Assembly (NCBI RefSeq): GCF_001050275.1
Contig: NZ_BBYA01000009.1
Location: 310,001 to 374,000, forward strand
Length of the DNA stretch: 64,000 nucleotides
Source of the DNA: Leptolinea tardivitalis
Lineage (GTDB): Bacteria; Chloroflexota; Anaerolineae; Anaerolineales; Anaerolineaceae
Reading direction: 5' to 3'
In this document: positions 1-64,000 of the stretch, piece by piece
Numbering within the stretch: the first letter of the stretch is position 1
Layout: each line of letters opens with the position of its first letter
Position numbers and translations under genes: made by a program
The notes under the pieces: model-generated
Databases searched by the model: none
What the model saw: only the letters and a program-made list of their open reading frames with translations
Told to the model about the DNA's origin: nothing

Positions 1-540
1 AGCGACGATGACTATTCTCTTGCCTGCCTGCATGTCTTTTTTAATAACCTCTTCAAAGTAGGGCACCACACGGGCAACGGTATCCTTCAGACTTTCAGTC
101 AGGGGAAGCTGGTCTTTCTTTTCATTGCGGTACTGCACCTGGTTCTGCGGGTTGCGCTCATCTGATTTCTCCAACGCAGGCGGCTGGATATCATATGAGC
201 GGCGCCAGATTTTAACCTGTTCTTCGCCATATTTGGCGGCCGTCTCAGCTTTATTGAGACCCTGCAGGGCACCGTAATGGCGTTCGTTCAGCAGAAAGGT
301 TTTCTTGACAGGAAGCCATTCACGATCCAGTTCTTCCAGTACATAATTCAGGGTGTGTATAGCCCGCTTCAAATATGATGTGTAACAGATATCGAAATCG
401 TACCCTTCCTGTTTAAGGATCTGGCCGGCGCTTTTCGCTTCTTCCCGGCCTTTATCTGAAAGATCAACATCTGTCCACCCGGTAAACAAGTTGAGCCGAT
501 TCCATTCACTTTCACCGTGTCGAATCAAGACTAATTTCAT
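1..540 (-). CDS. gpmA: 2,3-bisphosphoglycerate-dependent phosphoglycerate mutase, 3' end cut by window
   Basis: Interconverts 3-phosphoglycerate and 2-phosphoglycerate in glycolysis and gluconeogenesis, in the cytoplasm. The first 180 residues are visible, against about 230-250 for the family. The catalytic-histidine motif RHGESEWN is at residues 7-14, followed by [13 protein letters not shown] and by the second active-site segment [14 protein letters not shown], which is diagnostic of the cofactor-dependent enzyme. The ATG is preceded by a good ribosome binding site (GAGGAAG). The gene runs off the left edge, so the C-terminal part with the second catalytic histidine is not seen. It is divergent from the acyltransferase gene. 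Confidence 0.95.
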
Positions 541-646
541 AGTATCTTCCTCTTTTTCCAAAAGACTGTGGATTCTCGTGTTCAATAACAGGTCTAATTT
601 TACTCAAAGCTGGTAATTATGACAAAGAAAAGACTATGTAAAACTA

Positions 647-675
647 TTGATACATATTTGGCAATGTCATATAAC
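647..675 (+). promoter_or_regulatory. Probable sigma70-type promoter of the acyltransferase gene
   Basis: TTGATA (647-652), a 17-bp spacer and TATAAC (670-675) match a housekeeping promoter. The start of transcription would fall near 682, giving an untranslated leader of about 100 nt before the ATG at 784. This is pattern matching only. Confidence 0.4.
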
Positions 676-783
676 ACAGCCATCGGATTATAGTAATATA
701 AACATACAGAGCATGGTTTTTTCGCAGAATCAAAGATGAATTGTAACAATCAACCAACACTCTCTATGGGGAAATAAAACCAG

Positions 784-1920
784 ATGAATGTAAAGAAATC
801 GTCACAACCGGTATTCCACCTGGGTTACAGGCCGGCTATTAATGGATTGCGGGGTTTTGCTGTGCTATGGGTGATGGCATTCCATTTCAACTTACCATTA
901 GGTCGTGATGGCATATTTGGAGTGGATATGTTTTTTGCCATAAGTGGATTCTTGATTTCTATTCTTCTCATAGAAGAATATGAGAAGAACAAGAAAATCC
1001 GGTTACTGGATTTCTATATTCGCCGGATATTACGATTGTATCCTGCACTCCTTTGTATGTTGATCGCTGTTGTTTTTTTTGTTCCAAGAGCATATATCAT
1101 TTCCACTCTTTTCTATTTCACAAACTGGATTAAAGCTCTTCATCTTCAACCTGAGAGTTTATATCTCGATCATACCTGGTCGTTATCTATTGAAGAACAG
1201 TTTTATTTAATATGGCCGGTTTTGTTAATGATTTTGTTACGGTCAAAATTACCCAGAAAAGTTCTTTTTGTTTTTCCGGCATCATTAGGCTTGATTTCAG
1301 CCTTTTCGCGAGTTTGTATATGGAATTCAACTCAGGATTGGTTTCGCGTGTATATGGGTACAGATTTGCATGCAGATGGTCTGTTGTTAGGATCCGCTCT
1401 TGGACTGCAGACAGCATATACAGACCCCTCCTATTTCAATAAACATAAAATGGTTAATACACTCATTACGGTATTGTCGTTTACTTTACTGGCATGGTTG
1501 TTGATTGAGAAACAGATGGACCGGTCGTTCATACCAATTGCCGGGAATCTACTGGTTTCGTTAATCACTCTCGTAATACTCTATCGGCTGGTTCTCGCTC
1601 CTTCACAACTAATTATAAAAATATTGAGTTTCCCTCTCCTGGTTAAAATTGGCGTCATTTCTTATGGACTATATTTGTGGCATTCCCCTATTGGCGCGTG
1701 GATTGATTTGGGAAAGTCGAGTATCAATCCAATTTTTCTCGGATATATAAAAATCTTACTTACGTGCTTTATAGCAACAATTTCATACGTATTTGTGGAG
1801 AAACCATTTCTTAAACTCAAGAATCGGTACTCACCGAACAAGTCAGAATGCACAGTGGAATCCTCAGAATCAAATTCTCCGAAACAAAGCATCCTCGAAG
1901 TACAGGATAGCCTTAAATAA
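784..1920 (+). CDS. Acyltransferase 3 family membrane protein (OafA/YrhL-like)
   Basis: Integral membrane acyltransferase of the family that O-acetylates cell-surface polysaccharides, peptidoglycan or lipids. The whole protein is one Acyl_transf_3 domain with about ten hydrophobic helices. Family signatures are visible: INGLRGFAVLWVMAFHF near residue 20 with the catalytic-region histidine, FGVDMFFAISGFLI, RRILRLYPALL, and HTWSLSIEEQFYLIWP near residue 130. The 378-residue length is normal for the family without the extra SGNH domain. The C-terminal 35 residues are polar and Ser/Glu-rich, probably a cytoplasmic tail. It stands alone, with no glycan operon beside it, so the acceptor cannot be named. 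The start has a moderate GGGGAA ribosome binding site. Confidence 0.88.
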   Translation: MNVKKSSQPVFHLGYRPAINGLRGFAVLWVMAFHFNLPLGRDGIFGVDMFFAISGFLISILLIEEYEKNKKIRLLDFYIRRILRLYPALLCMLIAVVFFVPRAYIISTLFYFTNWIKALHLQPESLYLDHTWSLSIEEQFYLIWPVLLMILLRSKLPRKVLFVFPASLGLISAFSRVCIWNSTQDWFRVYMGTDLHADGLLLGSALGLQTAYTDPSYFNKHKMVNTLITVLSFTLLAWLLIEKQMDRSFIPIAGNLLVSLITLVILYRLVLAPSQLIIKILSFPLLVKIGVISYGLYLWHSPIGAWIDLGKSSINPIFLGYIKILLTCFIATISYVFVEKPFLKLKNRYSPNKSECTVESSESNSPKQSILEVQDSLK

Positions 1921-1988
1921 TCGGTCTGTCTCTTGTAGGATGGGATAAAACAGATTTGCATCCTTACAGCTAACATATAATTAGTGTG

Positions 1989-4652
1989 ATGGCAACTCCT
2001 GTTCTGGTAACCAAACTGTATATCCCTGAACTTCGACCAAAAATCGTTGCACGTCCACGTCTTATCGAACGTCTCAATGAAGGCCTTCATCGAAAATTAA
2101 CTCTGTTATCTGCACCGGCGGGATCTGGGAAAACCACATTGGTCTGTGAATGGGCGGCACAAATCCGCAAAGACCGGGGGATTGCCTGGCTTTCATTGGA
2201 TACTAACGACAATGATGTCCATCGTTTTTTGATATATCTGATTTTTGCCCTACAGACGGTTGAACCGGATTTGGGCAAATCTGTTTTGAACCTTCTAGAG
2301 TCTCCGCAACCACCGCCCGCAGAAACATTGTTGACAGTAATCATAAATGACATATCCAGTCTAAAAAAATCCTTCGTACTCGTCTTTGATGATTACCATC
2401 TGATAAGTTCACCGGGAATTAATAATGTTCTTCTGTTTTTGTTGGAGCATATGCCCCCACAGATGCATATCCTTATGACAACGCGGGAAGAACCAGATTT
2501 CCCTCTGTCACGTCTGCGAGCCTGTGATGAGATAACCGAAATACGGGCTCATGACCTGAGTTTTTCTCTCGAAGAAACAACCCGGTTTCTCAATGATGTG
2601 ATGGAATTGGGATTATCTACCGAGTATGTCAATATACTGGAAACACGTACTGAAGGCTGGATCGCCGGACTGCAGCTGGCGGCTATTTCTCTGCGCGGTA
2701 AAAAAGATCCAGATGGTTTTATCCAGTCTTTCACAGGAAGTCACCATTACATTCTGGATTACCTTGTGGAAGAGGTTATTAAACAACAGCCTGACGATGT
2801 GAAAAACTTTCTGCTGTGCACATCGATTCTGGATCGCTTTTGTGGTTCTCTATGTGATGCTGTATTGAACAGCCCGGAAGGTTTCAGTCAGACGACAATT
2901 GCCCGACTGGAACAGGCAAACCTGTTTCTGATTCCTCTGGATAATGAACGGAGATGGTATCGGTATCACCATCTGTTTGCCGATCTGTTACGACAACAAC
3001 TTCATCAGAAGCCTCCAATCCTGGCATCGCTTTCGAGGGAACTCACCGAAAGTGAAATTGAAGCCGAATTGCACTTGCGCGCCAGTCAGTGGTATGAAAA
3101 AAATGGATTGGAAATAGAAGCATTTCAACATGCTGCCGCTGCCAGTGATATTGAGCGTGCAGAACGTCTGATTGAAGGCAAAGGCATGCCCCTGCCTTTC
3201 CGCGGAGCAGCCGCTCCGGTCATACAATGGATTGGGTCACTTCCGAAAGAGATCCTGGATTGTCATCCCTCTTTGCGGGTGACCGATGCCCTGTGTACCA
3301 TGGTCTCCGGCCATCCCAGTCTGGTTGAATCAAAGCTCAAGGAGGCTGAATCCTTGCTTGATGTAACCAGTATGGATGAAAAGACGTGTGATCTGATCGG
3401 ACAGATTGCCGCCTTGCGTGGACTGGTGGCGGCATCTCAAAACAATGTTGAAGCCATAATTTCCCAGTCTAATCGGGCACTGACTTTCCTGCATCCTCAG
3501 AATCAGTCTGTTCGAACGATTACAACGTATTCTCTGGGGGTGGCGTATGAACTGCAGAATGACCATGAGGCCGCTGCCCGGGCGTATCAGGATGTCATAA
3601 ACCTGGCGAAGACTTCGGGTAATACCATGTTTGCGTTGGCAGCCCATTCATCATTGGCCGATGTACAAATTGCAGAAAACAAACTTCATCAGGCTTTTGA
3701 AACGTATAACCAGGCGATGGCTCTGGCTGATAAACCAACCCATTGGACGACGTATGATCCACATTATGGTCTGGCCCGTATTCTCTATGAATGGAATAAC
3801 CTTGATGAGGCACATTCTCATGCCGATGACTGTATCCGTCTGGCTCCCCAGGTGGAATGTGGAACAGTAGTTTCTGCCAAAATCTTACTCTTGCGACTGT
3901 ATCTGGCACGAAATGATGTGAAAAGCGCAGCCAACGCATTGGAAGAAGCCCATGTAATCGCAAATGAACGCAGTCTCACGGATTGCGCGTCTATCTTATC
4001 TGAAGCCCGTGTGGATCTTTTACTCCATCAGGGCAGGTTTGCTGAAGCGGTTGAACTGGCAGAAAAATCTGGTTTACCAGAAAGTCTGGCTCGTTCATAC
4101 CTCGCAGCCGGGAATGATGAATCGGCCCTTTCTTTACTGGAATCACTGCGCTGGAAGATGGTTGAAGTCAACCGCCCGGATCAACGATTAAGAATTATGA
4201 CTTTACAGGCGGTTGCCCTTTATGAACATGGCGAATTAGAAAAAGCTCTCCGCATACTTACGGAGGTATTGGAAGAAGCAAAACCCGGAGGTTTTATTCG
4301 TCTTTTCCTCGATGAGGGGGAAAAGATGGGAGAATTACTGGAAATTGCTCAATCCAGGGGGATTAACCCGGAATATACATCTATTCTGCTTGCTGCTTTT
4401 ACCGAAGAGCCGTCAGACAAGGGGAAGAAGCCTGCCGGTGAGGAAAACCAATCACTCATTGAGCCGCTCAGTCCGCGCGAGCTGGACGTGCTGCGGTTGA
4501 TTGCCCGGGGTTTATCAAACAAAGAGATTGGGAGCCGGTTGTTCCTGGCGCTCCCCACAGTCAAAGGGTATACCCGGATAATTTTCAATAAACTACATGT
4601 CCAACGACGTACAGAGGCCGTGGCACGGGCGCAGGAACTTGGCCTTCTGTAA
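1989..4652 (+). CDS. MalT-type LuxR family transcriptional regulator (STAND ATPase)
   Basis: Large ATP-dependent transcriptional activator. Near the N-terminus is a NACHT/STAND-like NTPase with P-loop APAGSGKT (about residues 42-49), a Walker-B-like VFDDYH and the winged-helix region typical of MalT. A long TPR-like helical sensor region follows (about 400-780). The last 60 residues are a LuxR helix-turn-helix (LSPRELDVLRLIARGLSNKEIG and the recognition helix around TVKGYTRIIFNKLHV). Its length of just under 890 residues matches MalT (about 900). GTG at 1986 immediately precedes ATG at 1989; I prefer the ATG. No sugar gene is adjacent, so inducer and targets are unknown. Such regulators are abundant in Anaerolineae (general knowledge). 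Confidence 0.92.
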   Translation: MATPVLVTKLYIPELRPKIVARPRLIERLNEGLHRKLTLLSAPAGSGKTTLVCEWAAQIRKDRGIAWLSLDTNDNDVHRFLIYLIFALQTVEPDLGKSVLNLLESPQPPPAETLLTVIINDISSLKKSFVLVFDDYHLISSPGINNVLLFLLEHMPPQMHILMTTREEPDFPLSRLRACDEITEIRAHDLSFSLEETTRFLNDVMELGLSTEYVNILETRTEGWIAGLQLAAISLRGKKDPDGFIQSFTGSHHYILDYLVEEVIKQQPDDVKNFLLCTSILDRFCGSLCDAVLNSPEGFSQTTIARLEQANLFLIPLDNERRWYRYHHLFADLLRQQLHQKPPILASLSRELTESEIEAELHLRASQWYEKNGLEIEAFQHAAAASDIERAERLIEGKGMPLPFRGAAAPVIQWIGSLPKEILDCHPSLRVTDALCTMVSGHPSLVESKLKEAESLLDVTSMDEKTCDLIGQIAALRGLVAASQNNVEAIISQSNRALTFLHPQNQSVRTITTYSLGVAYELQNDHEAAARAYQDVINLAKTSGNTMFALAAHSSLADVQIAENKLHQAFETYNQAMALADKPTHWTTYDPHYGLARILYEWNNLDEAHSHADDCIRLAPQVECGTVVSAKILLLRLYLARNDVKSAANALEEAHVIANERSLTDCASILSEARVDLLLHQGRFAEAVELAEKSGLPESLARSYLAAGNDESALSLLESLRWKMVEVNRPDQRLRIMTLQAVALYEHGELEKALRILTEVLEEAKPGGFIRLFLDEGEKMGELLEIAQSRGINPEYTSILLAAFTEEPSDKGKKPAGEENQSLIEPLSPRELDVLRLIARGLSNKEIGSRLFLALPTVKGYTRIIFNKLHVQRRTEAVARAQELGLL

Positions 4653-4843
4653 ACTCCTCAATTGATTAATAGAACTCCCGGTGGGAAACCATACCGGTAA
4701 TCAATACTTAAGTATCTATTCATCCATACCCGGTGCCCTTTATATTTTTATCAGAATAAGGGATCGGGTTGATTTTATGGCGCAGTAGTTTCGTATGAAG
4801 ACCTGATCCGATACATCAGATCAGTTTGTAAGAGAAGGGAAAG

Positions 4844-5827
4844 ATGAAAGCAATTGTATACACCCAATATGGTACGCCGAATGTGATGAAGCTGAAGCAG
4901 GTTGAGAAACCCGAATCTGGTGATAATGAGATTTTGATAAAGGTACATGCTGTTTCAGTTAATTATGCAGACTGGCATGCCCTGACCGGAACACCGTATA
5001 TTGCGCGCATAGCCTTCGGATTTTTTCGTCCGCGCAACGTTATTCTGGGGGCGGACATAGCCGGAACAGTGGAAAAAGTTGGTCGAAATGTAGGATTGTT
5101 CAAACCGGGTGATGCTGTTTATGGGGACCTTGGATTGCATGGGTTTGGTGGTTTTGCCGAATACATATGTGTAAAAGAAGAATGGATTGCCCATAAACCA
5201 GAAAACCTTACGTTTGCCCAGGCGGCAGCCGTTCCTATGGCAGCCGTCACCGCCTTACAGGCACTGCGGGATCATGGTCAGGTTCAACCCGGGCAAAAAG
5301 TCCTGATTCATGGGGCCGCCGGTGGTGTGGGAACATTTGCCGTTCAACTGGCAAAATACTTCGGCGCCCACGTGACGGCTGTTTGCAGCAGCCGGAATAC
5401 AGATCTGGCTAGCTCGCTCGGAGCAGACGAGGTCATTGATTATGCCAGGGAAGATTTCTCGGCGAATGGTCACAGGTATGACCTGATTCTGGGCATCAAT
5501 GGAAACCGCTCTATTAATGATTACCGGCGGGTACTGAGTCCCCACGGCAGGTATTTAATGATCGGTGGCAGCGACCGTCAAATTTTTCAGGCCATGATCC
5601 TGGGGCCGTTGCTTTCAAAAAAAGACGGCATTAACATGGGCGGCATGACTGGCAGAACCAACCCGAAGGATCTCGCTTTTATTAAAGACCTTCTGGAAGC
5701 CGGGAAGATCAGGCCGGTTATAGACAGGTCTTATCCACTGGAAGAGACGCATGCCGCGTTACGTTATATTGGAGAAGGACATGCCCGTGGAAAAGTGGTG
5801 ATTCACGTGGTGGACGAAGGAAAATAA
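4844..5827 (+). CDS. NAD(P)-dependent medium-chain dehydrogenase (quinone oxidoreductase-like, zinc-free)
   Basis: Medium-chain dehydrogenase/reductase of the quinone oxidoreductase branch. The GroES-like N-terminal fold covers about residues 1-130. The cofactor domain begins with the AAGGVG fingerprint near residue 150 (HGAAGGVGTFAVQLAK), characteristic of NADPH-linked QOR and NADP alcohol dehydrogenases. The structural-zinc cysteine cluster and the catalytic-zinc Cys/His pair are absent, so a zinc-dependent alcohol dehydrogenase is unlikely. The length of 327 residues is typical. The ATG follows GGGAAAG. A small membrane protein gene starts 47 bp downstream on the same strand. The substrate is not inferable. 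Confidence 0.88.
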   Translation: MKAIVYTQYGTPNVMKLKQVEKPESGDNEILIKVHAVSVNYADWHALTGTPYIARIAFGFFRPRNVILGADIAGTVEKVGRNVGLFKPGDAVYGDLGLHGFGGFAEYICVKEEWIAHKPENLTFAQAAAVPMAAVTALQALRDHGQVQPGQKVLIHGAAGGVGTFAVQLAKYFGAHVTAVCSSRNTDLASSLGADEVIDYAREDFSANGHRYDLILGINGNRSINDYRRVLSPHGRYLMIGGSDRQIFQAMILGPLLSKKDGINMGGMTGRTNPKDLAFIKDLLEAGKIRPVIDRSYPLEETHAALRYIGEGHARGKVVIHVVDEGK

Positions 5828-5874
5828 GGATGGATGACATCGCATTCCTTTTAAATAGGAAACGATAATCCAAA

Positions 5875-6240
5875 ATGACAGATAAACCTTTCCTTTTCTC
5901 ATTTCTGTGGGCCGCCCTCATGCTGACCTACTTACTTGGGGATGTTTTGCGCATCTTCAGCGGTGATTTCAAACCCGGTGAAATTGATGGAATAAAACTT
6001 TCTCAGGCGGCGTGGCTGGGGATAGCCGTATTGATGTTGATTCCGATCCTGATGATCATCGGCTCGCTTCTGTTAAATCAACCTGTGAATCGCCAGGTAA
6101 ATATTGGGGCAGCTGCATTTCTATTGCTTTTCAACCTCGTAGGTCTACCCACATACCCTTCACTGTATGACCGTTTCCTGATCGTTGTAGGATTGGCAAT
6201 CAACGTGATGACCATCTGGTTTGCCTGGCAATGGGGATGA
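5875..6240 (+). CDS. Small four-helix membrane protein (DUF6326-like)
   Basis: A 121-residue protein with four predicted membrane helices (about 8-24, 45-65, 74-92 and 98-118). The family assignment is from memory of the overall pattern, an N-terminal FLW...LTYLLGDVLR segment and a conserved RFL...GLAINVMTIW ending. Function is unknown. It lies shortly downstream of the quinone-oxidoreductase-like gene and may be co-transcribed with it. Confidence 0.72.
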   Translation: MTDKPFLFSFLWAALMLTYLLGDVLRIFSGDFKPGEIDGIKLSQAAWLGIAVLMLIPILMIIGSLLLNQPVNRQVNIGAAAFLLLFNLVGLPTYPSLYDRFLIVVGLAINVMTIWFAWQWG

Positions 6241-6309
6241 TCATTCTTTTCTGAGAGCAAATGAGCGATCAGGCAGATTACCATCCGGCAAATTTAACGG
6301 AAGGAGTAC

Positions 6310-6666
6310 ATGCAAATGACTGCATCCAAACCGGAGAAATTGCTGATCGTATGGACCAGCGGCGATAAAGACGTCGCCATAAATATGGTCTTCATGTATG
6401 CCCGGAATTCCATGTTAAAAGGCTGGTGGGATGAGGTAACCCTGCTTATCTGGGGACCTTCAACCAATCTGTTGGTACAAGATGAAGAGCTTAAAGTGGG
6501 TCTGAAGGAGGTACAGGATGCCGGAGTGCGGGTGGTTGCCTGCAAACGTTGTGCGGAAAACTACGGAGTAGTGCCCCAGATGGAAAGCCTGGGAGCAGAA
6601 GTGATTTACAGCGGCGAATTCCTCACGGATTGGATAAAATCTGAGGAAAAGTACATCACCTTCTAA
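6310..6666 (+). CDS. DsrE family protein
   Basis: Small soluble 118-residue protein with the DsrE/DsrF-like alpha/beta fold: LLIVWTSGDKDVAINMVFMYA at the N-terminus, EVTLLIWGPS in the middle, and a single CKRCAENYG motif near residue 77 where sulfur-carrier DsrE proteins have their active cysteine. The family moves sulfur or acts on small thiols. No tus or dsr genes are nearby, so a specific role is not supported. A strong GGAAGGAG lies just before the start. A second ATG two codons in (6316) has the better spacing. Confidence 0.82.
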   Translation: MQMTASKPEKLLIVWTSGDKDVAINMVFMYARNSMLKGWWDEVTLLIWGPSTNLLVQDEELKVGLKEVQDAGVRVVACKRCAENYGVVPQMESLGAEVIYSGEFLTDWIKSEEKYITF

Positions 6667-6866
6667 CCATTAATTTGAACAGGAATATAGCAATGGCACA
6701 TAACAGCTCTTTGCCTGTTGTTCCAGGCGCATAATTTGCGGAATTGTCAAAATTGATCTTGTTCGATGGATGGGAACTGAACATGCACGGATTTGATTCC
6801 AATATATCAAATACGTGCATGTCAACCAGTTCTTTATTTCTGAGAAAGCTAAAGTCGAAAGGATAG

Positions 6867-7298
6867 GTGCAGTCCGTGAAGCAGAATATTGTTCATATTG
6901 CCCTGGTTGTCAGGGATTACGATGAAGCCCTGGATTTCTATGTAAACAAATTGAATTTTGAACTGATCGAAGATACCTATCAACCGGAGCAGGACAAACG
7001 CTGGGTGGTTGTTGCCCCGCCGGGCGGCACCGGCACAACGCTTCTTTTGGCAAGGGCTTCCAAACCTGAACAGGAACCGTTCATTGGCAATCAAACAGGC
7101 GGACGGGTTTTTCTCTTCCTGAACTCTGATGATTTCTGGAGGGATTATCACGCCATGCAGGCGAAGGGGATTAAATTCATTCGCGAGCCCAAACAGGCGG
7201 AATATGGCATGGTGGCTGTTTTTGAAGATTTATATGGAAACCTGTGGGATCTGCTGCAACTAAATGAGGATCATCCGATTGTCAGACGGATGAATTAA
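6867..7298 (+). CDS. VOC family protein (glyoxalase/bleomycin-resistance fold)
   Basis: A 143-residue single-domain vicinal-oxygen-chelate protein with two beta-alpha-beta-beta-beta modules. Metal-ligand positions are recognisable: the His in VHIALVVRDYDEALDFYV near the start and the Glu in VAVFEDLYGNLWDLLQ near the end. Members include glyoxalases, dioxygenases and antibiotic-binding proteins, and sequence alone does not separate them. The start is GTG at 6867 with AAAGGA close upstream; GTG at 6876 is an alternative. A strong bidirectional terminator follows. Confidence 0.85.
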   Translation: MQSVKQNIVHIALVVRDYDEALDFYVNKLNFELIEDTYQPEQDKRWVVVAPPGGTGTTLLLARASKPEQEPFIGNQTGGRVFLFLNSDDFWRDYHAMQAKGIKFIREPKQAEYGMVAVFEDLYGNLWDLLQLNEDHPIVRRMN

Positions 7299-7302
7299 AA
7301 AA

Positions 7303-7342
7303 CCAGGGTGAGGTTACAAGTACCTCACCCTGGTCGTTTTCT
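7303..7342. terminator. Bidirectional intrinsic terminator
   Basis: A perfect 12-bp stem (CCAGGGTGAGGT at 7303-7314, its complement at 7322-7333) with a 7-nt loop, flanked by AAAAA on the left and a T-rich CGTTTTCT on the right. It sits between the convergent VOC and PEP-utilising enzyme genes and can serve both. Confidence 0.9.
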
Positions 7343-7359
7343 CACATATTCAAGTGGAA

Positions 7360-9915
7360 TTATAAAATCTCTACCAGCCCTTTGCCGCCATCCACCCGAA
7401 CACGGTCGCCGGTTTTCAGACGCATGGTGGCATTCCCACAGCCGACCACAGCCGGGATGCCGATCTCACGGGCCACAATGGCTGCGTGACTGAGCGGCGC
7501 TCCCAGGTCGGTGACAATGGCGGCCGCACGCGGAAACAACGGTGTCCAACCGATGTTGGTCATGGTGGTGACCAGCACTTCACCGGCTTTGAAGGAGCTG
7601 CTTTCTTCCAGCGATTCCAACCGCCGGACGGTTCCTTCCACCACTCCCAGTGCTCCGGCAAATCCATGAATGGATCGGCCGTCGTCTTTGACAGTGGGCG
7701 ATTTTGTCTGGACGATGGCATTTGCATCGTACACATCAGATCGCCGGTTCGGATCGGCAGCCCAGGTGAAGGGATCAAACCGGCCGCAGATCACCGCCGG
7801 GTATGGAGGCAGGGCGCGGTATTTTTCGAATGTTTCCCTGCGCAGTGGGATATACTCAATGGCTTTTGTCCCGGTGGTTAACCCTTCCAACACCTCATTG
7901 ATGGTCAGGAAGAAAATATCATCACCAATACCGAGAAACTCACCGGCTCGCAGAGCAAATGCGCGCAGCACAGCCATACCCCGTGTGGCTTCTGATCTGA
8001 CGGCTTCCCGGTTACGGGCGGCGGCGGAAACCTGGTCAAGGCGTTTTTTCATATACTTTGCCTTCCCCGGCACTTTCTCACAGAAGCGTGCCCAGGCGGC
8101 ATCATATGCTTCACGCTGACGATGGATTAATTCATCCACATCCACCGGAGTTTTTTCCCATTCCTTCAATTGACGGTCAAGCCAGGCTGGATCTTCATTG
8201 GGTCTGGGCCAGGCACATTCGGCTTCATTGACTCCACGATGGCCATATCGGTCCAGGTATTCTTCACGGCTCAGGCGGCCTTTTTTAACGAGGTCCAATC
8301 CAGCCATGGGGCCAAGGCTTTCCAATTGCGAAGAGGTTCCGCTGAGGTTGGACAGTAACGCATTGGCATCATCATCACCGACCAGCCCGTGAAGCTCACG
8401 ATCCACTCTAACCTGGATATCGGAAGAGGCAGCAATGATGTGGATCAATGAATCGCAATACCGGGGGAATATTTCATTCTTCCATAAATCAACCAGTTCC
8501 ATTCCAGTTGAGGTTTGTTGAATTTTCCCACGTAACTCGGCACATTTCTGACGGTTTTCCGCCAGAAACCTGGGGGCTTTCTTGCGATATTCCCCAAATT
8601 GCAGGGTGGATCGAATCAGGCCGGGAAGAACATTTTTTGACCATTCTTCTCCTGTCAATGGGAGAAGAGGGATTTGCATACCTTCCGGCAGACCGCCCCA
8701 CCAACCGGCAATTTCCTGGTAAGCCCGACGGGCATCCCCTTTGAAGAAGCGGGCAAAAGCGGAAACCTGCACGGTGATATTTGAATAGAACCGTCCGCAA
8801 ATGATGCCATTGAGAGAATGGTTGCGTACAAATAAGTTGGGGCCATTCCGCTTATCCAGGTAATATCGCAGTGATGTGGTGAACGGTGTCAATACCTCCG
8901 GGCTGGCTTCCATCAGGTTGGTGGCCGACCACAGGAAATTGCCTTTGAGTGTATCGTTCCACACGGCTGTAACCGGATTGAAGTTATTCAATGTGGTGAT
9001 GGGACGCGCCTGCAAAATGCAGACCTTGCCTCCGGTGACAGCCCACTCAATATCCTGTGGACAGCCAAGATCGTTTTCAATCATATTGGCGAGACGATGC
9101 AGGTTCTTTGCAATTGCGTTGAGTTCAGACGAGCCATTATATTTCCCGGATGGACGTTCGAAAGTGAAAGTCTGTGCAGAAACCTGCCCTGATACCAGCT
9201 TTTCGCCAATACCGGCCACGAAATTCCCGCTCATTTGACCATAATTGCCAGTCAGAGGATCAACGGTGAAAAGGACACCGGCGTACTCAGGTTGTACCAT
9301 TCTCTGGATGACCACGGCGACCGGATGTTCCCCGCCTTCCAATCCATGATGGCGGGTGTAACTCTCCACCCGCGCGCTTGTGCCAGAATGGACGACGGTC
9401 TGAATGGCTTTGCGGATCTCTTCGTCGGTTTTTACGTCCAGCACACTTTCAAACTCGCCGGCAAAGGATGCCTGTGCTGAATCTTCCTGCAGGGCGGATG
9501 ACCTCACGGCAAAGGCCGCCGGTTTTCCAGCCCGCAATCGGGATAGCTCTTTCTGAACCTGTTCCCAGGCTGCCGGAGTGATATCACCCTGGGTAAAAGA
9601 TTCCGGGAGAAGCACACAACCATCTGGTACGGGATAACCGTTCTGCTTTAGCATAGACAGGGCTTTGCCTTTTCCACCCGCCTGCAATGACAAGGGTTCG
9701 TCAACGGGCAATCGGTTAAAGGCAAGAACAGTCTCTCCCTCTTTAGGACGGACCAACCACATATTCAGGTGCATCAGTTCGTTCCCCAGCCAGATGAAAA
9801 GCTGGTTCCCAACGCCGCCAGCAACAGTAGCCAGAACGATCAAGGCAGCCACATTTTTTATTCCGCTGAATCGGAAGACTGAAATGGCGCAGATGGTGGC
9901 ACCAATCCCGCCCAA
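7360..9915 (-). CDS. PEP/pyruvate-binding phosphotransferase (PEP synthase / rifampicin phosphotransferase-like) with hydrophobic N-terminus
   Basis: Three-domain enzyme of the PEP-synthase family. An ATP-grasp PPDK_N domain covers about residues 60-360 (AGGKGKAL, AVRSSALQEDS, QDIEWA, QARPITTL). The helical middle domain carries the DRYGHRG motif and a WPRPNEDP segment as in rifampicin phosphotransferases. The C-terminal swivelling His domain has GAPLSHAAIVAREIGIPAVVG, whose His carries the phosphate. This layout fits RPH-type enzymes better than canonical PEP synthase, which ends in a TIM barrel that is missing here. Residues 1-47 are hydrophobic with sensible codon use but lack a ribosome binding site; the start used is TTG. 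An ATG at 9774 with GGGGA 8 nt upstream is the alternative start. The substrate is unknown. An AbrB-like gene lies directly upstream. Confidence 0.85.
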   Translation of the reverse strand: MGGIGATICAISVFRFSGIKNVAALIVLATVAGGVGNQLFIWLGNELMHLNMWLVRPKEGETVLAFNRLPVDEPLSLQAGGKGKALSMLKQNGYPVPDGCVLLPESFTQGDITPAAWEQVQKELSRLRAGKPAAFAVRSSALQEDSAQASFAGEFESVLDVKTDEEIRKAIQTVVHSGTSARVESYTRHHGLEGGEHPVAVVIQRMVQPEYAGVLFTVDPLTGNYGQMSGNFVAGIGEKLVSGQVSAQTFTFERPSGKYNGSSELNAIAKNLHRLANMIENDLGCPQDIEWAVTGGKVCILQARPITTLNNFNPVTAVWNDTLKGNFLWSATNLMEASPEVLTPFTTSLRYYLDKRNGPNLFVRNHSLNGIICGRFYSNITVQVSAFARFFKGDARRAYQEIAGWWGGLPEGMQIPLLPLTGEEWSKNVLPGLIRSTLQFGEYRKKAPRFLAENRQKCAELRGKIQQTSTGMELVDLWKNEIFPRYCDSLIHIIAASSDIQVRVDRELHGLVGDDDANALLSNLSGTSSQLESLGPMAGLDLVKKGRLSREEYLDRYGHRGVNEAECAWPRPNEDPAWLDRQLKEWEKTPVDVDELIHRQREAYDAAWARFCEKVPGKAKYMKKRLDQVSAAARNREAVRSEATRGMAVLRAFALRAGEFLGIGDDIFFLTINEVLEGLTTGTKAIEYIPLRRETFEKYRALPPYPAVICGRFDPFTWAADPNRRSDVYDANAIVQTKSPTVKDDGRSIHGFAGALGVVEGTVRRLESLEESSSFKAGEVLVTTMTNIGWTPLFPRAAAIVTDLGAPLSHAAIVAREIGIPAVVGCGNATMRLKTGDRVRVDGGKGLVEIL

Positions 9916-9943
9916 GAGTGGGACAATAATTTTCTAAAAAAGT

Positions 9944-10192
9944 TTATTCACTTTCGTTTCCTTTGTTTGTTAGTGTGCTTTGCTGAATAATGGCGAACAT
10001 CCCCGGGTGTTTTTCCAGAAGGGAGGTCGCCTTGATCAGAGCCAGTCCCTGTTCAAGATCCCCCAGCACCAGCATTTTGTCGCCCACTTCAATATTGAAA
10101 TCACGCCGGGCTTCGGCTGGAATGACGATTTGACCTCTTTCGCTCACAGTCACGGTTCCGTAGAACCGTTTATTTTCTGATGGATTATTCAT
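9944..10192 (-). CDS. AbrB/MazE/SpoVT family DNA-binding protein
   Basis: An 82-residue swapped-hairpin DNA-binding protein. The core YGTVTVSERGQIVIPAEAR...GDKMLVLGD matches the AbrB/MazE fold, followed by about 35 residues of helical tail. I start at the ATG preceded by GGAGAAAAGC, not at the upstream ATG, which lies inside an operator-like palindrome. No MazF toxin is adjacent. The downstream co-directional gene is the PEP-synthase-like enzyme, so a repressor of that unit and of itself is the simplest role (inference). Confidence 0.85.
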   Translation of the reverse strand: MNNPSENKRFYGTVTVSERGQIVIPAEARRDFNIEVGDKMLVLGDLEQGLALIKATSLLEKHPGMFAIIQQSTLTNKGNESE

Positions 10193-10203
10193 GCTTTTCT
10201 CCG

Positions 10204-10237
10204 GTAAGATATATCTTGTATACAAGATATATCTTAC
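10204..10237. promoter_or_regulatory. 34-bp perfect palindrome, probable operator of the AbrB-like gene
   Basis: Both arms read GTAAGATATATCTTGTA from outside in and meet at 10220/10221 with no mismatch and no spacer. A partial third element (ACATATCTTACATG) continues to 10250. It lies 11 bp upstream of the AbrB-like start codon, and its partial extension abuts the -35 of the divergent gene. AbrB/MazE-type proteins commonly autoregulate at AT-rich palindromes, so this is the likely binding site (inference). Confidence 0.75.
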
Positions 10238-10252
10238 ATATCTTACATGAAG

Positions 10253-10286
10253 TTGTCAAGAGATATTTATTGGTACAATAGTCCTA
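10253..10286 (+). promoter_or_regulatory. Promoter giving a probably leaderless transcript
   Basis: TTGTCA (10253-10258) and TACAAT (10274-10279) with a short 15-bp spacer. Only six bases (AGTCCT) separate the -10 box from the ATG at 10286, so transcription would start at or next to the start codon, and no ribosome binding site is present. Confidence 0.5.
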
Positions 10287-10537
10287 TGAAACTAAAACGA
10301 ATAGTGATGATTGTTTTATCTGCCGGTTGGCTGCTGCCCGTAAACCTCGGTATTTCCTCTTTTTTTTCATGGGCGCAATATGAGCTTGAGCCGCGGTTGA
10401 ATGGCGTATTTCCCGGTAATTCCTTCCCATTCCTCGGTTTCGCCGGTCAGATGATTGCGGTTGGTTCCATCTGGCTGGCTGTTGCAATTACTGTTTGGGT
10501 GATTAAGGTTTTTAACTACATAAATATGGGTCGATGA
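10286..10537 (+). CDS. Small two-helix membrane protein of unknown function
   Basis: An 83-residue protein, MKLKRIVMIVLSAGWLLPVN..., with one hydrophobic segment at the N-terminus and a second near residues 52-75, joined by a Trp/Tyr/Pro-rich loop. I do not recognise the family. The ATG chosen is the one just behind the TACAAT box; the in-frame ATG further upstream (10247) lies beside the AbrB-like operator and before the promoter. It is divergent from the AbrB-like gene and may be controlled by the same palindrome. Confidence 0.6.
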   Translation: MKLKRIVMIVLSAGWLLPVNLGISSFFSWAQYELEPRLNGVFPGNSFPFLGFAGQMIAVGSIWLAVAITVWVIKVFNYINMGR

Positions 10538-10823
10538 TGTTTCCTGAAAATATGATGCTGGGGGTAATAGCCTCGCGTTTTCTGATCAGGCAATTAAGGC
10601 CTATTCCAGTCAGAAGAAATATTCTCACAGGCAGGAAAGAACGTGAACGATATGGTCACATTAATGGATTTCCGCTGCCTATGAGAAATGCAATCACCTT
10701 CTGGTTTTAGCGTATATCTTTATAAGGTAAAACGTAATAAACCACTGAGTAATCATCGTTTCATATTTGGTTGGAAGTCTAACCAGTGGTTCTTAAAATA
10801 GAGAATAATTTGGCGGTGTCGAG

Positions 10824-11186
10824 ATGAAAATCGAATTTATTCTTCCCGGTTTTTTATTTCTCTTGATTGTACTGACTGGATTGGTGCTCCGATGGCGTGA
10901 GAGACCTTTCAACCAATTTCTTCTAGCCATCCACAAACTTCTTTCCCTTGGGTGTCTTATCTACATCGGAATGGTATTGTATCGAATATACTCGACTTCA
11001 TTCATCACTCCATCCGTCTGCCTGTTGATCGTGCTCACGGGAGGATTGTTTGTCTCCTCCATAGCTACCGGAGCAGTAATCAGTGCAGCCAAAAAGGCAT
11101 CCCACCCAGTTTTACTGGCACATCGATTTCTTTCTTTAGGCGTGATCATTTTCTCATTTTTTACACTTTGGGTTGTCACCCGCTGA
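10824..11186 (+). CDS. Four-helix membrane protein, unknown (b-type cytochrome-like His positions)
   Basis: A 120-residue protein with four hydrophobic helices (about 5-22, 38-55, 64-85 and 96-117). Histidines occur at matching places at the head of helices 2 and 4 (AIHKLLSLG near 36, AHRFLSLG near 100), which suggests an internal duplication and possibly haem ligation as in small cytochrome b561-like proteins. That is speculation from spacing only. It stands alone. No clear ribosome binding site precedes the ATG (GGCGGTGTCGAG). Confidence 0.65.
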   Translation: MKIEFILPGFLFLLIVLTGLVLRWRERPFNQFLLAIHKLLSLGCLIYIGMVLYRIYSTSFITPSVCLLIVLTGGLFVSSIATGAVISAAKKASHPVLLAHRFLSLGVIIFSFFTLWVVTR

Positions 11187-11327
11187 AATTTCGACTGAGT
11201 TGGCCTGGCATGGAATGTTCCTGTCATTGATCCATCTTAAATTTGTTAATGAATATAAGGTTCATAGCCTCTTGAAGTTGTAGAATCTAATCCGGATGAT
11301 ATTCTGAAAAACAGGGAGGTTGTCTCC

Positions 11328-12137
11328 GTGCGTTTTGAGAAAATTCAAAACACATGTATTCCCAAAGTGGGTTTTGGAACCTGGAGAATTGGGGGAGAGG
11401 GATTGCCCGATTCCAAAAAAGACAATGATTCCCTGGCAGCTTTGAAGTCCGCTCTATCAATTGGTTACCGTCACTTTGACACGGCAGAATCGTATGCCGC
11501 CGGTCATGCCGAAGAACTGTTGGGATTGGCCGTTCAGGAAAGCGGCATTCCGCGCGGGGATCTTTTCATCACGTCCAAGGTATCTCCTGACCACCTGTCA
11601 TATGAATCTGTTTTAAGCAGTTTTGAAAACAGCCTGAAACGGCTGAAAATGGATTATCTGGACCTGTACCTCATTCACTGGCCGCGACGCGGAATGAATC
11701 TGGCTGATACGTTTCGGGCGCTGAATCAACTGGTGTGTGACGGCCGGGTGCGCCATTTGGGTGTCAGCAATTTCAAGCTGAAAGAGCTGCGCGAGGCAGT
11801 TGCTTTATCGCAATCCCCTCTATTTACCAATCAGGTATCCTACAGTATTCCAGACAGGAGGATGGTGGAAAATGGTTTGCTGGATTATTGCCGCCAGCAG
11901 AGTATTCTGATCACCGCCTACACTCCGATTAATCACCGCAACACGCGAAGCAGTAAAACCATCCAGAGGATTGCAGAAACAAGAGGATGCACACGCGAGC
12001 AGGTCGCCCTGGCCTGGCTGGTTAGCCAGCCGGGGGTGATCACCATTCCCATGTCGTTTAATCCACAGCACCAGAGAGAGAATTTCCAGGCAGCCGATAT
12101 CCAATTGACGGCCGAAGAAATGGAATTGCTGGGTTAA
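11328..12137 (+). CDS. Aldo/keto reductase
   Basis: NADPH-dependent carbonyl reductase of the AKR superfamily in a (beta/alpha)8 barrel of 269 residues. Catalytic tetrad positions are visible: Asp51 and Tyr56 in HFDTAESY, Lys in FITSKVSP near 85, and His in YLIHWPRRG near 118. The cofactor region near the C-terminus shows ITIPMSFNPQHQREN. This resembles the 2,5-diketo-gluconate reductase branch. The GTG start has GGGAGG eight bases upstream. Its stop codon lies at the edge of a terminator stem. Confidence 0.9.
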   Translation: MRFEKIQNTCIPKVGFGTWRIGGEGLPDSKKDNDSLAALKSALSIGYRHFDTAESYAAGHAEELLGLAVQESGIPRGDLFITSKVSPDHLSYESVLSSFENSLKRLKMDYLDLYLIHWPRRGMNLADTFRALNQLVCDGRVRHLGVSNFKLKELREAVALSQSPLFTNQVSYSIPDRRMVENGLLDYCRQQSILITAYTPINHRNTRSSKTIQRIAETRGCTREQVALAWLVSQPGVITIPMSFNPQHQRENFQAADIQLTAEEMELLG

Positions 12138-12190
12138 TCTGATCTGCCTGTCTGCGCAAACAGGCAGATCAGATAATGGTTATTTTTCTT
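12137..12190. terminator. Intrinsic terminator between convergent genes
   Basis: A perfect 14-bp stem (ATCTGATCTGCCTG at 12137-12150 and its complement at 12161-12174) with a 10-nt loop, followed by a T-rich stretch that runs into the end of the convergent GyrI-like gene. Confidence 0.8.
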
Positions 12191-12704
12191 TTATGGCTAC
12201 ATACAGATCAATACCCGGCTTCCTTGCCTTGCTGCGCTCATCATGGTATTCAAAATCTCCCACTACCGCATTGTCTGGTTCATACGGTGAAGAGGGCAGC
12301 CATTCTGTATAAATATACTTTTTCAACAACCCCATTCCAATACCCCATACAAGCACCGAACGCGGTTGAAAGTGGAAGCGGGCATACCGGCCAACTGGAA
12401 TTTCAAAAGCGGTCAGACCGTCAGGGACAGAGTCAAAGCTGGTGACGACATCACCGTTCAGGTAATCCCAACTTCCATCATCCATAAAGCCTTTGCTGAC
12501 GGCAACGAATCCCCACGGTTCGCGTTTGTTTTTAATCAGACCGGTTTTCTTGATCTGGTTATATTGCTTTCCCAGCCGGTCAGCATCACGAAAGATGCTT
12601 TTCTCGTTGGTATGAACCGAAACACCGATCATTTTTATGGGTTCATTCAAGACAACAATGGCCGGTTCTTCTTTTTTAACCTGTAGAAAATCGTAAATCG
12701 TCAT
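12180..12704 (-). CDS. GyrI-like / effector-binding domain protein
   Basis: A 174-residue single-domain protein with the GyrI/BmrR effector-binding fold. Typical elements are the N-terminal IVVLNEPIKMIGVSVHT strand, the central WGFVAVSKG segment, the IPVGRYARFHF strand, and the C-terminal YEPDNAVVGDFEYHDERS...GIDLYVAIKE signature. The family binds small cationic compounds or cyclopropanoid toxins, alone or fused to DNA-binding domains; no HTH is present here. The start is ATG with GGGAG upstream; the GTG two codons earlier would overlap the ribosome binding site. The YafY-type regulator lies next to it on the same strand. Confidence 0.85.
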   Translation of the reverse strand: MTIYDFLQVKKEEPAIVVLNEPIKMIGVSVHTNEKSIFRDADRLGKQYNQIKKTGLIKNKREPWGFVAVSKGFMDDGSWDYLNGDVVTSFDSVPDGLTAFEIPVGRYARFHFQPRSVLVWGIGMGLLKKYIYTEWLPSSPYEPDNAVVGDFEYHDERSKARKPGIDLYVAIKEK

Positions 12705-12770
12705 ATTCACTCCCTTTTTCCTTTATCATAGCCGGGTAAATATGACAATGTTATGTCATATAAAAATCAA

Positions 12771-13679
12771 TCAGGAATACTGTACCAGTGTCTTCTTCAA
12801 CTGTTTAATGATGCTTTCACACAATTCCGGCGGGTCAAGCACTTTTACATGACTGCCGTAGGATAAGATAAAGCCGGTAAGCCAATCATCCAGCGGCATA
12901 GAGATATTAACCTCGCAGGAACCATCGGGATTTTTCTGAATCAGACTGTCATCAAAATCGTCATAAACCCGATGAAGCACCGGGGGAAAGAACCGCAATT
13001 TTATGGGAACAAAGGGATTGGTCAGGATTTGATTTTGAGTATTGTCTTCCGGCGGTTCTTCCCGTCTGATAAAGGATTCGCCGGTGTCAATCAGGTTTTT
13101 AATGCGGGACAGGCGAAAAGTTCGATACTCTTGCCGGGTACGGCAAAATCCCCACAGGTACCAGGCATCACTCTTGAATATTAACCGCATGGGTTCCACG
13201 TTGCGGCAGGAGGTATCTCCCTGAGAATTGACATAATCAAAATGGATTACCCTGCTATTCAAGATGGAATGTTTGATAGTGACAAATTTTCCCTCTTCAT
13301 TCGGTTTGCTTCCCCAGGGAGAAAACTCAATATGCACCCAGTCTGCCGATGTTGATTGCTGAAAAATCGCCCCGAGTTTTTCCAGGAACCTGTCAATTTC
13401 AGGGTATTGTGTTGCCTGAAGCGTCTTCAAACTCAGCAGAAGGCTGTCCGTTTCTTCGCGGGTTACGAGGGCTCTGTCAAATGTATAGTTTTCCAAAAGG
13501 GAAATGCCGCCGCCTCTTCCTTTGCTCATATAAACCGGAACTCCGGCGGAAGAAAGGTCTTCAACATCGCGGTAAACTGTGCGAATGGAAACCTCAAATC
13601 GGTCTGCAAATTCTCTGGCAGGTATTGTCCCTCGATTCAGCAACAGGGAGACCATCTCCAGCAGGCGGTTTACTCTCAT
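12771..13679 (-). CDS. YafY family transcriptional regulator (HTH plus WYL domain)
   Basis: A 302-residue regulator. An N-terminal DeoR-type winged helix covers about residues 1-60 (MRVNRLLEMVSLLLNRG...FEVSIRTVYRDVEDLSSAGVPV). The WYL ligand-sensing domain begins near residue 135 and ends with the WCX extension; the characteristic arginines are in CRTRQEYRTFRLSRI. Relatives respond to nucleic-acid or small-molecule effectors. It probably controls the GyrI-like gene 66 bp downstream on the same strand (inference from adjacency). Confidence 0.9.
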   Translation of the reverse strand: MRVNRLLEMVSLLLNRGTIPAREFADRFEVSIRTVYRDVEDLSSAGVPVYMSKGRGGGISLLENYTFDRALVTREETDSLLLSLKTLQATQYPEIDRFLEKLGAIFQQSTSADWVHIEFSPWGSKPNEEGKFVTIKHSILNSRVIHFDYVNSQGDTSCRNVEPMRLIFKSDAWYLWGFCRTRQEYRTFRLSRIKNLIDTGESFIRREEPPEDNTQNQILTNPFVPIKLRFFPPVLHRVYDDFDDSLIQKNPDGSCEVNISMPLDDWLTGFILSYGSHVKVLDPPELCESIIKQLKKTLVQYS

Positions 13680-13748
13680 GAAAGTATTATTTCATACTTG
13701 CCTGAAATATGACAGGTGAATGTCAGATATATGTAGACCCCATTACCA

Positions 13749-14492
13749 TTAGAAAGCTGTGGAGCAGGGTATTCCCAGATCGGAAAAATCCGTCATCAAA
13801 TGTTTCACTGCCGAGTCAAAGAATTCACCGGTCATTTTTTCCTGCAGACCGGCATTCCTGTATAACCGATCGGCATGGTGATAGTTCATCCGATCAAGGA
13901 TCACACTGTCAACTTTACCCGCCAGGCTGCCGGCAAGGGTTTCGGCGCCGGGAAGGAGCGGGGCGATCATGACAAAGGTCTTAATTCCGGCTTTATGCAG
14001 CTCATCCAGTGCCCTGATTCGTTCAGAAATGGGCGGGGCTAACGGTTCGAACATTTTCCGGATGTTGTCATCTGCTGTGGTGACGCTGAATCCCACCTCA
14101 AAATTCTCTGCACGAGATAAAAGATCGATATCGCGCAGTACCAGTGGAGACCGGGTTTGCACGGTGACCGGCCAGCGGTGAAAAGCCAGAATTTCCAGGC
14201 ATCTCCGGGTCAGTTGGTATTTGGCTTCCAATGGTTGGTATGGGTCGCACACTCCGCTTACCCAAACTCTGTCAGGTTTTTTGCGTAGTATCTCGCGGCG
14301 CAATAAATCAGGTGCATTCACTTTTGCATCAACAAATTGCCCCCATGGTTCAAGGTGACCGGTGAATCGTTTCATAAAACTGGCATAGCAATAGGAACAA
14401 TTATGCTGGCAGCCCGTATATGGATTAATAACATATGGATAGATTTTGGATGGCGATAAAATGGATTTAGCCAGCACTTCTTTTACGATCAT
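13749..14492 (-). CDS. SPL family radical SAM protein
   Basis: A 247-residue radical SAM protein related to spore photoproduct lyase, with cluster motif CxxxCxxC in GCQHNCSYCYA near residue 31. The N-terminal MIVKEVLAKSILSPSK and INPYTGCQHNC are the family opening, which fixes the start at 14492 and not at an ATG 66 bp upstream. SGVCDPYQPLEAKYQLTR and RSPLVLRDIDLL are further family blocks. Members in non-spore-formers have unknown substrates, and a role in DNA repair is only suggested by homology. The start codon lies seven bases behind a TATAAT box with no ribosome binding site. Confidence 0.88.
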   Translation of the reverse strand: MIVKEVLAKSILSPSKIYPYVINPYTGCQHNCSYCYASFMKRFTGHLEPWGQFVDAKVNAPDLLRREILRKKPDRVWVSGVCDPYQPLEAKYQLTRRCLEILAFHRWPVTVQTRSPLVLRDIDLLSRAENFEVGFSVTTADDNIRKMFEPLAPPISERIRALDELHKAGIKTFVMIAPLLPGAETLAGSLAGKVDSVILDRMNYHHADRLYRNAGLQEKMTGEFFDSAVKHLMTDFSDLGIPCSTAF

Positions 14493-14505
14493 ACGTTCTA
14501 TTATA
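14490..14505 (-). promoter_or_regulatory. -10 box fused to start codon, probable leaderless transcript
   Basis: On the minus strand TATAAT (14500-14505) is followed by seven bases (AGAACGT) and then the ATG of the radical SAM gene. Transcription would begin at or next to the A of ATG. No clear -35 is seen and no Shine-Dalgarno sequence fits. Confidence 0.5.
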
Positions 14506-14638
14506 CATGCAAAAATGAACCAGAATACATAATAAGCCTGTTTTCTCCATACAATCACTCGAAAACATCCATACTATCTCCACAATGTACAGGTATTCTC
14601 AGGTTTGTAAAAAGATATTCTTGAAAAGTGAGTAAAAA

Positions 14639-15268
14639 ATGCCAGAAAATATAGAAACATCCACTTCAGTAGTCATGACTGGCAAACGAATGGCCCGAAA
14701 CTATTTGCAGATGCAGAAGTTATTCAGCGGATTATATATGCAAAGGTTTTACCGGACCCTTTCAGAATGTGCCAGAACAGGTCGTTTCCTTGAAATTGGT
14801 TCAGGTCCAGCATTTCAGACGGCGGAAGTGATGCGTCGGTTTCACCCGGCTGAGATTATTGCCGTTGAACCTTCACTCGATATGATCTCGGTGGCGTCGG
14901 AATATATAATGAAATGCGGGTATTCGGATAGGGTTAAATTTGTGGAAGGTTTTGTGGAAGACGGCAGCCTGATTCGCGGTCTGGGTCAGTTTGACCTGGT
15001 TTATTCAACCCTTTCCATGCACCATTGGGCCAGTCCATCGATTGGATTGGCAAACCTTTATCAGGCGCTTAAACCGGAGGGTATCATGGTAATCTTTGAT
15101 TTCCGTCTTACCCATGGAGAATCCAACCACAACAAACAAAAACCGCCCCAGGGAATGGAATCAGAAAAAACGGACATCCAGACGGTATTACTCCACGCAG
15201 GGATTAAGAAATTCGAATTACAATCCGGCCTGCTTTTTCAGACAATCCTGGTATCCAAGAATCTATAA
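14639..15268 (+). CDS. Class I SAM-dependent methyltransferase
   Basis: A 209-residue methyltransferase. Motif I is visible as FLEIGSGPAFQTAEVMRRF near residue 50, with the acidic end of strand 2 in IIAVEPSLDMI and motif post-I in YSTLSMHHWASP. The nearest style is the UbiE/ArsM-like Methyltransf_11 group, which acts on small molecules, but the substrate is not evident. The ATG has only a weak purine-rich leader (AAAAGTGAG). The gene is divergent from the radical SAM gene and stands alone. Confidence 0.85.
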   Translation: MPENIETSTSVVMTGKRMARNYLQMQKLFSGLYMQRFYRTLSECARTGRFLEIGSGPAFQTAEVMRRFHPAEIIAVEPSLDMISVASEYIMKCGYSDRVKFVEGFVEDGSLIRGLGQFDLVYSTLSMHHWASPSIGLANLYQALKPEGIMVIFDFRLTHGESNHNKQKPPQGMESEKTDIQTVLLHAGIKKFELQSGLLFQTILVSKNL

Positions 15269-15484
15269 TTCCCCTTTGTTTCTCAAGAGGAAAAAAATAA
15301 CCGATAAAACTCAACGGCGATTTTTCCTGAAGACGGATTGATAACGCTCATCTGTTCCGTCATCCAATCCCAAAATAGACAGGGTGGTTGGATGATATAA
15401 ACAGGTAAAATAACGCCTATAGTTTTCTTTTCTGTAAATTCATAATCCCTAAAACCCGAATCATCCCTTTTCAAGGATAAGACC

Positions 15485-16444
15485 ATGCGTATTGTCATTC
15501 TGGATGGATACACCTTGAATCCCGGCGACCTTTCATGGGAGGCATTCCATGCGCTGGGAGACTGCCGGATCTATGACCGCACATTGCCCGAAGAAATCGT
15601 TTCTCGTGCGGCAGATTGCGAGATCCTCCTGACAAATAAAACCGTGATCTCGCGGGAAACCATCCGGCAGCTGCCTGATCTGAAATATATCGGGCTGCTG
15701 GCAACCGGGTATAACGTAGTTGATATCAAAGCGGCGGCAGAACGGGGCATCCCGGTGACCAATATCCCGGAGTACGGAACAATGTCGGTGGCACAGATGG
15801 TTTTTTGCCACCTGTTAAATCTGAGCATCCATGCGGCAGAACACAGTCAGAGTGTGCATCAAGGGAAATGGAGCGAGTGCAAAGATTATTGCTTCTGGGA
15901 TTTTCCGCTGGTGGAACTGGCTGGCCTGACGATGGGAATTGTCGGCCTGGGCCGCATCGGTTCTGCCACTGCTGTCATGGCGAAAGCCTTTGGGATGGTT
16001 GTGCAGGCCTACGACACCCGGATTCCGCCGAACATACCTGATGACGTCAAAATGACCGATCTTGAAACCATCTTTCGCGACAGTGATGTGGTCAGCCTGC
16101 ATTGCCCGTTGACCGAAACCAACGCCGGTTTTGTAGATGCCAAATGGCTGAAAAAAATGAAAAGGAGCGCCTTTCTCATTAACACCAGCCGGGGTCAGTT
16201 GATTAATGAAAAAGACCTGGCGGAAGCCCTGAACTCGGGGCAGATTGCCGGAGCGGGTCTGGATGTATTAAGCGTTGAACCGCCTCCGGCGGATAATCCG
16301 CTTTTGACTGCCCGCAACTGCACCATTACTCCGCATATTTCCTGGGCAACCCGGTCAGCACGCCAGCGGTTGATGGTTACAGCCGTCGAGAATATCCAGG
16401 CCTTTGAAAATGGCAAACCCATCCATGTGGTGAATGGTTTGTAG
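15485..16444 (+). CDS. D-2-hydroxyacid dehydrogenase (glycerate dehydrogenase / hydroxypyruvate reductase-like)
   Basis: NAD-dependent enzyme reducing 2-oxoacids to D-2-hydroxyacids. The Rossmann fingerprint GIVGLGRIGSATAVMAKAFGM starts near residue 150. The catalytic residues lie in NTSRGQLINEKDL (Arg), an Asp/Glu in VLSVEPPP, and TPHISWATRSARQRLM (the general-acid His). The HISWAT sequence is characteristic of glycerate dehydrogenases (HprA type). The length of 319 residues is normal. AAGGATAAGACC upstream supports the ATG. Glycerate dehydrogenase is the best guess; activity on other 2-oxoacids cannot be excluded. Confidence 0.9.
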   Translation: MRIVILDGYTLNPGDLSWEAFHALGDCRIYDRTLPEEIVSRAADCEILLTNKTVISRETIRQLPDLKYIGLLATGYNVVDIKAAAERGIPVTNIPEYGTMSVAQMVFCHLLNLSIHAAEHSQSVHQGKWSECKDYCFWDFPLVELAGLTMGIVGLGRIGSATAVMAKAFGMVVQAYDTRIPPNIPDDVKMTDLETIFRDSDVVSLHCPLTETNAGFVDAKWLKKMKRSAFLINTSRGQLINEKDLAEALNSGQIAGAGLDVLSVEPPPADNPLLTARNCTITPHISWATRSARQRLMVTAVENIQAFENGKPIHVVNGL

Positions 16445-16461
16445 AAGTATTTTTTTCAAAG

Positions 16462-16896
16462 ATGAACCAATTCTCTCCCTTCAGGATTCCCCCCTACTTT
16501 GGTATTGTTTTAATTATTATGGGTGGAATTATCCTCGGAGCCGCTCTGGGTCTGGTTCCAACAGACGGCGGTCGGTTCATGGCACCGGAGTGGATTATCT
16601 ATGGCTTGTCCATTTGCCTGATCAGCGGCGGTTTATCCCTCTGGCTTCCTGAAAAAACACCGGTCATCATCAAAAGTCTGTTTCTGATTATTGTGCTGGG
16701 TTCCCTGGCACTGGTGTGCAATTGGTCGGCTTTTGCCCCGGGACTGGTTTATGAATCATCTGTCGGAATTAACGGTTTTGAAGTATCCGGGGTTGATCAG
16801 GTGGGAGGTCGGATTGTTTTTGGACTGGCTGCCGCGGTGTTTGATGTTTTTATTCTGACAACCATCATAGGTTGGATTCGATCAAAAACCCATTGA
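16462..16896 (+). CDS. Four-helix membrane protein of unknown function
   Basis: A 144-residue protein with hydrophobic segments at about 11-29, 45-62, 68-88 and 115-138. I do not recognise the family. The gene starts 17 bp after the hydroxyacid dehydrogenase stop and ends 14 bp before the next gene, so the three probably form one transcript. No Shine-Dalgarno is visible before the ATG (TTTTTTCAAAG), so translation may be coupled to upstream genes. Confidence 0.7.
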   Translation: MNQFSPFRIPPYFGIVLIIMGGIILGAALGLVPTDGGRFMAPEWIIYGLSICLISGGLSLWLPEKTPVIIKSLFLIIVLGSLALVCNWSAFAPGLVYESSVGINGFEVSGVDQVGGRIVFGLAAAVFDVFILTTIIGWIRSKTH

Positions 16897-16910
16897 GGCT
16901 GTAGGTGGAC

Positions 16911-17417
16911 ATGAATAAAACGATTATGGGAGATTTTCTGCTTTCAAGCGGGCCGGCAACCGAATATGCCGATAAATTAATGCAATACGGCCAATTTGTC
17001 GGTTCGTGGGATATTGATTGCACCTGGTTTGATTCAACGGGCGCGCAGACTCAGAAGAAAGGGGAATGGCATTTCGGATGGATTCTAGGAGGTAGGGGAG
17101 TTCAGGATGTATTGTTTGTTAAAGGAGCTCCACCTGAAAATTACGGCACCACCCTGCGCTGTTATGATCCTTCTCTGGATGCCTGGCATATTGTCTGGAT
17201 GCAGCCCTATGGCAGAGAATTCGTACACCTCATTGGGCGTAAGGTGGGCGATAGAATGATCAACGAGGGTTGTGGATACAATTTGACTCAATTGGAGCGT
17301 TGGAGTTTTACTGAAATAACCGCGAGCTCATTTGTGTGGCGGGGAGAAATTTCCACCGATAATGGTCAAACCTGGATATTACAGCAGGAGATGCGGGCTG
17401 TACGTGTATCTTCATAA
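16911..17417 (+). CDS. DUF1579-like / lipocalin-like small protein
   Basis: A 168-residue soluble protein rich in beta strands, with a GSWDIDCTWFDSTGAQTQKKG opening strand pair, a GEWHFGWILGGRGVQDVLF segment and repeated aromatic strand motifs ending in TWILQQEMRAVR. This pattern resembles DUF1579-type FABP/lipocalin-like barrels; the call rests on pattern memory. The ATG follows GGTGG closely. A GTG two codons earlier is possible. It is likely the last gene of a unit with the membrane protein before it. Confidence 0.6.
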   Translation: MNKTIMGDFLLSSGPATEYADKLMQYGQFVGSWDIDCTWFDSTGAQTQKKGEWHFGWILGGRGVQDVLFVKGAPPENYGTTLRCYDPSLDAWHIVWMQPYGREFVHLIGRKVGDRMINEGCGYNLTQLERWSFTEITASSFVWRGEISTDNGQTWILQQEMRAVRVSS

Positions 17418-17478
17418 AAATGACTGCACTGATGACATATAATATTCGTACCAATAACCAATTTTTCAGGAGACTGCC

Positions 17479-18054
17479 ATGTTGAAAGACCTGGTTTTGC
17501 GAAACCGGAGTTACCGAAGATTTAACCAGACAGCGCGGATCAATCCAGCCGTGCTGCGCGACCTGTGCGATCTTGCGCGTTTGACTCCTTCGGGCAGGAA
17601 TGCCCAGCCTTTGAAGTATATTCTGGTAACTTCTGAAGACCTGTGTGACAAGATCTATCCACTTCTTGGATGGGCTGGCTATTTAAAGGATTGGGATGGT
17701 CCCATCGAAGGGGAACGTCCTGCTGCCTACATTGTCATGCTGGGAGATAAAACCATCTCGGAAAACTTTGGCATTGATCCCGGCATTGCCTGTCAGACAC
17801 TGCTTTTGGGCGCAGTGGAACAGGGACTGGGCGGCTGCATCATTGCCACTGTAAAGCGCGAGAATTTGAAAACCCTGCTTGAAATTCCGGATACCTTTGA
17901 TGTTTTGTATGTGATTGCTCTTGGAAAACCGGTGGAAGAAGTCGTGGTGGAACCGGTTGGTTCGAATGGAGATATCAAATACTGGCGGGATGATAAACAC
18001 GTTCATCACGTGCCGAAACGCGAATTGAAAGATGTGATTGTGGCAGAGAAGTAA
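17479..18054 (+). CDS. Nitroreductase family protein
   Basis: A 191-residue FMN-dependent NAD(P)H oxidoreductase of the nitroreductase fold. The N-terminal RNRSYRRFNQTARI carries the FMN-phosphate arginine signature, LTPSGRNAQPLKYI is the second FMN-contact block, and GIACQTLLLGAVEQGLGGCIIATV is the helix-loop typical of the family. The family reduces nitro-compounds, quinones or flavins. AGGAG seven bases before the ATG is a good ribosome binding site. An intrinsic terminator follows. Confidence 0.9.
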   Translation: MLKDLVLRNRSYRRFNQTARINPAVLRDLCDLARLTPSGRNAQPLKYILVTSEDLCDKIYPLLGWAGYLKDWDGPIEGERPAAYIVMLGDKTISENFGIDPGIACQTLLLGAVEQGLGGCIIATVKRENLKTLLEIPDTFDVLYVIALGKPVEEVVVEPVGSNGDIKYWRDDKHVHHVPKRELKDVIVAEK

Positions 18055-18078
18055 AGTCTTTACAGATTGTTTTTACAT

Positions 18079-18121
18079 ATCCAGCAGGGTTATCTACAAC
18101 TGATTCCTGCTGGATTTTTTA
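18079..18121 (+). terminator. Intrinsic terminator of the nitroreductase gene
   Basis: A 10-bp stem ATCCAGCAGG (18079-18088) / CCTGCTGGAT (18106-18115) with a 17-nt loop and a run of T at 18115-18120. Confidence 0.85.
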
Positions 18122-18156
18122 TTCCATCAGATCTTTCGGGCAACAAGAAAAAGCCC

Positions 18157-18202
18157 TTGACATATTAGAGTATATGCTCTAATATTAGAGTAATTACTCT
18201 AA
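18157..18202 (+). promoter_or_regulatory. TetR promoter with two tandem palindromic operators
   Basis: A near-consensus promoter TTGACA (18157-18162), 17-bp spacer, TAATAT (18180-18185). Two 18-bp palindromes with arms TTAGAG and CTCTAA overlap it at 18165-18182 and 18185-18202; the second (TTAGAGTAATTACTCTAA) is perfect. Their 20-bp offset places them on about the same DNA face, which suggests cooperative binding of TetR dimers and autorepression. Confidence 0.8.
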
Positions 18203-18212
18203 AGGATAACCT

Positions 18213-18812
18213 ATGACCGTAAAAGATGCCATTTTAAAGACAGCCATCTCACTTTTTAATGAATTAGGTACTGCCAGGGTAACGACTAATCTGATCGCCA
18301 AAGAAGCCAAAATCAGCCCGGGCAACCTTTATTACCATTTTAATGATAAGGCTCATATTATCCGCGAAATCTATGAAATGATGATCTGCGATTGGGATCA
18401 GGTCTATGAGAGGGTGGATGCGCGGCCGAAAGACTTGAACGATTCCATCAAATACTTTGTCCGCGATAATTTCGAATTACTCTGGCGTTACCGATTCTTC
18501 AACCGGGAAACAATCGCCTTGATTAATGCTGATTGTCAGCTCTATGCGCGGCACACAGAAATGACCCATATGCGGTTAACTCGTCAGAGAAAGATCATTC
18601 AAGAAGCTATTCAGATCGGTCTTTTCAAACCAACTACCACAGAAAAAGAAATGGACGATCTCTTGACCATAGCCTGGATTGTTTCCAATCACTACCTCCT
18701 TTACCTTGAGGGGATGGGACAATGCGTACAAAAATCCGATTTTGATCATGGTGTAGATCTGGTTATGCAGGTTTTAAAGCCATATCGCAATGATGATAGG
18801 AAGAATGAATGA
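18213..18812 (+). CDS. TetR/AcrR family transcriptional regulator
   Basis: A 199-residue repressor-type protein. The N-terminal HTH covers about residues 1-48 (ILKTAISLFNELGTARVTTNLIAKEAKISPGNLYYHFNDKAHI, split here by family convention at the recognition helix GNLYYHF). The C-terminal ligand domain matches the TetR_C_32-like group with WRYRFFNRE. AAAGGA precedes the ATG. The stop overlaps the next start by four bases (ATGA), so it is translationally coupled to the Tat-exported nitroreductase, its probable target along with its own promoter. Confidence 0.9.
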   Translation: MTVKDAILKTAISLFNELGTARVTTNLIAKEAKISPGNLYYHFNDKAHIIREIYEMMICDWDQVYERVDARPKDLNDSIKYFVRDNFELLWRYRFFNRETIALINADCQLYARHTEMTHMRLTRQRKIIQEAIQIGLFKPTTTEKEMDDLLTIAWIVSNHYLLYLEGMGQCVQKSDFDHGVDLVMQVLKPYRNDDRKNE

Positions 18813-19915
18813 AGAAAAAAGAGATGACCAGACGTGATTTTCTGAAAATTTCTGGCATGGTTGGTATCGCCGCCGTCAGTATTGGTCTGCTGGACACCTG
18901 CCAACCCTGGGTAGATTTGCCTACAGGGGCGGTAAATAGTAAACCAAACAAATCGAAGGAAATGTCAATGTTGGAACAAAAAAAGGAATTGATCCAGATG
19001 GCTTCCCTGGCGGCCAGCGGACATAATGCGCAGCCTTGGAAATTTGAAATAACGGAGAGAGGAATTACCATTCTTCCGGATCTTTCCAGGCGGTTACCGG
19101 TTGTTGATCCAGATGATCGGGAATTGTGGATCAGTCTCGGGTGTGCACTTGAGAACCTGGTGGTGGCGGCAAGAGCGGCGGGATTAAACACAGAAGTAAC
19201 ATATCCTGATATTTCTGAAAAAATCAATATAGACCTGAAGGACGCAGAAACAGAGCAGGATGAATTATTTAACGCATTAGCATTACGGCAGAATACTCGG
19301 TCAATGTATGATGGAAATACTGTACAATCCGCTGAGTTGGACAAATTAATGGCTTTGCCGGTGATTGACGGAATTTTCGTCGATTTTTTCAATGAATCAG
19401 ACGAAATTACCACCCTCTCGGAGTTCATCAGACAGAGCACAATAAAGCAATATTCTGATCCTTTGTTCATCAACGAATTAATCCATTGGCTTCGGTTTAA
19501 TAAAAAAGAAGCCCTTTCCATGGACGGTTTGTATACACGCTGTTCCGGCAACCCGGAAGTGCCCCGGTTTATTGGTCAATTATTTATCTCTGGTATAAAA
19601 CCAGAGAAGCAGGCGGAAGAAGATATTCAGAAATTGGTTAGCTCAGCCGGTGCAGTGATGATTTCCACTGAAACAGATTCACGATCTGAATGGGTAAAAA
19701 CCGGCCGGATTTATGAACGGCTGGTATTACAAATGACCGCGTTGAATATTCAATCTGCCTTATTGAACCAGCCGATAGAAGTGCCGGAGATTCGTGGTGA
19801 GATGACAGAGTCGCTCCATCTAAAGGGCGCACGGCCACAGATGCTTGTGCGTTTTGGACATGCACAATTAATGCCAGGTTCTCTCCGCCGGCCAGTGGGA
19901 CAGATATTGATCTGA
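18809..19915 (+). CDS. Tat-exported Acg-like nitroreductase family protein
   Basis: A 368-residue protein. A twin-arginine signal begins with TRRDFLKISG (Arg8-Arg9) followed by a hydrophobic core to about residue 28, so it is exported folded with cofactor. The rest is a double-module nitroreductase of the Acg type: ASGHNAQPWKFEI near residue 72 is the flavin-contact block, NTRSMYDGN the second, and MTALNIQSALLNQP the C-terminal helix. Acg proteins are thought to bind FMN as sinks. Co-expression with a TetR regulator suggests induction by a small toxic compound (inference). The start overlaps the TetR stop. Confidence 0.85.
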   Translation: MKKKEMTRRDFLKISGMVGIAAVSIGLLDTCQPWVDLPTGAVNSKPNKSKEMSMLEQKKELIQMASLAASGHNAQPWKFEITERGITILPDLSRRLPVVDPDDRELWISLGCALENLVVAARAAGLNTEVTYPDISEKINIDLKDAETEQDELFNALALRQNTRSMYDGNTVQSAELDKLMALPVIDGIFVDFFNESDEITTLSEFIRQSTIKQYSDPLFINELIHWLRFNKKEALSMDGLYTRCSGNPEVPRFIGQLFISGIKPEKQAEEDIQKLVSSAGAVMISTETDSRSEWVKTGRIYERLVLQMTALNIQSALLNQPIEVPEIRGEMTESLHLKGARPQMLVRFGHAQLMPGSLRRPVGQILI

Positions 19916-19933
19916 GTTTATCTGCCTTTTTGT

Positions 19934-19968
19934 GTTGGCAGGTTGGAATAAAATGATGACCTGCCAAC
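19934..19968 (+). terminator. Hairpin after the Acg-like gene, weak terminator
   Basis: Stem GTTGGCAGG (19934-19942) / CCTGCCAAC (19960-19968) with a 17-nt loop. Only a short T tract follows (ATCTTTAAG), so termination may be inefficient. Confidence 0.5.
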
Positions 19969-20342
19969 CAATCTTTAAGCATATTTTGAAAATCTGATAT
20001 ATACTGATAATCTCATAATAAAAGAGGATATGAAAACCTTCGTTTTACGAAGGATTTATCTGACCACCAGGTGGTATGGGGCGAAAGGAGAGAAGGGTAC
20101 CATCGGATAACAATGAAAAAAGGGATGTACCGGGATTAAGATGTCACAATATTGTGAAATCAGACAAATTCCTTAAATCCTGATTGATCCTGAACGGGGG
20201 AAATTCATCACAGCCAATCCGACTAAGCGCTGTTGATTTAAAACTGCATACTCTTAACCTCGCACGAAGGGAGGTGGTTGATTTCTAAAATTTCAACGTC
20301 GTTGAAGTAGAGAAAAAAACCAATTTCTTAAGGAGATGAGAG
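19969..20342 (+). promoter_or_regulatory. Long leader of the sugar ABC transporter with several inverted repeats
   Basis: There is no gene in this stretch. It contains a 7-bp hairpin CCTTCGT/ACGAAGG (20037-20053), a 13-bp inverted repeat ACCACCAGGTGGT (20063-20075), a 14-bp perfect palindrome TCACAATATTGTGA (20144-20157) and a 15-bp inverted repeat TTCAACGTCGTTGAA (20292-20306). The last looks like a LacI-family operator and lies 36 bp before the start codon. AAGGAG before 20343 is the ribosome binding site. Confidence 0.55.
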
Positions 20343-21677
20343 ATGTCTAAAAGATCAATGAGCTTGATTGGCATTCTGGCAGTCCTGGTAATGGTGCTCT
20401 CGGCATTTATTCCATCTGCCCCGGCAAAGGCAGATGGGGGCGAGCTTTATTTTCTCAACTTTAAGCCGGAACAGGCGCCGGTTTACACAAAGATTGGCGA
20501 TGCTTATAAGGCAGAAACCGGCGTCACGTTGAAAGTAGTCACTGCGGCATCTGGAACATATGAGCAAACATTAAAATCTGAAATAGCCAAGGCCGATGCT
20601 CCGGTGCTATTCCAGATTAATGGCCCTGTCGGGTATCAATCCTGGAAGGGGTACTGTGCGGACTTGAAAGATACCGACCTTTACAAGCATCTATCAGACA
20701 AATCCATGGCAGTGACTTCGGGTGATGGCGTATACGGTATTCCGTACGTTGTTGAGGCGTATGGGATTATCTATAACAATGCCATCATGACGAAGTACTT
20801 CGCCCTGGATGGCGCCAAAGCCAAATCCATGGATGAGGTGAAAAACTTCGCCACATTAAAAGCGGTCGTTGAAGATATGACCGCGAAGAAAGACAAGTTA
20901 GGGATCAAGGGTGTGTTTTCTTCCACTTCCCTGAAACCCGGTGAAGACTGGCGCTGGCAGACTCACCTGGCCAATATTCCGGTGTTTTATGAATGGCGGG
21001 ACAATAAAGTAGATATTGCCAGTGATGCCACCAAAGAGATCAAATTCCAATACGCCGATAACTTTAAAAACATCTTCGATCTTTATTTGAACAACTCTGT
21101 AACCTCTCCCAAATTGTTGGGCAGCAAGAGTGTGGATGACTCAATGGCTGAATTTGCGCTCGGTCAATCTGCCATGGTGCAAAATGGCAACTGGGCGTGG
21201 GACCAGATCGCCGGGGTTGACGGTAACACGGTTAAAGCTGAAGATGTGAAATTCCTGCCCATCTACACCGGCATGCCTGGTGAGGAAAAGCAGTCCATCA
21301 GCGTAGGTACAGAGAACTTCTTTGCCATCAACAGTAAGGCTTCTGCCGAAAAGCAAAAGATGGCAGCAGATTTCATCTATTGGCTGTACAGCACACCCAA
21401 AGGCAAAGCCTTTGTGACCAATGATTTGAAATTCATTGCCCCATTTGACACCTTTGCTGAAAATGAAAAACCAACCAACCCTCTGGCAAAGGAAGTGATG
21501 CGCTATATGGCCGATACGAATCTGTACAATGTCGCCTGGAATTTTGTCAAATTCCCGAATCAGACTTTTAAAGACAATTTCGGAGCTGCGTTATTGAAAT
21601 ATGCCCAGGGTAATATGAAGTGGGATGACGTCAAAACACTGGTGGTTGAACAATGGAAGAAAGAAAGCGCAAGATAA
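20343..21677 (+). CDS. Sugar ABC transporter extracellular substrate-binding protein
   Basis: A 444-residue binding protein of the carbohydrate uptake (CUT1, SBP family 1) type. The Sec signal peptide spans about residues 1-30 and probably ends at PAKA. No lipobox cysteine is present, unusual for a binding protein of a monoderm. The mature protein shows LYFLNFKPEQAPVYTKI, PVLFQINGPVG and MVQNGNWAWDQI, typical of MalE/UgpB-like proteins. It starts the operon with two permeases. The ligand is not predictable, although the aromatic residues are consistent with a sugar. AAGGAG lies seven bases upstream of ATG. Confidence 0.92.
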   Translation: MSKRSMSLIGILAVLVMVLSAFIPSAPAKADGGELYFLNFKPEQAPVYTKIGDAYKAETGVTLKVVTAASGTYEQTLKSEIAKADAPVLFQINGPVGYQSWKGYCADLKDTDLYKHLSDKSMAVTSGDGVYGIPYVVEAYGIIYNNAIMTKYFALDGAKAKSMDEVKNFATLKAVVEDMTAKKDKLGIKGVFSSTSLKPGEDWRWQTHLANIPVFYEWRDNKVDIASDATKEIKFQYADNFKNIFDLYLNNSVTSPKLLGSKSVDDSMAEFALGQSAMVQNGNWAWDQIAGVDGNTVKAEDVKFLPIYTGMPGEEKQSISVGTENFFAINSKASAEKQKMAADFIYWLYSTPKGKAFVTNDLKFIAPFDTFAENEKPTNPLAKEVMRYMADTNLYNVAWNFVKFPNQTFKDNFGAALLKYAQGNMKWDDVKTLVVEQWKKESAR

Positions 21678-21775
21678 GATAATACTCCGGTTTTTTCCTG
21701 GCCTCCCGCACTGCCAGTTTGTGCGGGAGGCCAATTCAATGACGTGCGGCAAATTCCGCAGAGCAGGAGTTCCCC

Positions 21776-22621
21776 GTGCAAAAGATGCCGAAGAAGTATT
21801 ATGTCTTTTTCACACTGCCTACTTTACTGGCTTTTGTGATTGCTTTTTTCATCCCTTTTCTGGCAGGCATTTACCTTTCTTTCACCGAGTTTCGAACAGT
21901 GACGGATGCTTCATGGGTGGGTTTCAATAACTACATTCTGGCTTTTACCGATGACCAGAACTTCATCAATGCGCTGATTTTCACCATCAAATTTGCCATT
22001 GTATCTGTTGTATTGATCAATGTCTTCGCCTTTTTTCTGGCTTATTTACTCACCCGCTCAATCCCTGGAACGAACATCTTCAGAACCATCTTCTTTATGC
22101 CGAACCTGATCGGCGGCATCATATTGGGGTATATCTGGCAATTGCTGATAAATGGGATACTGATCAATTTTGGGGTGGATATCACCTTCGATGCCAGCTA
22201 TGGCTTCTGGGGATTGGTGGTTCTAATGAACTGGCAGATGGTCGGATATATGATGATCATCTATATCGCTGGGATTCAGAGCATTTCCAATGAATTGATC
22301 GAAGCGGCCAAAATAGACGGCGCGAATGCCTGGCAGATTCTCAAAAGCATCATCGTCCCCATGGTGATGCCAGCGGTCACGATTTGTACATTTCTTACAG
22401 TAGCCAATTCGTTCAAACTATTTGATCAGAACCTGGCCCTCACGGCTGGAGCCCCGGACCGGGCATCAGCCATGCTGGCTCTGGATATCTTTACCACTTT
22501 TTATGGCCGGATTGGGTCTGAAGGTGTTGGGCAGGCAAAAGCGGTGATGTTCTTTATGATTGTGGCCGCCATTGTGTTAATCCAGTTACGCCTGACAAGA
22601 AGTCGGGAGGTTGAAAGCTGA
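21776..22621 (+). CDS. Sugar ABC transporter permease (MalF/UgpA-like)
   Basis: A 281-residue membrane protein with six hydrophobic helices. The cytoplasmic EAA loop that contacts the ATPase is clear near residue 175 (LIEAAKIDGANAWQILKSIIVP). The GTG start has AGGAG six bases upstream. Its TGA overlaps the next gene's ATG by one base, so the two permeases are translationally coupled and should form a heterodimer. Confidence 0.93.
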   Translation: MQKMPKKYYVFFTLPTLLAFVIAFFIPFLAGIYLSFTEFRTVTDASWVGFNNYILAFTDDQNFINALIFTIKFAIVSVVLINVFAFFLAYLLTRSIPGTNIFRTIFFMPNLIGGIILGYIWQLLINGILINFGVDITFDASYGFWGLVVLMNWQMVGYMMIIYIAGIQSISNELIEAAKIDGANAWQILKSIIVPMVMPAVTICTFLTVANSFKLFDQNLALTAGAPDRASAMLALDIFTTFYGRIGSEGVGQAKAVMFFMIVAAIVLIQLRLTRSREVES

Positions 22622-23457
22622 TGAAAAATCGGGAAGTAATTCGAGAACGGATTCTATTCATCTTATTGCTGATCCTGGCTCTCCTGTATTTGTTTCCCAT
22701 GCTGCTGGTATTGATGAATTCTTTCAAGGGAAGATTCTATATTTCAGATACGCCGTTTGCGCTGCCAACAGCTGAGACATTTGCCGGAATAAAAAACTAT
22801 TTCAGCGGCATTGAAAAAACTGGCTTCCTGCCGGCTTTCGGATACTCTCTGTTCATCACGGTCTTTTCGGTGGGGACGATTGTCCTGTTTACTTCCATGA
22901 CAGCCTGGTGTATCACGCGGGTAAAATCAAAATTCAGCTCGTTCCTGTATTACCTGCTTGTGTTTTCAATGATTGTGCCTTTTCAAATGGTCATGTTCAC
23001 CATGTCAAAAATGGCCAATATTTGTCATCTCGACAATCCGGTGGGTATTATTGTGCTTTACCTGGGTTTTGGTGCCGGTCTGTCTGTTTTTATTTTTAGC
23101 GGCTTTATTAAGGGAATCCCACACGAAATAGAAGAAGCCGCGGTTATCGACGGCTGCGGCCCGATCCAGACGTTCTTCCTGGTGGTACTCCCGATTCTCA
23201 AACCGATCTGTATCACCGTGGCAATATTAAACACCATGTGGATCTGGAACGATTACCTGCTGCCATACCTGGTGATTGGAAACAACTACAAAACCATCCC
23301 GATTGCCGTCCAGTACCTGCAGGGTGGGTATGGCAGCCGTGATATGGGCGCCATGATGGCCATGCTGGTACTGGCGATCCTGCCAATCATCATCTTCTAT
23401 TTATCATTGCAAAAATACATCATCAAAGGTGTAGTGGCCGGAGCGGTAAAAGGATAG
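22621..23457 (+). CDS. Sugar ABC transporter permease (MalG/UgpE-like)
   Basis: A 278-residue six-helix permease. The EAA loop reads IEEAAVIDGCGPIQTFFLVVLP near residue 175, and the C-terminal IIKGVVAGAVKG ending is the usual one for MalG-type subunits. It pairs with the preceding permease. No ATP-binding subunit follows; the operon ends at a strong terminator, so the ATPase must be encoded elsewhere and is probably shared (MsmX/UgpC-like, inference). Confidence 0.93.
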   Translation: MKNREVIRERILFILLLILALLYLFPMLLVLMNSFKGRFYISDTPFALPTAETFAGIKNYFSGIEKTGFLPAFGYSLFITVFSVGTIVLFTSMTAWCITRVKSKFSSFLYYLLVFSMIVPFQMVMFTMSKMANICHLDNPVGIIVLYLGFGAGLSVFIFSGFIKGIPHEIEEAAVIDGCGPIQTFFLVVLPILKPICITVAILNTMWIWNDYLLPYLVIGNNYKTIPIAVQYLQGGYGSRDMGAMMAMLVLAILPIIIFYLSLQKYIIKGVVAGAVKG

Positions 23458-23473
23458 GTTAAAGTTACAAATC

Positions 23474-23508
23474 AAGGAGCTGCCTTCAATGGAGCAGCTC
23501 CTTTTTCT
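23474..23508 (+). terminator. Intrinsic terminator of the ABC transporter operon
   Basis: A perfect 10-bp stem AAGGAGCTGC (23474-23483) / GCAGCTCCTT (23494-23503) with a 10-nt loop, followed by TTTCTTC. Confidence 0.88.
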
Positions 23509-23560
23509 TCTCTCATGGCAGGTTATATGAATGCACATGAGATATTAAAATATTGACTAT

Positions 23561-24454
23561 ATGAGGGCATCAGCCGGGTATATGAAAACGCAGCACGAAG
23601 AATCAGCCGATGCCGGTATTAAATATTCACCGGCCAAAGATCATTCGGGGATAGGCATAATTGATGGGACGAATGTTGATCATGATTTTCCGAAGCACAT
23701 TCACCATTCCTATTCTCTGGGTCTCGTCACAAAGGGACAACGGATTATCCAGACAGATAATGAAACAGAGGTCCTTTCGGCCAATCAATGTTTCATTATC
23801 AACCCTCTTCAACCTCATTCTTGCAGAAGAATGGGTGGGAAAAACCATGATTACAGCGTTATTTCCATCTACCTGCCAATTATGCAGAAGGTTTCCCGAG
23901 AGATATGGAACAAAGAGGAGATCCCATTTTTTCCAAAAGTGAAAATCATTGATCCGCTCATCACAGACCGATTTTCTTCTTATCTGTACAACCGGAACAA
24001 CCATGATTCCAACAGACAGGAGAAATTATTCTCTCTGCTTGAAAGATTGATATGTGATTATGCAGTAGCTGCCAGCCCTGGCAAGTCAGTAACAGAAATT
24101 CACCCTGTAATCCAACAGATTTGTTGTTATATAGACAGGAATCTTGATCAGATTATTCGATTGGATGACCTGGCCGATCAGGCGCATGTCAGTCCATTCT
24201 ATTTGAACAGATTATTTCGAGAAGAAATTGGCATCCCTCCGTATACATATCTATTGCAAAACCGGGTAAAGAAATCAATGGAAGTCCTTCTGGAAACACG
24301 ATCAATCATTGATACATCGAGTCAGATGGGCTTTTCTGACCAGAGCCATTTTTCCCGATTCTTCAAGGAATTTATTGGTGTTACACCAGGCCGGTTTCTA
24401 AATCAAAATCAGGGTGGCACCGAGGAATTTTCCTCGGTATCACCCCTTTTTTAA
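23561..24454 (+). CDS. AraC family transcriptional regulator with cupin-like N-terminus
   Basis: A 297-residue regulator. The AraC-type sensing cupin covers about residues 30-110 (FPKHIHHSYSLGLVTKG, CFIINPLQPHSC). The double HTH covers about 185-285: HVSPFYLNRLFREEIGIPPYTYLLQNRV, split by family into two helices, then MGFSDQSHFSRFFKEFIGVTPGRF. It lies directly behind the sugar transporter operon and probably controls it or a related sugar (inference). ATG at 23582 is an alternative start. The last residues, after the usual family end TPGRF, are encoded by a terminator hairpin, see the separate entry. Confidence 0.9.
   Translation: MRASAGYMKTQHEESADAGIKYSPAKDHSGIGIIDGTNVDHDFPKHIHHSYSLGLVTKGQRIIQTDNETEVLSANQCFIINPLQPHSCRRMGGKNHDYSVISIYLPIMQKVSREIWNKEEIPFFPKVKIIDPLITDRFSSYLYNRNNHDSNRQEKLFSLLERLICDYAVAASPGKSVTEIHPVIQQICCYIDRNLDQIIRLDDLADQAHVSPFYLNRLFREEIGIPPYTYLLQNRVKKSMEVLLETRSIIDTSSQMGFSDQSHFSRFFKEFIGVTPGRFLNQNQGGTEEFSSVSPLF
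24412..24452 (+). terminator. Intrinsic terminator embedded in the end of the AraC coding sequence
   Basis: Upper stem ACCGAGGAA (24419-24427) / TTCCTCGGT (24430-24438), lower stem GGGTG/CACCC, followed by TTTTTT at 24447-24452. The AraC stop codon TAA begins inside the T run, so the final 13 or so codons double as terminator. Confidence 0.88.
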
Positions 24455-24462
24455 ATGAGAAT

Positions 24463-24840
24463 TTACAGAAGAGCGGGAATGAATTTGGCCATTATATAAA
24501 GGTCCTGATCGCCAGCCACTACCCTGTGGATTTTTCCCTGCGGTATAACGGCACAGGTTCCAGGTTCATAACTGATCTGTCTGTTCTCAATGATCCCGAT
24601 GGCTTCCCCTGAAACGACCTCGTGCAATTCCCAGTTTTCCGGATGAATGTGATCACTTATCTGGCAGCCGGCCTGTACTTTAACCAGATGGCAGCTGAAT
24701 TTCCCTCCGGTTTGTTCTCCTTTGATCAGGTGCTTTAGAAAAACACCCTCGCAGGTGGCATGTTTGTTCCATGGGATTAGGGACAAACTCAATTCTCCAT
24801 CAACCGTGGCGATGATACCCTGGTCAATAATGTTATTCAT
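24463..24840 (-). CDS. Cupin domain protein
   Basis: A 125-residue single cupin. The two motifs are seen as SDHIHPENWELHEVV (metal-ligand His-x-His and Glu/His) and PQGKIHRVVAGDQDLYIMAKF. It resembles anti-sigma-like or sensing cupins of the ChrR/QdoI-like small group, but the ligand is unknown. The start chosen is the ATG with GGAGG six bases upstream; the longer open frame in front has no support. It converges with the AraC gene, whose terminator separates the two. Confidence 0.82.
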   Translation of the reverse strand: MNNIIDQGIIATVDGELSLSLIPWNKHATCEGVFLKHLIKGEQTGGKFSCHLVKVQAGCQISDHIHPENWELHEVVSGEAIGIIENRQISYEPGTCAVIPQGKIHRVVAGDQDLYIMAKFIPALL

Positions 24841-25141
24841 TGTTTTCCTCCAAAATTGATATAAGGAGATTTTAGGATGACCATGCCGAATCGTCTTGAA
24901 TGATCTTGCACTCTTTTGAATGGAGAATGAAAAGCGTGTGGAGCACTTTTCCGTATTATTCATCATGCATACCTGCATGCACTGGTTTTCAAAAATGCAA
25001 GCTCATTCGAGGATTATTGATGGGTTTTCAGTGATCTGATTGATTCCGCATGTAGATTGACCAGACCAAAAAAAGATCATTTATAGTGGTTGAAAGGAAA
25101 ATACCAGTTTCAAACCTGGCAATCGTATAGCGATTCTTCCG
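24841..25141. other. Intergenic stretch with no recognisable gene
   Basis: AT-rich spacer between the divergent cupin and flavoprotein genes. The only structure I see is a loose inverted repeat of GCATGC-type elements near 24965-24982. There is no hairpin with a T run and no convincing open frame. Confidence 0.4.
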
Positions 25142-25178
25142 TTGTCAGGCTGTTCGGGCATCCGATATAATCTGCTTA
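25142..25178 (+). promoter_or_regulatory. Promoter giving a probably leaderless transcript
   Basis: TTGTCA (25142-25147), an 18-bp spacer and TATAAT (25166-25171). Six bases later is the ATG at 25178, where the flavoprotein family's conserved N-terminus begins. Transcription would start at the A of ATG, and there is no ribosome binding site. Confidence 0.65.
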
Positions 25179-26398
25179 TGAAAATTGCGGTGATTGGTGC
25201 GGGTGCATCGGGGATGGCGGCTGCCCTGCAGGCAGCCTGGCATGGGGGTGATGTAACCCTGATCGAACGCAACGAGACGGCCGGACGCAAGTTGCTGGTC
25301 ACCGGGAGCGGCCGGTGCAATATCACCAATGAGGCTGTTTCAGCCGGTGCGTATGCCTGTGCCGATGGTCAATGGATGGAAACGCTGCTCGGACGGTTTG
25401 GTGTCAGGCAGTTGATTGAAATGCTGTCTGGCATGGCCATTCCGATACACAAAACTGATGATGGCTGGTATTACCCCCTGTCAGAATCAGCACATTCGGT
25501 TGTAGATGCCTTTTCCTGTGCACTTGCGATGGCCGGTGTAAAACTGTTAACGTCTTCCCGGGTGAATCAAATCCGGATTGTTGAACAGGGCTTCATCGTC
25601 CGATATGCCACCGGTGAACGGGAATGGGAAAGGAAATTTGACCGGGTGGTGGTGGCTGCAGGTGGAAAGGCATATCCTTCTCTTGGTTCCCGCGGCGAGC
25701 TTTACCCTTTGCTTCAAAAGCTGGGTCATACCATCCTGCCTGTGCGGCCTGCACTTGCCCCGTTGCTGGTTGATCTGGGAGACTTGAAGTCTCTGCAGGG
25801 GCTGCGATTGGATGTGAAAGCCTCAGTATGGGAGGGTCATACCTGTCTCGGTTCTTCGACAGGGAATATGATCTTCACGGAATGGGGGGTAAATGGGCCT
25901 GCCGTCATGAATGTCAGCCACATCGTTTCCGCCCGGCCTGAATCACGGTTGACATTGTCACTCGATCTGTTGGCCTTCGTTTCGAGGGAATTTAACGATC
26001 TTTTAGCTAACAAGCGAGATTCGAATTTACCGCTCAAAGTCTTCTTTGAGGCATTTTTCGCCCCAAAAGTGGCCGATGTGCTCATGAAATACACACGCTT
26101 TTCAGAAAACATGACGTTGAATCAACTGGATGATAAAACCTGCAAACAGCTTGAATCTTTCCTGAAAGATATTCGTTTACCGATCAAGGGGGTGCGTGAT
26201 TTTGATTATTGTCAGGTTTCTGCCGGCGGTGTACCGGTGACACAGGTGGATCCTTCAACAATGGAATCAATGAAGGTAAAAGGCCTGTATCTGACGGGTG
26301 AGACTCTTGATGTGGTCGGTCCTTGCGGGGGGTACAACCTGCAATTTGCCTTCAGCAGCGGAGCATTGGCCGGTATGGCAGCTGCAAGATCGGTTTAA
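25178..26398 (+). CDS. NAD(P)/FAD-dependent oxidoreductase, BaiN/HI0933 family
   Basis: A 406-residue flavoprotein. The FAD-binding GAGASG at residues 7-12 in MKIAVIGAGASGMAAALQ fixes the start. RKLLVTGSGRCNITN near residue 40 is the HI0933-family signature. VAAGGKAYPSLGSRGE and the C-terminal CGGYNLQFAFSSGALAGMAA complete the dinucleotide-binding parts. BaiN acts in bile-acid dehydroxylation, but most relatives have no assigned reaction, so only the flavoprotein class is claimed. Length is normal. The gene is monocistronic. Confidence 0.9.
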   Translation: MKIAVIGAGASGMAAALQAAWHGGDVTLIERNETAGRKLLVTGSGRCNITNEAVSAGAYACADGQWMETLLGRFGVRQLIEMLSGMAIPIHKTDDGWYYPLSESAHSVVDAFSCALAMAGVKLLTSSRVNQIRIVEQGFIVRYATGEREWERKFDRVVVAAGGKAYPSLGSRGELYPLLQKLGHTILPVRPALAPLLVDLGDLKSLQGLRLDVKASVWEGHTCLGSSTGNMIFTEWGVNGPAVMNVSHIVSARPESRLTLSLDLLAFVSREFNDLLANKRDSNLPLKVFFEAFFAPKVADVLMKYTRFSENMTLNQLDDKTCKQLESFLKDIRLPIKGVRDFDYCQVSAGGVPVTQVDPSTMESMKVKGLYLTGETLDVVGPCGGYNLQFAFSSGALAGMAAARSV

Positions 26399-26513
26399 TC
26401 TCGGGCGGAATACCAGAATTACTTTTCCTCCTTGCTCTTGAATTTCATCAATGTGTGGGTATGATGGAAGAAATCATCCTGACAATCGGTTGGTTTTTGA
26501 GGGAGGGAGGCGT

Positions 26514-27074
26514 ATGAAAACCTTTACCCGATTAACCCGGAGGGAATATCCGCTGGCGGTACGGCTGGTAGTCACGCTGGCTGCCGGAATGGTCTTCGCC
26601 CTATTGATCCCATATCTGCTGTTCGGTTATGCACCAAGATTGGATGCTCTATGGTCTTTTCAGCGCATTTCACTGGGAACCGTTGGATATATCGTGGGAG
26701 GCTTGATTGTACTTTCTGGTTTTTTATTTGCACTCTGGCCTATTTCTGACCAGTTGTTTGCTGCCAGGGGAACACCGATACCCGTAGTGGCTACAAAAGT
26801 GCTGCTGGTGAGAGGCCCATTCCGCCTGTGCCGCAACCCCATGGGCTTTGGGGCAATCATGGCTTACCTGGGAGTGGCCATCCTGACCGGGTCCATCTCG
26901 GCTTTGCTGTGTGTTTTATTCTTTGCCGGGCTCTTTGTAACTTATGTCAAACTCTTTGAAGAACATGAATTGGAAGCCCGTTTCGGGGAAGCGTATACGG
27001 CGTATAAGGCTTCCACGCCTTTCCTTATACCCGATTTCACCAGGTTAAAGAGGCCGGAGAAACACGACAACTAG
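26514..27074 (+). CDS. Isoprenylcysteine carboxyl methyltransferase family membrane protein
   Basis: A 186-residue protein with four or five helices. The C-terminal SAM-binding signature is clear: RGPFRLCRNPMGFGAIMAYLG near residue 103 and FEEHELEARFGEAYTAYKASTPFLIP near 150. Bacterial members methylate lipids or small membrane substrates; the real substrate is unknown. GGGAGG lies closely upstream of the ATG. Its TAG stop shares the tetranucleotide CTAG with the stop of the convergent ATPase gene, so the two genes meet tail to tail with no spacer. Confidence 0.87.
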   Translation: MKTFTRLTRREYPLAVRLVVTLAAGMVFALLIPYLLFGYAPRLDALWSFQRISLGTVGYIVGGLIVLSGFLFALWPISDQLFAARGTPIPVVATKVLLVRGPFRLCRNPMGFGAIMAYLGVAILTGSISALLCVLFFAGLFVTYVKLFEEHELEARFGEAYTAYKASTPFLIPDFTRLKRPEKHDN

Positions 27075-27838
27075 TCTATGGGAGATTTCTGAGATTCTTC
27101 TTCAAACAAAACGCTCAACATCTGCTCACGATGATTGAGAAAATCTTTTGCCACCTGATAATGATCTGTTTCTTCGTATTTTATATTCCGAATGCCTGTC
27201 TCAGTAAATAGATACAGGTGAGCATCCGGGTAGGCCATCAGAATGGGGGAGTGGGTGGCAATGATGAATTGTGACCCCGCTTTTACCAGTTTGTGAATGA
27301 CCGCCAGGGCGGAAAGCTGCCGTGAAGGTGAGAGTGCCGCCTCTGGTTCATCCAGTAGATACAGGCTGCCGCCTTTGAATTTTTGAGTCAGCAAAGCCAG
27401 GAAAGATTCTCCATGGGATTGCGCATGAAGTGATTTTCCGCCATAACTGCCGGTATATTCCACATCGTCTATAAAAGAAGCCAGATTATAAAAAGATTCT
27501 GCTCGAAGAAAGAATCCATCTTTCGGTGCTTTGTAACTTCTTCCCGGTTTGAGATACTCGTGCAGACTCGAATGGGTATCACGGGTGGAAAAAAGGCTGT
27601 TACGGGTCCCGCCTTCCGGATTGAACCGCATAATCTGGGCGATGGCTTCCATCAGGGTCGATTTACCGGTTCCGTTTTCGCCGATGAAATACGTCACAGC
27701 CGGGTGGAATGTGAGGGTTTCCAACTGCTGTATGGCTGGAATATTGAAAGGATAATCTGTCCAGGATGGCACATTTCCCCGCAGCAATGTGATGTCAATG
27801 AGATATGGCCTGGCTGAAAGCAGATTGCCTGAATTCAC
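27071..27838 (-). CDS. AAA family ATPase (ABC/SMC-like, AAA_21)
   Basis: A 255-residue soluble ATPase. Walker A is GENGTGKSTL near residue 55, the signature-like region lies around SHGESFLALL, Walker B is LYLLDEPEAALSP near 165, and the switch His is in IIATHSPILMA. The family resembles small RecF/YbjD-like ABC ATPases seen alone or with OLD nucleases; no TOPRIM partner is adjacent. The GTG start has AGGAGG five bases upstream. Function is unknown. Confidence 0.88.
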   Translation of the reverse strand: MNSGNLLSARPYLIDITLLRGNVPSWTDYPFNIPAIQQLETLTFHPAVTYFIGENGTGKSTLMEAIAQIMRFNPEGGTRNSLFSTRDTHSSLHEYLKPGRSYKAPKDGFFLRAESFYNLASFIDDVEYTGSYGGKSLHAQSHGESFLALLTQKFKGGSLYLLDEPEAALSPSRQLSALAVIHKLVKAGSQFIIATHSPILMAYPDAHLYLFTETGIRNIKYEETDHYQVAKDFLNHREQMLSVLFEEESQKSPID

Positions 27839-27925
27839 ATAATCCTCCTGTATCAGGATCGTCAGGCCATAAGTATACTATTGGGAAATAGAGCCATCCT
27901 GGTTTTTCTTCGGGGTGATTGTTGT

Positions 27926-28738
27926 TTATTTTAGAGCAAATGAAGCACTGACTTCCGCCTTCACAGAAATTTGTCCGAGGCTCACCGGTTCATCCCCTGA
28001 ACTCGTTGCTGAGGTACTAACCGTTGGATTGGCATTTTGAATGACATTTTGGGTCATCTGGCTGCCCAAACGATTGGATCCGTACCACCAACCGTTATAG
28101 TATGACCATGAATTTTCATTGATACTCAGAACACAGCCCGTCTCACCACCCGAAGCTGAAGCCAGCGCCTGAGCTTTTTCTTTGGCCGCTGTCATGGCCA
28201 ATTGACGGGCTTGATCGCGGTATTTACGCAATTCGCTGGTGTAGAAACTCACGTCATTCACCTGGTTGGCCCCGGCGGAGAGGGCGGCTGCCAGTACTGA
28301 ACTTGTCTTTTTTACATCCCGTACCGTCACAGCAATAGTGTTATAGATACGATATCCCTTGATATAAAGTGAATCATAATTTTCATATACAGGCTCAATA
28401 CTATATACATCTGTGGCAATATCTTTCGGATCAACATTTTCTGCTTTAATGGCGGCTATGACCCGTTGAATAGCTTTGTTATTGGAATCCTGAACCGCGT
28501 CCACTGAAGCCCCGTTTGACTGTACGCCAAGCTGAATGGTTGCCCTGTCAGGGATGACGTTGATCTGGGCGGTGCCGGTGACGTTTATACTGCGCCCGGT
28601 ATTACAACTGGCGGCCGGTGTTTCAGTTTTTACGGGAGTGATATCCTGCGCATATACCGGACTGATTCCCGGTGCACCGGTCAGCAGCACCAGGATGACA
28701 ACGACTAAAACGATCTGAAAATAGGTTGAAATCTTCAT
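27926..28738 (-). CDS. SIMPL (DUF541) domain protein, secreted
   Basis: A 270-residue exported protein. The signal peptide covers about residues 1-30 (VLVVVILVLLTGAPGISPVYA). The SIMPL domain begins at INVTGTAQINVIPDRATIQLGV near residue 51 and extends to the C-terminus with the typical ISVKAEVSASFAL ending. SIMPL proteins (YggE, BP26) form ring oligomers in the envelope and affect stress tolerance; a molecular activity is not known. It lies just downstream of the two-component system on the same strand, 45 bp from the kinase stop, and may belong to that operon. Confidence 0.9.
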   Translation of the reverse strand: MKISTYFQIVLVVVILVLLTGAPGISPVYAQDITPVKTETPAASCNTGRSINVTGTAQINVIPDRATIQLGVQSNGASVDAVQDSNNKAIQRVIAAIKAENVDPKDIATDVYSIEPVYENYDSLYIKGYRIYNTIAVTVRDVKKTSSVLAAALSAGANQVNDVSFYTSELRKYRDQARQLAMTAAKEKAQALASASGGETGCVLSINENSWSYYNGWWYGSNRLGSQMTQNVIQNANPTVSTSATSSGDEPVSLGQISVKAEVSASFALK

Positions 28739-28783
28739 GGGAAACTCCTTTCCTGTTTCCCATTAGATTAATAGTTGATCGTG

Positions 28784-30271
28784 TCAGTTTGATGTCAGAA
28801 GACCAGCAGCTTCCGGGCAGTCATCAGATGCCGGAAGACGAATCACAAATGTGGCACCTCCGCCAGGGGTGTTTTCTGCCAAGATCAGACCTCCCTGAGC
28901 TTGTATCAGGGAGCGGGCGATGGAAAGACCGAGACCTGCTTCTCCACCCTGCCGGCGGCGGGATGTTTCTACCCGGTAGAAACGGTCAAATATAAATGGC
29001 AGGTGCTCTGGTGGAATTCCTGGTCCCGAATCACTCACGGCACAACACCAATTGGAACCATCCGGTGTGATGGTTATGATGATCTTTCCTCCTTCAGGGC
29101 TGTACCGGATGGCATTATCCAGCAGGTTGTCCAGCACCTGAGCAAGGCGGTCTTCATCTGCCCGAACAAGGGAATGATTGGCAGATTGAATATCGAAGGT
29201 GATATTTCTGCCAATTGCCAGAGGTAAAAGGCGGTCACAACGCTGCCTGACGAGATCGGTCAGGTTCAGTGGTTGCAGATGAAGTTTCAACATTCCGGCA
29301 TCGGCGCGGGTGAGCACCAGCAAATTATTAACCAGTCGAATAAGACGGTCCGTTTCTTTTTGCATGGATTCAAGCAGGGGTCCTCTTCCGGCCAGATCGT
29401 CCATGGCGCCGTCTTCCAGAGTCTCGATGGTGCCTTTGATGACCGTCAGGGGAGTACGCAATTCGTGGGCAACATCGGCCACAAAAGCATTCTGTGCCTG
29501 GTTTGATTTCTGGAGACTGGCGACCATGTAGTTGAAAGTGTCTGCCAGGTTGTCCAGCTCATCTATCTGGCTGTTCACCGAAACTGTCTGGGTCAGGTCG
29601 CCATGACTGACGTTGGAGGCGCCTTTTGCCAATGCAGATACCGGCGTTGTGATCTGCCGGGCCAGCAAAAAGCCGACCGCCAGAGCCAGAATCACCGCAA
29701 CCAACCCGGCTCCAACAAGTTGGAGGGTAAAACCTGCCGGTAGACCATTGCCGGGGAGTGGCATGGCCAGATATGCCAGTCCGCTGACTTCGCCTGAGGC
29801 ATCACGTATTGGAGCGGCGGCATAAAGCACACGTCGGTTACCTGCAGTAACTGTTCGTACAAACGTGGCTGCAATCCCATTTCGGGCAGACTGTATTTCC
29901 GGGCGTTTTGATAATTCATCTGGCGTGATCAGGGCATTTCCTTCAGCAGGAGGCATTTGCACCGCAGGAGAGTCAGATGCCAATGGCAGCCCGATGAGCA
30001 CGGTTCCTTCGGTCCCGAGAAGCCGGGTATGAATACCGGGCATTACATTAGATACCTGCGAATAGCTTTCAGCAGGAACGGCCGGTAAGGGTTGGTTATT
30101 ATTATTATAGGCGGCGGCAGTCAATTCAGCCTGCGCCAGAAGGTTTTCTGCCTCGGTTTGCACATACATAGCTTCGACTGCCCGCCAGAAAAAGAAACCG
30201 GCAATACCCAAACCAAGGATAAGGATGGCCAGTCCATTCAGGAATATTCGCCCTCGCAGAGTGCGAAACAT
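28784..30271 (-). CDS. Sensor histidine kinase
   Basis: A 495-residue membrane kinase. Helix 1 is at about 10-30 (FLNGLAILILGLGIAGFFFW), followed by an extracytoplasmic sensor of about 150 residues, helix 2 near 190-208 and HAMP to about 260. The HisKA domain has the phospho-acceptor His in VADVAHELRTPLTVIKG, and the HATPase carries N box NLLDNAIRYSPEGG, DSGPGIPPEHLPFIFDRFYR and GLGLSIARSLI. It is cognate to the response regulator whose stop is two bases upstream. The signal is unknown; the downstream SIMPL protein suggests envelope stress (inference). Confidence 0.94.
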   Translation of the reverse strand: MFRTLRGRIFLNGLAILILGLGIAGFFFWRAVEAMYVQTEAENLLAQAELTAAAYNNNNQPLPAVPAESYSQVSNVMPGIHTRLLGTEGTVLIGLPLASDSPAVQMPPAEGNALITPDELSKRPEIQSARNGIAATFVRTVTAGNRRVLYAAAPIRDASGEVSGLAYLAMPLPGNGLPAGFTLQLVGAGLVAVILALAVGFLLARQITTPVSALAKGASNVSHGDLTQTVSVNSQIDELDNLADTFNYMVASLQKSNQAQNAFVADVAHELRTPLTVIKGTIETLEDGAMDDLAGRGPLLESMQKETDRLIRLVNNLLVLTRADAGMLKLHLQPLNLTDLVRQRCDRLLPLAIGRNITFDIQSANHSLVRADEDRLAQVLDNLLDNAIRYSPEGGKIIITITPDGSNWCCAVSDSGPGIPPEHLPFIFDRFYRVETSRRRQGGEAGLGLSIARSLIQAQGGLILAENTPGGGATFVIRLPASDDCPEAAGLLTSN

Positions 30272-30273
30272 TT

Positions 30274-30966
30274 TCAGACCTCCATCCGATAACCGACGCC
30301 CCTGACGGCTTCAATGCAATCAGCTTCTGATGAGATTGATCGTAATTTTGCCCGCAGACGTTTAATAGTGCTGTCAACCGCACGGTTATCACCGGCAAAC
30401 TCATATCCCCAGGCCTGTTCCAGAAGGCGTTCACGCGTTAATACCCGGCCGGCGTTTTGCAACAGCAAAAGAAGAACGTCAAACTCGAGGCGGGTAAGGG
30501 AAATTGTGACATTATCTATGCAAGCTTTACGCGAACCAATATCCAATACCAGACCGCCTTTACCGTGAAGCGTAGTTGTTTTTGTCCCTTCTTTTTCATA
30601 CAACGGACTGCGGCGGAGGACGGCTTTAATGCGAGCCATCAGCTCGCGTACACTGAATGGTTTGGTAACATAATCATCCGCCCCCAGCTCAAGCCCCACC
30701 ACACGGTCAACCTCTTCGCCGCGGGCAGTGATCATGATCACTGGCACAGAGCTGGTTTTGCGCAACTCACGGCATACATCCAATCCATCCAGCTCGGGGA
30801 TCATCACATCCAGCAAGATCAGGTCTGGATGATCATCGTGCGCTATCTTTAAGGCCGATTCACCATCGGCGGCAATATACACCTGATAACCAGCCTTGCG
30901 CAGGTTGTATGCCAGAAGATCGGTAACCGCCGGTTCGTCATCCACAACGAGAATTGACGTTTGCAT
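30274..30966 (-). CDS. OmpR-type response regulator
   Basis: A 230-residue regulator. The receiver domain covers about residues 1-118 with DDE acidic pocket, phospho-acceptor Asp in LILLDVMIPELDGLD, Thr in MITARGE and Lys in DDYVTKPFS. The winged helix covers about 130-228 (LTRLEFDVLLLLLQN, RAVDSTIKRLRAKL, VRGVGYRMEV). The start is the ATG opening QTSILVVDDEP; an ATG ten codons upstream is less likely. It is the first gene of the pair with the kinase. Confidence 0.94.
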   Translation of the reverse strand: MQTSILVVDDEPAVTDLLAYNLRKAGYQVYIAADGESALKIAHDDHPDLILLDVMIPELDGLDVCRELRKTSSVPVIMITARGEEVDRVVGLELGADDYVTKPFSVRELMARIKAVLRRSPLYEKEGTKTTTLHGKGGLVLDIGSRKACIDNVTISLTRLEFDVLLLLLQNAGRVLTRERLLEQAWGYEFAGDNRAVDSTIKRLRAKLRSISSEADCIEAVRGVGYRMEV

Positions 30967-31140
30967 ATGGCAAAGCATAGCATGATTTTGTGGCAATTGT
31001 GTGTCAGAATGAATTTGCGCGTCGGAAATATGTGTAGAATAGCCTTTAGAATGTAATTAGAAAGTTGACCGATAATAAGACAGGGTTGTCGTCAATGGTG
31101 TAGCAGGCGGAATTGTGATCTAAATAAAGAGGAATAAACC

Positions 31141-31746
31141 ATGAAACATATTTGTGTTTTTTGCGGGTCAAGCCCAGGATTGAAGAAAGAGTATATGGAA
31201 GCTGCCAGTATTCTGGGGACAACACTGGCGGAAAGGAAAATCACCCTGGTTTATGGCGGGGCCAGTGTCGGGCTGATGGGACAGGCAGCAAGATCCTGTC
31301 TGGAAAAAGGGGGAGAGGTCATTGGCGTTATCACCCGCAATTTTGTTGAACAGGAAGTCGCCTTCACAAAATTGACCAATCTGTACGTTGTTGAAACCAT
31401 GCATGAGCGAAAAGCTAAAATGGCTGAGCTGTCTGATGGTTTCATTGCGCTGCCCGGCGGATTGGGAACCCTGGAAGAATTGTTTGAAATTCTCACCTGG
31501 TCACAATTGGGGATCCATACTAAACCCTGCGGCTTGTTAAACACCTGTGGATATTACGATGATATGATCCGCTTCCTGGACCTTACGGTTGACCAGCAGT
31601 TTGTAGAACCAGTTCACCGTCAGATGATCCAGATTGATGATCAGCCAGATAAATTGCTGGACAAATTTGAGGTATATCAACCGCCTCAAGCCAACAAGGC
31701 TGATTGGGTGCGTCAATTAACCGAGCAGGCAAACGCGAAACAATAG
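31141..31746 (+). CDS. LOG family protein (TIGR00730 Rossmann-fold)
   Basis: A 201-residue protein of the lysine-decarboxylase-like LOG family. Signatures are FCGSSPGLKKEY at the start, VYGGASVGLMG near residue 37, and the catalytic MHERKAKM and PGGLGTLEELFEILTW. Characterised members are cytokinin riboside 5'-monophosphate phosphoribohydrolases, which split nucleoside monophosphates to free base and ribose phosphate; the physiological role in bacteria is usually general nucleotide turnover. AGAGG precedes the ATG. Confidence 0.92.
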   Translation: MKHICVFCGSSPGLKKEYMEAASILGTTLAERKITLVYGGASVGLMGQAARSCLEKGGEVIGVITRNFVEQEVAFTKLTNLYVVETMHERKAKMAELSDGFIALPGGLGTLEELFEILTWSQLGIHTKPCGLLNTCGYYDDMIRFLDLTVDQQFVEPVHRQMIQIDDQPDKLLDKFEVYQPPQANKADWVRQLTEQANAKQ

Positions 31747-31969
31747 TCATTATCACAATTCAAAAATATGCGTTTGGATAAACAAATCAAAGCGGGAAAA
31801 TTTTCTTTCCATGATGTGACAGGTAAACTAAGGTTTTCAGCATACGCCTCTTTTTTATTGAAAGAGATTATTGCGGAAGTTAATAATCTTCTCATGATGG
31901 GTATCAGACCCAAAAGAATTCGAAATCATACGATATAATACCGCCCGCTTAAAAAAGGAGAAGCAGTAT

Positions 31970-32224
31970 ATGATTTCGAATAATGTTACAGGCAGTGAAA
32001 AACCCGTGAGAATTAACCGACTTGTATCGGTAATCTTGAATGGAGTGCCCTTGAACAGGTTGGCTGCACAGAATGGTAATGATGTTTATGGTATGGCCAA
32101 TGCCCTTATGGCAGGGACATCTGATACCGTCAAACGAAACATTCTTTCACACGAGCGCCCGATGTTGGAACATTCTTTGCGGAAAGAAATTCGACGACGA
32201 ACCAATATAAACCATACTCTGTGA
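31970..32224 (+). CDS. Small basic protein of unknown function
   Basis: An 84-residue soluble protein with a basic C-terminus (LRKEIRRRTN). I recognise no domain. It looks real because it has GGAGAAG at correct spacing, a TATAAT box at 31934-31939 about 30 bp upstream, and its own strong terminator just after the stop. Confidence 0.6.
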   Translation: MISNNVTGSEKPVRINRLVSVILNGVPLNRLAAQNGNDVYGMANALMAGTSDTVKRNILSHERPMLEHSLRKEIRRRTNINHTL

Positions 32225-32250
32225 GTTTATCTCGTAGTAACAGTGATAAA

Positions 32251-32283
32251 AAAAGTGCATTTTGAAAAATGCACTTTTTTATT
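32251..32283. terminator. Bidirectional intrinsic terminator
   Basis: Thirteen-base arms AAAAGTGCATTTT (32251-32263) and AAAATGCACTTTT (32266-32278) with T-rich tails on both strands, between the convergent small gene and the Old Yellow Enzyme gene. Confidence 0.88.
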
Positions 32284-32308
32284 CCCTTGTCATAGAGGGT
32301 TTTGTCTG

Positions 32309-33373
32309 CTAGAAAGCACGCAGATATTGTGACGGAATTGGTGCAGGTTGCTTTAACGATCTGTATGCCTGTAATGGCCAGTATGGGTTGCGAAGCATTT
32401 CACGTCCCAGCAAGACGATGTCAGCCTGACCGCTGCGGATGATAGCATCCGCCTGTTCAGGATTGGTGATCAGACCCACGGCAGCCGTCAGAATGCCGGT
32501 ACTACGCACGGCTTCAGATATGGGTACCTGATACCCCGGGCCTGTTGGAATATGTACACCGGAAACACCTCCGCCGGAAGAGCAATCCACCAGATCCACC
32601 CCTTCTTTCATCAAGTGTCTGGCGAGTTCCACTGATTCCTCCACCGTCCAGCCGCCTTCTGCCCAATCGGTGCCGGAGATACGCACGGCCAGAGGTAATT
32701 TTTCCGGCCAGACAGAGCGGATCATCTTGACGGTTTCCATCAGGAACCGGATACGATTTTCAAAACTTCCGCCGTAATCATCTGTCCGGTGATTAGAGAG
32801 GGGTGAATAAAAGCTATGAAGCAGATAGCCGTGCGCAGCATGGATTTCCAGCCATTCAAACCCGGCTGTGAGGGCACGCCGGGCGCCGTCTCGAAACAGG
32901 TTTTGAATGGCATGAATCTCTTCCACACTGAGCTCGTGCGGGACTGGATAATCATCGTTAAATGCGATTGGACTGGGTCCGGCCACCGGCCAACCGTCAG
33001 GTTCGTCCGGTTGGATGGGTGAACCGTTATGATCCCACGGTCGGTTGGTACTGGCTTTCCTTCCGGCATGGGCAATCTGTATACCGGGAACAGCGCCATT
33101 GCTTTTAATGGCACGGGTCACCCGGGTAAACGGTTCGATATGCGCATCCGACCAGATCCCCACGTCATGAGGCGTTATCCGTCCACGCGGTTCAACGGCT
33201 GTTGCCTCAGAAATGACCAAGCCGGCACCACCCACTGCCCGCGCTCCCAGATGAACTACCTGCCAATCATTTGAAAGGCCATCTTTGTAGCTGTACATGC
33301 ACATCGGGGAAACACCGATCCGATTTCGGAGGGTAATACTACGAACGGTGAGAGGTTCAAAAAGATGGGCCAT
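32309..33373 (-). CDS. NADH:flavin oxidoreductase, Old Yellow Enzyme family (NamA/YqjM-like)
   Basis: A 354-residue FMN ene-reductase that reduces activated C=C bonds with NADPH. It opens with LFEPLTVRSITLRNRIGVSPMCMYS; the Cys in PMCMYS is the YqjM-type active-site cysteine. Later blocks are QIAHAGRKAS, HAAHGYLLHSFYSPLSNHRTD (substrate-binding His and Tyr region) and ADIVLLGREMLRNPYWPL. Length is typical. The start is the ATG with GGAGAA upstream; an open frame of 64 codons in front has no support. Confidence 0.92.
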   Translation of the reverse strand: MAHLFEPLTVRSITLRNRIGVSPMCMYSYKDGLSNDWQVVHLGARAVGGAGLVISEATAVEPRGRITPHDVGIWSDAHIEPFTRVTRAIKSNGAVPGIQIAHAGRKASTNRPWDHNGSPIQPDEPDGWPVAGPSPIAFNDDYPVPHELSVEEIHAIQNLFRDGARRALTAGFEWLEIHAAHGYLLHSFYSPLSNHRTDDYGGSFENRIRFLMETVKMIRSVWPEKLPLAVRISGTDWAEGGWTVEESVELARHLMKEGVDLVDCSSGGGVSGVHIPTGPGYQVPISEAVRSTGILTAAVGLITNPEQADAIIRSGQADIVLLGREMLRNPYWPLQAYRSLKQPAPIPSQYLRAF

Positions 33374-33606
33374 GTTTTTCTCCTTTTTCTGTATGCAAGT
33401 ATATTCTCTGTAGAAATTCGTGTAATGGGTTTGTACAGACTCTGAACAAATAGAAAATGGAATACTCATTAGCATGAGATCCATTTTGTAAGCAAAAAAC
33501 ACATCGAGCACGATATAATCTTTGCAAGGTTCAGAAAAGAGCGGGTTGTATTTTGAATCTGTCACATTCCTTTTTTTAAACCTTCAATGTCCAATGGAAT
33601 AACAAA

Positions 33607-33924
33607 ATGAGTAAATGCAAAATAACCGTGCTGAAAACCATGTTTAACAAAGACCTGGTGGATGAATATGTTGAAAAGGAACGCAGGAAGACTCTGGGGC
33701 CCTGCGATGTGTTCAAAGAAGGGCAGGTGTTTATCGCTGATTCCGTCAGCGGAATGCCGCCAGGATTCTGCCCGTGGGCATGGGATGATATTTACAAGGT
33801 CATCACAGCATATTACGCGGGTGGCAATTTTGGGATGTGGTATGAAGGCGGCGATCACCTCATTGCCTGTTGTACAGATGGCACCCGACCGGTTGTGTTT
33901 AAGATCGAAAAACTGCTGGAATGA
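33607..33924 (+). CDS. TIGR04076 family protein
   Basis: A 105-residue soluble protein. The pattern CKITVLKTMFNKDL at the N-terminus, FCPWAWDDIYKVITAYYAGG in the middle and TRPVVFKIEKL at the end is that of the small TIGR04076 family of unknown function, though the second cysteine pair usual in the family is only partly present. A TATAAT box at 33514-33519 could be its promoter. It leads a run of three small genes on the plus strand. Confidence 0.8.
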   Translation: MSKCKITVLKTMFNKDLVDEYVEKERRKTLGPCDVFKEGQVFIADSVSGMPPGFCPWAWDDIYKVITAYYAGGNFGMWYEGGDHLIACCTDGTRPVVFKIEKLLE

Positions 33925-33962
33925 CACTGCTGAAAATCTGACGTTCTGATTATGGAGTCTAT

Positions 33963-34268
33963 ATGTTAAAAGGTTACTGGATTGTTCGTATAGATGTAGA
34001 TGATGATGAAAAATATAAAGACTATCTGGCAGCCAACGTTGAACCGATTAAAAGGTTCGGGGGGCGTCATATTGTACGGGCAGGCCGCTTTGTGAATCCT
34101 GAAGGCACCAGCCGGTCGCGTAATGTGGTGTTGGAATTTCCCAGTTACCAGGCGGCAATAGATTGCTATTATTCACCTGAATACCAGAGGGCTATTGAAT
34201 TCCGCAAGCCGGTATCCAGCGGAGATTTGATTATTATTGAAGGGTATGAGTATCCTTCAACAGACTGA
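33963..34268 (+). CDS. DUF1330 domain protein
   Basis: A 101-residue dimeric alpha-beta barrel-type protein. The family pattern is clear: YWIVRIDVDDDEKYKDYLAANVEPIKRFGGRHIVRAG (split by family into strand-helix-strand) and VVLEFPSYQAAIDCYYSPEYQ. Function is unknown. It starts 38 bp after the TIGR04076 gene, probably in one transcript. Confidence 0.9.
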   Translation: MLKGYWIVRIDVDDDEKYKDYLAANVEPIKRFGGRHIVRAGRFVNPEGTSRSRNVVLEFPSYQAAIDCYYSPEYQRAIEFRKPVSSGDLIIIEGYEYPSTD

Positions 34269-34292
34269 GTTTTTTTGTAAATTGAGGGAATA

Positions 34293-34805
34293 ATGGAATT
34301 GAAATTGAAAAACTGTGTAATCCGGTCGTACCGACCGGAAGATGCCGGTTCTCTGGCCAAATATGCCAATAATCGAAATATCTCGAAAAATTTACGAGAT
34401 GGGTTTCCTTATCCTTACACGTTAGAAAACGGCAAGGCGTTTATAGACCATGCTATGTCATTGAAACCTGAAACCAATTTTGCCATCTGCGTGGATGACC
34501 AGGTTGTCGGCGGGATCGGGTTTGTGCTGCATTCGGATATTGAACGAATCTCTGCCGAAATCGGGTACTGGTTGGGGGAGCCCTTCTGGGGTCAAGGCAT
34601 TGTGACAGAGGCACTTGTGGCTGTTACTGAATATGCCATCAAGACACATAACCTGCACCGGGTTTTTGCCGTCCCATTTGCGCATAACAGGGCATCCGCC
34701 CGGGTTCTTGAAAAAGCCGGTTACCAATTGGAAGGCAGAATGCGCAGCAGCGCCATCAAAGATGGCGTGGTGATCGATCAATTCTTATATGCCTATGTGG
34801 TTTAA
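34293..34805 (+). CDS. GNAT family N-acetyltransferase (RimJ/RimL-like)
   Basis: A 170-residue acetyltransferase. The fold runs from VIRSYRPEDAGSLAKYANN through GIGFVLHSD, EIGYWLGEPFWGQGIVTEA (acetyl-CoA pyrophosphate loop region) and AVPFAHNRASARVLEKAGYQLEGRM. This Acetyltransf_3 group acetylates protein N-termini or small amines. TTGAGGG precedes the ATG. The gene is 24 bp behind the DUF1330 gene. Confidence 0.92.
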   Translation: MELKLKNCVIRSYRPEDAGSLAKYANNRNISKNLRDGFPYPYTLENGKAFIDHAMSLKPETNFAICVDDQVVGGIGFVLHSDIERISAEIGYWLGEPFWGQGIVTEALVAVTEYAIKTHNLHRVFAVPFAHNRASARVLEKAGYQLEGRMRSSAIKDGVVIDQFLYAYVV

Positions 34806-34835
34806 GCCCATCGCCTGAATTTTCGGTTTGAATAA

Positions 34836-35175
34836 CCCTGTCGTAGGGGCGCACGGCCGTGCGCCCCTACGTTTGTTTTCGGGCTCCCTGACGTTAAGGC
34901 CGGGGCCAGGAAATCTGTAAAAATTCATGCATATCTGCTGGTAAGGCAAAGAGAGTCTTTCCGCGATGGTTTCATCCTGACCCTGTTGCAGGGCGCACGG
35001 CCGTGCGCCCCTACGTTTGTTTTCGGGCTCCCTGACGTTAAGGCCGGGAACAGGAAATCTGTAAAAATCCATGCATATCTGCCGGTAAGGCAAAGAAAGT
35101 CTTTCTGCGATGGTTTCATCCTGACCCTGTTGCAGGGCGCACAGCCGTGCGCCCCTACACTTGCTTGTTGGAACA
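34836..35175. repeat. Tandem repeat, about 144-bp unit, 2.3 copies
   Basis: Copy 1 covers 34836-34980, copy 2 34981-35124, and a truncated copy 3 begins at 35125 and fades after the palindrome. Copies 1 and 2 are nearly identical. Each starts with a GC-rich palindrome and continues through TTTGTTTTCGGGCTCCC and a CATGCATATCTGC segment. The unit is 48 codons long, so frames stay open through it and produce repetitive pseudo-ORFs. I see no transposase or target-site duplication. Confidence 0.9.
34843..34870. repeat. 28-bp perfect palindrome (REP-like core of the repeat)
   Basis: Arms GTAGGGGCGCACGG / CCGTGCGCCCCTAC meet without spacer. Near copies recur at about 34989-35014 and 35133-35158 (one arm base changed in the last). 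GC-rich palindromes of this style are dispersed in many Chloroflexota and other bacterial genomes (general knowledge). Confidence 0.85.
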
Positions 35176-35387
35176 CATTGTCTAATTAGTAATGGCAGGT
35201 TTCAAACCCACCGTCCAGTTTTAACCTTCCGGATGATATCGCGGATGTTGTTTTTCCCCTACCTGGATTTATTTCACCAATATTGAAGAAATCCGGAGAG
35301 AACCTCTTATCAGGTGGATATTCAATCAAAAATGTGGAAAAACAAATCCAATATCTTCGACCGGGTTATAACTGGTAATCAATAAGT

Positions 35388-35415
35388 TTGACAACCTTTT
35401 CCTGTTATTTATAAT
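35388..35415 (+). promoter_or_regulatory. Near-consensus promoter of the beta-helix protein leader
   Basis: TTGACA (35388-35393), a 16-bp spacer and a perfect TATAAT (35410-35415). Transcription would start near 35422, some 455 nt before the start codon of the next gene. Confidence 0.75.
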
Positions 35416-35421
35416 GAAATT

Positions 35422-35618
35422 GTCATCCAGGGAACGAAGAGCATTGTATTGCTTCAGGTAGACATTACTCCTTTTCAACCCTATAAAGCCCTCAACATAC
35501 TATTCCTGTTGAAAGCCAGGATCTGTCACCAATAATTGGTCGCTTACCCTGAATAACAGGGGTTGGTGGCAGGGAGCCAGTAGCGAAACCGGTCATGTAG
35601 ATTGACCGGTTGTTTTTT
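35422..35618 (+). ncRNA. Structured leader RNA, riboswitch- or attenuator-like, class unknown
   Basis: It begins at the predicted transcription start and ends at an intrinsic terminator. Visible helices are CACCAA (35527-35532) with TTGGTG (35563-35568), enclosing CCCTG/CAGGG (35547-35551, 35557-35561). TCGCT (35540-35544) can pair with AGCGA (35582-35586), which would make a pseudoknot and competes with the foot of the terminator stem. This is the arrangement of an aptamer plus expression platform. I could not match it to the conserved cores I know for c-di-GMP, TPP, SAM, FMN, lysine or cobalamin riboswitches. A stand-alone small RNA is the alternative. Confidence 0.5.
35587..35618 (+). terminator. 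Intrinsic terminator inside the leader
   Basis: Stem AACCGGTCA (35587-35595) / TGACCGGTT (35603-35611), a 7-nt loop, then GTTTTTT (35612-35618). It lies 260 bp before the coding sequence. Confidence 0.88.
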
Positions 35619-35877
35619 ATATGGAGGTACTGGACCTTCCCAGGCAAATTGATCCTTGGTGTTTGTAAGAATCAATCCCACCATCCCGAAAGCAAACAGG
35701 TTTCCCGAGGTGGGAAGGAGGTGATACAGGGCAAAAAAGTAAAGCCGGATTGCCAGCCGGCAGACAGGCCGCAGAAGTGTAAATGGCAATGCTGGAAAAA
35801 ATGGCCTTTATAGGGTGAAAACTCCGATCTGGTTCCAGTTTTCTTGCATTGATTCATCTCAAACAGGAGGTTAATAC
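35619..35877 (+). promoter_or_regulatory. Second part of the leader, hairpins and Shine-Dalgarno-like element
   Basis: A perfect 7-bp stem TCCCACC (35676-35682) / GGTGGGA (35709-35715) is followed directly by AAGGAGGTGAT (about 35714-35724), which fully matches the expected anti-Shine-Dalgarno but has no start codon at normal spacing. GCCGG-rich inverted repeats follow near 35743-35762. The actual ribosome binding site of the downstream gene is AGGAGG at about 35865-35870. Confidence 0.5.
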
Positions 35878-38568
35878 ATGGGCAAGAAAAAATGGTATGT
35901 GATCCTGTTTTATGTTGTATTTGTCTGCATCTATGCTCTGGGGCTTTCCATTCCCATAGGCATGGTGGTTTTGGCGGATGATACTGCTCCAGCTGACCCG
36001 GCCAGTGAGGAAGTCGCGCCGGAAGAACCACCTCCGGAGCAAGTTCCAGAAGATTCTCCAGCAGAAGGAAGTTCTGGAGAATCTTCTTCGTCTGGTACTG
36101 TGTATTATGAACCCGCACCGGTGATACAACCGCCTGTGGTTGTTGAACAGCCAGTGCAGCCTCCCGCATCGGTTGAACAACCTCCAGCGGACGTTCAACA
36201 AGAACCCGCCGCTCCGGTTCAGCCTGAGGTTGTGGTAACAGAACAGCCGGCAGCACTCGATCCGTCAGCCGCCACAACAACAGAATCCACCGCTGGTTCA
36301 TCAGAGAAGCAAACAGGAACGGATGGTCAGGAGACCGGAAATGCTGAACCTGAAACCGGAGGTGCTCCTGTAATGGCGAGTCCTGTTATCCAGTCAGGAT
36401 CAGTCCTCCCGGTTGATTCATTCCAACCCCCAATTAATGTCGAAGAAGTTGCTGAACTGTCTACAAAATCGCCGGTAGATTTGAGTGCAGCCCTGCCAGA
36501 AGGAACCAGCCTTGTGGTGCTGGATGAAACTGGAGAAAATCTTGCGCTGGGATCAACAGAAGCTGAAGCGGTTCTGACCACAGGTGATCCAATGTGGTGT
36601 CCGGGCCATGATGCCGCGGGGAGTGCCTCGTGCCATTCAGAAACCACCCTGGAAGCGATCATTCACTATGTCCAGAGCAGCCCGTCGAGAGGTTACGGAA
36701 CGATCTATGTGCAGGATACCTATACATCTCCGACCCATAATACGATTAACATCGATCAGGGTTCGCATCCTATGACGATACTGAATTTGTTCATCATCGG
36801 CGGGGTAGATCTGGCTACGGGAAGTTCTACCTACGGGCAGGTGATTGGTACAACCACCCTGGCACAAAATATCTACATTGATGATATTTCTGGCTCGTTG
36901 TCCCTTTCGAACTTCATCCTTCAGCAATTCAGTACCAGCGGAAGTTCTGTTTATATATCTGATTCGAATCAAGTCACCTTAGACAATATGGCTATCAATA
37001 ATCAGGGCTTGGGAAACGGTGTTCATATTGAAAACAGTAACAACGTTACCATCAAAAACTCAACCATTGATGATGAAGATGGCGGCCATGGCATTTATGC
37101 TCATAGTAATACGAACAATCTCCAAATAATCAACACTCATATCTATGAGTACGGCTATGAAGGTGGTATCTATCTGAATGATGTAGACAATGTTCTTTTG
37201 AAAGACCTGATTGTTGACTCCAATGGCAATACACCCTGTGTAAGCGGATGGCCCTGCTCCAGCGATGCCATTCGAGTTGTTAATGGCTCGAATCTTGAAG
37301 TGCGGAATGTGAATGCCAACAGTTCATCTTCAGGAGCCAGTGGTCTGGTGGCAAACGGCGTCAGCGGATATATTAATATCTTCAACAGTACATTTGACAA
37401 TAACAATAATTTTGGCATTGATATCAATAGCCAGACTGCTGACGTTACTATCAAGAATACATCCACATCGCATAACTCTAATAACGGCAGTTCCTGGGGA
37501 ATGTACGTGGAAGGAGCCAAGACCATTTCGCTCGATGGAGTCCACGCGGATCACAATGTAGACGGTGGTGCCTACTTAATTGCAAGTGATTGGATCAGCA
37601 TTCTCAACTCTACGTTTTCAGACAATCCGAATTTCTATGGACTGGCTGCCTGGGCAATGAATCAGGGTATCACATTGAGCAACGTAACGGTGGACAACAA
37701 CAATTTCGGCGGCTGGTTTAAAACTGCAACAGAATTATCCATCTCAAAAAGCCAGTTCAACGGAAATCATGACTATGGTATTCATGTAGAACCCGGTGCC
37801 GTCGGTGATATCACCCTGTACAAAGTGACTGCCTCTGAGAATGGAACCAATGGAGCTGAACTTCAAACTGCCGGCGATATTACCGTGACGTGCAGTGTCT
37901 TTTCGGCTAATGATTCTTACGGCCTTAATGCCGGGGCGGGTTCAACTGTCACGCTAAATTCCAATACCTTCAGTGCCAACGGTTCGGGAAGCATGAATAT
38001 CTGGGATGGTGGTGTTGTCACGAATATGGATTATCCGTGCGGAACCAGCAGTGGCGGCGGTGATGACGATGGCGGTACGACAACAGTCACTCCGGTGGAA
38101 TATATCGGAGTCATCCCATTTGTTTATCTTGGCCCTCCTGCCGGTGTTATTCCAGTAACCGGCGGTGAATTTGTGATGCTTTCCTGCACAGGGAACAGTA
38201 CAATCCGCCTGCCTACCGGCGAAGAGACCATTTTCAACCAACCCATGTGCGGTTACATCGCCGGAATGGAATTGATTACTCAGGAGGAATTGCCTGCGCC
38301 CATTCCTGAACCCTGGATCTTCACAGATGGATTTACCCTCACATTGATGTTCAATAACGAAGTGGTTCTTGAGGCGTTTGCCGGTGCCACATACACGGTT
38401 ACCTTCCCGCTCACAGAAGAACAAATTAATGACACCTTTCATATTCTGTTCTGGGACACCACCACCAATGATAACCTGGGCGGCTGGGTCGATCTTGGCG
38501 GAGAAAAAGAGGCTATGAAGTGGATCCGGACACACAACCGGACAGGTACATTTATCCTCGTCAAATGA
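35878..38568 (+). CDS. Secreted right-handed beta-helix repeat protein
   Basis: An 896-residue surface or secreted protein. An N-terminal signal or anchor helix ends near residue 33 (WYVILFYVVFVCIYALGL). Residues about 35-160 are a Pro/Glu/Ala/Ser-rich linker. From about 240 to 720 it has many NITIKNSTID-, LSNFIL- and VTIKNTSTSHN-like repeats of about 22-24 residues, a pectate-lyase-type right-handed beta-helix as in adhesins and polysaccharide-binding proteins. GGGDDDGGTTT forms a hinge, then a 150-residue C-terminal module starts near IPVTGGEFVMLSC and ends HNRTGTFILVK. There is no LPxTG sorting signal. A strong AGGAGG ribosome binding site follows a long structured leader. No catalytic residues are identifiable. 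Confidence 0.85.
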   Translation: MGKKKWYVILFYVVFVCIYALGLSIPIGMVVLADDTAPADPASEEVAPEEPPPEQVPEDSPAEGSSGESSSSGTVYYEPAPVIQPPVVVEQPVQPPASVEQPPADVQQEPAAPVQPEVVVTEQPAALDPSAATTTESTAGSSEKQTGTDGQETGNAEPETGGAPVMASPVIQSGSVLPVDSFQPPINVEEVAELSTKSPVDLSAALPEGTSLVVLDETGENLALGSTEAEAVLTTGDPMWCPGHDAAGSASCHSETTLEAIIHYVQSSPSRGYGTIYVQDTYTSPTHNTINIDQGSHPMTILNLFIIGGVDLATGSSTYGQVIGTTTLAQNIYIDDISGSLSLSNFILQQFSTSGSSVYISDSNQVTLDNMAINNQGLGNGVHIENSNNVTIKNSTIDDEDGGHGIYAHSNTNNLQIINTHIYEYGYEGGIYLNDVDNVLLKDLIVDSNGNTPCVSGWPCSSDAIRVVNGSNLEVRNVNANSSSSGASGLVANGVSGYINIFNSTFDNNNNFGIDINSQTADVTIKNTSTSHNSNNGSSWGMYVEGAKTISLDGVHADHNVDGGAYLIASDWISILNSTFSDNPNFYGLAAWAMNQGITLSNVTVDNNNFGGWFKTATELSISKSQFNGNHDYGIHVEPGAVGDITLYKVTASENGTNGAELQTAGDITVTCSVFSANDSYGLNAGAGSTVTLNSNTFSANGSGSMNIWDGGVVTNMDYPCGTSSGGGDDDGGTTTVTPVEYIGVIPFVYLGPPAGVIPVTGGEFVMLSCTGNSTIRLPTGEETIFNQPMCGYIAGMELITQEELPAPIPEPWIFTDGFTLTLMFNNEVVLEAFAGATYTVTFPLTEEQINDTFHILFWDTTTNDNLGGWVDLGGEKEAMKWIRTHNRTGTFILVK

Positions 38569-38586
38569 ATGTTTCAGGTCTATCAA

Positions 38587-38621
38587 ACAAGTCCTCGCCT
38601 GAACACTGGCGGGGACTTGTT
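38587..38621. terminator. Hairpin between convergent genes, probable terminator
   Basis: AACAAGTCC-t-CGCC (38587-38599 region) pairs with GGCG-g-GGACTTGTT (38608-38621) around an 8-nt loop. No long T run follows on either strand, so efficiency is uncertain. Confidence 0.6.
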
Positions 38622-38655
38622 ATAAAGATTTCTATATTATGTAAATTTCAGCAAA

Positions 38656-40581
38656 CTAGACCTTTTTAAACTGGGTGTTGTACAGGTGTGTGTACAGGCC
38701 GTTCAGCGTAAGGAGCTCTTCGTGAGTCCCCTTTTCCACCACCTGACCGCGGTCTATCACGAGAATCTGGTCTGCCGCCAGAATGGTGCTCAGGCGGTGG
38801 GCAATGACGATGCTCGTTCGACGTGCCATTACGGTTTTCATGGCTTCCTGGATCAGAGCTTCAGATTCACTGTCCAGGCTGCTGGTGGCTTCATCAAGCA
38901 CCAGAATGCGCGGATCTTTCAATAGTACACGTGCCAGAGCGATGCGTTGTTTCTCACCGCCGCTCAACCGGTAACCGCGTTCGCCTACTATGGTGTTGTA
39001 CCCGTCCGGCAGGTTGGTTATGAAATCATGAATATTCGCTGTCCGGCAGGCAGCTTCCAATTCGGCCTGAGAGGCATTCATCCGGGCGTATTCAAGGTTG
39101 GTGCGAATGGAATCGTGAAATAAATACGTTTCCTGAGTTACCATACCGATCAAATTTGACAATGAATCCAGAGAGATATCGCGCAAATTGTACCCATCCA
39201 GAAAAATGCGGCCTTCAGTCGGGTCATATAAACGGGGGATCAGATAGGTCAGGGTTGTTTTGCCTGCTCCGCTGGGACCAACCAATGCTACAAGCTGACC
39301 TGGCTTCACATGAAAGCTGACGTGTTCCAGTGCATTTCCACGTGCCTGGTGATGTGCCGGGGTTTCTTCACTGACAGATTCGCCTGTGGGAGGTGGAGTT
39401 TCTGAAAATACTGCGGTGACAGCATCCATGCTGCCGTACCGGCGTACATCACTCAATACGTACTCATCACCAGCTTCGTACTTGAAGGTCACATCATCGA
39501 AGATGATTTCCCCATCTATTCTGGAAAGAACAACGGGATTTTTTGCTTCCGGTATGTCAACCGGCAGGTCAATGATTTCAAAAACCCGTTCAAAACTGAC
39601 GATCGACGTGGCAAATTCCACAGGAGCATTGGATAAATTTTGCAACGCACTGTAAAGTATGCCCATATACGAGCCAAAAGCTACGATGGTTCCTACAGTA
39701 AAGGTGCCCTGAATTACGAAATAACCACCCAGGCCATAAACAAGGGCTGTTCCAACAGCACTTAAAAGACCAATGATCGATATAAACATGGAGCCTGTGT
39801 AAGACCGTTTTACACCCAGATCGGCCACATTTTTTGCTTTTCTGGATAGCCGGTCAATTTCTGTTTGACGCCTGCCGAACAATTTCACCAGCAAAGCCCC
39901 GCCGATATTTAATGTCTCATTCATCATGGCATTCATCTGGGCGTTGGCTTCCATTTGCTGATGGGCGATATTGCGGAGCCTGTCAGCCATTTTATTGGAG
40001 GCTACAATAAACAGCGGCATAATGATGATACTGATCAAAGTCAACCGCCATTCAAAAGTCAACATGATGATAAATACAACCACAGCCTGAATCAGATTGG
40101 TGATGATACCTACAAATGTATTGCTGATGGCATTCTGTGCCCCAACAACATCATTGTTAAGTCGACTCATCAATTCACCGACTTTGGTGTTTGTGAAGAA
40201 CCGCAATGACATACGCTGCAGGCCGGAAAAGAGAGCCACCCGCAGATCATAGATAACACCTTCACCGACTCGGGCATTCAACCGTCGTTGGAATACACTC
40301 AAACCGGATTGGAGGGCCGGTAGAAACAGCAAGGCCAGAGATAACCAGATCAGGCGTTGAATATCTCGGTTGGGAATGGTTCGATCAATTAAATCACGCA
40401 ATATCAGGGGAGAAAGCATGTAGATACCGGTGGTAGCCAGAATAACAAACAACATACCTGCCAGGTACCAGCTGTACGGTCGGGCATAACCCAGCACCCG
40501 TTTTAATAATGGCCAGGTGACTTTTGGCTTTTCGTCGGTTTCCCGTGTAAACCGGCCTAATCCCATACCATGATATGACAT
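38656..40581 (-). CDS. ABC transporter, fused permease and ATPase (MsbA/multidrug type)
   Basis: A 641-residue half-transporter. Six helices lie in about residues 40-330. The ATPase domain has FDDVTFKY near 365, Walker A GPSGAGKTT near 435, signature LSGGEKQR near 535, Walker B ILVLDEATSSLD and His switch IVIAHRLST. Between the first NBD strand and the Walker A strand there is an inserted acidic and Pro-rich segment of about 45 residues (DVRRYGSMD to HHQARGN) that most MsbA relatives lack. It probably exports lipids or drugs as a homodimer. No partner gene is adjacent. Confidence 0.93.
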   Translation of the reverse strand: MSYHGMGLGRFTRETDEKPKVTWPLLKRVLGYARPYSWYLAGMLFVILATTGIYMLSPLILRDLIDRTIPNRDIQRLIWLSLALLFLPALQSGLSVFQRRLNARVGEGVIYDLRVALFSGLQRMSLRFFTNTKVGELMSRLNNDVVGAQNAISNTFVGIITNLIQAVVVFIIMLTFEWRLTLISIIIMPLFIVASNKMADRLRNIAHQQMEANAQMNAMMNETLNIGGALLVKLFGRRQTEIDRLSRKAKNVADLGVKRSYTGSMFISIIGLLSAVGTALVYGLGGYFVIQGTFTVGTIVAFGSYMGILYSALQNLSNAPVEFATSIVSFERVFEIIDLPVDIPEAKNPVVLSRIDGEIIFDDVTFKYEAGDEYVLSDVRRYGSMDAVTAVFSETPPPTGESVSEETPAHHQARGNALEHVSFHVKPGQLVALVGPSGAGKTTLTYLIPRLYDPTEGRIFLDGYNLRDISLDSLSNLIGMVTQETYLFHDSIRTNLEYARMNASQAELEAACRTANIHDFITNLPDGYNTIVGERGYRLSGGEKQRIALARVLLKDPRILVLDEATSSLDSESEALIQEAMKTVMARRTSIVIAHRLSTILAADQILVIDRGQVVEKGTHEELLTLNGLYTHLYNTQFKKV

Positions 40582-40800
40582 GTAATCCTCGTCTGACGCT
40601 TGAATTTCCTGCAGATTCCAGTAGACTAAAAGTAAGGATGATCGCCTGTTTCAAGAAAAGCGTCAATCCTTACCGGCCTGTACATTGTAGCAGGTCGGGA
40701 AAAATCCAGGTGGGTTTCAACCCCCGGTTCATATAGCTTCCATTGATCTGCCATCTCCGGGAGGTCTGATTCACACCAGACGTTCTGAAAGGAGAATACC

Positions 40801-41007
40801 ATGATCAAACTGGATTTGTCTGTGGATGATATCCGTATCCTTGTGGATCTCCTCGATACGGCGATATCTGAGATTCGTATGGAGATCATGCAGACCGACA
40901 ACCGCGATTACCGAAAGATGCTCCAGACGCGTGAAGCCATCCTGAAAAACCTGCATCTTGAATTGACTGAAAAACTTCCCGAGAAATTAATCAAAGAAAT
41001 AGTGTAA
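40801..41007 (+). CDS. Small helical protein of unknown function
   Basis: A 68-residue, highly charged, all-helical protein with an N-terminal LDLSVDDIRILVDLLDTAISEIRME segment (split by a helix break) and a second amphipathic helix YRKMLQTREAILKNLHLEL. I recall similar short conserved proteins in environmental bacteria but no function. GAAAGGAG at good spacing and a terminator directly after support it as a real gene. Confidence 0.72.
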   Translation: MIKLDLSVDDIRILVDLLDTAISEIRMEIMQTDNRDYRKMLQTREAILKNLHLELTEKLPEKLIKEIV

Positions 41008-41055
41008 GCTAAATTCCTTAAGCGGTATTCTGGTCTGATAACGATACCTGTCAAC

Positions 41056-41100
41056 AGGCAGGAGGGTGAATGTGTATTACCCCCTCCTGCCTTAAATTTT
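41056..41100 (+). terminator. Intrinsic terminator of the small helical gene
   Basis: An 11-bp perfect stem AGGCAGGAGGG (41056-41066) / CCCTCCTGCCT (41082-41092) with a 15-nt loop, followed by TAAATTTT. Confidence 0.8.
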
Positions 41101-41185
41101 GCCATATACTTTGCCACTTGACAAAATATAATATTACATATAGAATCAATTCGATAAACATCAATATGTATTCATAGAGGAAGAA

Positions 41186-41758
41186 ATGACACAAGAAGAT
41201 CAATTTGAAAAGTTGCTGGCTTTTTTCAAGGCCCTGGCAGATGAAAACCGTCTCAAAATCATCGGACTTCTGGCATCGAGATCTTATACGGTGGAAGACC
41301 TGGCGGATGCGTTGGGGCTCGGGGCTTCGACTACATCACACCACCTGGCTAAATTAGCTAAAGCCGGGCTTGTATCAGCCCGTACGGACGGTCATTATTA
41401 CATCTATTCTCTGCAAACCGATGTGTTGAAAGACATGTCACGGCAGATGCTGCAGGAAGACGAGCTCCCGAAACTATCAGCACCGGTGAGTGAAGATGTT
41501 TTTGAACAGAAAGTTCTGGCCACATTCCTGGATTCAGAAGGACGAATCAAGGCTTTCCCCATGCAGGAAAAGAAATATCTGGTGATTCTGCGTCATGTGG
41601 TGAAATCTTTTGAAATGGGCAAGCGCTACACCGAAAAGCAGGTGAGTGAAACCCTGGCTGCCTTTAATGAAGATTTCGCTCTTTTAAGGCGGGACCTGGT
41701 GGATTATAAATTTATGGCTCGTGAAGGCGGCGGTCGTGAGTACTGGCGTCTTGAATAA
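41186..41758 (+). CDS. ArsR family regulator with DUF2087 domain
   Basis: A 190-residue protein. The N-terminal winged HTH covers about residues 8-85 (FFKALADENRLKIIGLLASR, LGLGASTTSHHLAKLAKAGLV). The C-terminal DUF2087 covers about 110-188 (GRIKAFPMQEKKYLVILRHV, RYTEKQVSETL, RDLVDYKFMAREGGGREYWR). DUF2087 is itself a DNA/ligand-binding fold common behind ArsR domains. No metal-binding CxC motif is present, so metal sensing is not supported. GAGGAAG precedes the ATG. It lies upstream of the prenyltransferase pair. Confidence 0.92.
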   Translation: MTQEDQFEKLLAFFKALADENRLKIIGLLASRSYTVEDLADALGLGASTTSHHLAKLAKAGLVSARTDGHYYIYSLQTDVLKDMSRQMLQEDELPKLSAPVSEDVFEQKVLATFLDSEGRIKAFPMQEKKYLVILRHVVKSFEMGKRYTEKQVSETLAAFNEDFALLRRDLVDYKFMAREGGGREYWRLE

Positions 41759-41778
41759 ACCCGACGTGCATCAGGTTG

Positions 41779-41807
41779 TTGCTGCGGGGTGTCCAATTCG
41801 ATACAAT
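41779..41807 (+). promoter_or_regulatory. Promoter of the prenyltransferase pair
   Basis: TTGCTG (41779-41784), a 17-bp spacer and TACAAT (41802-41807). The next element is a terminator hairpin, so the start of transcription lies within or beside that hairpin. Confidence 0.5.
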
Positions 41808-41848
41808 AACGGATAATCGTATAACTGACGGTTATCCGTTTTGTTTTT
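41808..41848 (+). terminator. Intrinsic terminator after the ArsR gene
   Basis: Stem AACGGATAA (41808-41816) / TTATCCGTT (41832-41840) with a 15-nt loop and TTTTGTTTTT. It ends the ArsR transcript just where a new promoter for the downstream pair begins. Confidence 0.75.
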
Positions 41849-41867
41849 CAGACGAAGGTAAAAACCA

Positions 41868-42758
41868 TTGAAACCAATTATCATATCAGACCAACCGGCT
41901 CCACAAATGAAGGCCATCCGATTCATCAAGTACCTTCTGTTCAGTGCATCCATCATTCCGTGTCTTGAAGCGGCAGCCATAGCCGCAAAAGTGACACAGG
42001 TAAACATAAACTGGTTCCTGCTGGTTACGTTTGCTATCTTTATCGCGCAGGTAGGTGGTGATTACTTGTATTTCTATTTCACCCATTACCATACCGATCA
42101 GCGGGATGCCCATACGAAGATCTTTGCCGGTTGGAAGCCATTGTTTACCGATGTGTTGCTCAAACCGGAACACACCCTTTTTGCCGGTTTCGCCTGTCTG
42201 TTTGCGGCTCTGGTGATCGGTTTGTTCTTCTATGTGCAATTAGGCAACATGGTACTGGTTCTCGCGGCCGTTGGCGGGGCAGTGGCCATCTTTTTTACGC
42301 CGTTGATGTTACGGGGATTAAAAGAACCCGTTATCTTTGTCACTTTTGGTCCGTTGGTTGTGCTGGGTGCTTACTATGTCTTAACCAGGCACCTTTCCTG
42401 GCAGCCGGTTCTGGTCTCTCTGCCGGGAGCTTTTTTAGTGACACTGGTTGCTTACTTTAAAAGTGCCCGTTTTGATGTGCAGGATATGGGCAGCGGCCGG
42501 GTGGTGTTGAATGTTAATAGAAATACCATCTGGTGGCTGGCGGGGTTGGCCTACCTGACTTTAATTTGTCTGGCAGCCGCTCGTGTGGTACCGATCTGGT
42601 CTTTGCTGGCTTTGTTGACAGTTCCCTTTGCTTTTTTATTGTCTGTGAAAATCTCACACCAACAGAAAGTGGTAGATTACCTGTGGGCTACGGTATATAG
42701 CTTGATTGTTTATGTGGCTACCGGCCTGTTGATTTGTCTGGGGTTTTTAATTGTGTGA
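41868..42758 (+). CDS. UbiA prenyltransferase paralogue with degenerate active site
   Basis: A 296-residue protein with eight or nine helices aligned along its length with the next gene. Motif I of the neighbour, DFIDDYFD, reads DYLYFYFT here, so three of four acidic residues that bind Mg-diphosphate are lost. Motif II is reduced to FDVQDMGSGR. It may have another activity or be a helper of the active paralogue; neither is shown. The start is TTG with GAAGG upstream; ATG at 41907 would remove 13 residues. The gap to the next gene is 22 bp. Confidence 0.75.
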   Translation: MKPIIISDQPAPQMKAIRFIKYLLFSASIIPCLEAAAIAAKVTQVNINWFLLVTFAIFIAQVGGDYLYFYFTHYHTDQRDAHTKIFAGWKPLFTDVLLKPEHTLFAGFACLFAALVIGLFFYVQLGNMVLVLAAVGGAVAIFFTPLMLRGLKEPVIFVTFGPLVVLGAYYVLTRHLSWQPVLVSLPGAFLVTLVAYFKSARFDVQDMGSGRVVLNVNRNTIWWLAGLAYLTLICLAAARVVPIWSLLALLTVPFAFLLSVKISHQQKVVDYLWATVYSLIVYVATGLLICLGFLIV

Positions 42759-42780
42759 AAAATTTTAGGGAGTAACCTGA

Positions 42781-43677
42781 ATGAAAGAATGGCTTTTAAC
42801 CTGGATGAAAGCTGCCCGTGCCCCATTTCTGGTGGTGAGCCTGCTGCCAGCCCTGCTGGGGGGTGTTATGGCTGCCTCGCGCGGACCGATCAACATAGGT
42901 GTATTCATTGCGGCGGTTGTGGGTATCGTGATGGCCCATTCGGCTGCTGATTTTATTGACGACTACTTTGATTACAAGAAGGGCAACCTGGGTAACAAGG
43001 TTCAACAATTTCACGACAGTCCCCTGATTGATCAGCGAGTCACGTTGACTCAAGTATTAATCGCCACGGCGGTATGTCTTTTTGTTGCCCTGGCTGCGGG
43101 TATCTATGTGCTGATGCAAGCCGGGGTGGTGGTCTTGATTCTGGTTGCTATCGGTGCGTTTATCGTTTTTTTCTATACTTCACCCCCCATTATGTTAAAT
43201 TACCGCGGACTCGGTGAAACCATGCTCTTTCTGGCCTTCGGCCCGATGATTCTGGTGGGTGTTGATGTCGTGTTGACTGGCCGGTTTAATGGAGAAACAC
43301 TGCTTGTTTCTCTTCTCCCCGGTTTTTTCACCATGAATGTCGGCGTGGTTAGCAATACATTTGATTATCTGGACGATATCAAATCAGGTAAAAAGACCAT
43401 CTCTGTACGCTTTGGCCAACCGGTAACCGTCCGGTTGATCGCCATCGATTCTGTCATAGCCTATCTGGCAGTCATTCTGGGTGTAATTCTCCAGCTTATT
43501 CCGGTCTGGACATTACTTGTTCTTGTGACCATACCACTGGCGATTAAAACCGTCAGGAATGTCAGCCAGTTTAATGATGAAGGCCGATACACCCCGGCCA
43601 TGACCAGCGCCATTGCCCTTTCATCCATTGCCACAATTCTGTTAATTGCCGCATATGGAATTAAGCTCATGATTTAG
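42781..43677 (+). CDS. UbiA family prenyltransferase (MenA-like)
   Basis: A 298-residue integral membrane prenyltransferase. Motif I is ADFIDDYFDYKKGN near residue 60 and motif II is NTFDYLDDIKSGKKTISVRFG near 195; both Asp-rich clusters are intact. The KSGKKT context resembles MenA (1,4-dihydroxy-2-naphthoate polyprenyltransferase) and archaeal-type relatives. A role in menaquinone synthesis is plausible, but no men gene is nearby, so I give no symbol. GGGAG precedes the ATG. Confidence 0.88.
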   Translation: MKEWLLTWMKAARAPFLVVSLLPALLGGVMAASRGPINIGVFIAAVVGIVMAHSAADFIDDYFDYKKGNLGNKVQQFHDSPLIDQRVTLTQVLIATAVCLFVALAAGIYVLMQAGVVVLILVAIGAFIVFFYTSPPIMLNYRGLGETMLFLAFGPMILVGVDVVLTGRFNGETLLVSLLPGFFTMNVGVVSNTFDYLDDIKSGKKTISVRFGQPVTVRLIAIDSVIAYLAVILGVILQLIPVWTLLVLVTIPLAIKTVRNVSQFNDEGRYTPAMTSAIALSSIATILLIAAYGIKLMI

Positions 43678-43714
43678 TCATTCAATTATTCGGGAAGACC
43701 ATCCAACCCCGGAA

Positions 43715-44164
43715 TTATCTGGTGATCATCTTTTCCAGAATCTCAACACTATTCTGGATGCATCCATTACAAACCCGTGAAAAAATGCCCTTCTCTTTTG
43801 CAACTGTACGGGCTTCGGGATCGTTCATGTCAAACCCGAGGATATCATTGCAACGGATGGCTCCATTTCGCTCCTTGAATTCTTTCAAAAATTCCTGGTC
43901 AAGATCATAGACTTTTTCTTTAACCGTTTTATTGGCTTCGCCATCCATGCTGGAGACACCATTCTTCAAGCCGAGTACCATCACGCCACCTGAGAGCGCT
44001 CCGCAGACCTCACCGGAGCGGCCGATACCTCCACCCATGCCAAGCGCCATCTTCTGCCCGATGACCGGATCAACGCCAAGTTCTTCGCAAAAAACGCTGA
44101 TGACAGACTGTGCGCAGCCAAATCCACTGTTATGCAAGGCAATGGCTTTCTCGACCCTGTTCAT
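43715..44164 (-). CDS. C_GCAxxG_C_C family redox protein
   Basis: A 149-residue protein. The family signature is visible as FGCAQSVISVFCEELG near residue 17, GGGIGRSGEVCGALSGGVMVLG near 46, CNDILG near 105 and a C-terminal VCNGCIQNS. The spaced cysteines suggest a metal or redox centre; the family is often fused to or near ferredoxin-type proteins, but its reaction is unknown. A GGAGAATAAG leader supports the start. It converges with the prenyltransferase operon. Confidence 0.92.
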   Translation of the reverse strand: MNRVEKAIALHNSGFGCAQSVISVFCEELGVDPVIGQKMALGMGGGIGRSGEVCGALSGGVMVLGLKNGVSSMDGEANKTVKEKVYDLDQEFLKEFKERNGAIRCNDILGFDMNDPEARTVAKEKGIFSRVCNGCIQNSVEILEKMITR

Positions 44165-44268
44165 ATTCTTATTCTCCTGTTGAAGTATTCATAAGGTTAC
44201 CGGCTATTGTATCTAATTTTTGACTGAATTGGTTTTTATCCGGTACAATGACGGACGGAGTCAGCCTG

Positions 44269-44970
44269 ATGGGCGCCTTCATACCGAAACTGGATGTAGC
44301 TTCTTTTTATCAACATTTTGATGTTCCGATAACCAGGGAAGATTGCGGAGCTCTCTGTTCACCGCATAACCCGAGCGGAAAACCTTTCTGTTGTGATATC
44401 TGCCGGGCAGTACCTGTCGCTTACAGGCAGGAATGGGACTACCTGTCTGCTAATACCGACCAGTGGCATGAGTGGCGGGGAGATGAGTGTACAGAAGAAC
44501 CGGTCAATCCGAAAGAGATGCGGGCAGAAACCCCTGAACATTTGCTGTTACTGGCCTGCAAAGGTCCGCAGGCCTGCCAGCGGCAATACCGTGCCAGCAG
44601 CTGCCGGCAGTTCCCCTTTTTTCCTTATGTCACCGATAATTACCGGTTTATTGGTCTGGCTTATTACTGGGATTTTGAACCTACCTGCTGGATTATCAGT
44701 CACCTGGACCGGGTGACGGATGAATACCGGCGGGAATTTGTTAATACCTATGATGAAATTTTTAATATCTGGCCGGATGAATTTGAAAGTTATGCCGCCA
44801 TGTCAGAAGAAATGAGGGATTTTTTCAAAGAACAGCATCGGCGTTTCCCGGTTTTACACCGCAATGGAAGAACTGTTCTGGTAAGTCCGGTCAGCGAAAG
44901 ATTGCAATACATTTCTGTTGCCAGATTGCGCCGTTTTGGTCCGTATGATTCTAAAGAAGAGCAGCGATAG
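44269..44970 (+). CDS. Cysteine-rich YkgJ-like protein
   Basis: A 233-residue protein with two cysteine groups: DCGALCSPHNPSGKPFCCDIC near residues 23-43 and LLACKGPQACQRQYRASSCRQFPFFPY near 92-118 (given here in two parts of one region). The SSCRQFP ending is that of the YkgJ/CxxCxxCC metal-cluster family (RPxxCRxFP). The C-terminal half is helical and charged. It probably binds zinc or an iron-sulfur cluster; function unknown. I start at the ATG with GGAG eight bases upstream, since the earlier ATG overlaps a TACAAT promoter box (44244-44249). Confidence 0.72.
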   Translation: MGAFIPKLDVASFYQHFDVPITREDCGALCSPHNPSGKPFCCDICRAVPVAYRQEWDYLSANTDQWHEWRGDECTEEPVNPKEMRAETPEHLLLLACKGPQACQRQYRASSCRQFPFFPYVTDNYRFIGLAYYWDFEPTCWIISHLDRVTDEYRREFVNTYDEIFNIWPDEFESYAAMSEEMRDFFKEQHRRFPVLHRNGRTVLVSPVSERLQYISVARLRRFGPYDSKEEQR

Positions 44971-45055
44971 ATTCTTAGTTAAGGTATTCATATACCCGTG
45001 TATATAATACTTGTACAATCGGTTGAACACGGGTGATTCAGGAGGTTTTTTCAAT

Positions 45056-48000
45056 ATGAACAAACGGTGGATGTTTCTCGCCTTAATTCTCTGTATGGCA
45101 TTTAATTCGTTTGGATTTGCAGGCCATACCTATGAGAGCCAGGCAAATCTGGCAGAGACTGTGATTCCAACATCGGAAGAGACAGGTCAAACTCCACCGG
45201 CAGAAACCCCAACACCTGAAACGGTTTCATCAACTCCAACAGCGGAACAAACATTGACACCGGGCGATACATCTGCCCCTGTACAACCAACCACACCCGT
45301 AATGACTGCAGTTGTTCCAACCGAAGAGATCGCTCCAACGACCGCCCCGGAACAGGCGCAGGTGATCAATGCAGAAAACAGCTCCAAACTGACTCTCAAA
45401 CGACAGGACGGAATCGGGTGGGGCTCCCTGCAGAAATTAATCGTTTCTCCTGATGGTAAAAACGTGTTGCTTTCGTATTCAACCCGTCTGACTCTGTTGA
45501 ATCTGGGTGATCTTAGCACGATCTGGGAAGTGGACCCTGGCCGGATTCTTACGGATATCACATTCACCAAAGATGGCAGTCATCTGGTTTCCTGTTCTCC
45601 GGGTGGAACCGTTCAGATTATTGATGCCGCCACGGGGGCCATTTTGACCACCTCGATCCCGCAAAGGGAAGGCGTCAGGTCAATGGCATTATCAGATCAT
45701 GGTGAATATTTCGCCATTCTGGATTACACCGGTATTTCCACAGTATGGAATATAAGCACCGGAAAACAGGTACAGGATAACAATGGCGCGGCCAATCCGG
45801 GTGGTATCAATGCTATTTTCATGTCTCCGGGCGGCGGAACACTGTTGATTGATGGCATCGACTCAAAAGTTCACAAACAGGTTCAGCAATGGAATGTGAC
45901 CGACGGAAAGTTCAAAATTGGTTTGCTGGGTGTATTAAATGAAATGGTGAGATGGAAATTTTCACCTGATGCCAGGCGTATTTTTGGGATTAACACCCGC
46001 AGTTTGACGGCTCAACCAGCCAACACACTGGTCTCCTGGAATTCTGCCAATGGTGTATTACTCAAGACGTATGATTCAGTGGGGTTGATTACCGATTATA
46101 AAATCTCTCCCGATGGCACAACGCTATTGATAGCCACGGAGGATAACCAGATTCATGTGCTCGATGTTGAATCTGGCGGTAAAAAAGGAGTATTTGCAAA
46201 ACATACCACACGAATTGCGGGTATGGATTTTACACCTGACAGTCAGGGGGTGGTTTCGTTGGGTGTGGATGGCAAATTGTATGAGTGGAATGTGGCCAAC
46301 CAGAAAGCAGATTCAGAGCATGATCTCAAGTTTGCCACGCCACGAGATTCGATGATGTTTTCTTCGCAGGGACAGAGGGCGGCATTGCTATCCCCTGATC
46401 AAAAGAAACTGGGCGTCATGGATGTTGGAACCCTCTCAGGTGTGCAGATGATTGGTCCGGAGGAAATTTCACTGCGCATACCCGCCCTTTCTCCACGCGG
46501 CGATCTTGCGGCGGCCATAGACGCGCAGAATGGTTTGAATATCTGGGATGTTACCAGCGGTAAAAAATTACAGACCATACCGACCAAGACCCGGCAGCCT
46601 GTGAAAAAGATCAAGTTCTCCCCGGATGGGAAACTTGTGGCCACCCTAAGCGAAGGTCAAATATTTGTGTGGGACGCAGCCACCGGCAGCAAAGTCAGAG
46701 AAGTTGCCGGGCAGAACGATTTTGATTTTTCACCTGTCGAGAAGATTCTGGCATCAGACAGCACAGACAATCGTCTTTTCCTTACCAACCTGGATACCGG
46801 CAAGACGGTAACGGCTATCCCTGGCGACCATATCGATGCAATCAGTTATTCACCGGGTGGAGATCGGATCGCCATTGGTGGGCAGAAAGTGCAGGCCAAA
46901 GAGCGTGGTCTGGTTAACCTGATTTACCAGATCGATTTGACCAGCAAACAACGCATGCCCGTTGAGATGCCGGAATTGCTGGGAACTGTGAGCAGCATGG
47001 CCTATTCACCCAACATGGACCTGCTGGCTGCCAGTGATTCTCAGGGAAATATTTACCTTTGGAACTTGATGGATGGCAAACGGACAGCCTTTTTTGAAGA
47101 GTTGGCGTTCTCTCCGAGTGAGTTGGCTTTTAATAAAGAAGGAACCGAGCTCCTGGTTGGCGGCGGGGATGGAACAATCGGCGTGATTTCTACCACCGGT
47201 GGTGAAACAGCCGGACAGCCCAAAGCGGCTGAAGCACCTGGTGAAAGCACCATACCCGAACTTTCGAGTACACCCTATACTCATACGAAAGGATCTGTCA
47301 CGGTTCAATTACCACAGGGATGGAATTTAAAGGAACCCTCTGATCTGGCTTTTGTCTCATCAGAAAAAAATAGTAACGGTATTGTGGCTTTTGTGGCCAC
47401 CAATACTATCAATCCACTGACTGATGAGGGCTTCCTGAATTACATCAGCGGCTGTGAAGCGCAATTTGCCATCTCTGTTGCCAATTACAAAGAGACGGAT
47501 CGCGGCATTGATACACGTAAGGGAAGTGGTTATGTAACAAAAACTGTTTCGATTTCTGGTATTGAATATTTCTTCGAGACGTATTACACCCGCGATGGAT
47601 CCATTGTTTACCAGGTAAACTTCTTTACCCGTAAGCCATATATTGAAACCTATCTGCCCATTTATCAGGGCATATACGCCAGCCTCAAAATTAATAAAGC
47701 CTATATATCCAAACAGATGCCTTACGAGGAAGTGAATACGATAAACGGGGCAGACAATAGCTTTGTTTATGCCGTTCCAACCGGATGGATATCCGAGACA
47801 ATGCAGGTCACCGATACAAACGCACGACAGTATTCTGCACCTGATAAATCGGCATTGATGCAGGTTTTTGCCATTCCATGGGATGACAAACAAATGATTG
47901 GTGATACAGAAATCTATGCCAGCATGCAAACCTGGCTGGAAACACAGGAAGGCACAGTGACCATTGTCAACCGTGAAAAAACGGAAACAGGCGGCTGGCA

Positions 48001-48163
48001 GATCACCTATGCCCTGCCGGAAAAAAACCGAAATGGAGTAATCACCGGGCTTAAAATCGGAACCAACCTCCAGACGTTGAATGTTGAATACCCCACTGAT
48101 CTGGCGGCTCAATACTCCATGCTGGCGGCCAAACTGGTTGCCCGGTTTTCTCTTCCAAAGTAA
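45056..48163 (+). CDS. Exported WD40 beta-propeller protein
   Basis: A 1035-residue protein. The signal peptide covers about residues 1-25 (WMFLALILCMAFNSFGFA). A Thr/Pro/Glu-rich linker follows to about 100. From there to about 730 run WD40-type blades, with repeats such as FSPDGKLVATLSEGQIFVWDAATG and TPDSQGVVSLGVDGKLYEWN; the length fits around 14 blades, perhaps two propellers. The C-terminal 300 residues hold two similar alpha-beta modules (GSVTVQLPQGWNL and FVYAVPTGWISE openings), which look like PsbP-type domains. Likely a cell-surface scaffold. AGGAGG precedes the ATG at good spacing. Confidence 0.87.
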   Translation: MNKRWMFLALILCMAFNSFGFAGHTYESQANLAETVIPTSEETGQTPPAETPTPETVSSTPTAEQTLTPGDTSAPVQPTTPVMTAVVPTEEIAPTTAPEQAQVINAENSSKLTLKRQDGIGWGSLQKLIVSPDGKNVLLSYSTRLTLLNLGDLSTIWEVDPGRILTDITFTKDGSHLVSCSPGGTVQIIDAATGAILTTSIPQREGVRSMALSDHGEYFAILDYTGISTVWNISTGKQVQDNNGAANPGGINAIFMSPGGGTLLIDGIDSKVHKQVQQWNVTDGKFKIGLLGVLNEMVRWKFSPDARRIFGINTRSLTAQPANTLVSWNSANGVLLKTYDSVGLITDYKISPDGTTLLIATEDNQIHVLDVESGGKKGVFAKHTTRIAGMDFTPDSQGVVSLGVDGKLYEWNVANQKADSEHDLKFATPRDSMMFSSQGQRAALLSPDQKKLGVMDVGTLSGVQMIGPEEISLRIPALSPRGDLAAAIDAQNGLNIWDVTSGKKLQTIPTKTRQPVKKIKFSPDGKLVATLSEGQIFVWDAATGSKVREVAGQNDFDFSPVEKILASDSTDNRLFLTNLDTGKTVTAIPGDHIDAISYSPGGDRIAIGGQKVQAKERGLVNLIYQIDLTSKQRMPVEMPELLGTVSSMAYSPNMDLLAASDSQGNIYLWNLMDGKRTAFFEELAFSPSELAFNKEGTELLVGGGDGTIGVISTTGGETAGQPKAAEAPGESTIPELSSTPYTHTKGSVTVQLPQGWNLKEPSDLAFVSSEKNSNGIVAFVATNTINPLTDEGFLNYISGCEAQFAISVANYKETDRGIDTRKGSGYVTKTVSISGIEYFFETYYTRDGSIVYQVNFFTRKPYIETYLPIYQGIYASLKINKAYISKQMPYEEVNTINGADNSFVYAVPTGWISETMQVTDTNARQYSAPDKSALMQVFAIPWDDKQMIGDTEIYASMQTWLETQEGTVTIVNREKTETGGWQITYALPEKNRNGVITGLKIGTNLQTLNVEYPTDLAAQYSMLAAKLVARFSLPK

Positions 48164-48203
48164 ATTGAGGCAGTCATGCACAATAAACATTAACAATGTC
48201 TAT

Positions 48204-48238
48204 CAGACCTGATCAGATGAAAGGTCCGATCAGGTCTG
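48204..48238 (+). terminator. Hairpin after the WD40 gene, possible terminator
   Basis: A perfect 11-bp stem CAGACCTGATC (48204-48214) / GATCAGGTCTG (48228-48238) with a 13-nt loop. There is no T run afterwards, so it may act as an mRNA-stabilising or partial terminator hairpin. Confidence 0.5.
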
Positions 48239-48340
48239 GTTCAACTGGCGCTTTGCAGGGAAGAATTTGCCACGTAAAATAATTATCAGAAACAGTATCC
48301 AGTGTTCATAGATGGGGATTTATTTAGAAGGTGAATGGCT

Positions 48341-50779
48341 ATGAAAAACCGAATGGCTCTGGTTTTAATGGCTTTATTACTGGTTTCCTGTCAGGTGGTT
48401 CCGTTTTCTTCTGTGCCAGATGAAACATTTTTCTCTGGAGCAGCAGGATTGCGGCGGCCTGTACGGCCGCAATCAGACACTACCTTTGGCACGACTCCTC
48501 TGAAAGAATGGTATGAAACCCCCTATAAATTGCAGGGCGATGACTTGCCTGTTAATCTGGAAATGGTCGAAAACTGGGAGGTGGCGGGTGATTTCACCTC
48601 TGCACAAACAGCATTCCTTTCGGCAAATGGTTTTGCTGTGTTGCACACTGGTGATGAACAGTTTTCTGATATCCGTGAACAGGTTTCCACCCGTTATGGG
48701 CAGCCGTACTATCTCACTACTGATGCCGCCTATCATGCCCTGCATATCAATTTTGATGCTCTGTTGAAGCAGCTTGAAAAAGAGGTATTCAAGACGGAAG
48801 CCTCAGAGATCATCTCGGCTATGCTTGATCAGGTGACAGAATATGCATCGGGCTTGAAGGGAACACCTCTGGAGGAAGACGCCTACCTGGCTGAAGCGTA
48901 CCTGGGTGTGGCTTTGAAACTTTTTGATGACACCACCCGGCTTCCGGGCGATTTATCCAAAAAAATCCAACCACAACTGAATCAAATACAGGCCGGGAAT
49001 GGCCGGGAAAAATCCGTACTCATTCCGGGCTTTGAAGACGATTATGGTGCGTATAAACCCGTGGGACATTATGCCGGTGATCCTGATCTGGAGAATTACT
49101 TCAGGGCTATGACCTGGCTGGGCAGGGTGGCTTTCAAATTCCGTGATGTGGAGAATCCACAATTCAAACCGTCCAGAACTCCTTTGATCCTCACACTGGC
49201 GTTGCGCGAGACAAAAACCGCACATGGCCCGGCGATCGACCGGTACCTGCATCTGATGGATACCCTGGGTTATCTGATTGGCCCAACAGACGATGGTGGT
49301 CCGGTGGAAACGGGCACACTGATGAATTCGATTTACGGCCGAAAGCTCTCCATTGAATCACTGGCCGATGACCAAAACTGGCAGGCATTCCTATCCAGGG
49401 TTGACGCTCTTCCCCGGCCAAAAATCAATTCGACATTCGTAAATACCACCATTGCTTTGAATAAAGAGCGCAGCTGGCGTCTGATGGGTCAGCGTTTTAC
49501 GCTGGATGCCATGATTTTCCAGAATTTGATTTTCGACAAAGTGGGTACAGAGGCGAAAAAACGCGAATTCCCTTCTGGATTGGATGTAGCTGCCGCGTTT
49601 GGCTCAACCGCTGCATTGGAAGCACAGAAAAAGGCCGGTGAAACCGGTTATGAGAATTACCCCATCCAGATGGAAAAACTACAAAATCTGGTGAAAAACC
49701 AGCCGCAAAAAGAGTGGCTCAGCACATTTTATTCCGGGTGGTTGTATGCGTTCATACCCCAGCTGCAAACCAAAGGTGATGCTTTCCCTCCGCTTATGAC
49801 CACATCGGCCTGGCAAAATCGAGAACTCAACAGTATGCTGGGAAGCTGGGCAGAATTGAAACATGACACCGCTCTGTATACCAAAATGCCTGAAATGATG
49901 GGCGGCGGCGGCCCTCCGGGATCACCATCAGCGCCTGGCTATGTGGAACCCAATCCAAACGTATTTTTCCGGCTGGCTTATATTGCCGGTGCCATTAAGG
50001 AGGGTCTGGAACGTCGCGGATATGCACAGGAAAATCAAAATTGGACAGAATCTGGAAACAATCTATCGTTTTCTGATCTTTGGGGTGGAATGGGTGACCT
50101 GTCTGAACAATTTTTGCATCTTGGTGATATTGCTGTAAAGGAACTTCAGGGACAGAAGCTTACTGGAGATGATTTTGACGTTATTCAATCTCCTCTGGGT
50201 AGAGTTGAATCGAAGGCTCTCTATGCACAAAGAACCGGTCAGGATGCCAAACAGGAGCCAGTGCCTGTGATCGCGTCAGTTTCAGGCGCAGGAAATAGTC
50301 TTCTTGAGGCGGGAGTCGGTAAACTGGACCGTTTGTTTGTTGTAGTTCCCATAAACGGCAAACTCCAGATCGCCCAGGGCGGAGTGTTTACCTATTACGA
50401 ATTTAAACAACCCCGGACGAACCGTTTGACGGATGAAGAATGGCGATCCCGTGTGAATTCCAATTCGCCCAAATTGCCTGCATACACAGAGAACTATTTG
50501 TTGGCTGGCGGGAAAACGAAGGATATTCTGGCTTTTCGGATTGGAGATGTTTATCTCATCACAGAGAAAGGTGGAAAACCGCCGTTAAACCTGCGCGACA
50601 ATCCATCAAAATCAGCGAATATTTTGGATGGACTAAAAAAAGACACCTATCTGGAGATCACGGATGGTCCAAAGACCAGTGGGGGACTGCAATGGTGGAA
50701 GGTCAGGGTTTTTGGCAGTGAAAAAGAAGGCTGGGTGGCTGAAAACCAGGAATGGTACGAAAGAGCGCATGGACAATAA
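48341..50779 (+). CDS. DUF3160 lipoprotein with C-terminal SH3 domain
   Basis: An 812-residue lipoprotein: LLLVSCQ lipobox near residue 17 after a short hydrophobic signal, so it is anchored outside the membrane. The bulk (about 70-690) matches DUF3160, with FLSANGFAVL near 90, RYGQPYYLTTDAAYHALHINFD, LMTTSAWQNRELNSMLGSWAELKHDT (region near 490, here one of the strongest family blocks, shown without its tail) and DVIQSP. The C-terminal 65 residues form a bacterial SH3 (PLNLRDNPSKSANILDGLKK, WWKVRV, GWVAENQEWYE), a wall-binding type. Function unknown. An ATG at 48335 is an alternative start. Confidence 0.87.
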   Translation: MKNRMALVLMALLLVSCQVVPFSSVPDETFFSGAAGLRRPVRPQSDTTFGTTPLKEWYETPYKLQGDDLPVNLEMVENWEVAGDFTSAQTAFLSANGFAVLHTGDEQFSDIREQVSTRYGQPYYLTTDAAYHALHINFDALLKQLEKEVFKTEASEIISAMLDQVTEYASGLKGTPLEEDAYLAEAYLGVALKLFDDTTRLPGDLSKKIQPQLNQIQAGNGREKSVLIPGFEDDYGAYKPVGHYAGDPDLENYFRAMTWLGRVAFKFRDVENPQFKPSRTPLILTLALRETKTAHGPAIDRYLHLMDTLGYLIGPTDDGGPVETGTLMNSIYGRKLSIESLADDQNWQAFLSRVDALPRPKINSTFVNTTIALNKERSWRLMGQRFTLDAMIFQNLIFDKVGTEAKKREFPSGLDVAAAFGSTAALEAQKKAGETGYENYPIQMEKLQNLVKNQPQKEWLSTFYSGWLYAFIPQLQTKGDAFPPLMTTSAWQNRELNSMLGSWAELKHDTALYTKMPEMMGGGGPPGSPSAPGYVEPNPNVFFRLAYIAGAIKEGLERRGYAQENQNWTESGNNLSFSDLWGGMGDLSEQFLHLGDIAVKELQGQKLTGDDFDVIQSPLGRVESKALYAQRTGQDAKQEPVPVIASVSGAGNSLLEAGVGKLDRLFVVVPINGKLQIAQGGVFTYYEFKQPRTNRLTDEEWRSRVNSNSPKLPAYTENYLLAGGKTKDILAFRIGDVYLITEKGGKPPLNLRDNPSKSANILDGLKKDTYLEITDGPKTSGGLQWWKVRVFGSEKEGWVAENQEWYERAHGQ

Positions 50780-50976
50780 CCGTCTTCCAGTAAAATAATT
50801 AAATATCGGATGTATATTTGTTCGTCCAAAGAGGGAAGCAAGTACACGGCTGACCGTATTTGAAACAGCCGGTGGATGGAAAACTTGCAGGGATACTCTC
50901 GTTATACCTATACAGGAGCAAAAACTGGAAAACTCTCTCCCTTGATCAGCACAATATCATTGAATGGTTGAATTAG

Positions 50977-51174
50977 ATGGATATACTGGCCGGAGAATTG
51001 TTTTCCGCCAATCTGTCTCCTCTGGATGATGAGGAAGTAACAGCCAAAGGGAGAGTCCCACGTCAAAAACAGGTCATACAGGTCGCCTCGATAGCAGCGG
51101 TGGTACTGCTGATTTTACCAGCCTGCATTTTCATGGTTTCCATACTGATTAATATGCTTACCGGGAATAATTAG
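50977..51174 (+). CDS. Small single-helix membrane protein, unknown
   Basis: A 65-residue protein with an acidic and basic N-terminal half (SPLDDEEVTAKGRVPRQKQ) and one membrane helix near 36-60 (VASIAAVVLLILPACIFMV). No family is recognised. No Shine-Dalgarno is visible (GGTTGAATTAG). It is placed within the block of exported proteins. Confidence 0.5.
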   Translation: MDILAGELFSANLSPLDDEEVTAKGRVPRQKQVIQVASIAAVVLLILPACIFMVSILINMLTGNN

Positions 51175-51301
51175 CTTGAAAAGCATCAGTTTTAACTCCA
51201 TGTATTGATTTAATGGTGCCTGTTTGATTCTCAACCCTGTCCAGAATCAGGTTTTGTATGATAGAAACATACATTGTTGTGATACCTGCCTGGAGATTTG
51301 T

Positions 51302-51973
51302 ATGAATTCCGGAAGACGTTTTTCATTGATTTGGGTTTTGCTTATGCCTGTCCTGTTGACAGCCTGCAGCCGCCCGGGCATCTCTGGTTTTGCGCCCGCT
51401 CCGCTGCCCGTTTTTATTGAAACACCTTCCATATCTGCTGAACCGCCGGTTCCCACTGAACCGGGAAGCGTCGAATCGACTGTCAGCCCGGATGCCTATG
51501 ATGTGGTATTGCCGACAGTCCGTCCGGGAGAGATTCGCCAGTGGGCAACCGAAGTCATCGCCAGTTCGCAATACAGCAGCCCGGACTGGGCAGCATCGCA
51601 GGCTCTTGGCAAACCTGACGTTTCTTTATGCGGTGACAACAGGCATGCCTGGGCATCCAAAGGAAACGATACGATTGAATGGATTGAATTGACGTATGAC
51701 ACACCGGTACACCCGACGGAGATTAACATTTACCAGAATTTCAATCCGTCACAGGTGGTGGAAGTCCAGTTAACGGCTGTGGATGGCAGCAAACACCTCA
51801 TTTGGGAAGGATATCCTGAAAAGATCAAGGACTGCCCTGAGGTGATGACGATCGTAGTAGACCTAAACAGGCAGATTTTGGTGAACCGGGTACGGATCAC
51901 CATTGATCAGCGGGTTCTGGGCTGGGGGTGGAATGAAATTGATGCCGTCGAACTGGTCGGCGCAAAAATGTAA
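51302..51973 (+). CDS. Lipoprotein with discoidin-like (galactose-binding) domain
   Basis: A 223-residue lipoprotein. Lipobox VLLTACS is near residue 21, then a Pro/Glu/Thr-rich linker to about 80. The remainder is a jelly-roll galactose-binding-like domain (F5/8 type C style): VIASSQYSSPDWAASQALGKPD, WIELTYDTPVHPTEINIYQN, and WGWNEIDAVELVG at the end. Such modules bind glycans or other surface polymers; the ligand is unknown. GGAG lies six bases before the chosen ATG; the upstream ATG (51224) has neither a site nor a signal peptide. Confidence 0.82.
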   Translation: MNSGRRFSLIWVLLMPVLLTACSRPGISGFAPAPLPVFIETPSISAEPPVPTEPGSVESTVSPDAYDVVLPTVRPGEIRQWATEVIASSQYSSPDWAASQALGKPDVSLCGDNRHAWASKGNDTIEWIELTYDTPVHPTEINIYQNFNPSQVVEVQLTAVDGSKHLIWEGYPEKIKDCPEVMTIVVDLNRQILVNRVRITIDQRVLGWGWNEIDAVELVGAKM

Positions 51974-51988
51974 TGATGATCAAAACAT

Positions 51989-52018
51989 AACAGCCGCCTG
52001 ATCTTTCAGACGGCTGTT
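51989..52018. terminator. Hairpin between convergent genes, probable terminator
   Basis: AACAGCCG (51989-51996) pairs with CGGCTGTT (52011-52018) with an internal CTGA/CAGA extension. On the minus strand the stem is followed by ATGTTTTG, so it may serve the left-going transcript. Confidence 0.6.
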
Positions 52019-52050
52019 GAAAACTGGCTCATCCAATCCGGTTGGCGATG

Positions 52051-52569
52051 TTATTCCAGGCTGTTGAAAATACTGGTAAACAGTTCCTGAAGTTTCTGTT
52101 GGACGGAATTCTGGGCGGATGAGCCGAAAGCGACATCGTTCAAAGAATCGTTTTCCCGTTGGGCATACTGTTCATCCGGGGGCATCATACCCGGATTCGC
52201 AGGCGGTTCTGGCGGTTTAAGCTGGGAAATATCACCGCCGTTGGCGACATCGCGGAATTTTGTTGCCAGGTCTGAAAGCATGGAGCTGGCAGAAGACAGA
52301 TCTTCATCCTCTGAAGCGGCCTCGAGTTTATCGGCGATGCTTGAAACGACCTCCTGGAATTTTTCGGGATCGGATTCCTGCAAGTCTTGAAGTTTACTGA
52401 AGAATTCTGATGGATTGGATGACTCCATGCTATCCATGCCAGAAAGACCGAACATCCCCATGGGAGGCGGCGGCGGGGTGGTTCCCGATACGCCATTGAC
52501 TCCAGATGAGCTGGATGTACCGCTTAATTGCTGTAAATACGGATTGTTGCCTATGCTTGAAATTGTCAT
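52051..52569 (-). CDS. Ser/Pro/Met-rich low-complexity protein, unknown
   Basis: A 172-residue acidic protein without signal peptide. Residues 15-50 are Ser/Gly/Pro-rich with a run of five prolines. The middle (55-115) is a helical acidic segment (FFSKLQDLQESDPEKFQEVV). The end has QNSVQQKLQELFTSIFNSLE. I do not know the family; the layout resembles small proteins of unknown role found with motility or secretion genes in other phyla, but nothing of that sort is nearby. AAGGAG precedes the ATG. Confidence 0.72.
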   Translation of the reverse strand: MTISSIGNNPYLQQLSGTSSSSGVNGVSGTTPPPPPMGMFGLSGMDSMESSNPSEFFSKLQDLQESDPEKFQEVVSSIADKLEAASEDEDLSSASSMLSDLATKFRDVANGGDISQLKPPEPPANPGMMPPDEQYAQRENDSLNDVAFGSSAQNSVQQKLQELFTSIFNSLE

Positions 52570-52771
52570 GATTACTCCTTTGTCCTGTGGATGATTGGCG
52601 GCTTACCCTGGGAAGATCCAAACACAGGAAGGTTCGTTCAGGTAATCCGTGATGGGTTACTTTCTATCTTAAGAATGCCAGCATAAAGAATCCATGAAGA
52701 AAATATCGAGAATTGTGGAGAAAAGTCTCCATAAACCTTCACATTTCAGGTCTATGGGATAATGATGAAGA

Positions 52772-53452
52772 ATGATGGAAAAAACAATCCTGATCATAGA
52801 AGATGAGCAGCAGATCGTTGAAATTTGCCGTGATTACCTGCAGGCAGCCGGTTTCTCTGTGATTTCTGCTGCTGATGGATTAAGCGGATTTGACCTGGTC
52901 TGGAAAGCAAACCCATCCCTGGTGGTGCTTGATCTTATGCTCCCCGGTATGGACGGGATGGAAATTTGCCGTCGGATCCGGGAGAAAAGTTCGAAACCGG
53001 TAATCATCCTGACAGCCCGTCACAGGGAATTGGATAAACTGGAAGGATTGGAATCAGGTGCTGATGATTACCTGACCAAGCCATTCAGCCCCCGCGAACT
53101 GGTGGCGCGTATACAGACAGTATTAAGACGGGCGGGTAATGGTCAGGGAGATAAAAATTTTCAAAAAGCCGCCCTGCAGCTTGATCGCGACCATTACCGG
53201 GCTATTCTGCCGTGGGGTGAGGTTTCGTTGACTCCCACGGAATTTGACATCCTGGCCGAATTAAGCAGCCGGCCGGGCGAAATTTTTTCGCGGGGTGACC
53301 TGCTGAGTGCCGCCCGGGGTGTTTCTTTTGAGAGTTATGAGCGCGCCATCGATTCACATATCCGCAATCTACGGCGCAAAATTGACCGTGAAGAATTAGG
53401 TGAACGGCACATTATCACGGTGCATGGATTTGGATACAAATACGTCGAATGA
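52772..53452 (+). CDS. OmpR-type response regulator
   Basis: A 226-residue regulator. The receiver domain covers about 1-118 (ILIIEDEQQIVEICRD, LVVLDLMLPGMDGMEI with phospho-acceptor Asp, ILTARH, DDYLTKPFSP). The winged helix covers about 130-226 (SLTPTEFDILAELSSRPGEIF, RAIDSHIRNLRRKI, VHGFGYKYVE). GATAAT at 52758-52763 lies eight bases before the ATG, so the leader is very short; a second ATG follows directly. Its stop overlaps the kinase start by four bases. Confidence 0.94.
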   Translation: MMEKTILIIEDEQQIVEICRDYLQAAGFSVISAADGLSGFDLVWKANPSLVVLDLMLPGMDGMEICRRIREKSSKPVIILTARHRELDKLEGLESGADDYLTKPFSPRELVARIQTVLRRAGNGQGDKNFQKAALQLDRDHYRAILPWGEVSLTPTEFDILAELSSRPGEIFSRGDLLSAARGVSFESYERAIDSHIRNLRRKIDREELGERHIITVHGFGYKYVE

Positions 53453-54822
53453 ATCAGTCTGATATTTCTTCTGCCGCCGCAGCGATTCGGAAACGATTGT
53501 TTCTTTTACTATTGCAATCGTTTGTATCTGTGATTGCCTTAATCCTGATCTTTGTGCTGGGTGCTTTATTCTTTTTGTTTTATCGGGTATCGAATTATTA
53601 CCCCCCATTTCGACCAATGCTGTCTAATGTGCTGGAAGCCTATTATCAGGGCCGGGGAAGCTGGGAAGGTATTCAGACTTTAATCCCATCGGGTTCACAC
53701 GACCCGGTTAGTATGGATCAGAATGAATGGAGGGATAGCATTCTTCTGGATCAACAGGGGAAAATTCTTATCGATCATGGCCAGATCGATTCTCCCAGGA
53801 TCGGACAACCGTATTTTCCTCAGCCAGAGGATACCCCTGTTCCGATTCTGTTTCAGAACAGACAAATAGGCACACTGGTGGTCACACGGCTGCCTTCAGG
53901 TTTTGACGCCTTGAATTCCCTGATTTTGCCATTGGGTACGATGACCATATTTCTGGCCATTCTTACAGTGATCATTGGTCTATTGCTGTCACAACGGTTG
54001 ATAAATCCGTTGGCCGAAGTGATTGCGGCATCACGAGCGGTCGCATCCGGTAATTTGTCGGCACGGGTAAAAGTGCAGGGTCCCGATGATCTGATGGTTC
54101 TTTCAGAGAGTTTCAATCAGATGTCTGGAACACTGGAAAAGAATGATCGCGAACAGCGTAATTTGATTGCAGATATTGCCCATGAATTACGCACACCTTT
54201 GGCCATCATTCAGGGCAAACTGGAGGGCGTGATGGATGGGATTTACCCTGCTGACAAAGCCCATATTCAACCGGTCTTATCTGAAACAGTACGTCTGGAG
54301 CATCTGATCAACGATCTGGATATGCTGGCACAGGCAGATTCAAACCAGCTTCAATTTAATTTCCTGCATGTTGATCTAAATATCCTGTGTCGGAAATCTA
54401 TCAGTGATTTTGAAACGGAAGCATCTGAAAAGAAAATCACCGTTTTATTTCATCCGGATGCGACAATTCCAGAAGTTAAGGCTGATCCGCAGCGCATCAG
54501 TCAGGTGATGGATAATTTGCTGGGCAACGCCATCCGGTATATACCAGAAAGGGGAGAGGTTGTGGTTCAGACCCGCTCGTTGGAACATGGTGCCGAAGTG
54601 ACCGTCAGCGATACCGGGCCCGGTATCGCTGACGAAGACCTGCCACATATATTTGACCGTTTCTGGCGAGGGGAGAAATCCCGGTCACGGGAATCGGGAG
54701 GAGCCGGTTTGGGATTGGCTATAGCCCGGCAATTTATCGAGATCCAGGGCGGAAAAATATGGGCCGCCAATCGTGAAGATGGCGGTCTGGTGGTCGGATT
54801 TAATTTACCGGCGGTAGATTAG
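53449..54822 (+). CDS. Sensor histidine kinase
   Basis: A 457-residue kinase with two helices (about 17-42 and 157-183) around a sensor of about 115 residues, HAMP to about 235, phospho-acceptor His in LIADIAHELRTPLAIIQGKL, N box MDNLLGNAIRYIPERG, and DTGPGIADEDLPHIFDRFWRG. Translationally coupled (ATGA) to the response regulator. It ends one base before the stop of the convergent alcohol dehydrogenase gene, with no room for a terminator between them. Confidence 0.94.
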   Translation: MNQSDISSAAAAIRKRLFLLLLQSFVSVIALILIFVLGALFFLFYRVSNYYPPFRPMLSNVLEAYYQGRGSWEGIQTLIPSGSHDPVSMDQNEWRDSILLDQQGKILIDHGQIDSPRIGQPYFPQPEDTPVPILFQNRQIGTLVVTRLPSGFDALNSLILPLGTMTIFLAILTVIIGLLLSQRLINPLAEVIAASRAVASGNLSARVKVQGPDDLMVLSESFNQMSGTLEKNDREQRNLIADIAHELRTPLAIIQGKLEGVMDGIYPADKAHIQPVLSETVRLEHLINDLDMLAQADSNQLQFNFLHVDLNILCRKSISDFETEASEKKITVLFHPDATIPEVKADPQRISQVMDNLLGNAIRYIPERGEVVVQTRSLEHGAEVTVSDTGPGIADEDLPHIFDRFWRGEKSRSRESGGAGLGLAIARQFIEIQGGKIWAANREDGGLVVGFNLPAVD

Positions 54823-54823
54823 T

Positions 54824-55864
54824 TTAAAACCGGTCAATCACTTTCACGCCAGTACCCTGGAAGCTGTCCATCTCTGTCAAAGCGACAGCGCCTTCTTCAA
54901 GCGTAATGGTCTTGCCGATCAATTTTGATGGGTCCACCTTGCCAGATTCGATCAATTCAAAGAGCTGCGGGTATTTGTGTGCTTGAATACCGTGGCTGCC
55001 AAGGATTTCCAATTCACGGGCAATCACTTTATCCATGGGAATGGCCGGGTGATTCTGGCCGCCCAGCATCAAGCCGACCTGGATATGTTTCCCGCGCTTT
55101 CTGAGATTCGCAATCGAATTAAAACAGGTGGTCGGGTTTCCGAGGGCATCAATGGAGACATGCGCGCCGCCCTTGGTAATATCCATTACTGCATTTACAA
55201 CATCGGGTGTGTTCTTTGAATTAATCACGGCGGCAGCACCGATGGATTTTGCAAGGTCGAGTTTGTCATCGGCAATATCAATGGCCACCACATTGGCACC
55301 GGCGGCACTGGCGATCATGATGGCGGAAAGCCCCACACCGCCGCAGCCATGAACGGCCACCCACTGACCGGCTGCCACCTTGCCCTGTTCCACGACAGCC
55401 CGGAAGGATGTGACAAACCGGCAGCCCAGACTGGCGGCTGTGACGTAATCCATCGATTCGGGTAGGCGAACCAGGTTGCCATCTGCCCGGTCAATGGCTA
55501 CATATTCAGCAAATGAACCCCAGTGTGTGAACCCGGGTTGGAATTGGTGATCACAGACCTGCTGGTTGCCAGACTGGCATTGCGGGCAGACACCACAGGC
55601 ACAGACAAAAGGCAGGGTAACCCTGTCACCAGGCTTCCAGTTGTGCACATTTTTTCCCGCCGCCGCCACTTCCCCGGCCAGTTCATGCCCGGGAACATGC
55701 GGTAGAACCACATCGGTATCATGCCCCATCCAGGCATGCCAATCGCTGCGGCATAGACCGGTCGCTTTTACTTTTATAACGACACCAGTTTCGGCGGGTA
55801 CGGGATCTGGCACCGTTTGAACTGAAACAGGTTGACCAAATTTCTCGATAACTACAGCGCGCAT
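54824..55864 (-). CDS. Zinc-dependent alcohol dehydrogenase
   Basis: A 346-residue medium-chain dehydrogenase. Catalytic zinc ligands are in [14 protein letters not shown] (Cys and Asp region) and VPGHELAG (His-Glu). The structural zinc site has four cysteines in [17 protein letters not shown]. The NAD fold is [17 protein letters not shown]. The length fits bacterial ADHs acting on primary or secondary alcohols. Oxidation of alcohols or diols is likely; the substrate is not defined. A palindromic operator candidate lies upstream in the region shared with the HAD gene. Confidence 0.93.
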
Positions 55865-55928
55865 GATTTTCTCCTGTCAATTTAACGAGTTTTTAATGGA
55901 TTGATAATCTCAAATATGTCGCATTATT

Positions 55929-55945
55929 ATTACAATCATTGTAAT
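55929..55945. promoter_or_regulatory. 17-bp inverted repeat, candidate operator
   Basis: ATTACAAT-C-ATTGTAAT, perfect 8-bp arms around one base, about 65 bp from each of the divergent alcohol dehydrogenase and HAD genes. The arms resemble sites of MarR-, Fur- or BlaI-type repressors, but no regulator gene adjoins. Confidence 0.55.
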
Positions 55946-56007
55946 AGCAGGCTTATTCTAAAGTAAAATATCGCATTCCGGGTTACCATTACTGGGGAAT
56001 TGAACGC

Positions 56008-56640
56008 ATGAAATATAAACTGGCGATTTTTGACTTTGATGGCACATTGGCTAATTCTTTCCCCTTTATTCTTAGCATACTCGATTCTCTGGCTGACCAA
56101 TATCATATTCAACGGGTAAACGCAGATGACCTGCGAGAATTACGAAAACTGCATACCCGTCAGGTCATTGAACATTTCAATTTTCCTATGTGGAAATTAC
56201 CTATTATCGGCCGGAATGTGAACAGGCAAATGTCTGAAAATATTCATGAAGTCCAATTATTTGAGGGAATTGACGTTGTACTTAAAGACCTGGCAGAATT
56301 GGGCATTATCCTTGTTGTCGTTAGTTCCAATTCGTATGAAAATGTTGTTCGGGTTTTAGGTAGGGAAACCTCCAGTCTGTTTTCGCATTTTGAATGCGGC
56401 AGTTCCATCTTTGGAAAAAAGGGGCGGTTCAAGCGTGTATTACGAAAATTCAAAATTGATCCGTCAGAAGTCATCAGTATTGGCGATGAGATCCGCGATC
56501 TGGAAGCTTCCCAAAAAGCGAAAATACCTTTTGGCGCTGTAACCTGGGGATATACAGATCCAGATGCCTTCGCATCGTTACAACCTAATCATCTTTTTAA
56601 ATCCGTCAATGATATTCGGGCTGTTTTAACGGGTTTGTAA
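56008..56640 (+). CDS. HAD family hydrolase (phosphoglycolate phosphatase-like)
   Basis: A 210-residue phosphatase. Motif I FDFDGTLANS at residue 8 gives nucleophile and acid Asp, motif II is VVVSSNSYEN, a Lys in motif III lies near KKGRFKRVL, and motif IV GDEIRDLEAS. The helical cap is short (about 15-90). It resembles PGP/carnosine-type HADs that act on small phosphates. GGGGAA precedes the ATG. It converges with the GGDEF gene five bases from its stop. Confidence 0.9.
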   Translation: MKYKLAIFDFDGTLANSFPFILSILDSLADQYHIQRVNADDLRELRKLHTRQVIEHFNFPMWKLPIIGRNVNRQMSENIHEVQLFEGIDVVLKDLAELGIILVVVSSNSYENVVRVLGRETSSLFSHFECGSSIFGKKGRFKRVLRKFKIDPSEVISIGDEIRDLEASQKAKIPFGAVTWGYTDPDAFASLQPNHLFKSVNDIRAVLTGL

Positions 56641-56645
56641 TCAAC

Positions 56646-58688
56646 TCATAATACTTCCACCCGGTTGCGTCCGCGTTTTTTAGCCTGATACATAGCCTGG
56701 TCTGCTCTGACTAAAAGATCTTCCAGGGTGGCGGTATTTTCATCTTTCCAGGCTACCCCAAGACTGGCCTGTAAATAATTATCATGACTGACACCGGGAA
56801 CTTTGATCTGGTGAAATTCATCCAGCAGGCGGATGGCGGCAGCCCGGGCTTCTATCAATGTAGTATCTGGCAGAAGGATACAAAATTCATCTCCACCATA
56901 ACGGCCTGCTGTATCGATCTTTCGGATAAATGCAGCCAGAACCTTGCCAACATCTGCCAGAACAGAGTCGCCAGCCTGGTGGCCGCAGGTATCATTAATC
57001 AGTTTAAAGTTGTCGATATCCAACATTATTATAGAGATTGGCGTATTATGTCTGCGTGATCGTTCGAATTCCTTTTCGGCGGCTTGAAGGAGACTTCTTC
57101 GATTATTGATGCCTGTGAGGGAATCAATGATGGCATTTTCTTCCATTTTTTGATACATACGGGCATTATCAATGGCAATACCCGCAAGATCTGCAAAGGC
57201 AATTAAACGGTCAGCTTCTTCATTGGAATTAAAGACATTGGCTTTATTAGAATCCAGGTTGAGGAAACCGATGACCTTGTTTTTTACCCTGATTGGTGCT
57301 CCCAGATAGCTCAACACATTTGGATTGGTAAAGTAATCTACTTTACGGGTATCGGGAATAAACATGGGTTGGCCGGTTTCATACATTTTCTTCAAATTTT
57401 CTACTTCCTCAACCTTGAATTTGGCTGCCTTTACCCAGTCTATTTCTTCAGGGCTGATATATCCATGAAAGATTTCCACATGAGCCACACCATTTTCTAT
57501 TAACAAGATGTTAGCCATATTACAGGGAAGGAATTCAAACACACTCGAAAGAATTCGTTCAAGGACTTCATTCAAGTTCAAGGTGCTGTTGACAGCCATT
57601 GAAACATCACGCAGTGCTTCGGCAAACAGCCGTCGTTCAATTTCAACTTTTTCTGTTTTTTTCCTTGAAGTGATATCTCGAATGGCTAAAAGCCAACCGG
57701 CAAATCCCCTATTTTCATCTGTAATCAATTGACCGTCAATTTCTAATGTTTGTGAGGATTCCAGAGTGGATTCCAGATGAAATCCGGTTTTCATGCTCAT
57801 CTTGTATTGAAGTCCGGGAATATTAATCAATCCTTCTTCCAGGTTGATACCCATCCAATTTTCCTGCGGGTAACGCAAAAGCTGCTGACCACTCCGGTTA
57901 ATATCGACGATGGCATTTTGGCCATCGACAACCACAAGCGATTCCGCCAAATTATCAAAAAGCATGCTTCTGGCAATCGGCGCAATTTCCAACAGACGGT
58001 ATTTATTTAAAGCGACAAAGACGAGCAATCCACTCAGGAAAAAGCCGATGGGAGTGATATCCAGATTCTTTATCAGCGGAATCCGCAGGACATATAGAAT
58101 ATTCGCCAGTAAAGGCGGAAGAATACTTAGGACAAAAATCAAGGATTGACTTTTGTGGATAGATAGTCGTGTGGCAAGATACTGCCTGGTGACAATGACA
58201 GACATTACCAGAAGAATCAGATAGTTGTAAATCAACCCGAGCCAGTACAACGGACCGCGTAAATAAACCAGCGTGTCATAGGGCGAGTCCGGGGGAGTAA
58301 CAAACCCCGACCAGATTAAATGATGGTAGTCATTGGTTGCCGCCAACAAGATCACGCAGATTGGTACGGCCCATAACAGGGCTAATTGTGTACGCGTCAT
58401 CTGGGGCCCGATTCTGAAGTATCTTGTAACAAACAGGAAGAAAAGTGGAAGGCAATTGAACACCCCAAAATAGCTGAATTTAGCAAAAAGCACTTTTAGT
58501 ATCTGGTCTTGAACCGCGCTTTCAAACCCTACAAAGAAGCTCCATTCTGCGATGAGTACCATGGCGAAACCTAAAAGAAGGGACTCTCTGTTTTTCCAGC
58601 GTAAAAACACCTGAATGGCCACGACCATTGAAAAGACGCCGGTGCCAATCAAACTAAGCGCGTACGGGTTGAAATTCCAATTGATCAA
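56646..58688 (-). CDS. Membrane diguanylate cyclase (histidine-kinase-type 7TM, PAS, GAF, GGDEF)
   Basis: A 680-residue signalling enzyme making c-di-GMP from GTP. The first 225 residues hold seven hydrophobic helices of the 7TM sensor type found in histidine kinases (ALLWAVPICVILLAATNDYHHLIW). A PAS-like domain covers about 235-345, GAF about 365-500 (PCNMANILLIE, YLGAPIRVKNKVIGFLNLDS), and GGDEF about 515-680 with ITGINNRRSLL, IMLDIDNFKLIND and the intact active motif RYGGDEF. No RxxD inhibitory site is evident five residues before it (RKIDTAGRYGGDEF has an Asp near). It may supply the signal for surface-protein control; no riboswitch match is proven. Confidence 0.93.
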   Translation of the reverse strand: MINWNFNPYALSLIGTGVFSMVVAIQVFLRWKNRESLLLGFAMVLIAEWSFFVGFESAVQDQILKVLFAKFSYFGVFNCLPLFFLFVTRYFRIGPQMTRTQLALLWAVPICVILLAATNDYHHLIWSGFVTPPDSPYDTLVYLRGPLYWLGLIYNYLILLVMSVIVTRQYLATRLSIHKSQSLIFVLSILPPLLANILYVLRIPLIKNLDITPIGFFLSGLLVFVALNKYRLLEIAPIARSMLFDNLAESLVVVDGQNAIVDINRSGQQLLRYPQENWMGINLEEGLINIPGLQYKMSMKTGFHLESTLESSQTLEIDGQLITDENRGFAGWLLAIRDITSRKKTEKVEIERRLFAEALRDVSMAVNSTLNLNEVLERILSSVFEFLPCNMANILLIENGVAHVEIFHGYISPEEIDWVKAAKFKVEEVENLKKMYETGQPMFIPDTRKVDYFTNPNVLSYLGAPIRVKNKVIGFLNLDSNKANVFNSNEEADRLIAFADLAGIAIDNARMYQKMEENAIIDSLTGINNRRSLLQAAEKEFERSRRHNTPISIIMLDIDNFKLINDTCGHQAGDSVLADVGKVLAAFIRKIDTAGRYGGDEFCILLPDTTLIEARAAAIRLLDEFHQIKVPGVSHDNYLQASLGVAWKDENTATLEDLLVRADQAMYQAKKRGRNRVEVL

Positions 58689-59071
58689 AACCTTTCCATC
58701 CCCTTTTGGTTTGACATGATGAATGGATAAATTATAACGTGATACATATTGTAGGATAAGTAATCGGGGAAAAGGCTGATGTTTTCATCTTCCTTCCATT
58801 TTTCATTTATTACAAGTTAAAAGCAACTAAATAATAAATTAATGATAATAAGGACTTTAATAATCCGATATAGTAAAGAGCTATATTTACATTTATGGAA
58901 AAATACGGGTCAAAAGTCGGTCTTATCGAAAGGTTGGAGTGTATCTTCATTTTTTTACATCAAAAATTCTCTCATGCCAAAAAAGATGAAAACGAACTCC
59001 CGGAAGTTTGATCAGGCACCAGAATGATACAATCAATTTGTACCTGTTTATTCATTACAGGAGGTGATTGG
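58689..59071. other. AT-rich intergenic region, no convincing gene
   Basis: Strongly AT-rich spacer between divergent GGDEF and aldo-keto reductase genes. A 61-codon open frame inside has no ribosome binding site and poor codon pattern. I see no clear terminator and only loose promoter-like TATAAT-type strings. Confidence 0.5.
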
Positions 59072-60031
59072 ATGGAATATCGACATCTCGGACGTTCTGG
59101 AATTCAGGTGAGTGCTCTTTCGCTGGGTTCATGGGTAACGTTCCATAACCAGATCGGTGTTGATTCGGCGGTAGAAGCCATGTCAGCGGCATATGACGTG
59201 GGGGTTAATTTCTTTGATAATGCTGAGAATTATGCGAATGGCATGTCAGAAGAAATTATGGGGTCTGCCTTGAAAAAACTCGGCTGGCGGCGTGGAAGCT
59301 ACTTGATCTCGACCAAGTTCTTTTTTGGGATTAACGAATCGGTCAATGAAAAGAATACCCTTAACCGAAAATATTTGATTGAAGGGATTAACAATTCCCT
59401 GAAACGGCTAGACATGGATTATGTCGATTTCATTTACTGCCATAGACCGGATCCACATACACCGATTGAAGAGACCGTCTGGGCGATGCATAATATCGTG
59501 GAATGGGGCAAAGCTTTGTACTGGGGCACGTCTGAATGGTCGGCCGCTGAGATCATGGCTGCCATTGAAATTGCCGAAAAGCATCACCTGCATAAACCTG
59601 TCATGGAGCAGACGCAGTACAACCTGCTCAATCGCACCCGCTTTGAAGTGGAATATGCCCGATTGTTTAAAGATTATGGATACGGTGCCACCACCTTCAG
59701 CCCATTGGCTTCCGGCTTATTGACGGGGAAGTATAACAATGGCATTCCAGAAGGATCGCGGGGAGATTTGCCTGGTTTTGAATGGCTGCGAAACCGACTG
59801 ACCAACCAGGATGGTATATCCAAAGTAAAAAAGTTGCAGGTCATTGCCGCTGGTCTTGGGGTGACCATGTCACAAATGGCACTGGCGTGGTGTTTGAAGA
59901 ATCCCAATGTGAGTACGGTGATCACAGGCGCCAGTCGCGTGGAACAAATCCATGAGAATATGAAAGCGTTATCCGTGGTTCAAAAGCTCACTCCAGATGT
60001 TATGAAAAAAATTGAAGAAGCTTTATCGTGA
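59072..60031 (+). CDS. Aldo/keto reductase (K+ channel beta-subunit / YghZ type)
   Basis: A 319-residue AKR. It opens [19 protein letters not shown] as in voltage-gated potassium-channel beta-like reductases. The tetrad is seen as Asp and Tyr in [12 protein letters not shown], Lys in LISTKFFFG, and His in [30 protein letters not shown] is the C-terminal cofactor part. It may reduce methylglyoxal-like aldehydes. AGGAGG seven bases before the ATG decides the start. The CDGSH protein gene follows 42 bp later on the same strand. Confidence 0.92.
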
Positions 60032-60073
60032 ACACGTAAAGAAATATATTCAAACAAATGAGGTTGGTATCTG

Positions 60074-60796
60074 ATGCTGGAATCAAAAGATGGACTGCAT
60101 GCCCGGAAACGTATCGTCATCGAAGCTGACGGCCCAATTCGAGTGGAAGGCGGTATTCCACTGGTTTACAAAACCCAGGTAGTCTCTGAATATGGGGAGC
60201 CGCTGACCTGGAAAACGGGTGAACATCTTGAAACCGGCGATGTGTATTACCTTTGCCGATGCGGACATTCGACGGAATGGCCATTTTGCGATGGATCCAC
60301 CCATTGCGAGATCGGTTTTGATGGGACTGAAACCGCAGCCACTGATACCTTTGAAGACCGCAAAGAGATTCTTCCCGGCGGCTCAGGGATTGTCGTCAAG
60401 CTGGATAATCACCTGTGCATGGAATCGGGGTTTTGCGGCAATCGTCTGACTAATATTAAAGAAATGCTGTTTCGTACAGATGAACCTTCTGTGCGGGCTG
60501 AAATAATCGCCATGATCGAACGCTGCCCGGCCGGGGCATATACATATGCCATGAAAGAAAACGAACCAGACATAGAACCTGACCTGCCACAGCAGATTGC
60601 AGTGACGATAGATATCAACAGTGATGGACCTGTACGTTCTGCTTTCTGGGTTACCGGAAATATTCCCATCGAGCGGTCAGATGGCAAGCCGTTTGAAATA
60701 CGTAACCGGGTGACCCTATGCTCTTGCGGTGCTTCCAGAAAAAAACCCTTATGCGATGGTGTTCATCGTTGTTTGGAATCAGCAAAGATAAAATAA
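60074..60796 (+). CDS. Double CDGSH iron-sulfur protein with ferredoxin-like middle domain
   Basis: A 240-residue protein with three metal sites. The first CDGSH motif (C-x-C-x2-S-x3-P-x-C-D-G-x-x-H) is CRCGHSTEWPFCDGSTH near 56-72. The second is CSCGASRKKPLCDGVH near 216-231. Between them, LDNHLCMESGFCGNRLTN and MIERCPAGAYTYAM match the divergent Fer4_19 (DUF1271) single-cluster domain. It should bind two [2Fe-2S] clusters through three Cys and one His each, plus one more cluster, and transfer electrons. Neighbouring reductase suggests a redox pathway, partner unknown. Confidence 0.9.
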   Translation: MLESKDGLHARKRIVIEADGPIRVEGGIPLVYKTQVVSEYGEPLTWKTGEHLETGDVYYLCRCGHSTEWPFCDGSTHCEIGFDGTETAATDTFEDRKEILPGGSGIVVKLDNHLCMESGFCGNRLTNIKEMLFRTDEPSVRAEIIAMIERCPAGAYTYAMKENEPDIEPDLPQQIAVTIDINSDGPVRSAFWVTGNIPIERSDGKPFEIRNRVTLCSCGASRKKPLCDGVHRCLESAKIK

Positions 60797-60821
60797 AAAT
60801 AGAGCACTACAAAAGGAGAAA

Positions 60822-61304
60822 TTATTTATTCCAGGCCAGACAAATACGTTCGTATGTCTGGCTGAGCTCTTCGGGGATCACACGCACCATGCCCGTGGTA
60901 GTGATGAAATTGGTATCGCCTCCCCATCGGGGGACAATATGGAAATGGACATGACTGGCCACACCGGCTCCGGCTACACTGCCGATGTTGCTTCCTACGT
61001 TAAATCCTTCAGGTGTATACACCATTCGAAGAATTTTTAGAGACTTATTCACCAGCACCATTATCTCGGTGAGCGTTTCCGTATCCAGATCTTCCATGGA
61101 AGGTTTGTGTTCAATAGGAACAACCATCAGATGGCCGCTGGTGTATGGAAAACGGTTCAAAATGACAAAAGCTCTTTTCCCCCGGTAAGCGATCAGGTTT
61201 TCAACCCCATCGGAGCATTCCAACGCATCACAGAAGATGCAGCCACCCTTGTGTTCGTGGTTCATAATATATTTCATTCTCCAGGGAGACCAGATGTGAT
61301 CCAT
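60822..61304 (-). CDS. HIT family protein (Ap4A-hydrolase-like)
   Basis: A 160-residue nucleotide-binding protein. The HIT triad is HVHFHIVPRWGGD near residue 115, and the zinc-type CIFCDALE cluster sits near residue 22, as in archaeal and bacterial Ap4A hydrolase/phosphorylase-like members. It likely hydrolyses dinucleoside polyphosphates or AMP-lysine-type adducts. The opening MDHIWSPWRMKYI is the family start. A TAGAAT box lies ten bases upstream, so the leader is very short and has no ribosome binding site. Confidence 0.9.
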   Translation of the reverse strand: MDHIWSPWRMKYIMNHEHKGGCIFCDALECSDGVENLIAYRGKRAFVILNRFPYTSGHLMVVPIEHKPSMEDLDTETLTEIMVLVNKSLKILRMVYTPEGFNVGSNIGSVAGAGVASHVHFHIVPRWGGDTNFITTTGMVRVIPEELSQTYERICLAWNK

Positions 61305-61382
61305 CGTGTTGATTATTCTAACATAATTAAAACCCTCATTTTTTGATGAAAGGGGGTGACTTTAATCACTTATTTCAAAAAA

Positions 61383-62210
61383 TCAGGGAATGAAATCGAC
61401 AATGTACTCCAGAAATACTCCATACCCTTCCAATGTACCGGCTACATTCATCATCTCCCGGATACTCGGTCCGCGCGGTTGACCGACCAATCCTTTCAAC
61501 AGGTTGATTTCGGTGGGAATGCGCGTGTAATAACTGCCCTGCCAAAGCCGCTGCATGATAGGGCTGAAAAACCCGGGACGAGAGAATCCAACATCCTGGG
61601 GATTCTGTGAAACCATATATCTCACCGTGACAGCTTTTCCGATACGATCTGCCAGATACGCCCGGGTGCCTTCTTCGGTTGTGACCATACCAGAGGCATA
61701 GCCGCTCCATTCACCACCCAGGGCAGCATCGGTAATTCCTAAAGAGACTTCCGGACCAATACCCCCCTGATAGATCAATACCGAACAGTGACCGATCCCT
61801 GGACGATCCGAAAGTTTTATCTGGAAGGGATATTCGCCTACCAACAGCATTTTTTGCCAGGTGACGGCATGCGCAAATTCATCGTTGTAATCGGTAGTTG
61901 AAGAAGTCAGGCTGGTTTCGCCATAATCTTCCTTAAATTTCTCCCAGGCCGCTTTAAGCGTGGGGAATCCTTCCCGCTGCAGCCAGCCTTCTACAATTTC
62001 ATTTGCCATTGAAGTATCCAGGCAGGATGTTGGTAGAGTGGACGGGTCTAACGTTGGAAGCGGAGTATCAGTGGGTGTTGGCAGGGGAATAGGGGTGAGT
62101 GTGGCTTTAGATTCTGCGAAGGACGGCGCGACAGATGGAATCAGACCTTGCGTTGGAGAGCAGGCAGTCAATAGAACGAGAAAAATCAAAACCGGCTGAA
62201 TTCTCTTCAT
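61383..62210 (-). CDS. Lipoprotein of unknown function
   Basis: A 275-residue lipoprotein. Lipobox VLLTACS near residue 17, then a Thr/Pro-rich linker (PTPTDTPLPTLDPS) typical of Anaerolineae surface proteins. The rest is a mixed alpha-beta domain I do not recognise, with SLTSSTTDYNDEFAHAV and a repeated YTRIPTEINLL-type ending. The signal peptide fixes the start at this ATG. It lies six bases behind a TATAAT box (62217-62222) with no Shine-Dalgarno, so the mRNA is probably leaderless. Confidence 0.75.
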   Translation of the reverse strand: MKRIQPVLIFLVLLTACSPTQGLIPSVAPSFAESKATLTPIPLPTPTDTPLPTLDPSTLPTSCLDTSMANEIVEGWLQREGFPTLKAAWEKFKEDYGETSLTSSTTDYNDEFAHAVTWQKMLLVGEYPFQIKLSDRPGIGHCSVLIYQGGIGPEVSLGITDAALGGEWSGYASGMVTTEEGTRAYLADRIGKAVTVRYMVSQNPQDVGFSRPGFFSPIMQRLWQGSYYTRIPTEINLLKGLVGQPRGPSIREMMNVAGTLEGYGVFLEYIVDFIP

Positions 62211-62222
62211 GAGATGATTATA
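62208..62222 (-). promoter_or_regulatory. -10 box fused to start codon, probable leaderless transcript
   Basis: Minus-strand TATAAT (62217-62222), six bases CATCTC, then the ATG of the lipoprotein. There is no ribosome binding site, and the -35 is weak. Confidence 0.55.
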
Positions 62223-62325
62223 TCCTGCACAGGATTTCCATATTGAACCATTTATGACTGGATTGGTGCGAATCATATAAATCTGTATAATGGTCATACA
62301 AATCCGTTTTGTGGAAAGGTCCATT

Positions 62326-62835
62326 ATGTCACCCGAACAAAAGAAGAGTATTCTTGATCAGGCAATTGATGCGCTGACCGATCGCGATGAAAAAGCTGCC
62401 GCAGCTAAAGCAGCCGCTGAGGCACAGGCAAAGGCTGAAGCAGAAGCCCGGGCTAAAGCAGCGGCTGAAGAAAATGCCCGAAACGTGGCAGAAGCCAACC
62501 TGAAAGCCCAGAAAGAAGCAGCCGAGAAAGCGGCTGCCGAAGCACAGGCAAAATTGAAGGAGGCCGAACAAAAAGCGGCTGTTGAAGCCAATCAGAAAGC
62601 AGTCGAAGCCCGCAACGAACAGATTAAAGCCATGCTGGAAGCCCAGAAGGCAGCTGAAGTTCTCACCACGCATAAAGTGGAAGCCGGTGAAACCTTGAGC
62701 GGCATTGCTCTCAAGTATTACAAGAGCTCCACTCGTGAATCTTGGATGAAAATTTACGAAGCCAACAAAGCTATCATCGGTGATAATCCGGGCATGATTA
62801 AAGCCGGACAGGAATTGAAAATCCCCAAACCCTGA
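62326..62835 (+). CDS. LysM protein with TolA-like Ala/Lys/Glu coiled coil
   Basis: A 169-residue protein. Residues about 15-110 are an Ala/Lys/Glu-rich heptad region, a long single coiled coil as in TolA. The C-terminal 55 residues form one LysM domain (HKVEAGETLSGIALKYYKSS, MIKAGQELKIPKP), a peptidoglycan- or chitin-type glycan binder. There is no signal peptide or membrane helix, so LysM may act in the cytoplasm, as in some YgaU/KbpA-like potassium-binding BON-LysM proteins. The gene has GGAAAGG upstream of ATG and a TATAAT box about 37 bp upstream. It is 12 bp before the next gene. Confidence 0.85.
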   Translation: MSPEQKKSILDQAIDALTDRDEKAAAAKAAAEAQAKAEAEARAKAAAEENARNVAEANLKAQKEAAEKAAAEAQAKLKEAEQKAAVEANQKAVEARNEQIKAMLEAQKAAEVLTTHKVEAGETLSGIALKYYKSSTRESWMKIYEANKAIIGDNPGMIKAGQELKIPKP

Positions 62836-62847
62836 CAGGAATGTATT

Positions 62848-63591
62848 ATGGCAAAAGAGACGAAAGTAAACCTGGCATCACTGTTCGGTAATGTCGCCCA
62901 GGAATTGGCGAAAAACCAGAGCCAATTGAACAAAGCTGACACCGAAAACAATGACCACGGCGACAACATGGTGGCGGTATTCAACACTATCACCCAGGCG
63001 TTGCAGGAAAAACCAAAAGGAACGCCGACATCTCAACTGGAATATGCCAGTGAACAGGTGAGGCAAAACTGCCAGTCAGGCAGCGGTCAGGTATATGCCG
63101 ACGGATTGGCACGTGCTGCTGAAATGTTGCAGGGACAATCCATCACCAGCGAGAATGCCATGCAGCTGATCACCGCCCTGATGGGATCAGCTGCCGGAGC
63201 CCAATCCACTTCACAGGCATCCGGTGATCCGATGGCCAGTCTGCTGGGCTCATTGCTGGGCGGCGGAACCGCACAGCCGGCACAACCGGCCGCCGGTGCA
63301 AATACCCAGGCAGACGCTCTCTCTTCGTTGCTTGGCGGCCTGCTGGGCGGGCAGTCTGCAGCTCAGCCTTCAGGATCGACGGGCACTGCCGGAGGCATTG
63401 GCCTTGAACAAATCCTGGCTGCCGGACTTGAATTCATGCAATCTCAGCAGCAAGGGCAAGATACCATGTCATCGCTGTTGGATGCTGTCATCGCCGGTTC
63501 ACAGGCGGGCAGCGGTTACCGGGCGCAATCCGGAAAACTGGTGGCCGGAACCCTGATGCAGGGTCTGAGTGCTCTATTGACGAAAAAATAA
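62848..63591 (+). CDS. DhaL/DAK2-like domain protein with Gly/Gln-rich tail
   Basis: A 247-residue protein. The N-terminal 115 residues resemble the DAK2/DhaL ADP-binding fold. The HGDNM motif near residue 32 in NNDHGDNMVAVFNTITQAL corresponds to the conserved DxDHGxNM loop that holds Mg-ADP in dihydroxyacetone kinases. From about 125 it turns into Ala/Gly/Gln-rich segments (LLGSLLGG, LLGGLLGG) and ends with a second DAK2-like helix pair. Function unknown; in one transcript with the LysM protein. Confidence 0.7.
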   Translation: MAKETKVNLASLFGNVAQELAKNQSQLNKADTENNDHGDNMVAVFNTITQALQEKPKGTPTSQLEYASEQVRQNCQSGSGQVYADGLARAAEMLQGQSITSENAMQLITALMGSAAGAQSTSQASGDPMASLLGSLLGGGTAQPAQPAAGANTQADALSSLLGGLLGGQSAAQPSGSTGTAGGIGLEQILAAGLEFMQSQQQGQDTMSSLLDAVIAGSQAGSGYRAQSGKLVAGTLMQGLSALLTKK

Positions 63592-63605
63592 GCGAATGCA
63601 AGAAT

Positions 63606-63640
63606 AAAGTCCGGGGCAATCCCCCGGACTTTTCATTTAT
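63606..63640. terminator. Bidirectional intrinsic terminator
   Basis: An 11-bp perfect stem AAAGTCCGGGG (63606-63616) / CCCCGGACTTT (63622-63632) with a 5-nt loop and T-rich flanks, between the convergent DhaL-like and zinc-ribbon-like genes. Confidence 0.9.
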
Positions 63641-63829
63641 TTAATGCTCGTGTGGATGAAGTTTTTCTGCTCCGGGCAGTTTCCCGGCGAGCTTCTGGGG
63701 ACTGTGGATCAACAGTGGGAAATGCTCCGGGCAGATATGGTAGACGTTGTTCTGATGGATCAACTGAATCAGTGGTACTTCATTCTGCCTGACCTGGCAG
63801 ACCAGGCAAACAGGTTCGGATGGGGTCAT
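63641..63829 (-). CDS. Small zinc-ribbon-like protein, unknown
   Basis: A 62-residue protein with CLVCQ near residue 8 and ICPEHFP near residue 32, a C-x2-C...C-x2-H arrangement that suggests one structural zinc. The end is Lys/His-rich (LHPHEH). I do not know the family. The ATG has only a weak site (AGGTTAAAAACT). Confidence 0.65.
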   Translation of the reverse strand: MTPSEPVCLVCQVRQNEVPLIQLIHQNNVYHICPEHFPLLIHSPQKLAGKLPGAEKLHPHEH

Positions 63830-63962
63830 AGTTTTTAACCTGATATTAAAGATAAGGTATATCTACTATATCACATAAAACCATACTGTAAAGATGAGAG
63901 AGAGAAAGTTTTTCCGAAAGGGCATCACACTGTTATTCCTCCTGTATAATCAGCCGATAATC

Positions 63963-64000
63963 ATGGAACCCTCTCCCCGCACCCAATTTCTGGCCGGTGT
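63963..64000 (+). CDS. Start of a gene cut by the right edge
   Basis: Twelve codons are visible (MEPSPRTQFLAG...). A TATAAT box at 63945-63950 lies 12 bp before the ATG. The FLAG-V ending of the visible part resembles the opening of AzlC-type branched-chain amino acid exporter permeases, but so short a stretch cannot carry an assignment. Confidence 0.45.
   Translation, partial: MEPSPRTQFLAG

Follow-up and report, generated by a model that had tools for sequence, protein, structure and literature searches.

Class II c-di-GMP riboswitches of C. difficile act as transcriptional ON switches, with one exception, and their targets are adhesins, pili and the CmrRST regulators, as set out in the available sections of a review that cites the underlying experiments (PMC11477304). 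In B. thuringiensis, according to the available portion of a report on the Bc2 riboswitch, the terminator ahead of cap, a collagen adhesion gene, is opened when c-di-GMP acts on that riboswitch (PMC4933901). The leader element described here is flanked upstream by a GNAT acetyltransferase gene, whose stop is at 34805, and downstream by a gene for a beta-helix protein, which starts at 35878. It resembles the C. difficile riboswitches (CD2831, CD3246, CmrRST and the type IV pilus operon; available sections of PMC11477304) in its ON readout, which is predicted here, and in its targets, which are surface proteins and response regulators. It differs from them in phylum, in target proteins, and in that their function rests on the experiments cited in that review whereas the function proposed here rests on inference. 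With Bc2 it shares the predicted opening of a terminator by c-di-GMP before a putative adhesin gene, although the Bc2 aptamer belongs to class I and its fold is unrelated. The available text of the literature on Anaerolineae or Chloroflexi, c-di-GMP and riboswitches yielded no description of the element.

We interpret the leader element as a class II c-di-GMP riboswitch, a known class, acting as a transcriptional ON switch, and put the probability of this reading at about 0.9. The following features of the window, meaning the entire 64,000-nucleotide stretch of DNA that was analyzed, bear on it:

35388-35415, + strand: sigma-70-type promoter, TTGACA-16 nt-TATAAT, 12 of 12 consensus letters
35502-35603, + strand: class II c-di-GMP aptamer (Rfam clan CL00127), from Rfam and a relatives-only model
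35510-35512, + strand: P1 5' strand UGA, pairs with UCA at 35593-35595
35515-35516, + strand: P2 5' strand GC, pairs with 35576-35577
35523-35530, + strand: P3 5' strand CUGUCACC, pairs with 35565-35572; changes on both sides at each of its 8 pairs
35540-35544, + strand: pseudoknot 5' strand UCGCU, pairs with AGCGA at 35582-35586
35547-35561, + strand: accessory hairpin CCCUG-AAUAA-CAGGG, an insert within the P3 loop, 3' of the pseudoknot strand
35565-35572, + strand: P3 3' strand GGUGGCAG, pairs with 35523-35530
35576-35577, + strand: P2 3' strand, pairs with 35515-35516
35582-35586, + strand: pseudoknot 3' strand AGCGA; 35586 is N68
35587-35591, + strand: pocket residues A69, A70, C71, C72 and G73; A69 in 101 of 103 aptamers, the other four in 103 of 103
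35587-35618, + strand: intrinsic terminator, a 9-bp stem (35587-35595/35603-35611) and a T run, starting at A69
35593-35595, + strand: P1 3' strand UCA, also part of the terminator 5' arm
35865-35870, + strand: ribosome-binding site AGGAGG, from the sequence
35878-38568, + strand: predicted target gene, encoding 896 aa: an N-terminal hydrophobic segment and a Pro/Glu-rich stretch, followed by Beta_helix (PF13229)
56661-57134, - strand: GGDEF domain in a 712-codon open frame, a possible source of c-di-GMP

The preliminary description had proposed an undescribed riboswitch, perhaps a new class, in which neither a GEMM-I nor a GEMM-II core could be seen. The GEMM-II core is present as GGAGCCAGUAGCGAAACCGG with its pseudoknot, and Rfam recognizes it. 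Matches to the known clan CL00127, of the kind that had been named in advance as counting against novelty, lead us to reject a new class. The question raised by the leader is answered by a known sensor class, and the interest lies in the breadth of its linkage to surface proteins within the family. At curated cut-offs, the sole Rfam element in the whole window is c-di-GMP-II-GAG (RF03169) at 35502-35603, with 41.5 bits against a cut-off of 40. The c-di-GMP-II family itself (RF01786) reaches 45.2 bits (E = 9.4e-9 in a 501-base stretch) and stays below its gathering score of 53.5, which is a curator's threshold rather than a biochemical trait. Searching 35380-35880 up to E = 5 gave no family outside clan CL00127; a class I (GEMM-I) riboswitch is rejected because no class I family matched in that interval at that limit. 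Since the Rfam score was borderline, a model was built from 20 relatives, leaving out the window and its paralogue on contig C13 of the same genome. This relatives-only model scores the window at 74.4 bits (E = 4.9e-21), and the next best place in the window has E = 0.027.

P1, P2, P3 and a pseudoknot between the P3 loop and the 3' strand follow one another in the same order as in RF01786, with P1 weak and P2 carrying one mismatch (A35514 x C35578), and the conserved pocket strand A69-A70-C71-C72-G73 is likewise shared. P1, a helix absent from the preliminary description, is short in the window, consisting of three contiguous inner pairs, with 3 of 8 outer positions paired. Other departures from RF01786 are the closing pair of the pseudoknot, U-A here and G-C there, and the P3 loop, in which the window has an insert of 19 nt, including the accessory hairpin, and the Rfam model 1 nt. 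The nested helix seen in the preliminary description, CACCAA (35527-35532) opposite TTGGTG (35563-35568) enclosing CCCTG/CAGGG (35547-35561), is indeed present together with the pseudoknot TCGCT/AGCGA, and covariation supports P3 and the pseudoknot. Inserts of at least 14 nt occur in 67 of 103 aligned aptamers, and 43 of the 67 fold better than shuffles (p <= 0.05); because in the alignment the insert is shorter or missing in the remaining 36, the accessory hairpin is a trait of a subgroup and lies outside the core.

Absence of covariation had been foreseen as grounds for abandoning the riboswitch, and the opposite was found. Among 18 order-level aptamers, 81.0% of the cells of 27 pairs are paired, compared with 67.6% after shuffling, and 0 of 500 shuffles reach the observed value; for P1 the fraction is 62.8%, mostly in its inner part, and our claim is limited to the inner three pairs. 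A larger alignment of 103 matches (102 distinct rows) was made from the window and 85 of 176 loci, with non-Chloroflexota, untitled and some duplicate loci left out, and was scored over 19 pairs including the pseudoknot. Here 94.8% of cells are paired (31.7-43.8% in slid controls), 16 of 19 pairs have changes on both sides, and double-change cells number 461 against 126 +/- 12 shuffled (0 of 500 shuffles reach this), figures that lean towards the nested helices to which the alignment was fitted, the pseudoknot lying outside the model. Both the helices and the pseudoknot covary in these aptamers. A third copy of the element in the same genome reads UCGCA/UGCGA, compensatory to UCGCU/AGCGA of the window; in the counterpart of that copy in a same-genus genome, G348, the outer pseudoknot pair is lost.

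The nature of the ligand depends on whether the label of the one above-threshold Rfam match is taken at face value. Weinberg and colleagues reportedly described the GAG variant, or variant classes, in 2017. We take its hallmark, reading the name from the model consensus, to be G-A-G at N67-N69. The Rfam consensus lines read GUGC-AACCG in the canonical form and GCGAG-ACCG in GAG, and the window reads GCGAA-ACCG. A GAG variant with changed ligand specificity would agree with RF03169 being the only match above a gathering score, with the U-A closing pair of the pseudoknot, and with G-A at N67-N68. Against this, the consensus GCGAGACCG has G at N69, the base that separates GAG from GAA and from canonical GCA, and the window has A there (35587), giving G-A-A; 101 of 103 aligned aptamers also have A69, and the 2 with G both belong to one locus (L004). 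In addition, RF01786 outscores RF03169 on the window. N68 is A in 84 of the 103 aptamers, T in 15 and C in 4. It varies with its pseudoknot partner, and so reports pairing rather than ligand: among the matches listed, 174 core hits have U-A in 154 cases, A-U in 15, G-C in 3 and C-A in 2, where the U-A count is inflated because the closing pair and some of the pseudoknot letters were preset in the search pattern. Rows from that pattern scan, which lists 80 of 119 stretches, are uninformative on the closing pair, and the A-U and G-C cases come from Rfam-found loci. Among the matches listed by the same scan, the GAA core also occurs in Actinomycetota, Halanaerobiales and others. A GAG variant with altered specificity is thus very unlikely, and we reject it on A69. 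The counts suggest that aptamers without G69 are among those that the Rfam GAG model gathers at its cut-off.

As the GAG name fails at its defining base, c-di-GMP is the expected ligand. The available part of a review tabulates the ligand contacts in 3Q3Z as A13, A14, U37, G39, U60, A61, C68, A69, A70, C71, C72, G73 and A74 (PMC7288161). When positions are counted from C68-A69-A70-C71-C72-G73 on the Rfam consensus, U37, G39 and A61 correspond to 35537, 35539 and 35579 and are kept in the window, and U60, C68 and A74 are changed (A13 and A14 fall outside the count). Placement of U37, G39 and A61 was aided by what we take to be the sequence of the C. acetobutylicum aptamer. The fold could in principle be kept while another cyclic dinucleotide or a linear product is preferred, as the GAA core and the inserted hairpin depart from the Rfam consensus and the available sections of the review report weaker discrimination among analogues for a C. 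difficile class II aptamer than for a class I aptamer (PMC11477304). We consider this quite improbable, given that U37, G39, A61, A69, A70, C71, C72 and G73 are unchanged, though U60, C68 and A74 are not, and that a c-di-GMP pathway is present in the genome, with 24 GGDEF matches and 3 EAL matches over the cut-off; there are also 2 PilZ matches. The suggestion in the preliminary description that c-di-GMP was the natural guess, given a GGDEF protein elsewhere in the window, has held up as a guess: the class II fold and pocket residues are kept, and the match at 56661-57134 (-) is one of the 24.

The link between ligand binding and gene expression is predicted from the position of the terminator, whose presence in the leader had been noted before. 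The hairpin has a free energy of -13.5 kcal/mol and is followed by TTTTTT at 35613-35618. Its 5' arm (35587-35595) consists of A69-A70-C71-C72-G73 and the P1 3' strand, and so lies inside what would be the ligand-bound aptamer core. Because the arm begins exactly at the pocket strand, the terminator and the ligand pocket are mutually exclusive. The earlier view that the terminator foot overlaps the pseudoknot strand needs correction for the window, where the two only abut (35586/35587) and the hairpin starts in the pocket residues. At three other loci (L022, L042 and L055) the hairpin can extend to take in the pseudoknot strand (as AGCGAAACC...GGTTTCGCT or nearly so), the arrangement that had been imagined for the window; in L042 and L055 a T run is absent by the terminator criteria used.

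In the mechanism we propose, RNA polymerase would start near 35422, a position assumed from the promoter, and transcribe the aptamer. If c-di-GMP is available, the helices P1, P2 and P3 would close around it together with the UCGCU/AGCGA pseudoknot and hold A69-A70-C71-C72-G73 together with the P1 3' strand (35587-35595), so that the terminator would be blocked and the beta-helix protein made. Without ligand, the 3' arm (35603-35611) would capture 35587-35595 and transcription would end near 35613-35618. From this layout, c-di-GMP most likely switches the gene ON. Taken whole, the 199-nt leader has only a moderate folding advantage over shuffled versions (z = -2.2, with 3 of 200 as good), and when it is folded without constraints the minimum-energy structure is the terminator without the aptamer, as is expected of free energy alone when no ligand is present.

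Arrangements of this kind recur among the 174 core hits. Of the 48 Rfam-found loci, 27 have a hairpin with a T-rich tail whose first base is A69 itself (shuffles 2.4%). The same holds for 36 of 44 Chloroflexota pattern-scan rows among the matches listed (2.0%) and for 22 of 44 untitled rows (2.6%), but for just 4 of the 38 rows that come from other phyla among the matches listed (1.1%). A looser count, in which the hairpin may begin as much as 5 nt beyond A69 and which covers 130 of the 174 hits (the remaining 44, untitled, being in the exact-start count), gives 40 of 48 (12.2%) for the Rfam-found loci and, among the matches listed, 38 of 44 (10.7%) for Chloroflexota and 6 of 38 (3.0%) for other phyla. 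No hairpin satisfied the terminator criteria in 8 of the 48 Rfam-found loci, 6 of the 44 Chloroflexota rows and 20 of the 44 untitled rows; the lack of a terminator in 32 of the 38 rows from other phyla, among the matches listed, indicates that the readout is lineage-specific. All three copies in the window genome and all three in G348 carry an aptamer-linked terminator hairpin.

A terminator and alternative pairings in a leader would also occur in a protein- or translation-dependent attenuator, or at the end of an independent gene, as had been considered earlier. The aptamer covariation speaks against either; a promoter with 12 of 12 consensus letters at 35388-35415, earlier called near-consensus, lies between the upstream stop (34805) and the leader; and the linkage of aptamer to terminator and gene is preserved in G348 as well as in the paralogues. 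We regard these explanations as extremely unlikely and reject a terminator of the upstream gene on account of the separate promoter after 34805 and the linkage kept in G348. The evidence as a whole bears out a riboswitch with the layout for transcription termination. The leaders of the C13 paralogue and two in G348 are preceded by a similar promoter layout, TTGACAACC...TATAATGA or TATACTGA.

Some further sequence elements surround the riboswitch. Upstream of the promoter, at 34846-35155, are three near-identical palindromes GGGGCGCACGGCCGTGCGCCCC (0, 1 and 2 mismatches) spaced 144 bp apart, with no further place within 2 mismatches elsewhere in the 64-kb window; they look like a repeat family or mobile palindrome. 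A possible UCAACA/UGUUGA hairpin at 35492-35512 would occupy the P1 5' strand. The same letters are found in the leader of the C13 paralogue and in two leaders of G348, without covariation, so the hairpin may be mere homology or an anti-P1 element. Downstream of the terminator, about 250 nt of leader (35619-35864) contain GC-rich inverted repeats, have 35% identity to the G348 orthologue, are longer in the window than there, and gave no Rfam match in the search of 35380-35880 up to E = 5.

The 896-aa product is a putative surface adhesin or matrix protein. Three aptamer copies were found in the 3.69-Mb window genome by the relatives-only model, two of them, the window copy and C13:33471, also by the Rfam models. 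The C13:33471 copy is followed first by the gene for an OmpR-type response regulator and next by that for a 1209-aa beta-helix paralogue, which is 40% identical to the window protein over 519 columns and 32% over 724. The third, C10:162324, is followed after 424 nt by the gene for a 974-aa RCC1-repeat protein, and between the two lies a 34-codon frame (L209:1881-1985) that has a good ribosome-binding site. Each copy sits before a putatively secreted protein, one of them behind a response regulator. A search of the genome contigs with the beta-helix protein gave 21 stretches, none of which was confirmed, and relatives of the protein occur in 20 of 151 genomes of the order. Compared with downstream proteins in relatives, the window protein is weakly similar in a Leptolinea contig (L110, best E = 0.003) and gave a best E of 0.50 in an Ornatilinea contig (L125).

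The same-genus genome G348 keeps all three switch-gene pairs, each terminator starting at A69 or one base later. The orthologue of the window protein is 46% identical, the C10 counterpart 68%, the C13 regulator 67% and the C13 beta-helix protein 39%. Between the two genomes the aptamer (35508-35595) is 85% identical and the terminator 84%, compared with 65% for the promoter, 55% for the leader before the aptamer and 35% after the terminator. In another same-genus genome (G377) the profile of relatives found no copy. Across the family, 43 of 61 sampled genomes, that of the window included, contain the element. An N-terminal hydrophobic segment, scored without a signal-peptide predictor, is present in 62 of 88 distinct downstream frames, compared with 32 among 146 other frames from those loci, the 88 having been chosen mechanically, so that some are surely wrong. 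Downstream frames in relatives include OmpR-type response regulators. In a domain scan of 55 proteins, namely the window protein and 54 of the 88 frames selected as plausible, Response_reg and Trans_reg_C are each matched by 7, and Ig-like, MBG, PKD, HYR or beta-helix domains occur in a few. The riboswitch class appears to precede many putative surface-protein genes in this bacterial family, and an apparently conserved, lineage-wide c-di-GMP surface-protein regulon is likely. A more speculative extension, which we consider improbable, is that the GAA-core, hairpin-inserted aptamers form a distinct Anaerolineae subclass of the c-di-GMP-II fold, unlike the described c-di-GMP-II in ligand preference or kinetics, that coordinates an entire surface-protein programme, often in tandem. 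The available text of one review assigns Anaerolineaceae to the core of photo- and aerobic granules and reports filamentous Anaerolinea from anammox granules (PMC11224092); c-di-GMP control of their surface proteins would therefore be a testable handle on granule formation.

Two observations concern the surroundings of individual copies. Double or triple aptamers follow in close succession at several loci (L036, L088, L119 and L008; G361:C13; G345:C14). In the window genome, GGDEF genes (L177:1721-4966 and L238:544-1740) lie about 0.5 kb from the C13 copy, in divergent orientation, and 2.1 kb from the C10 copy, and are possibly local sources of the signal.
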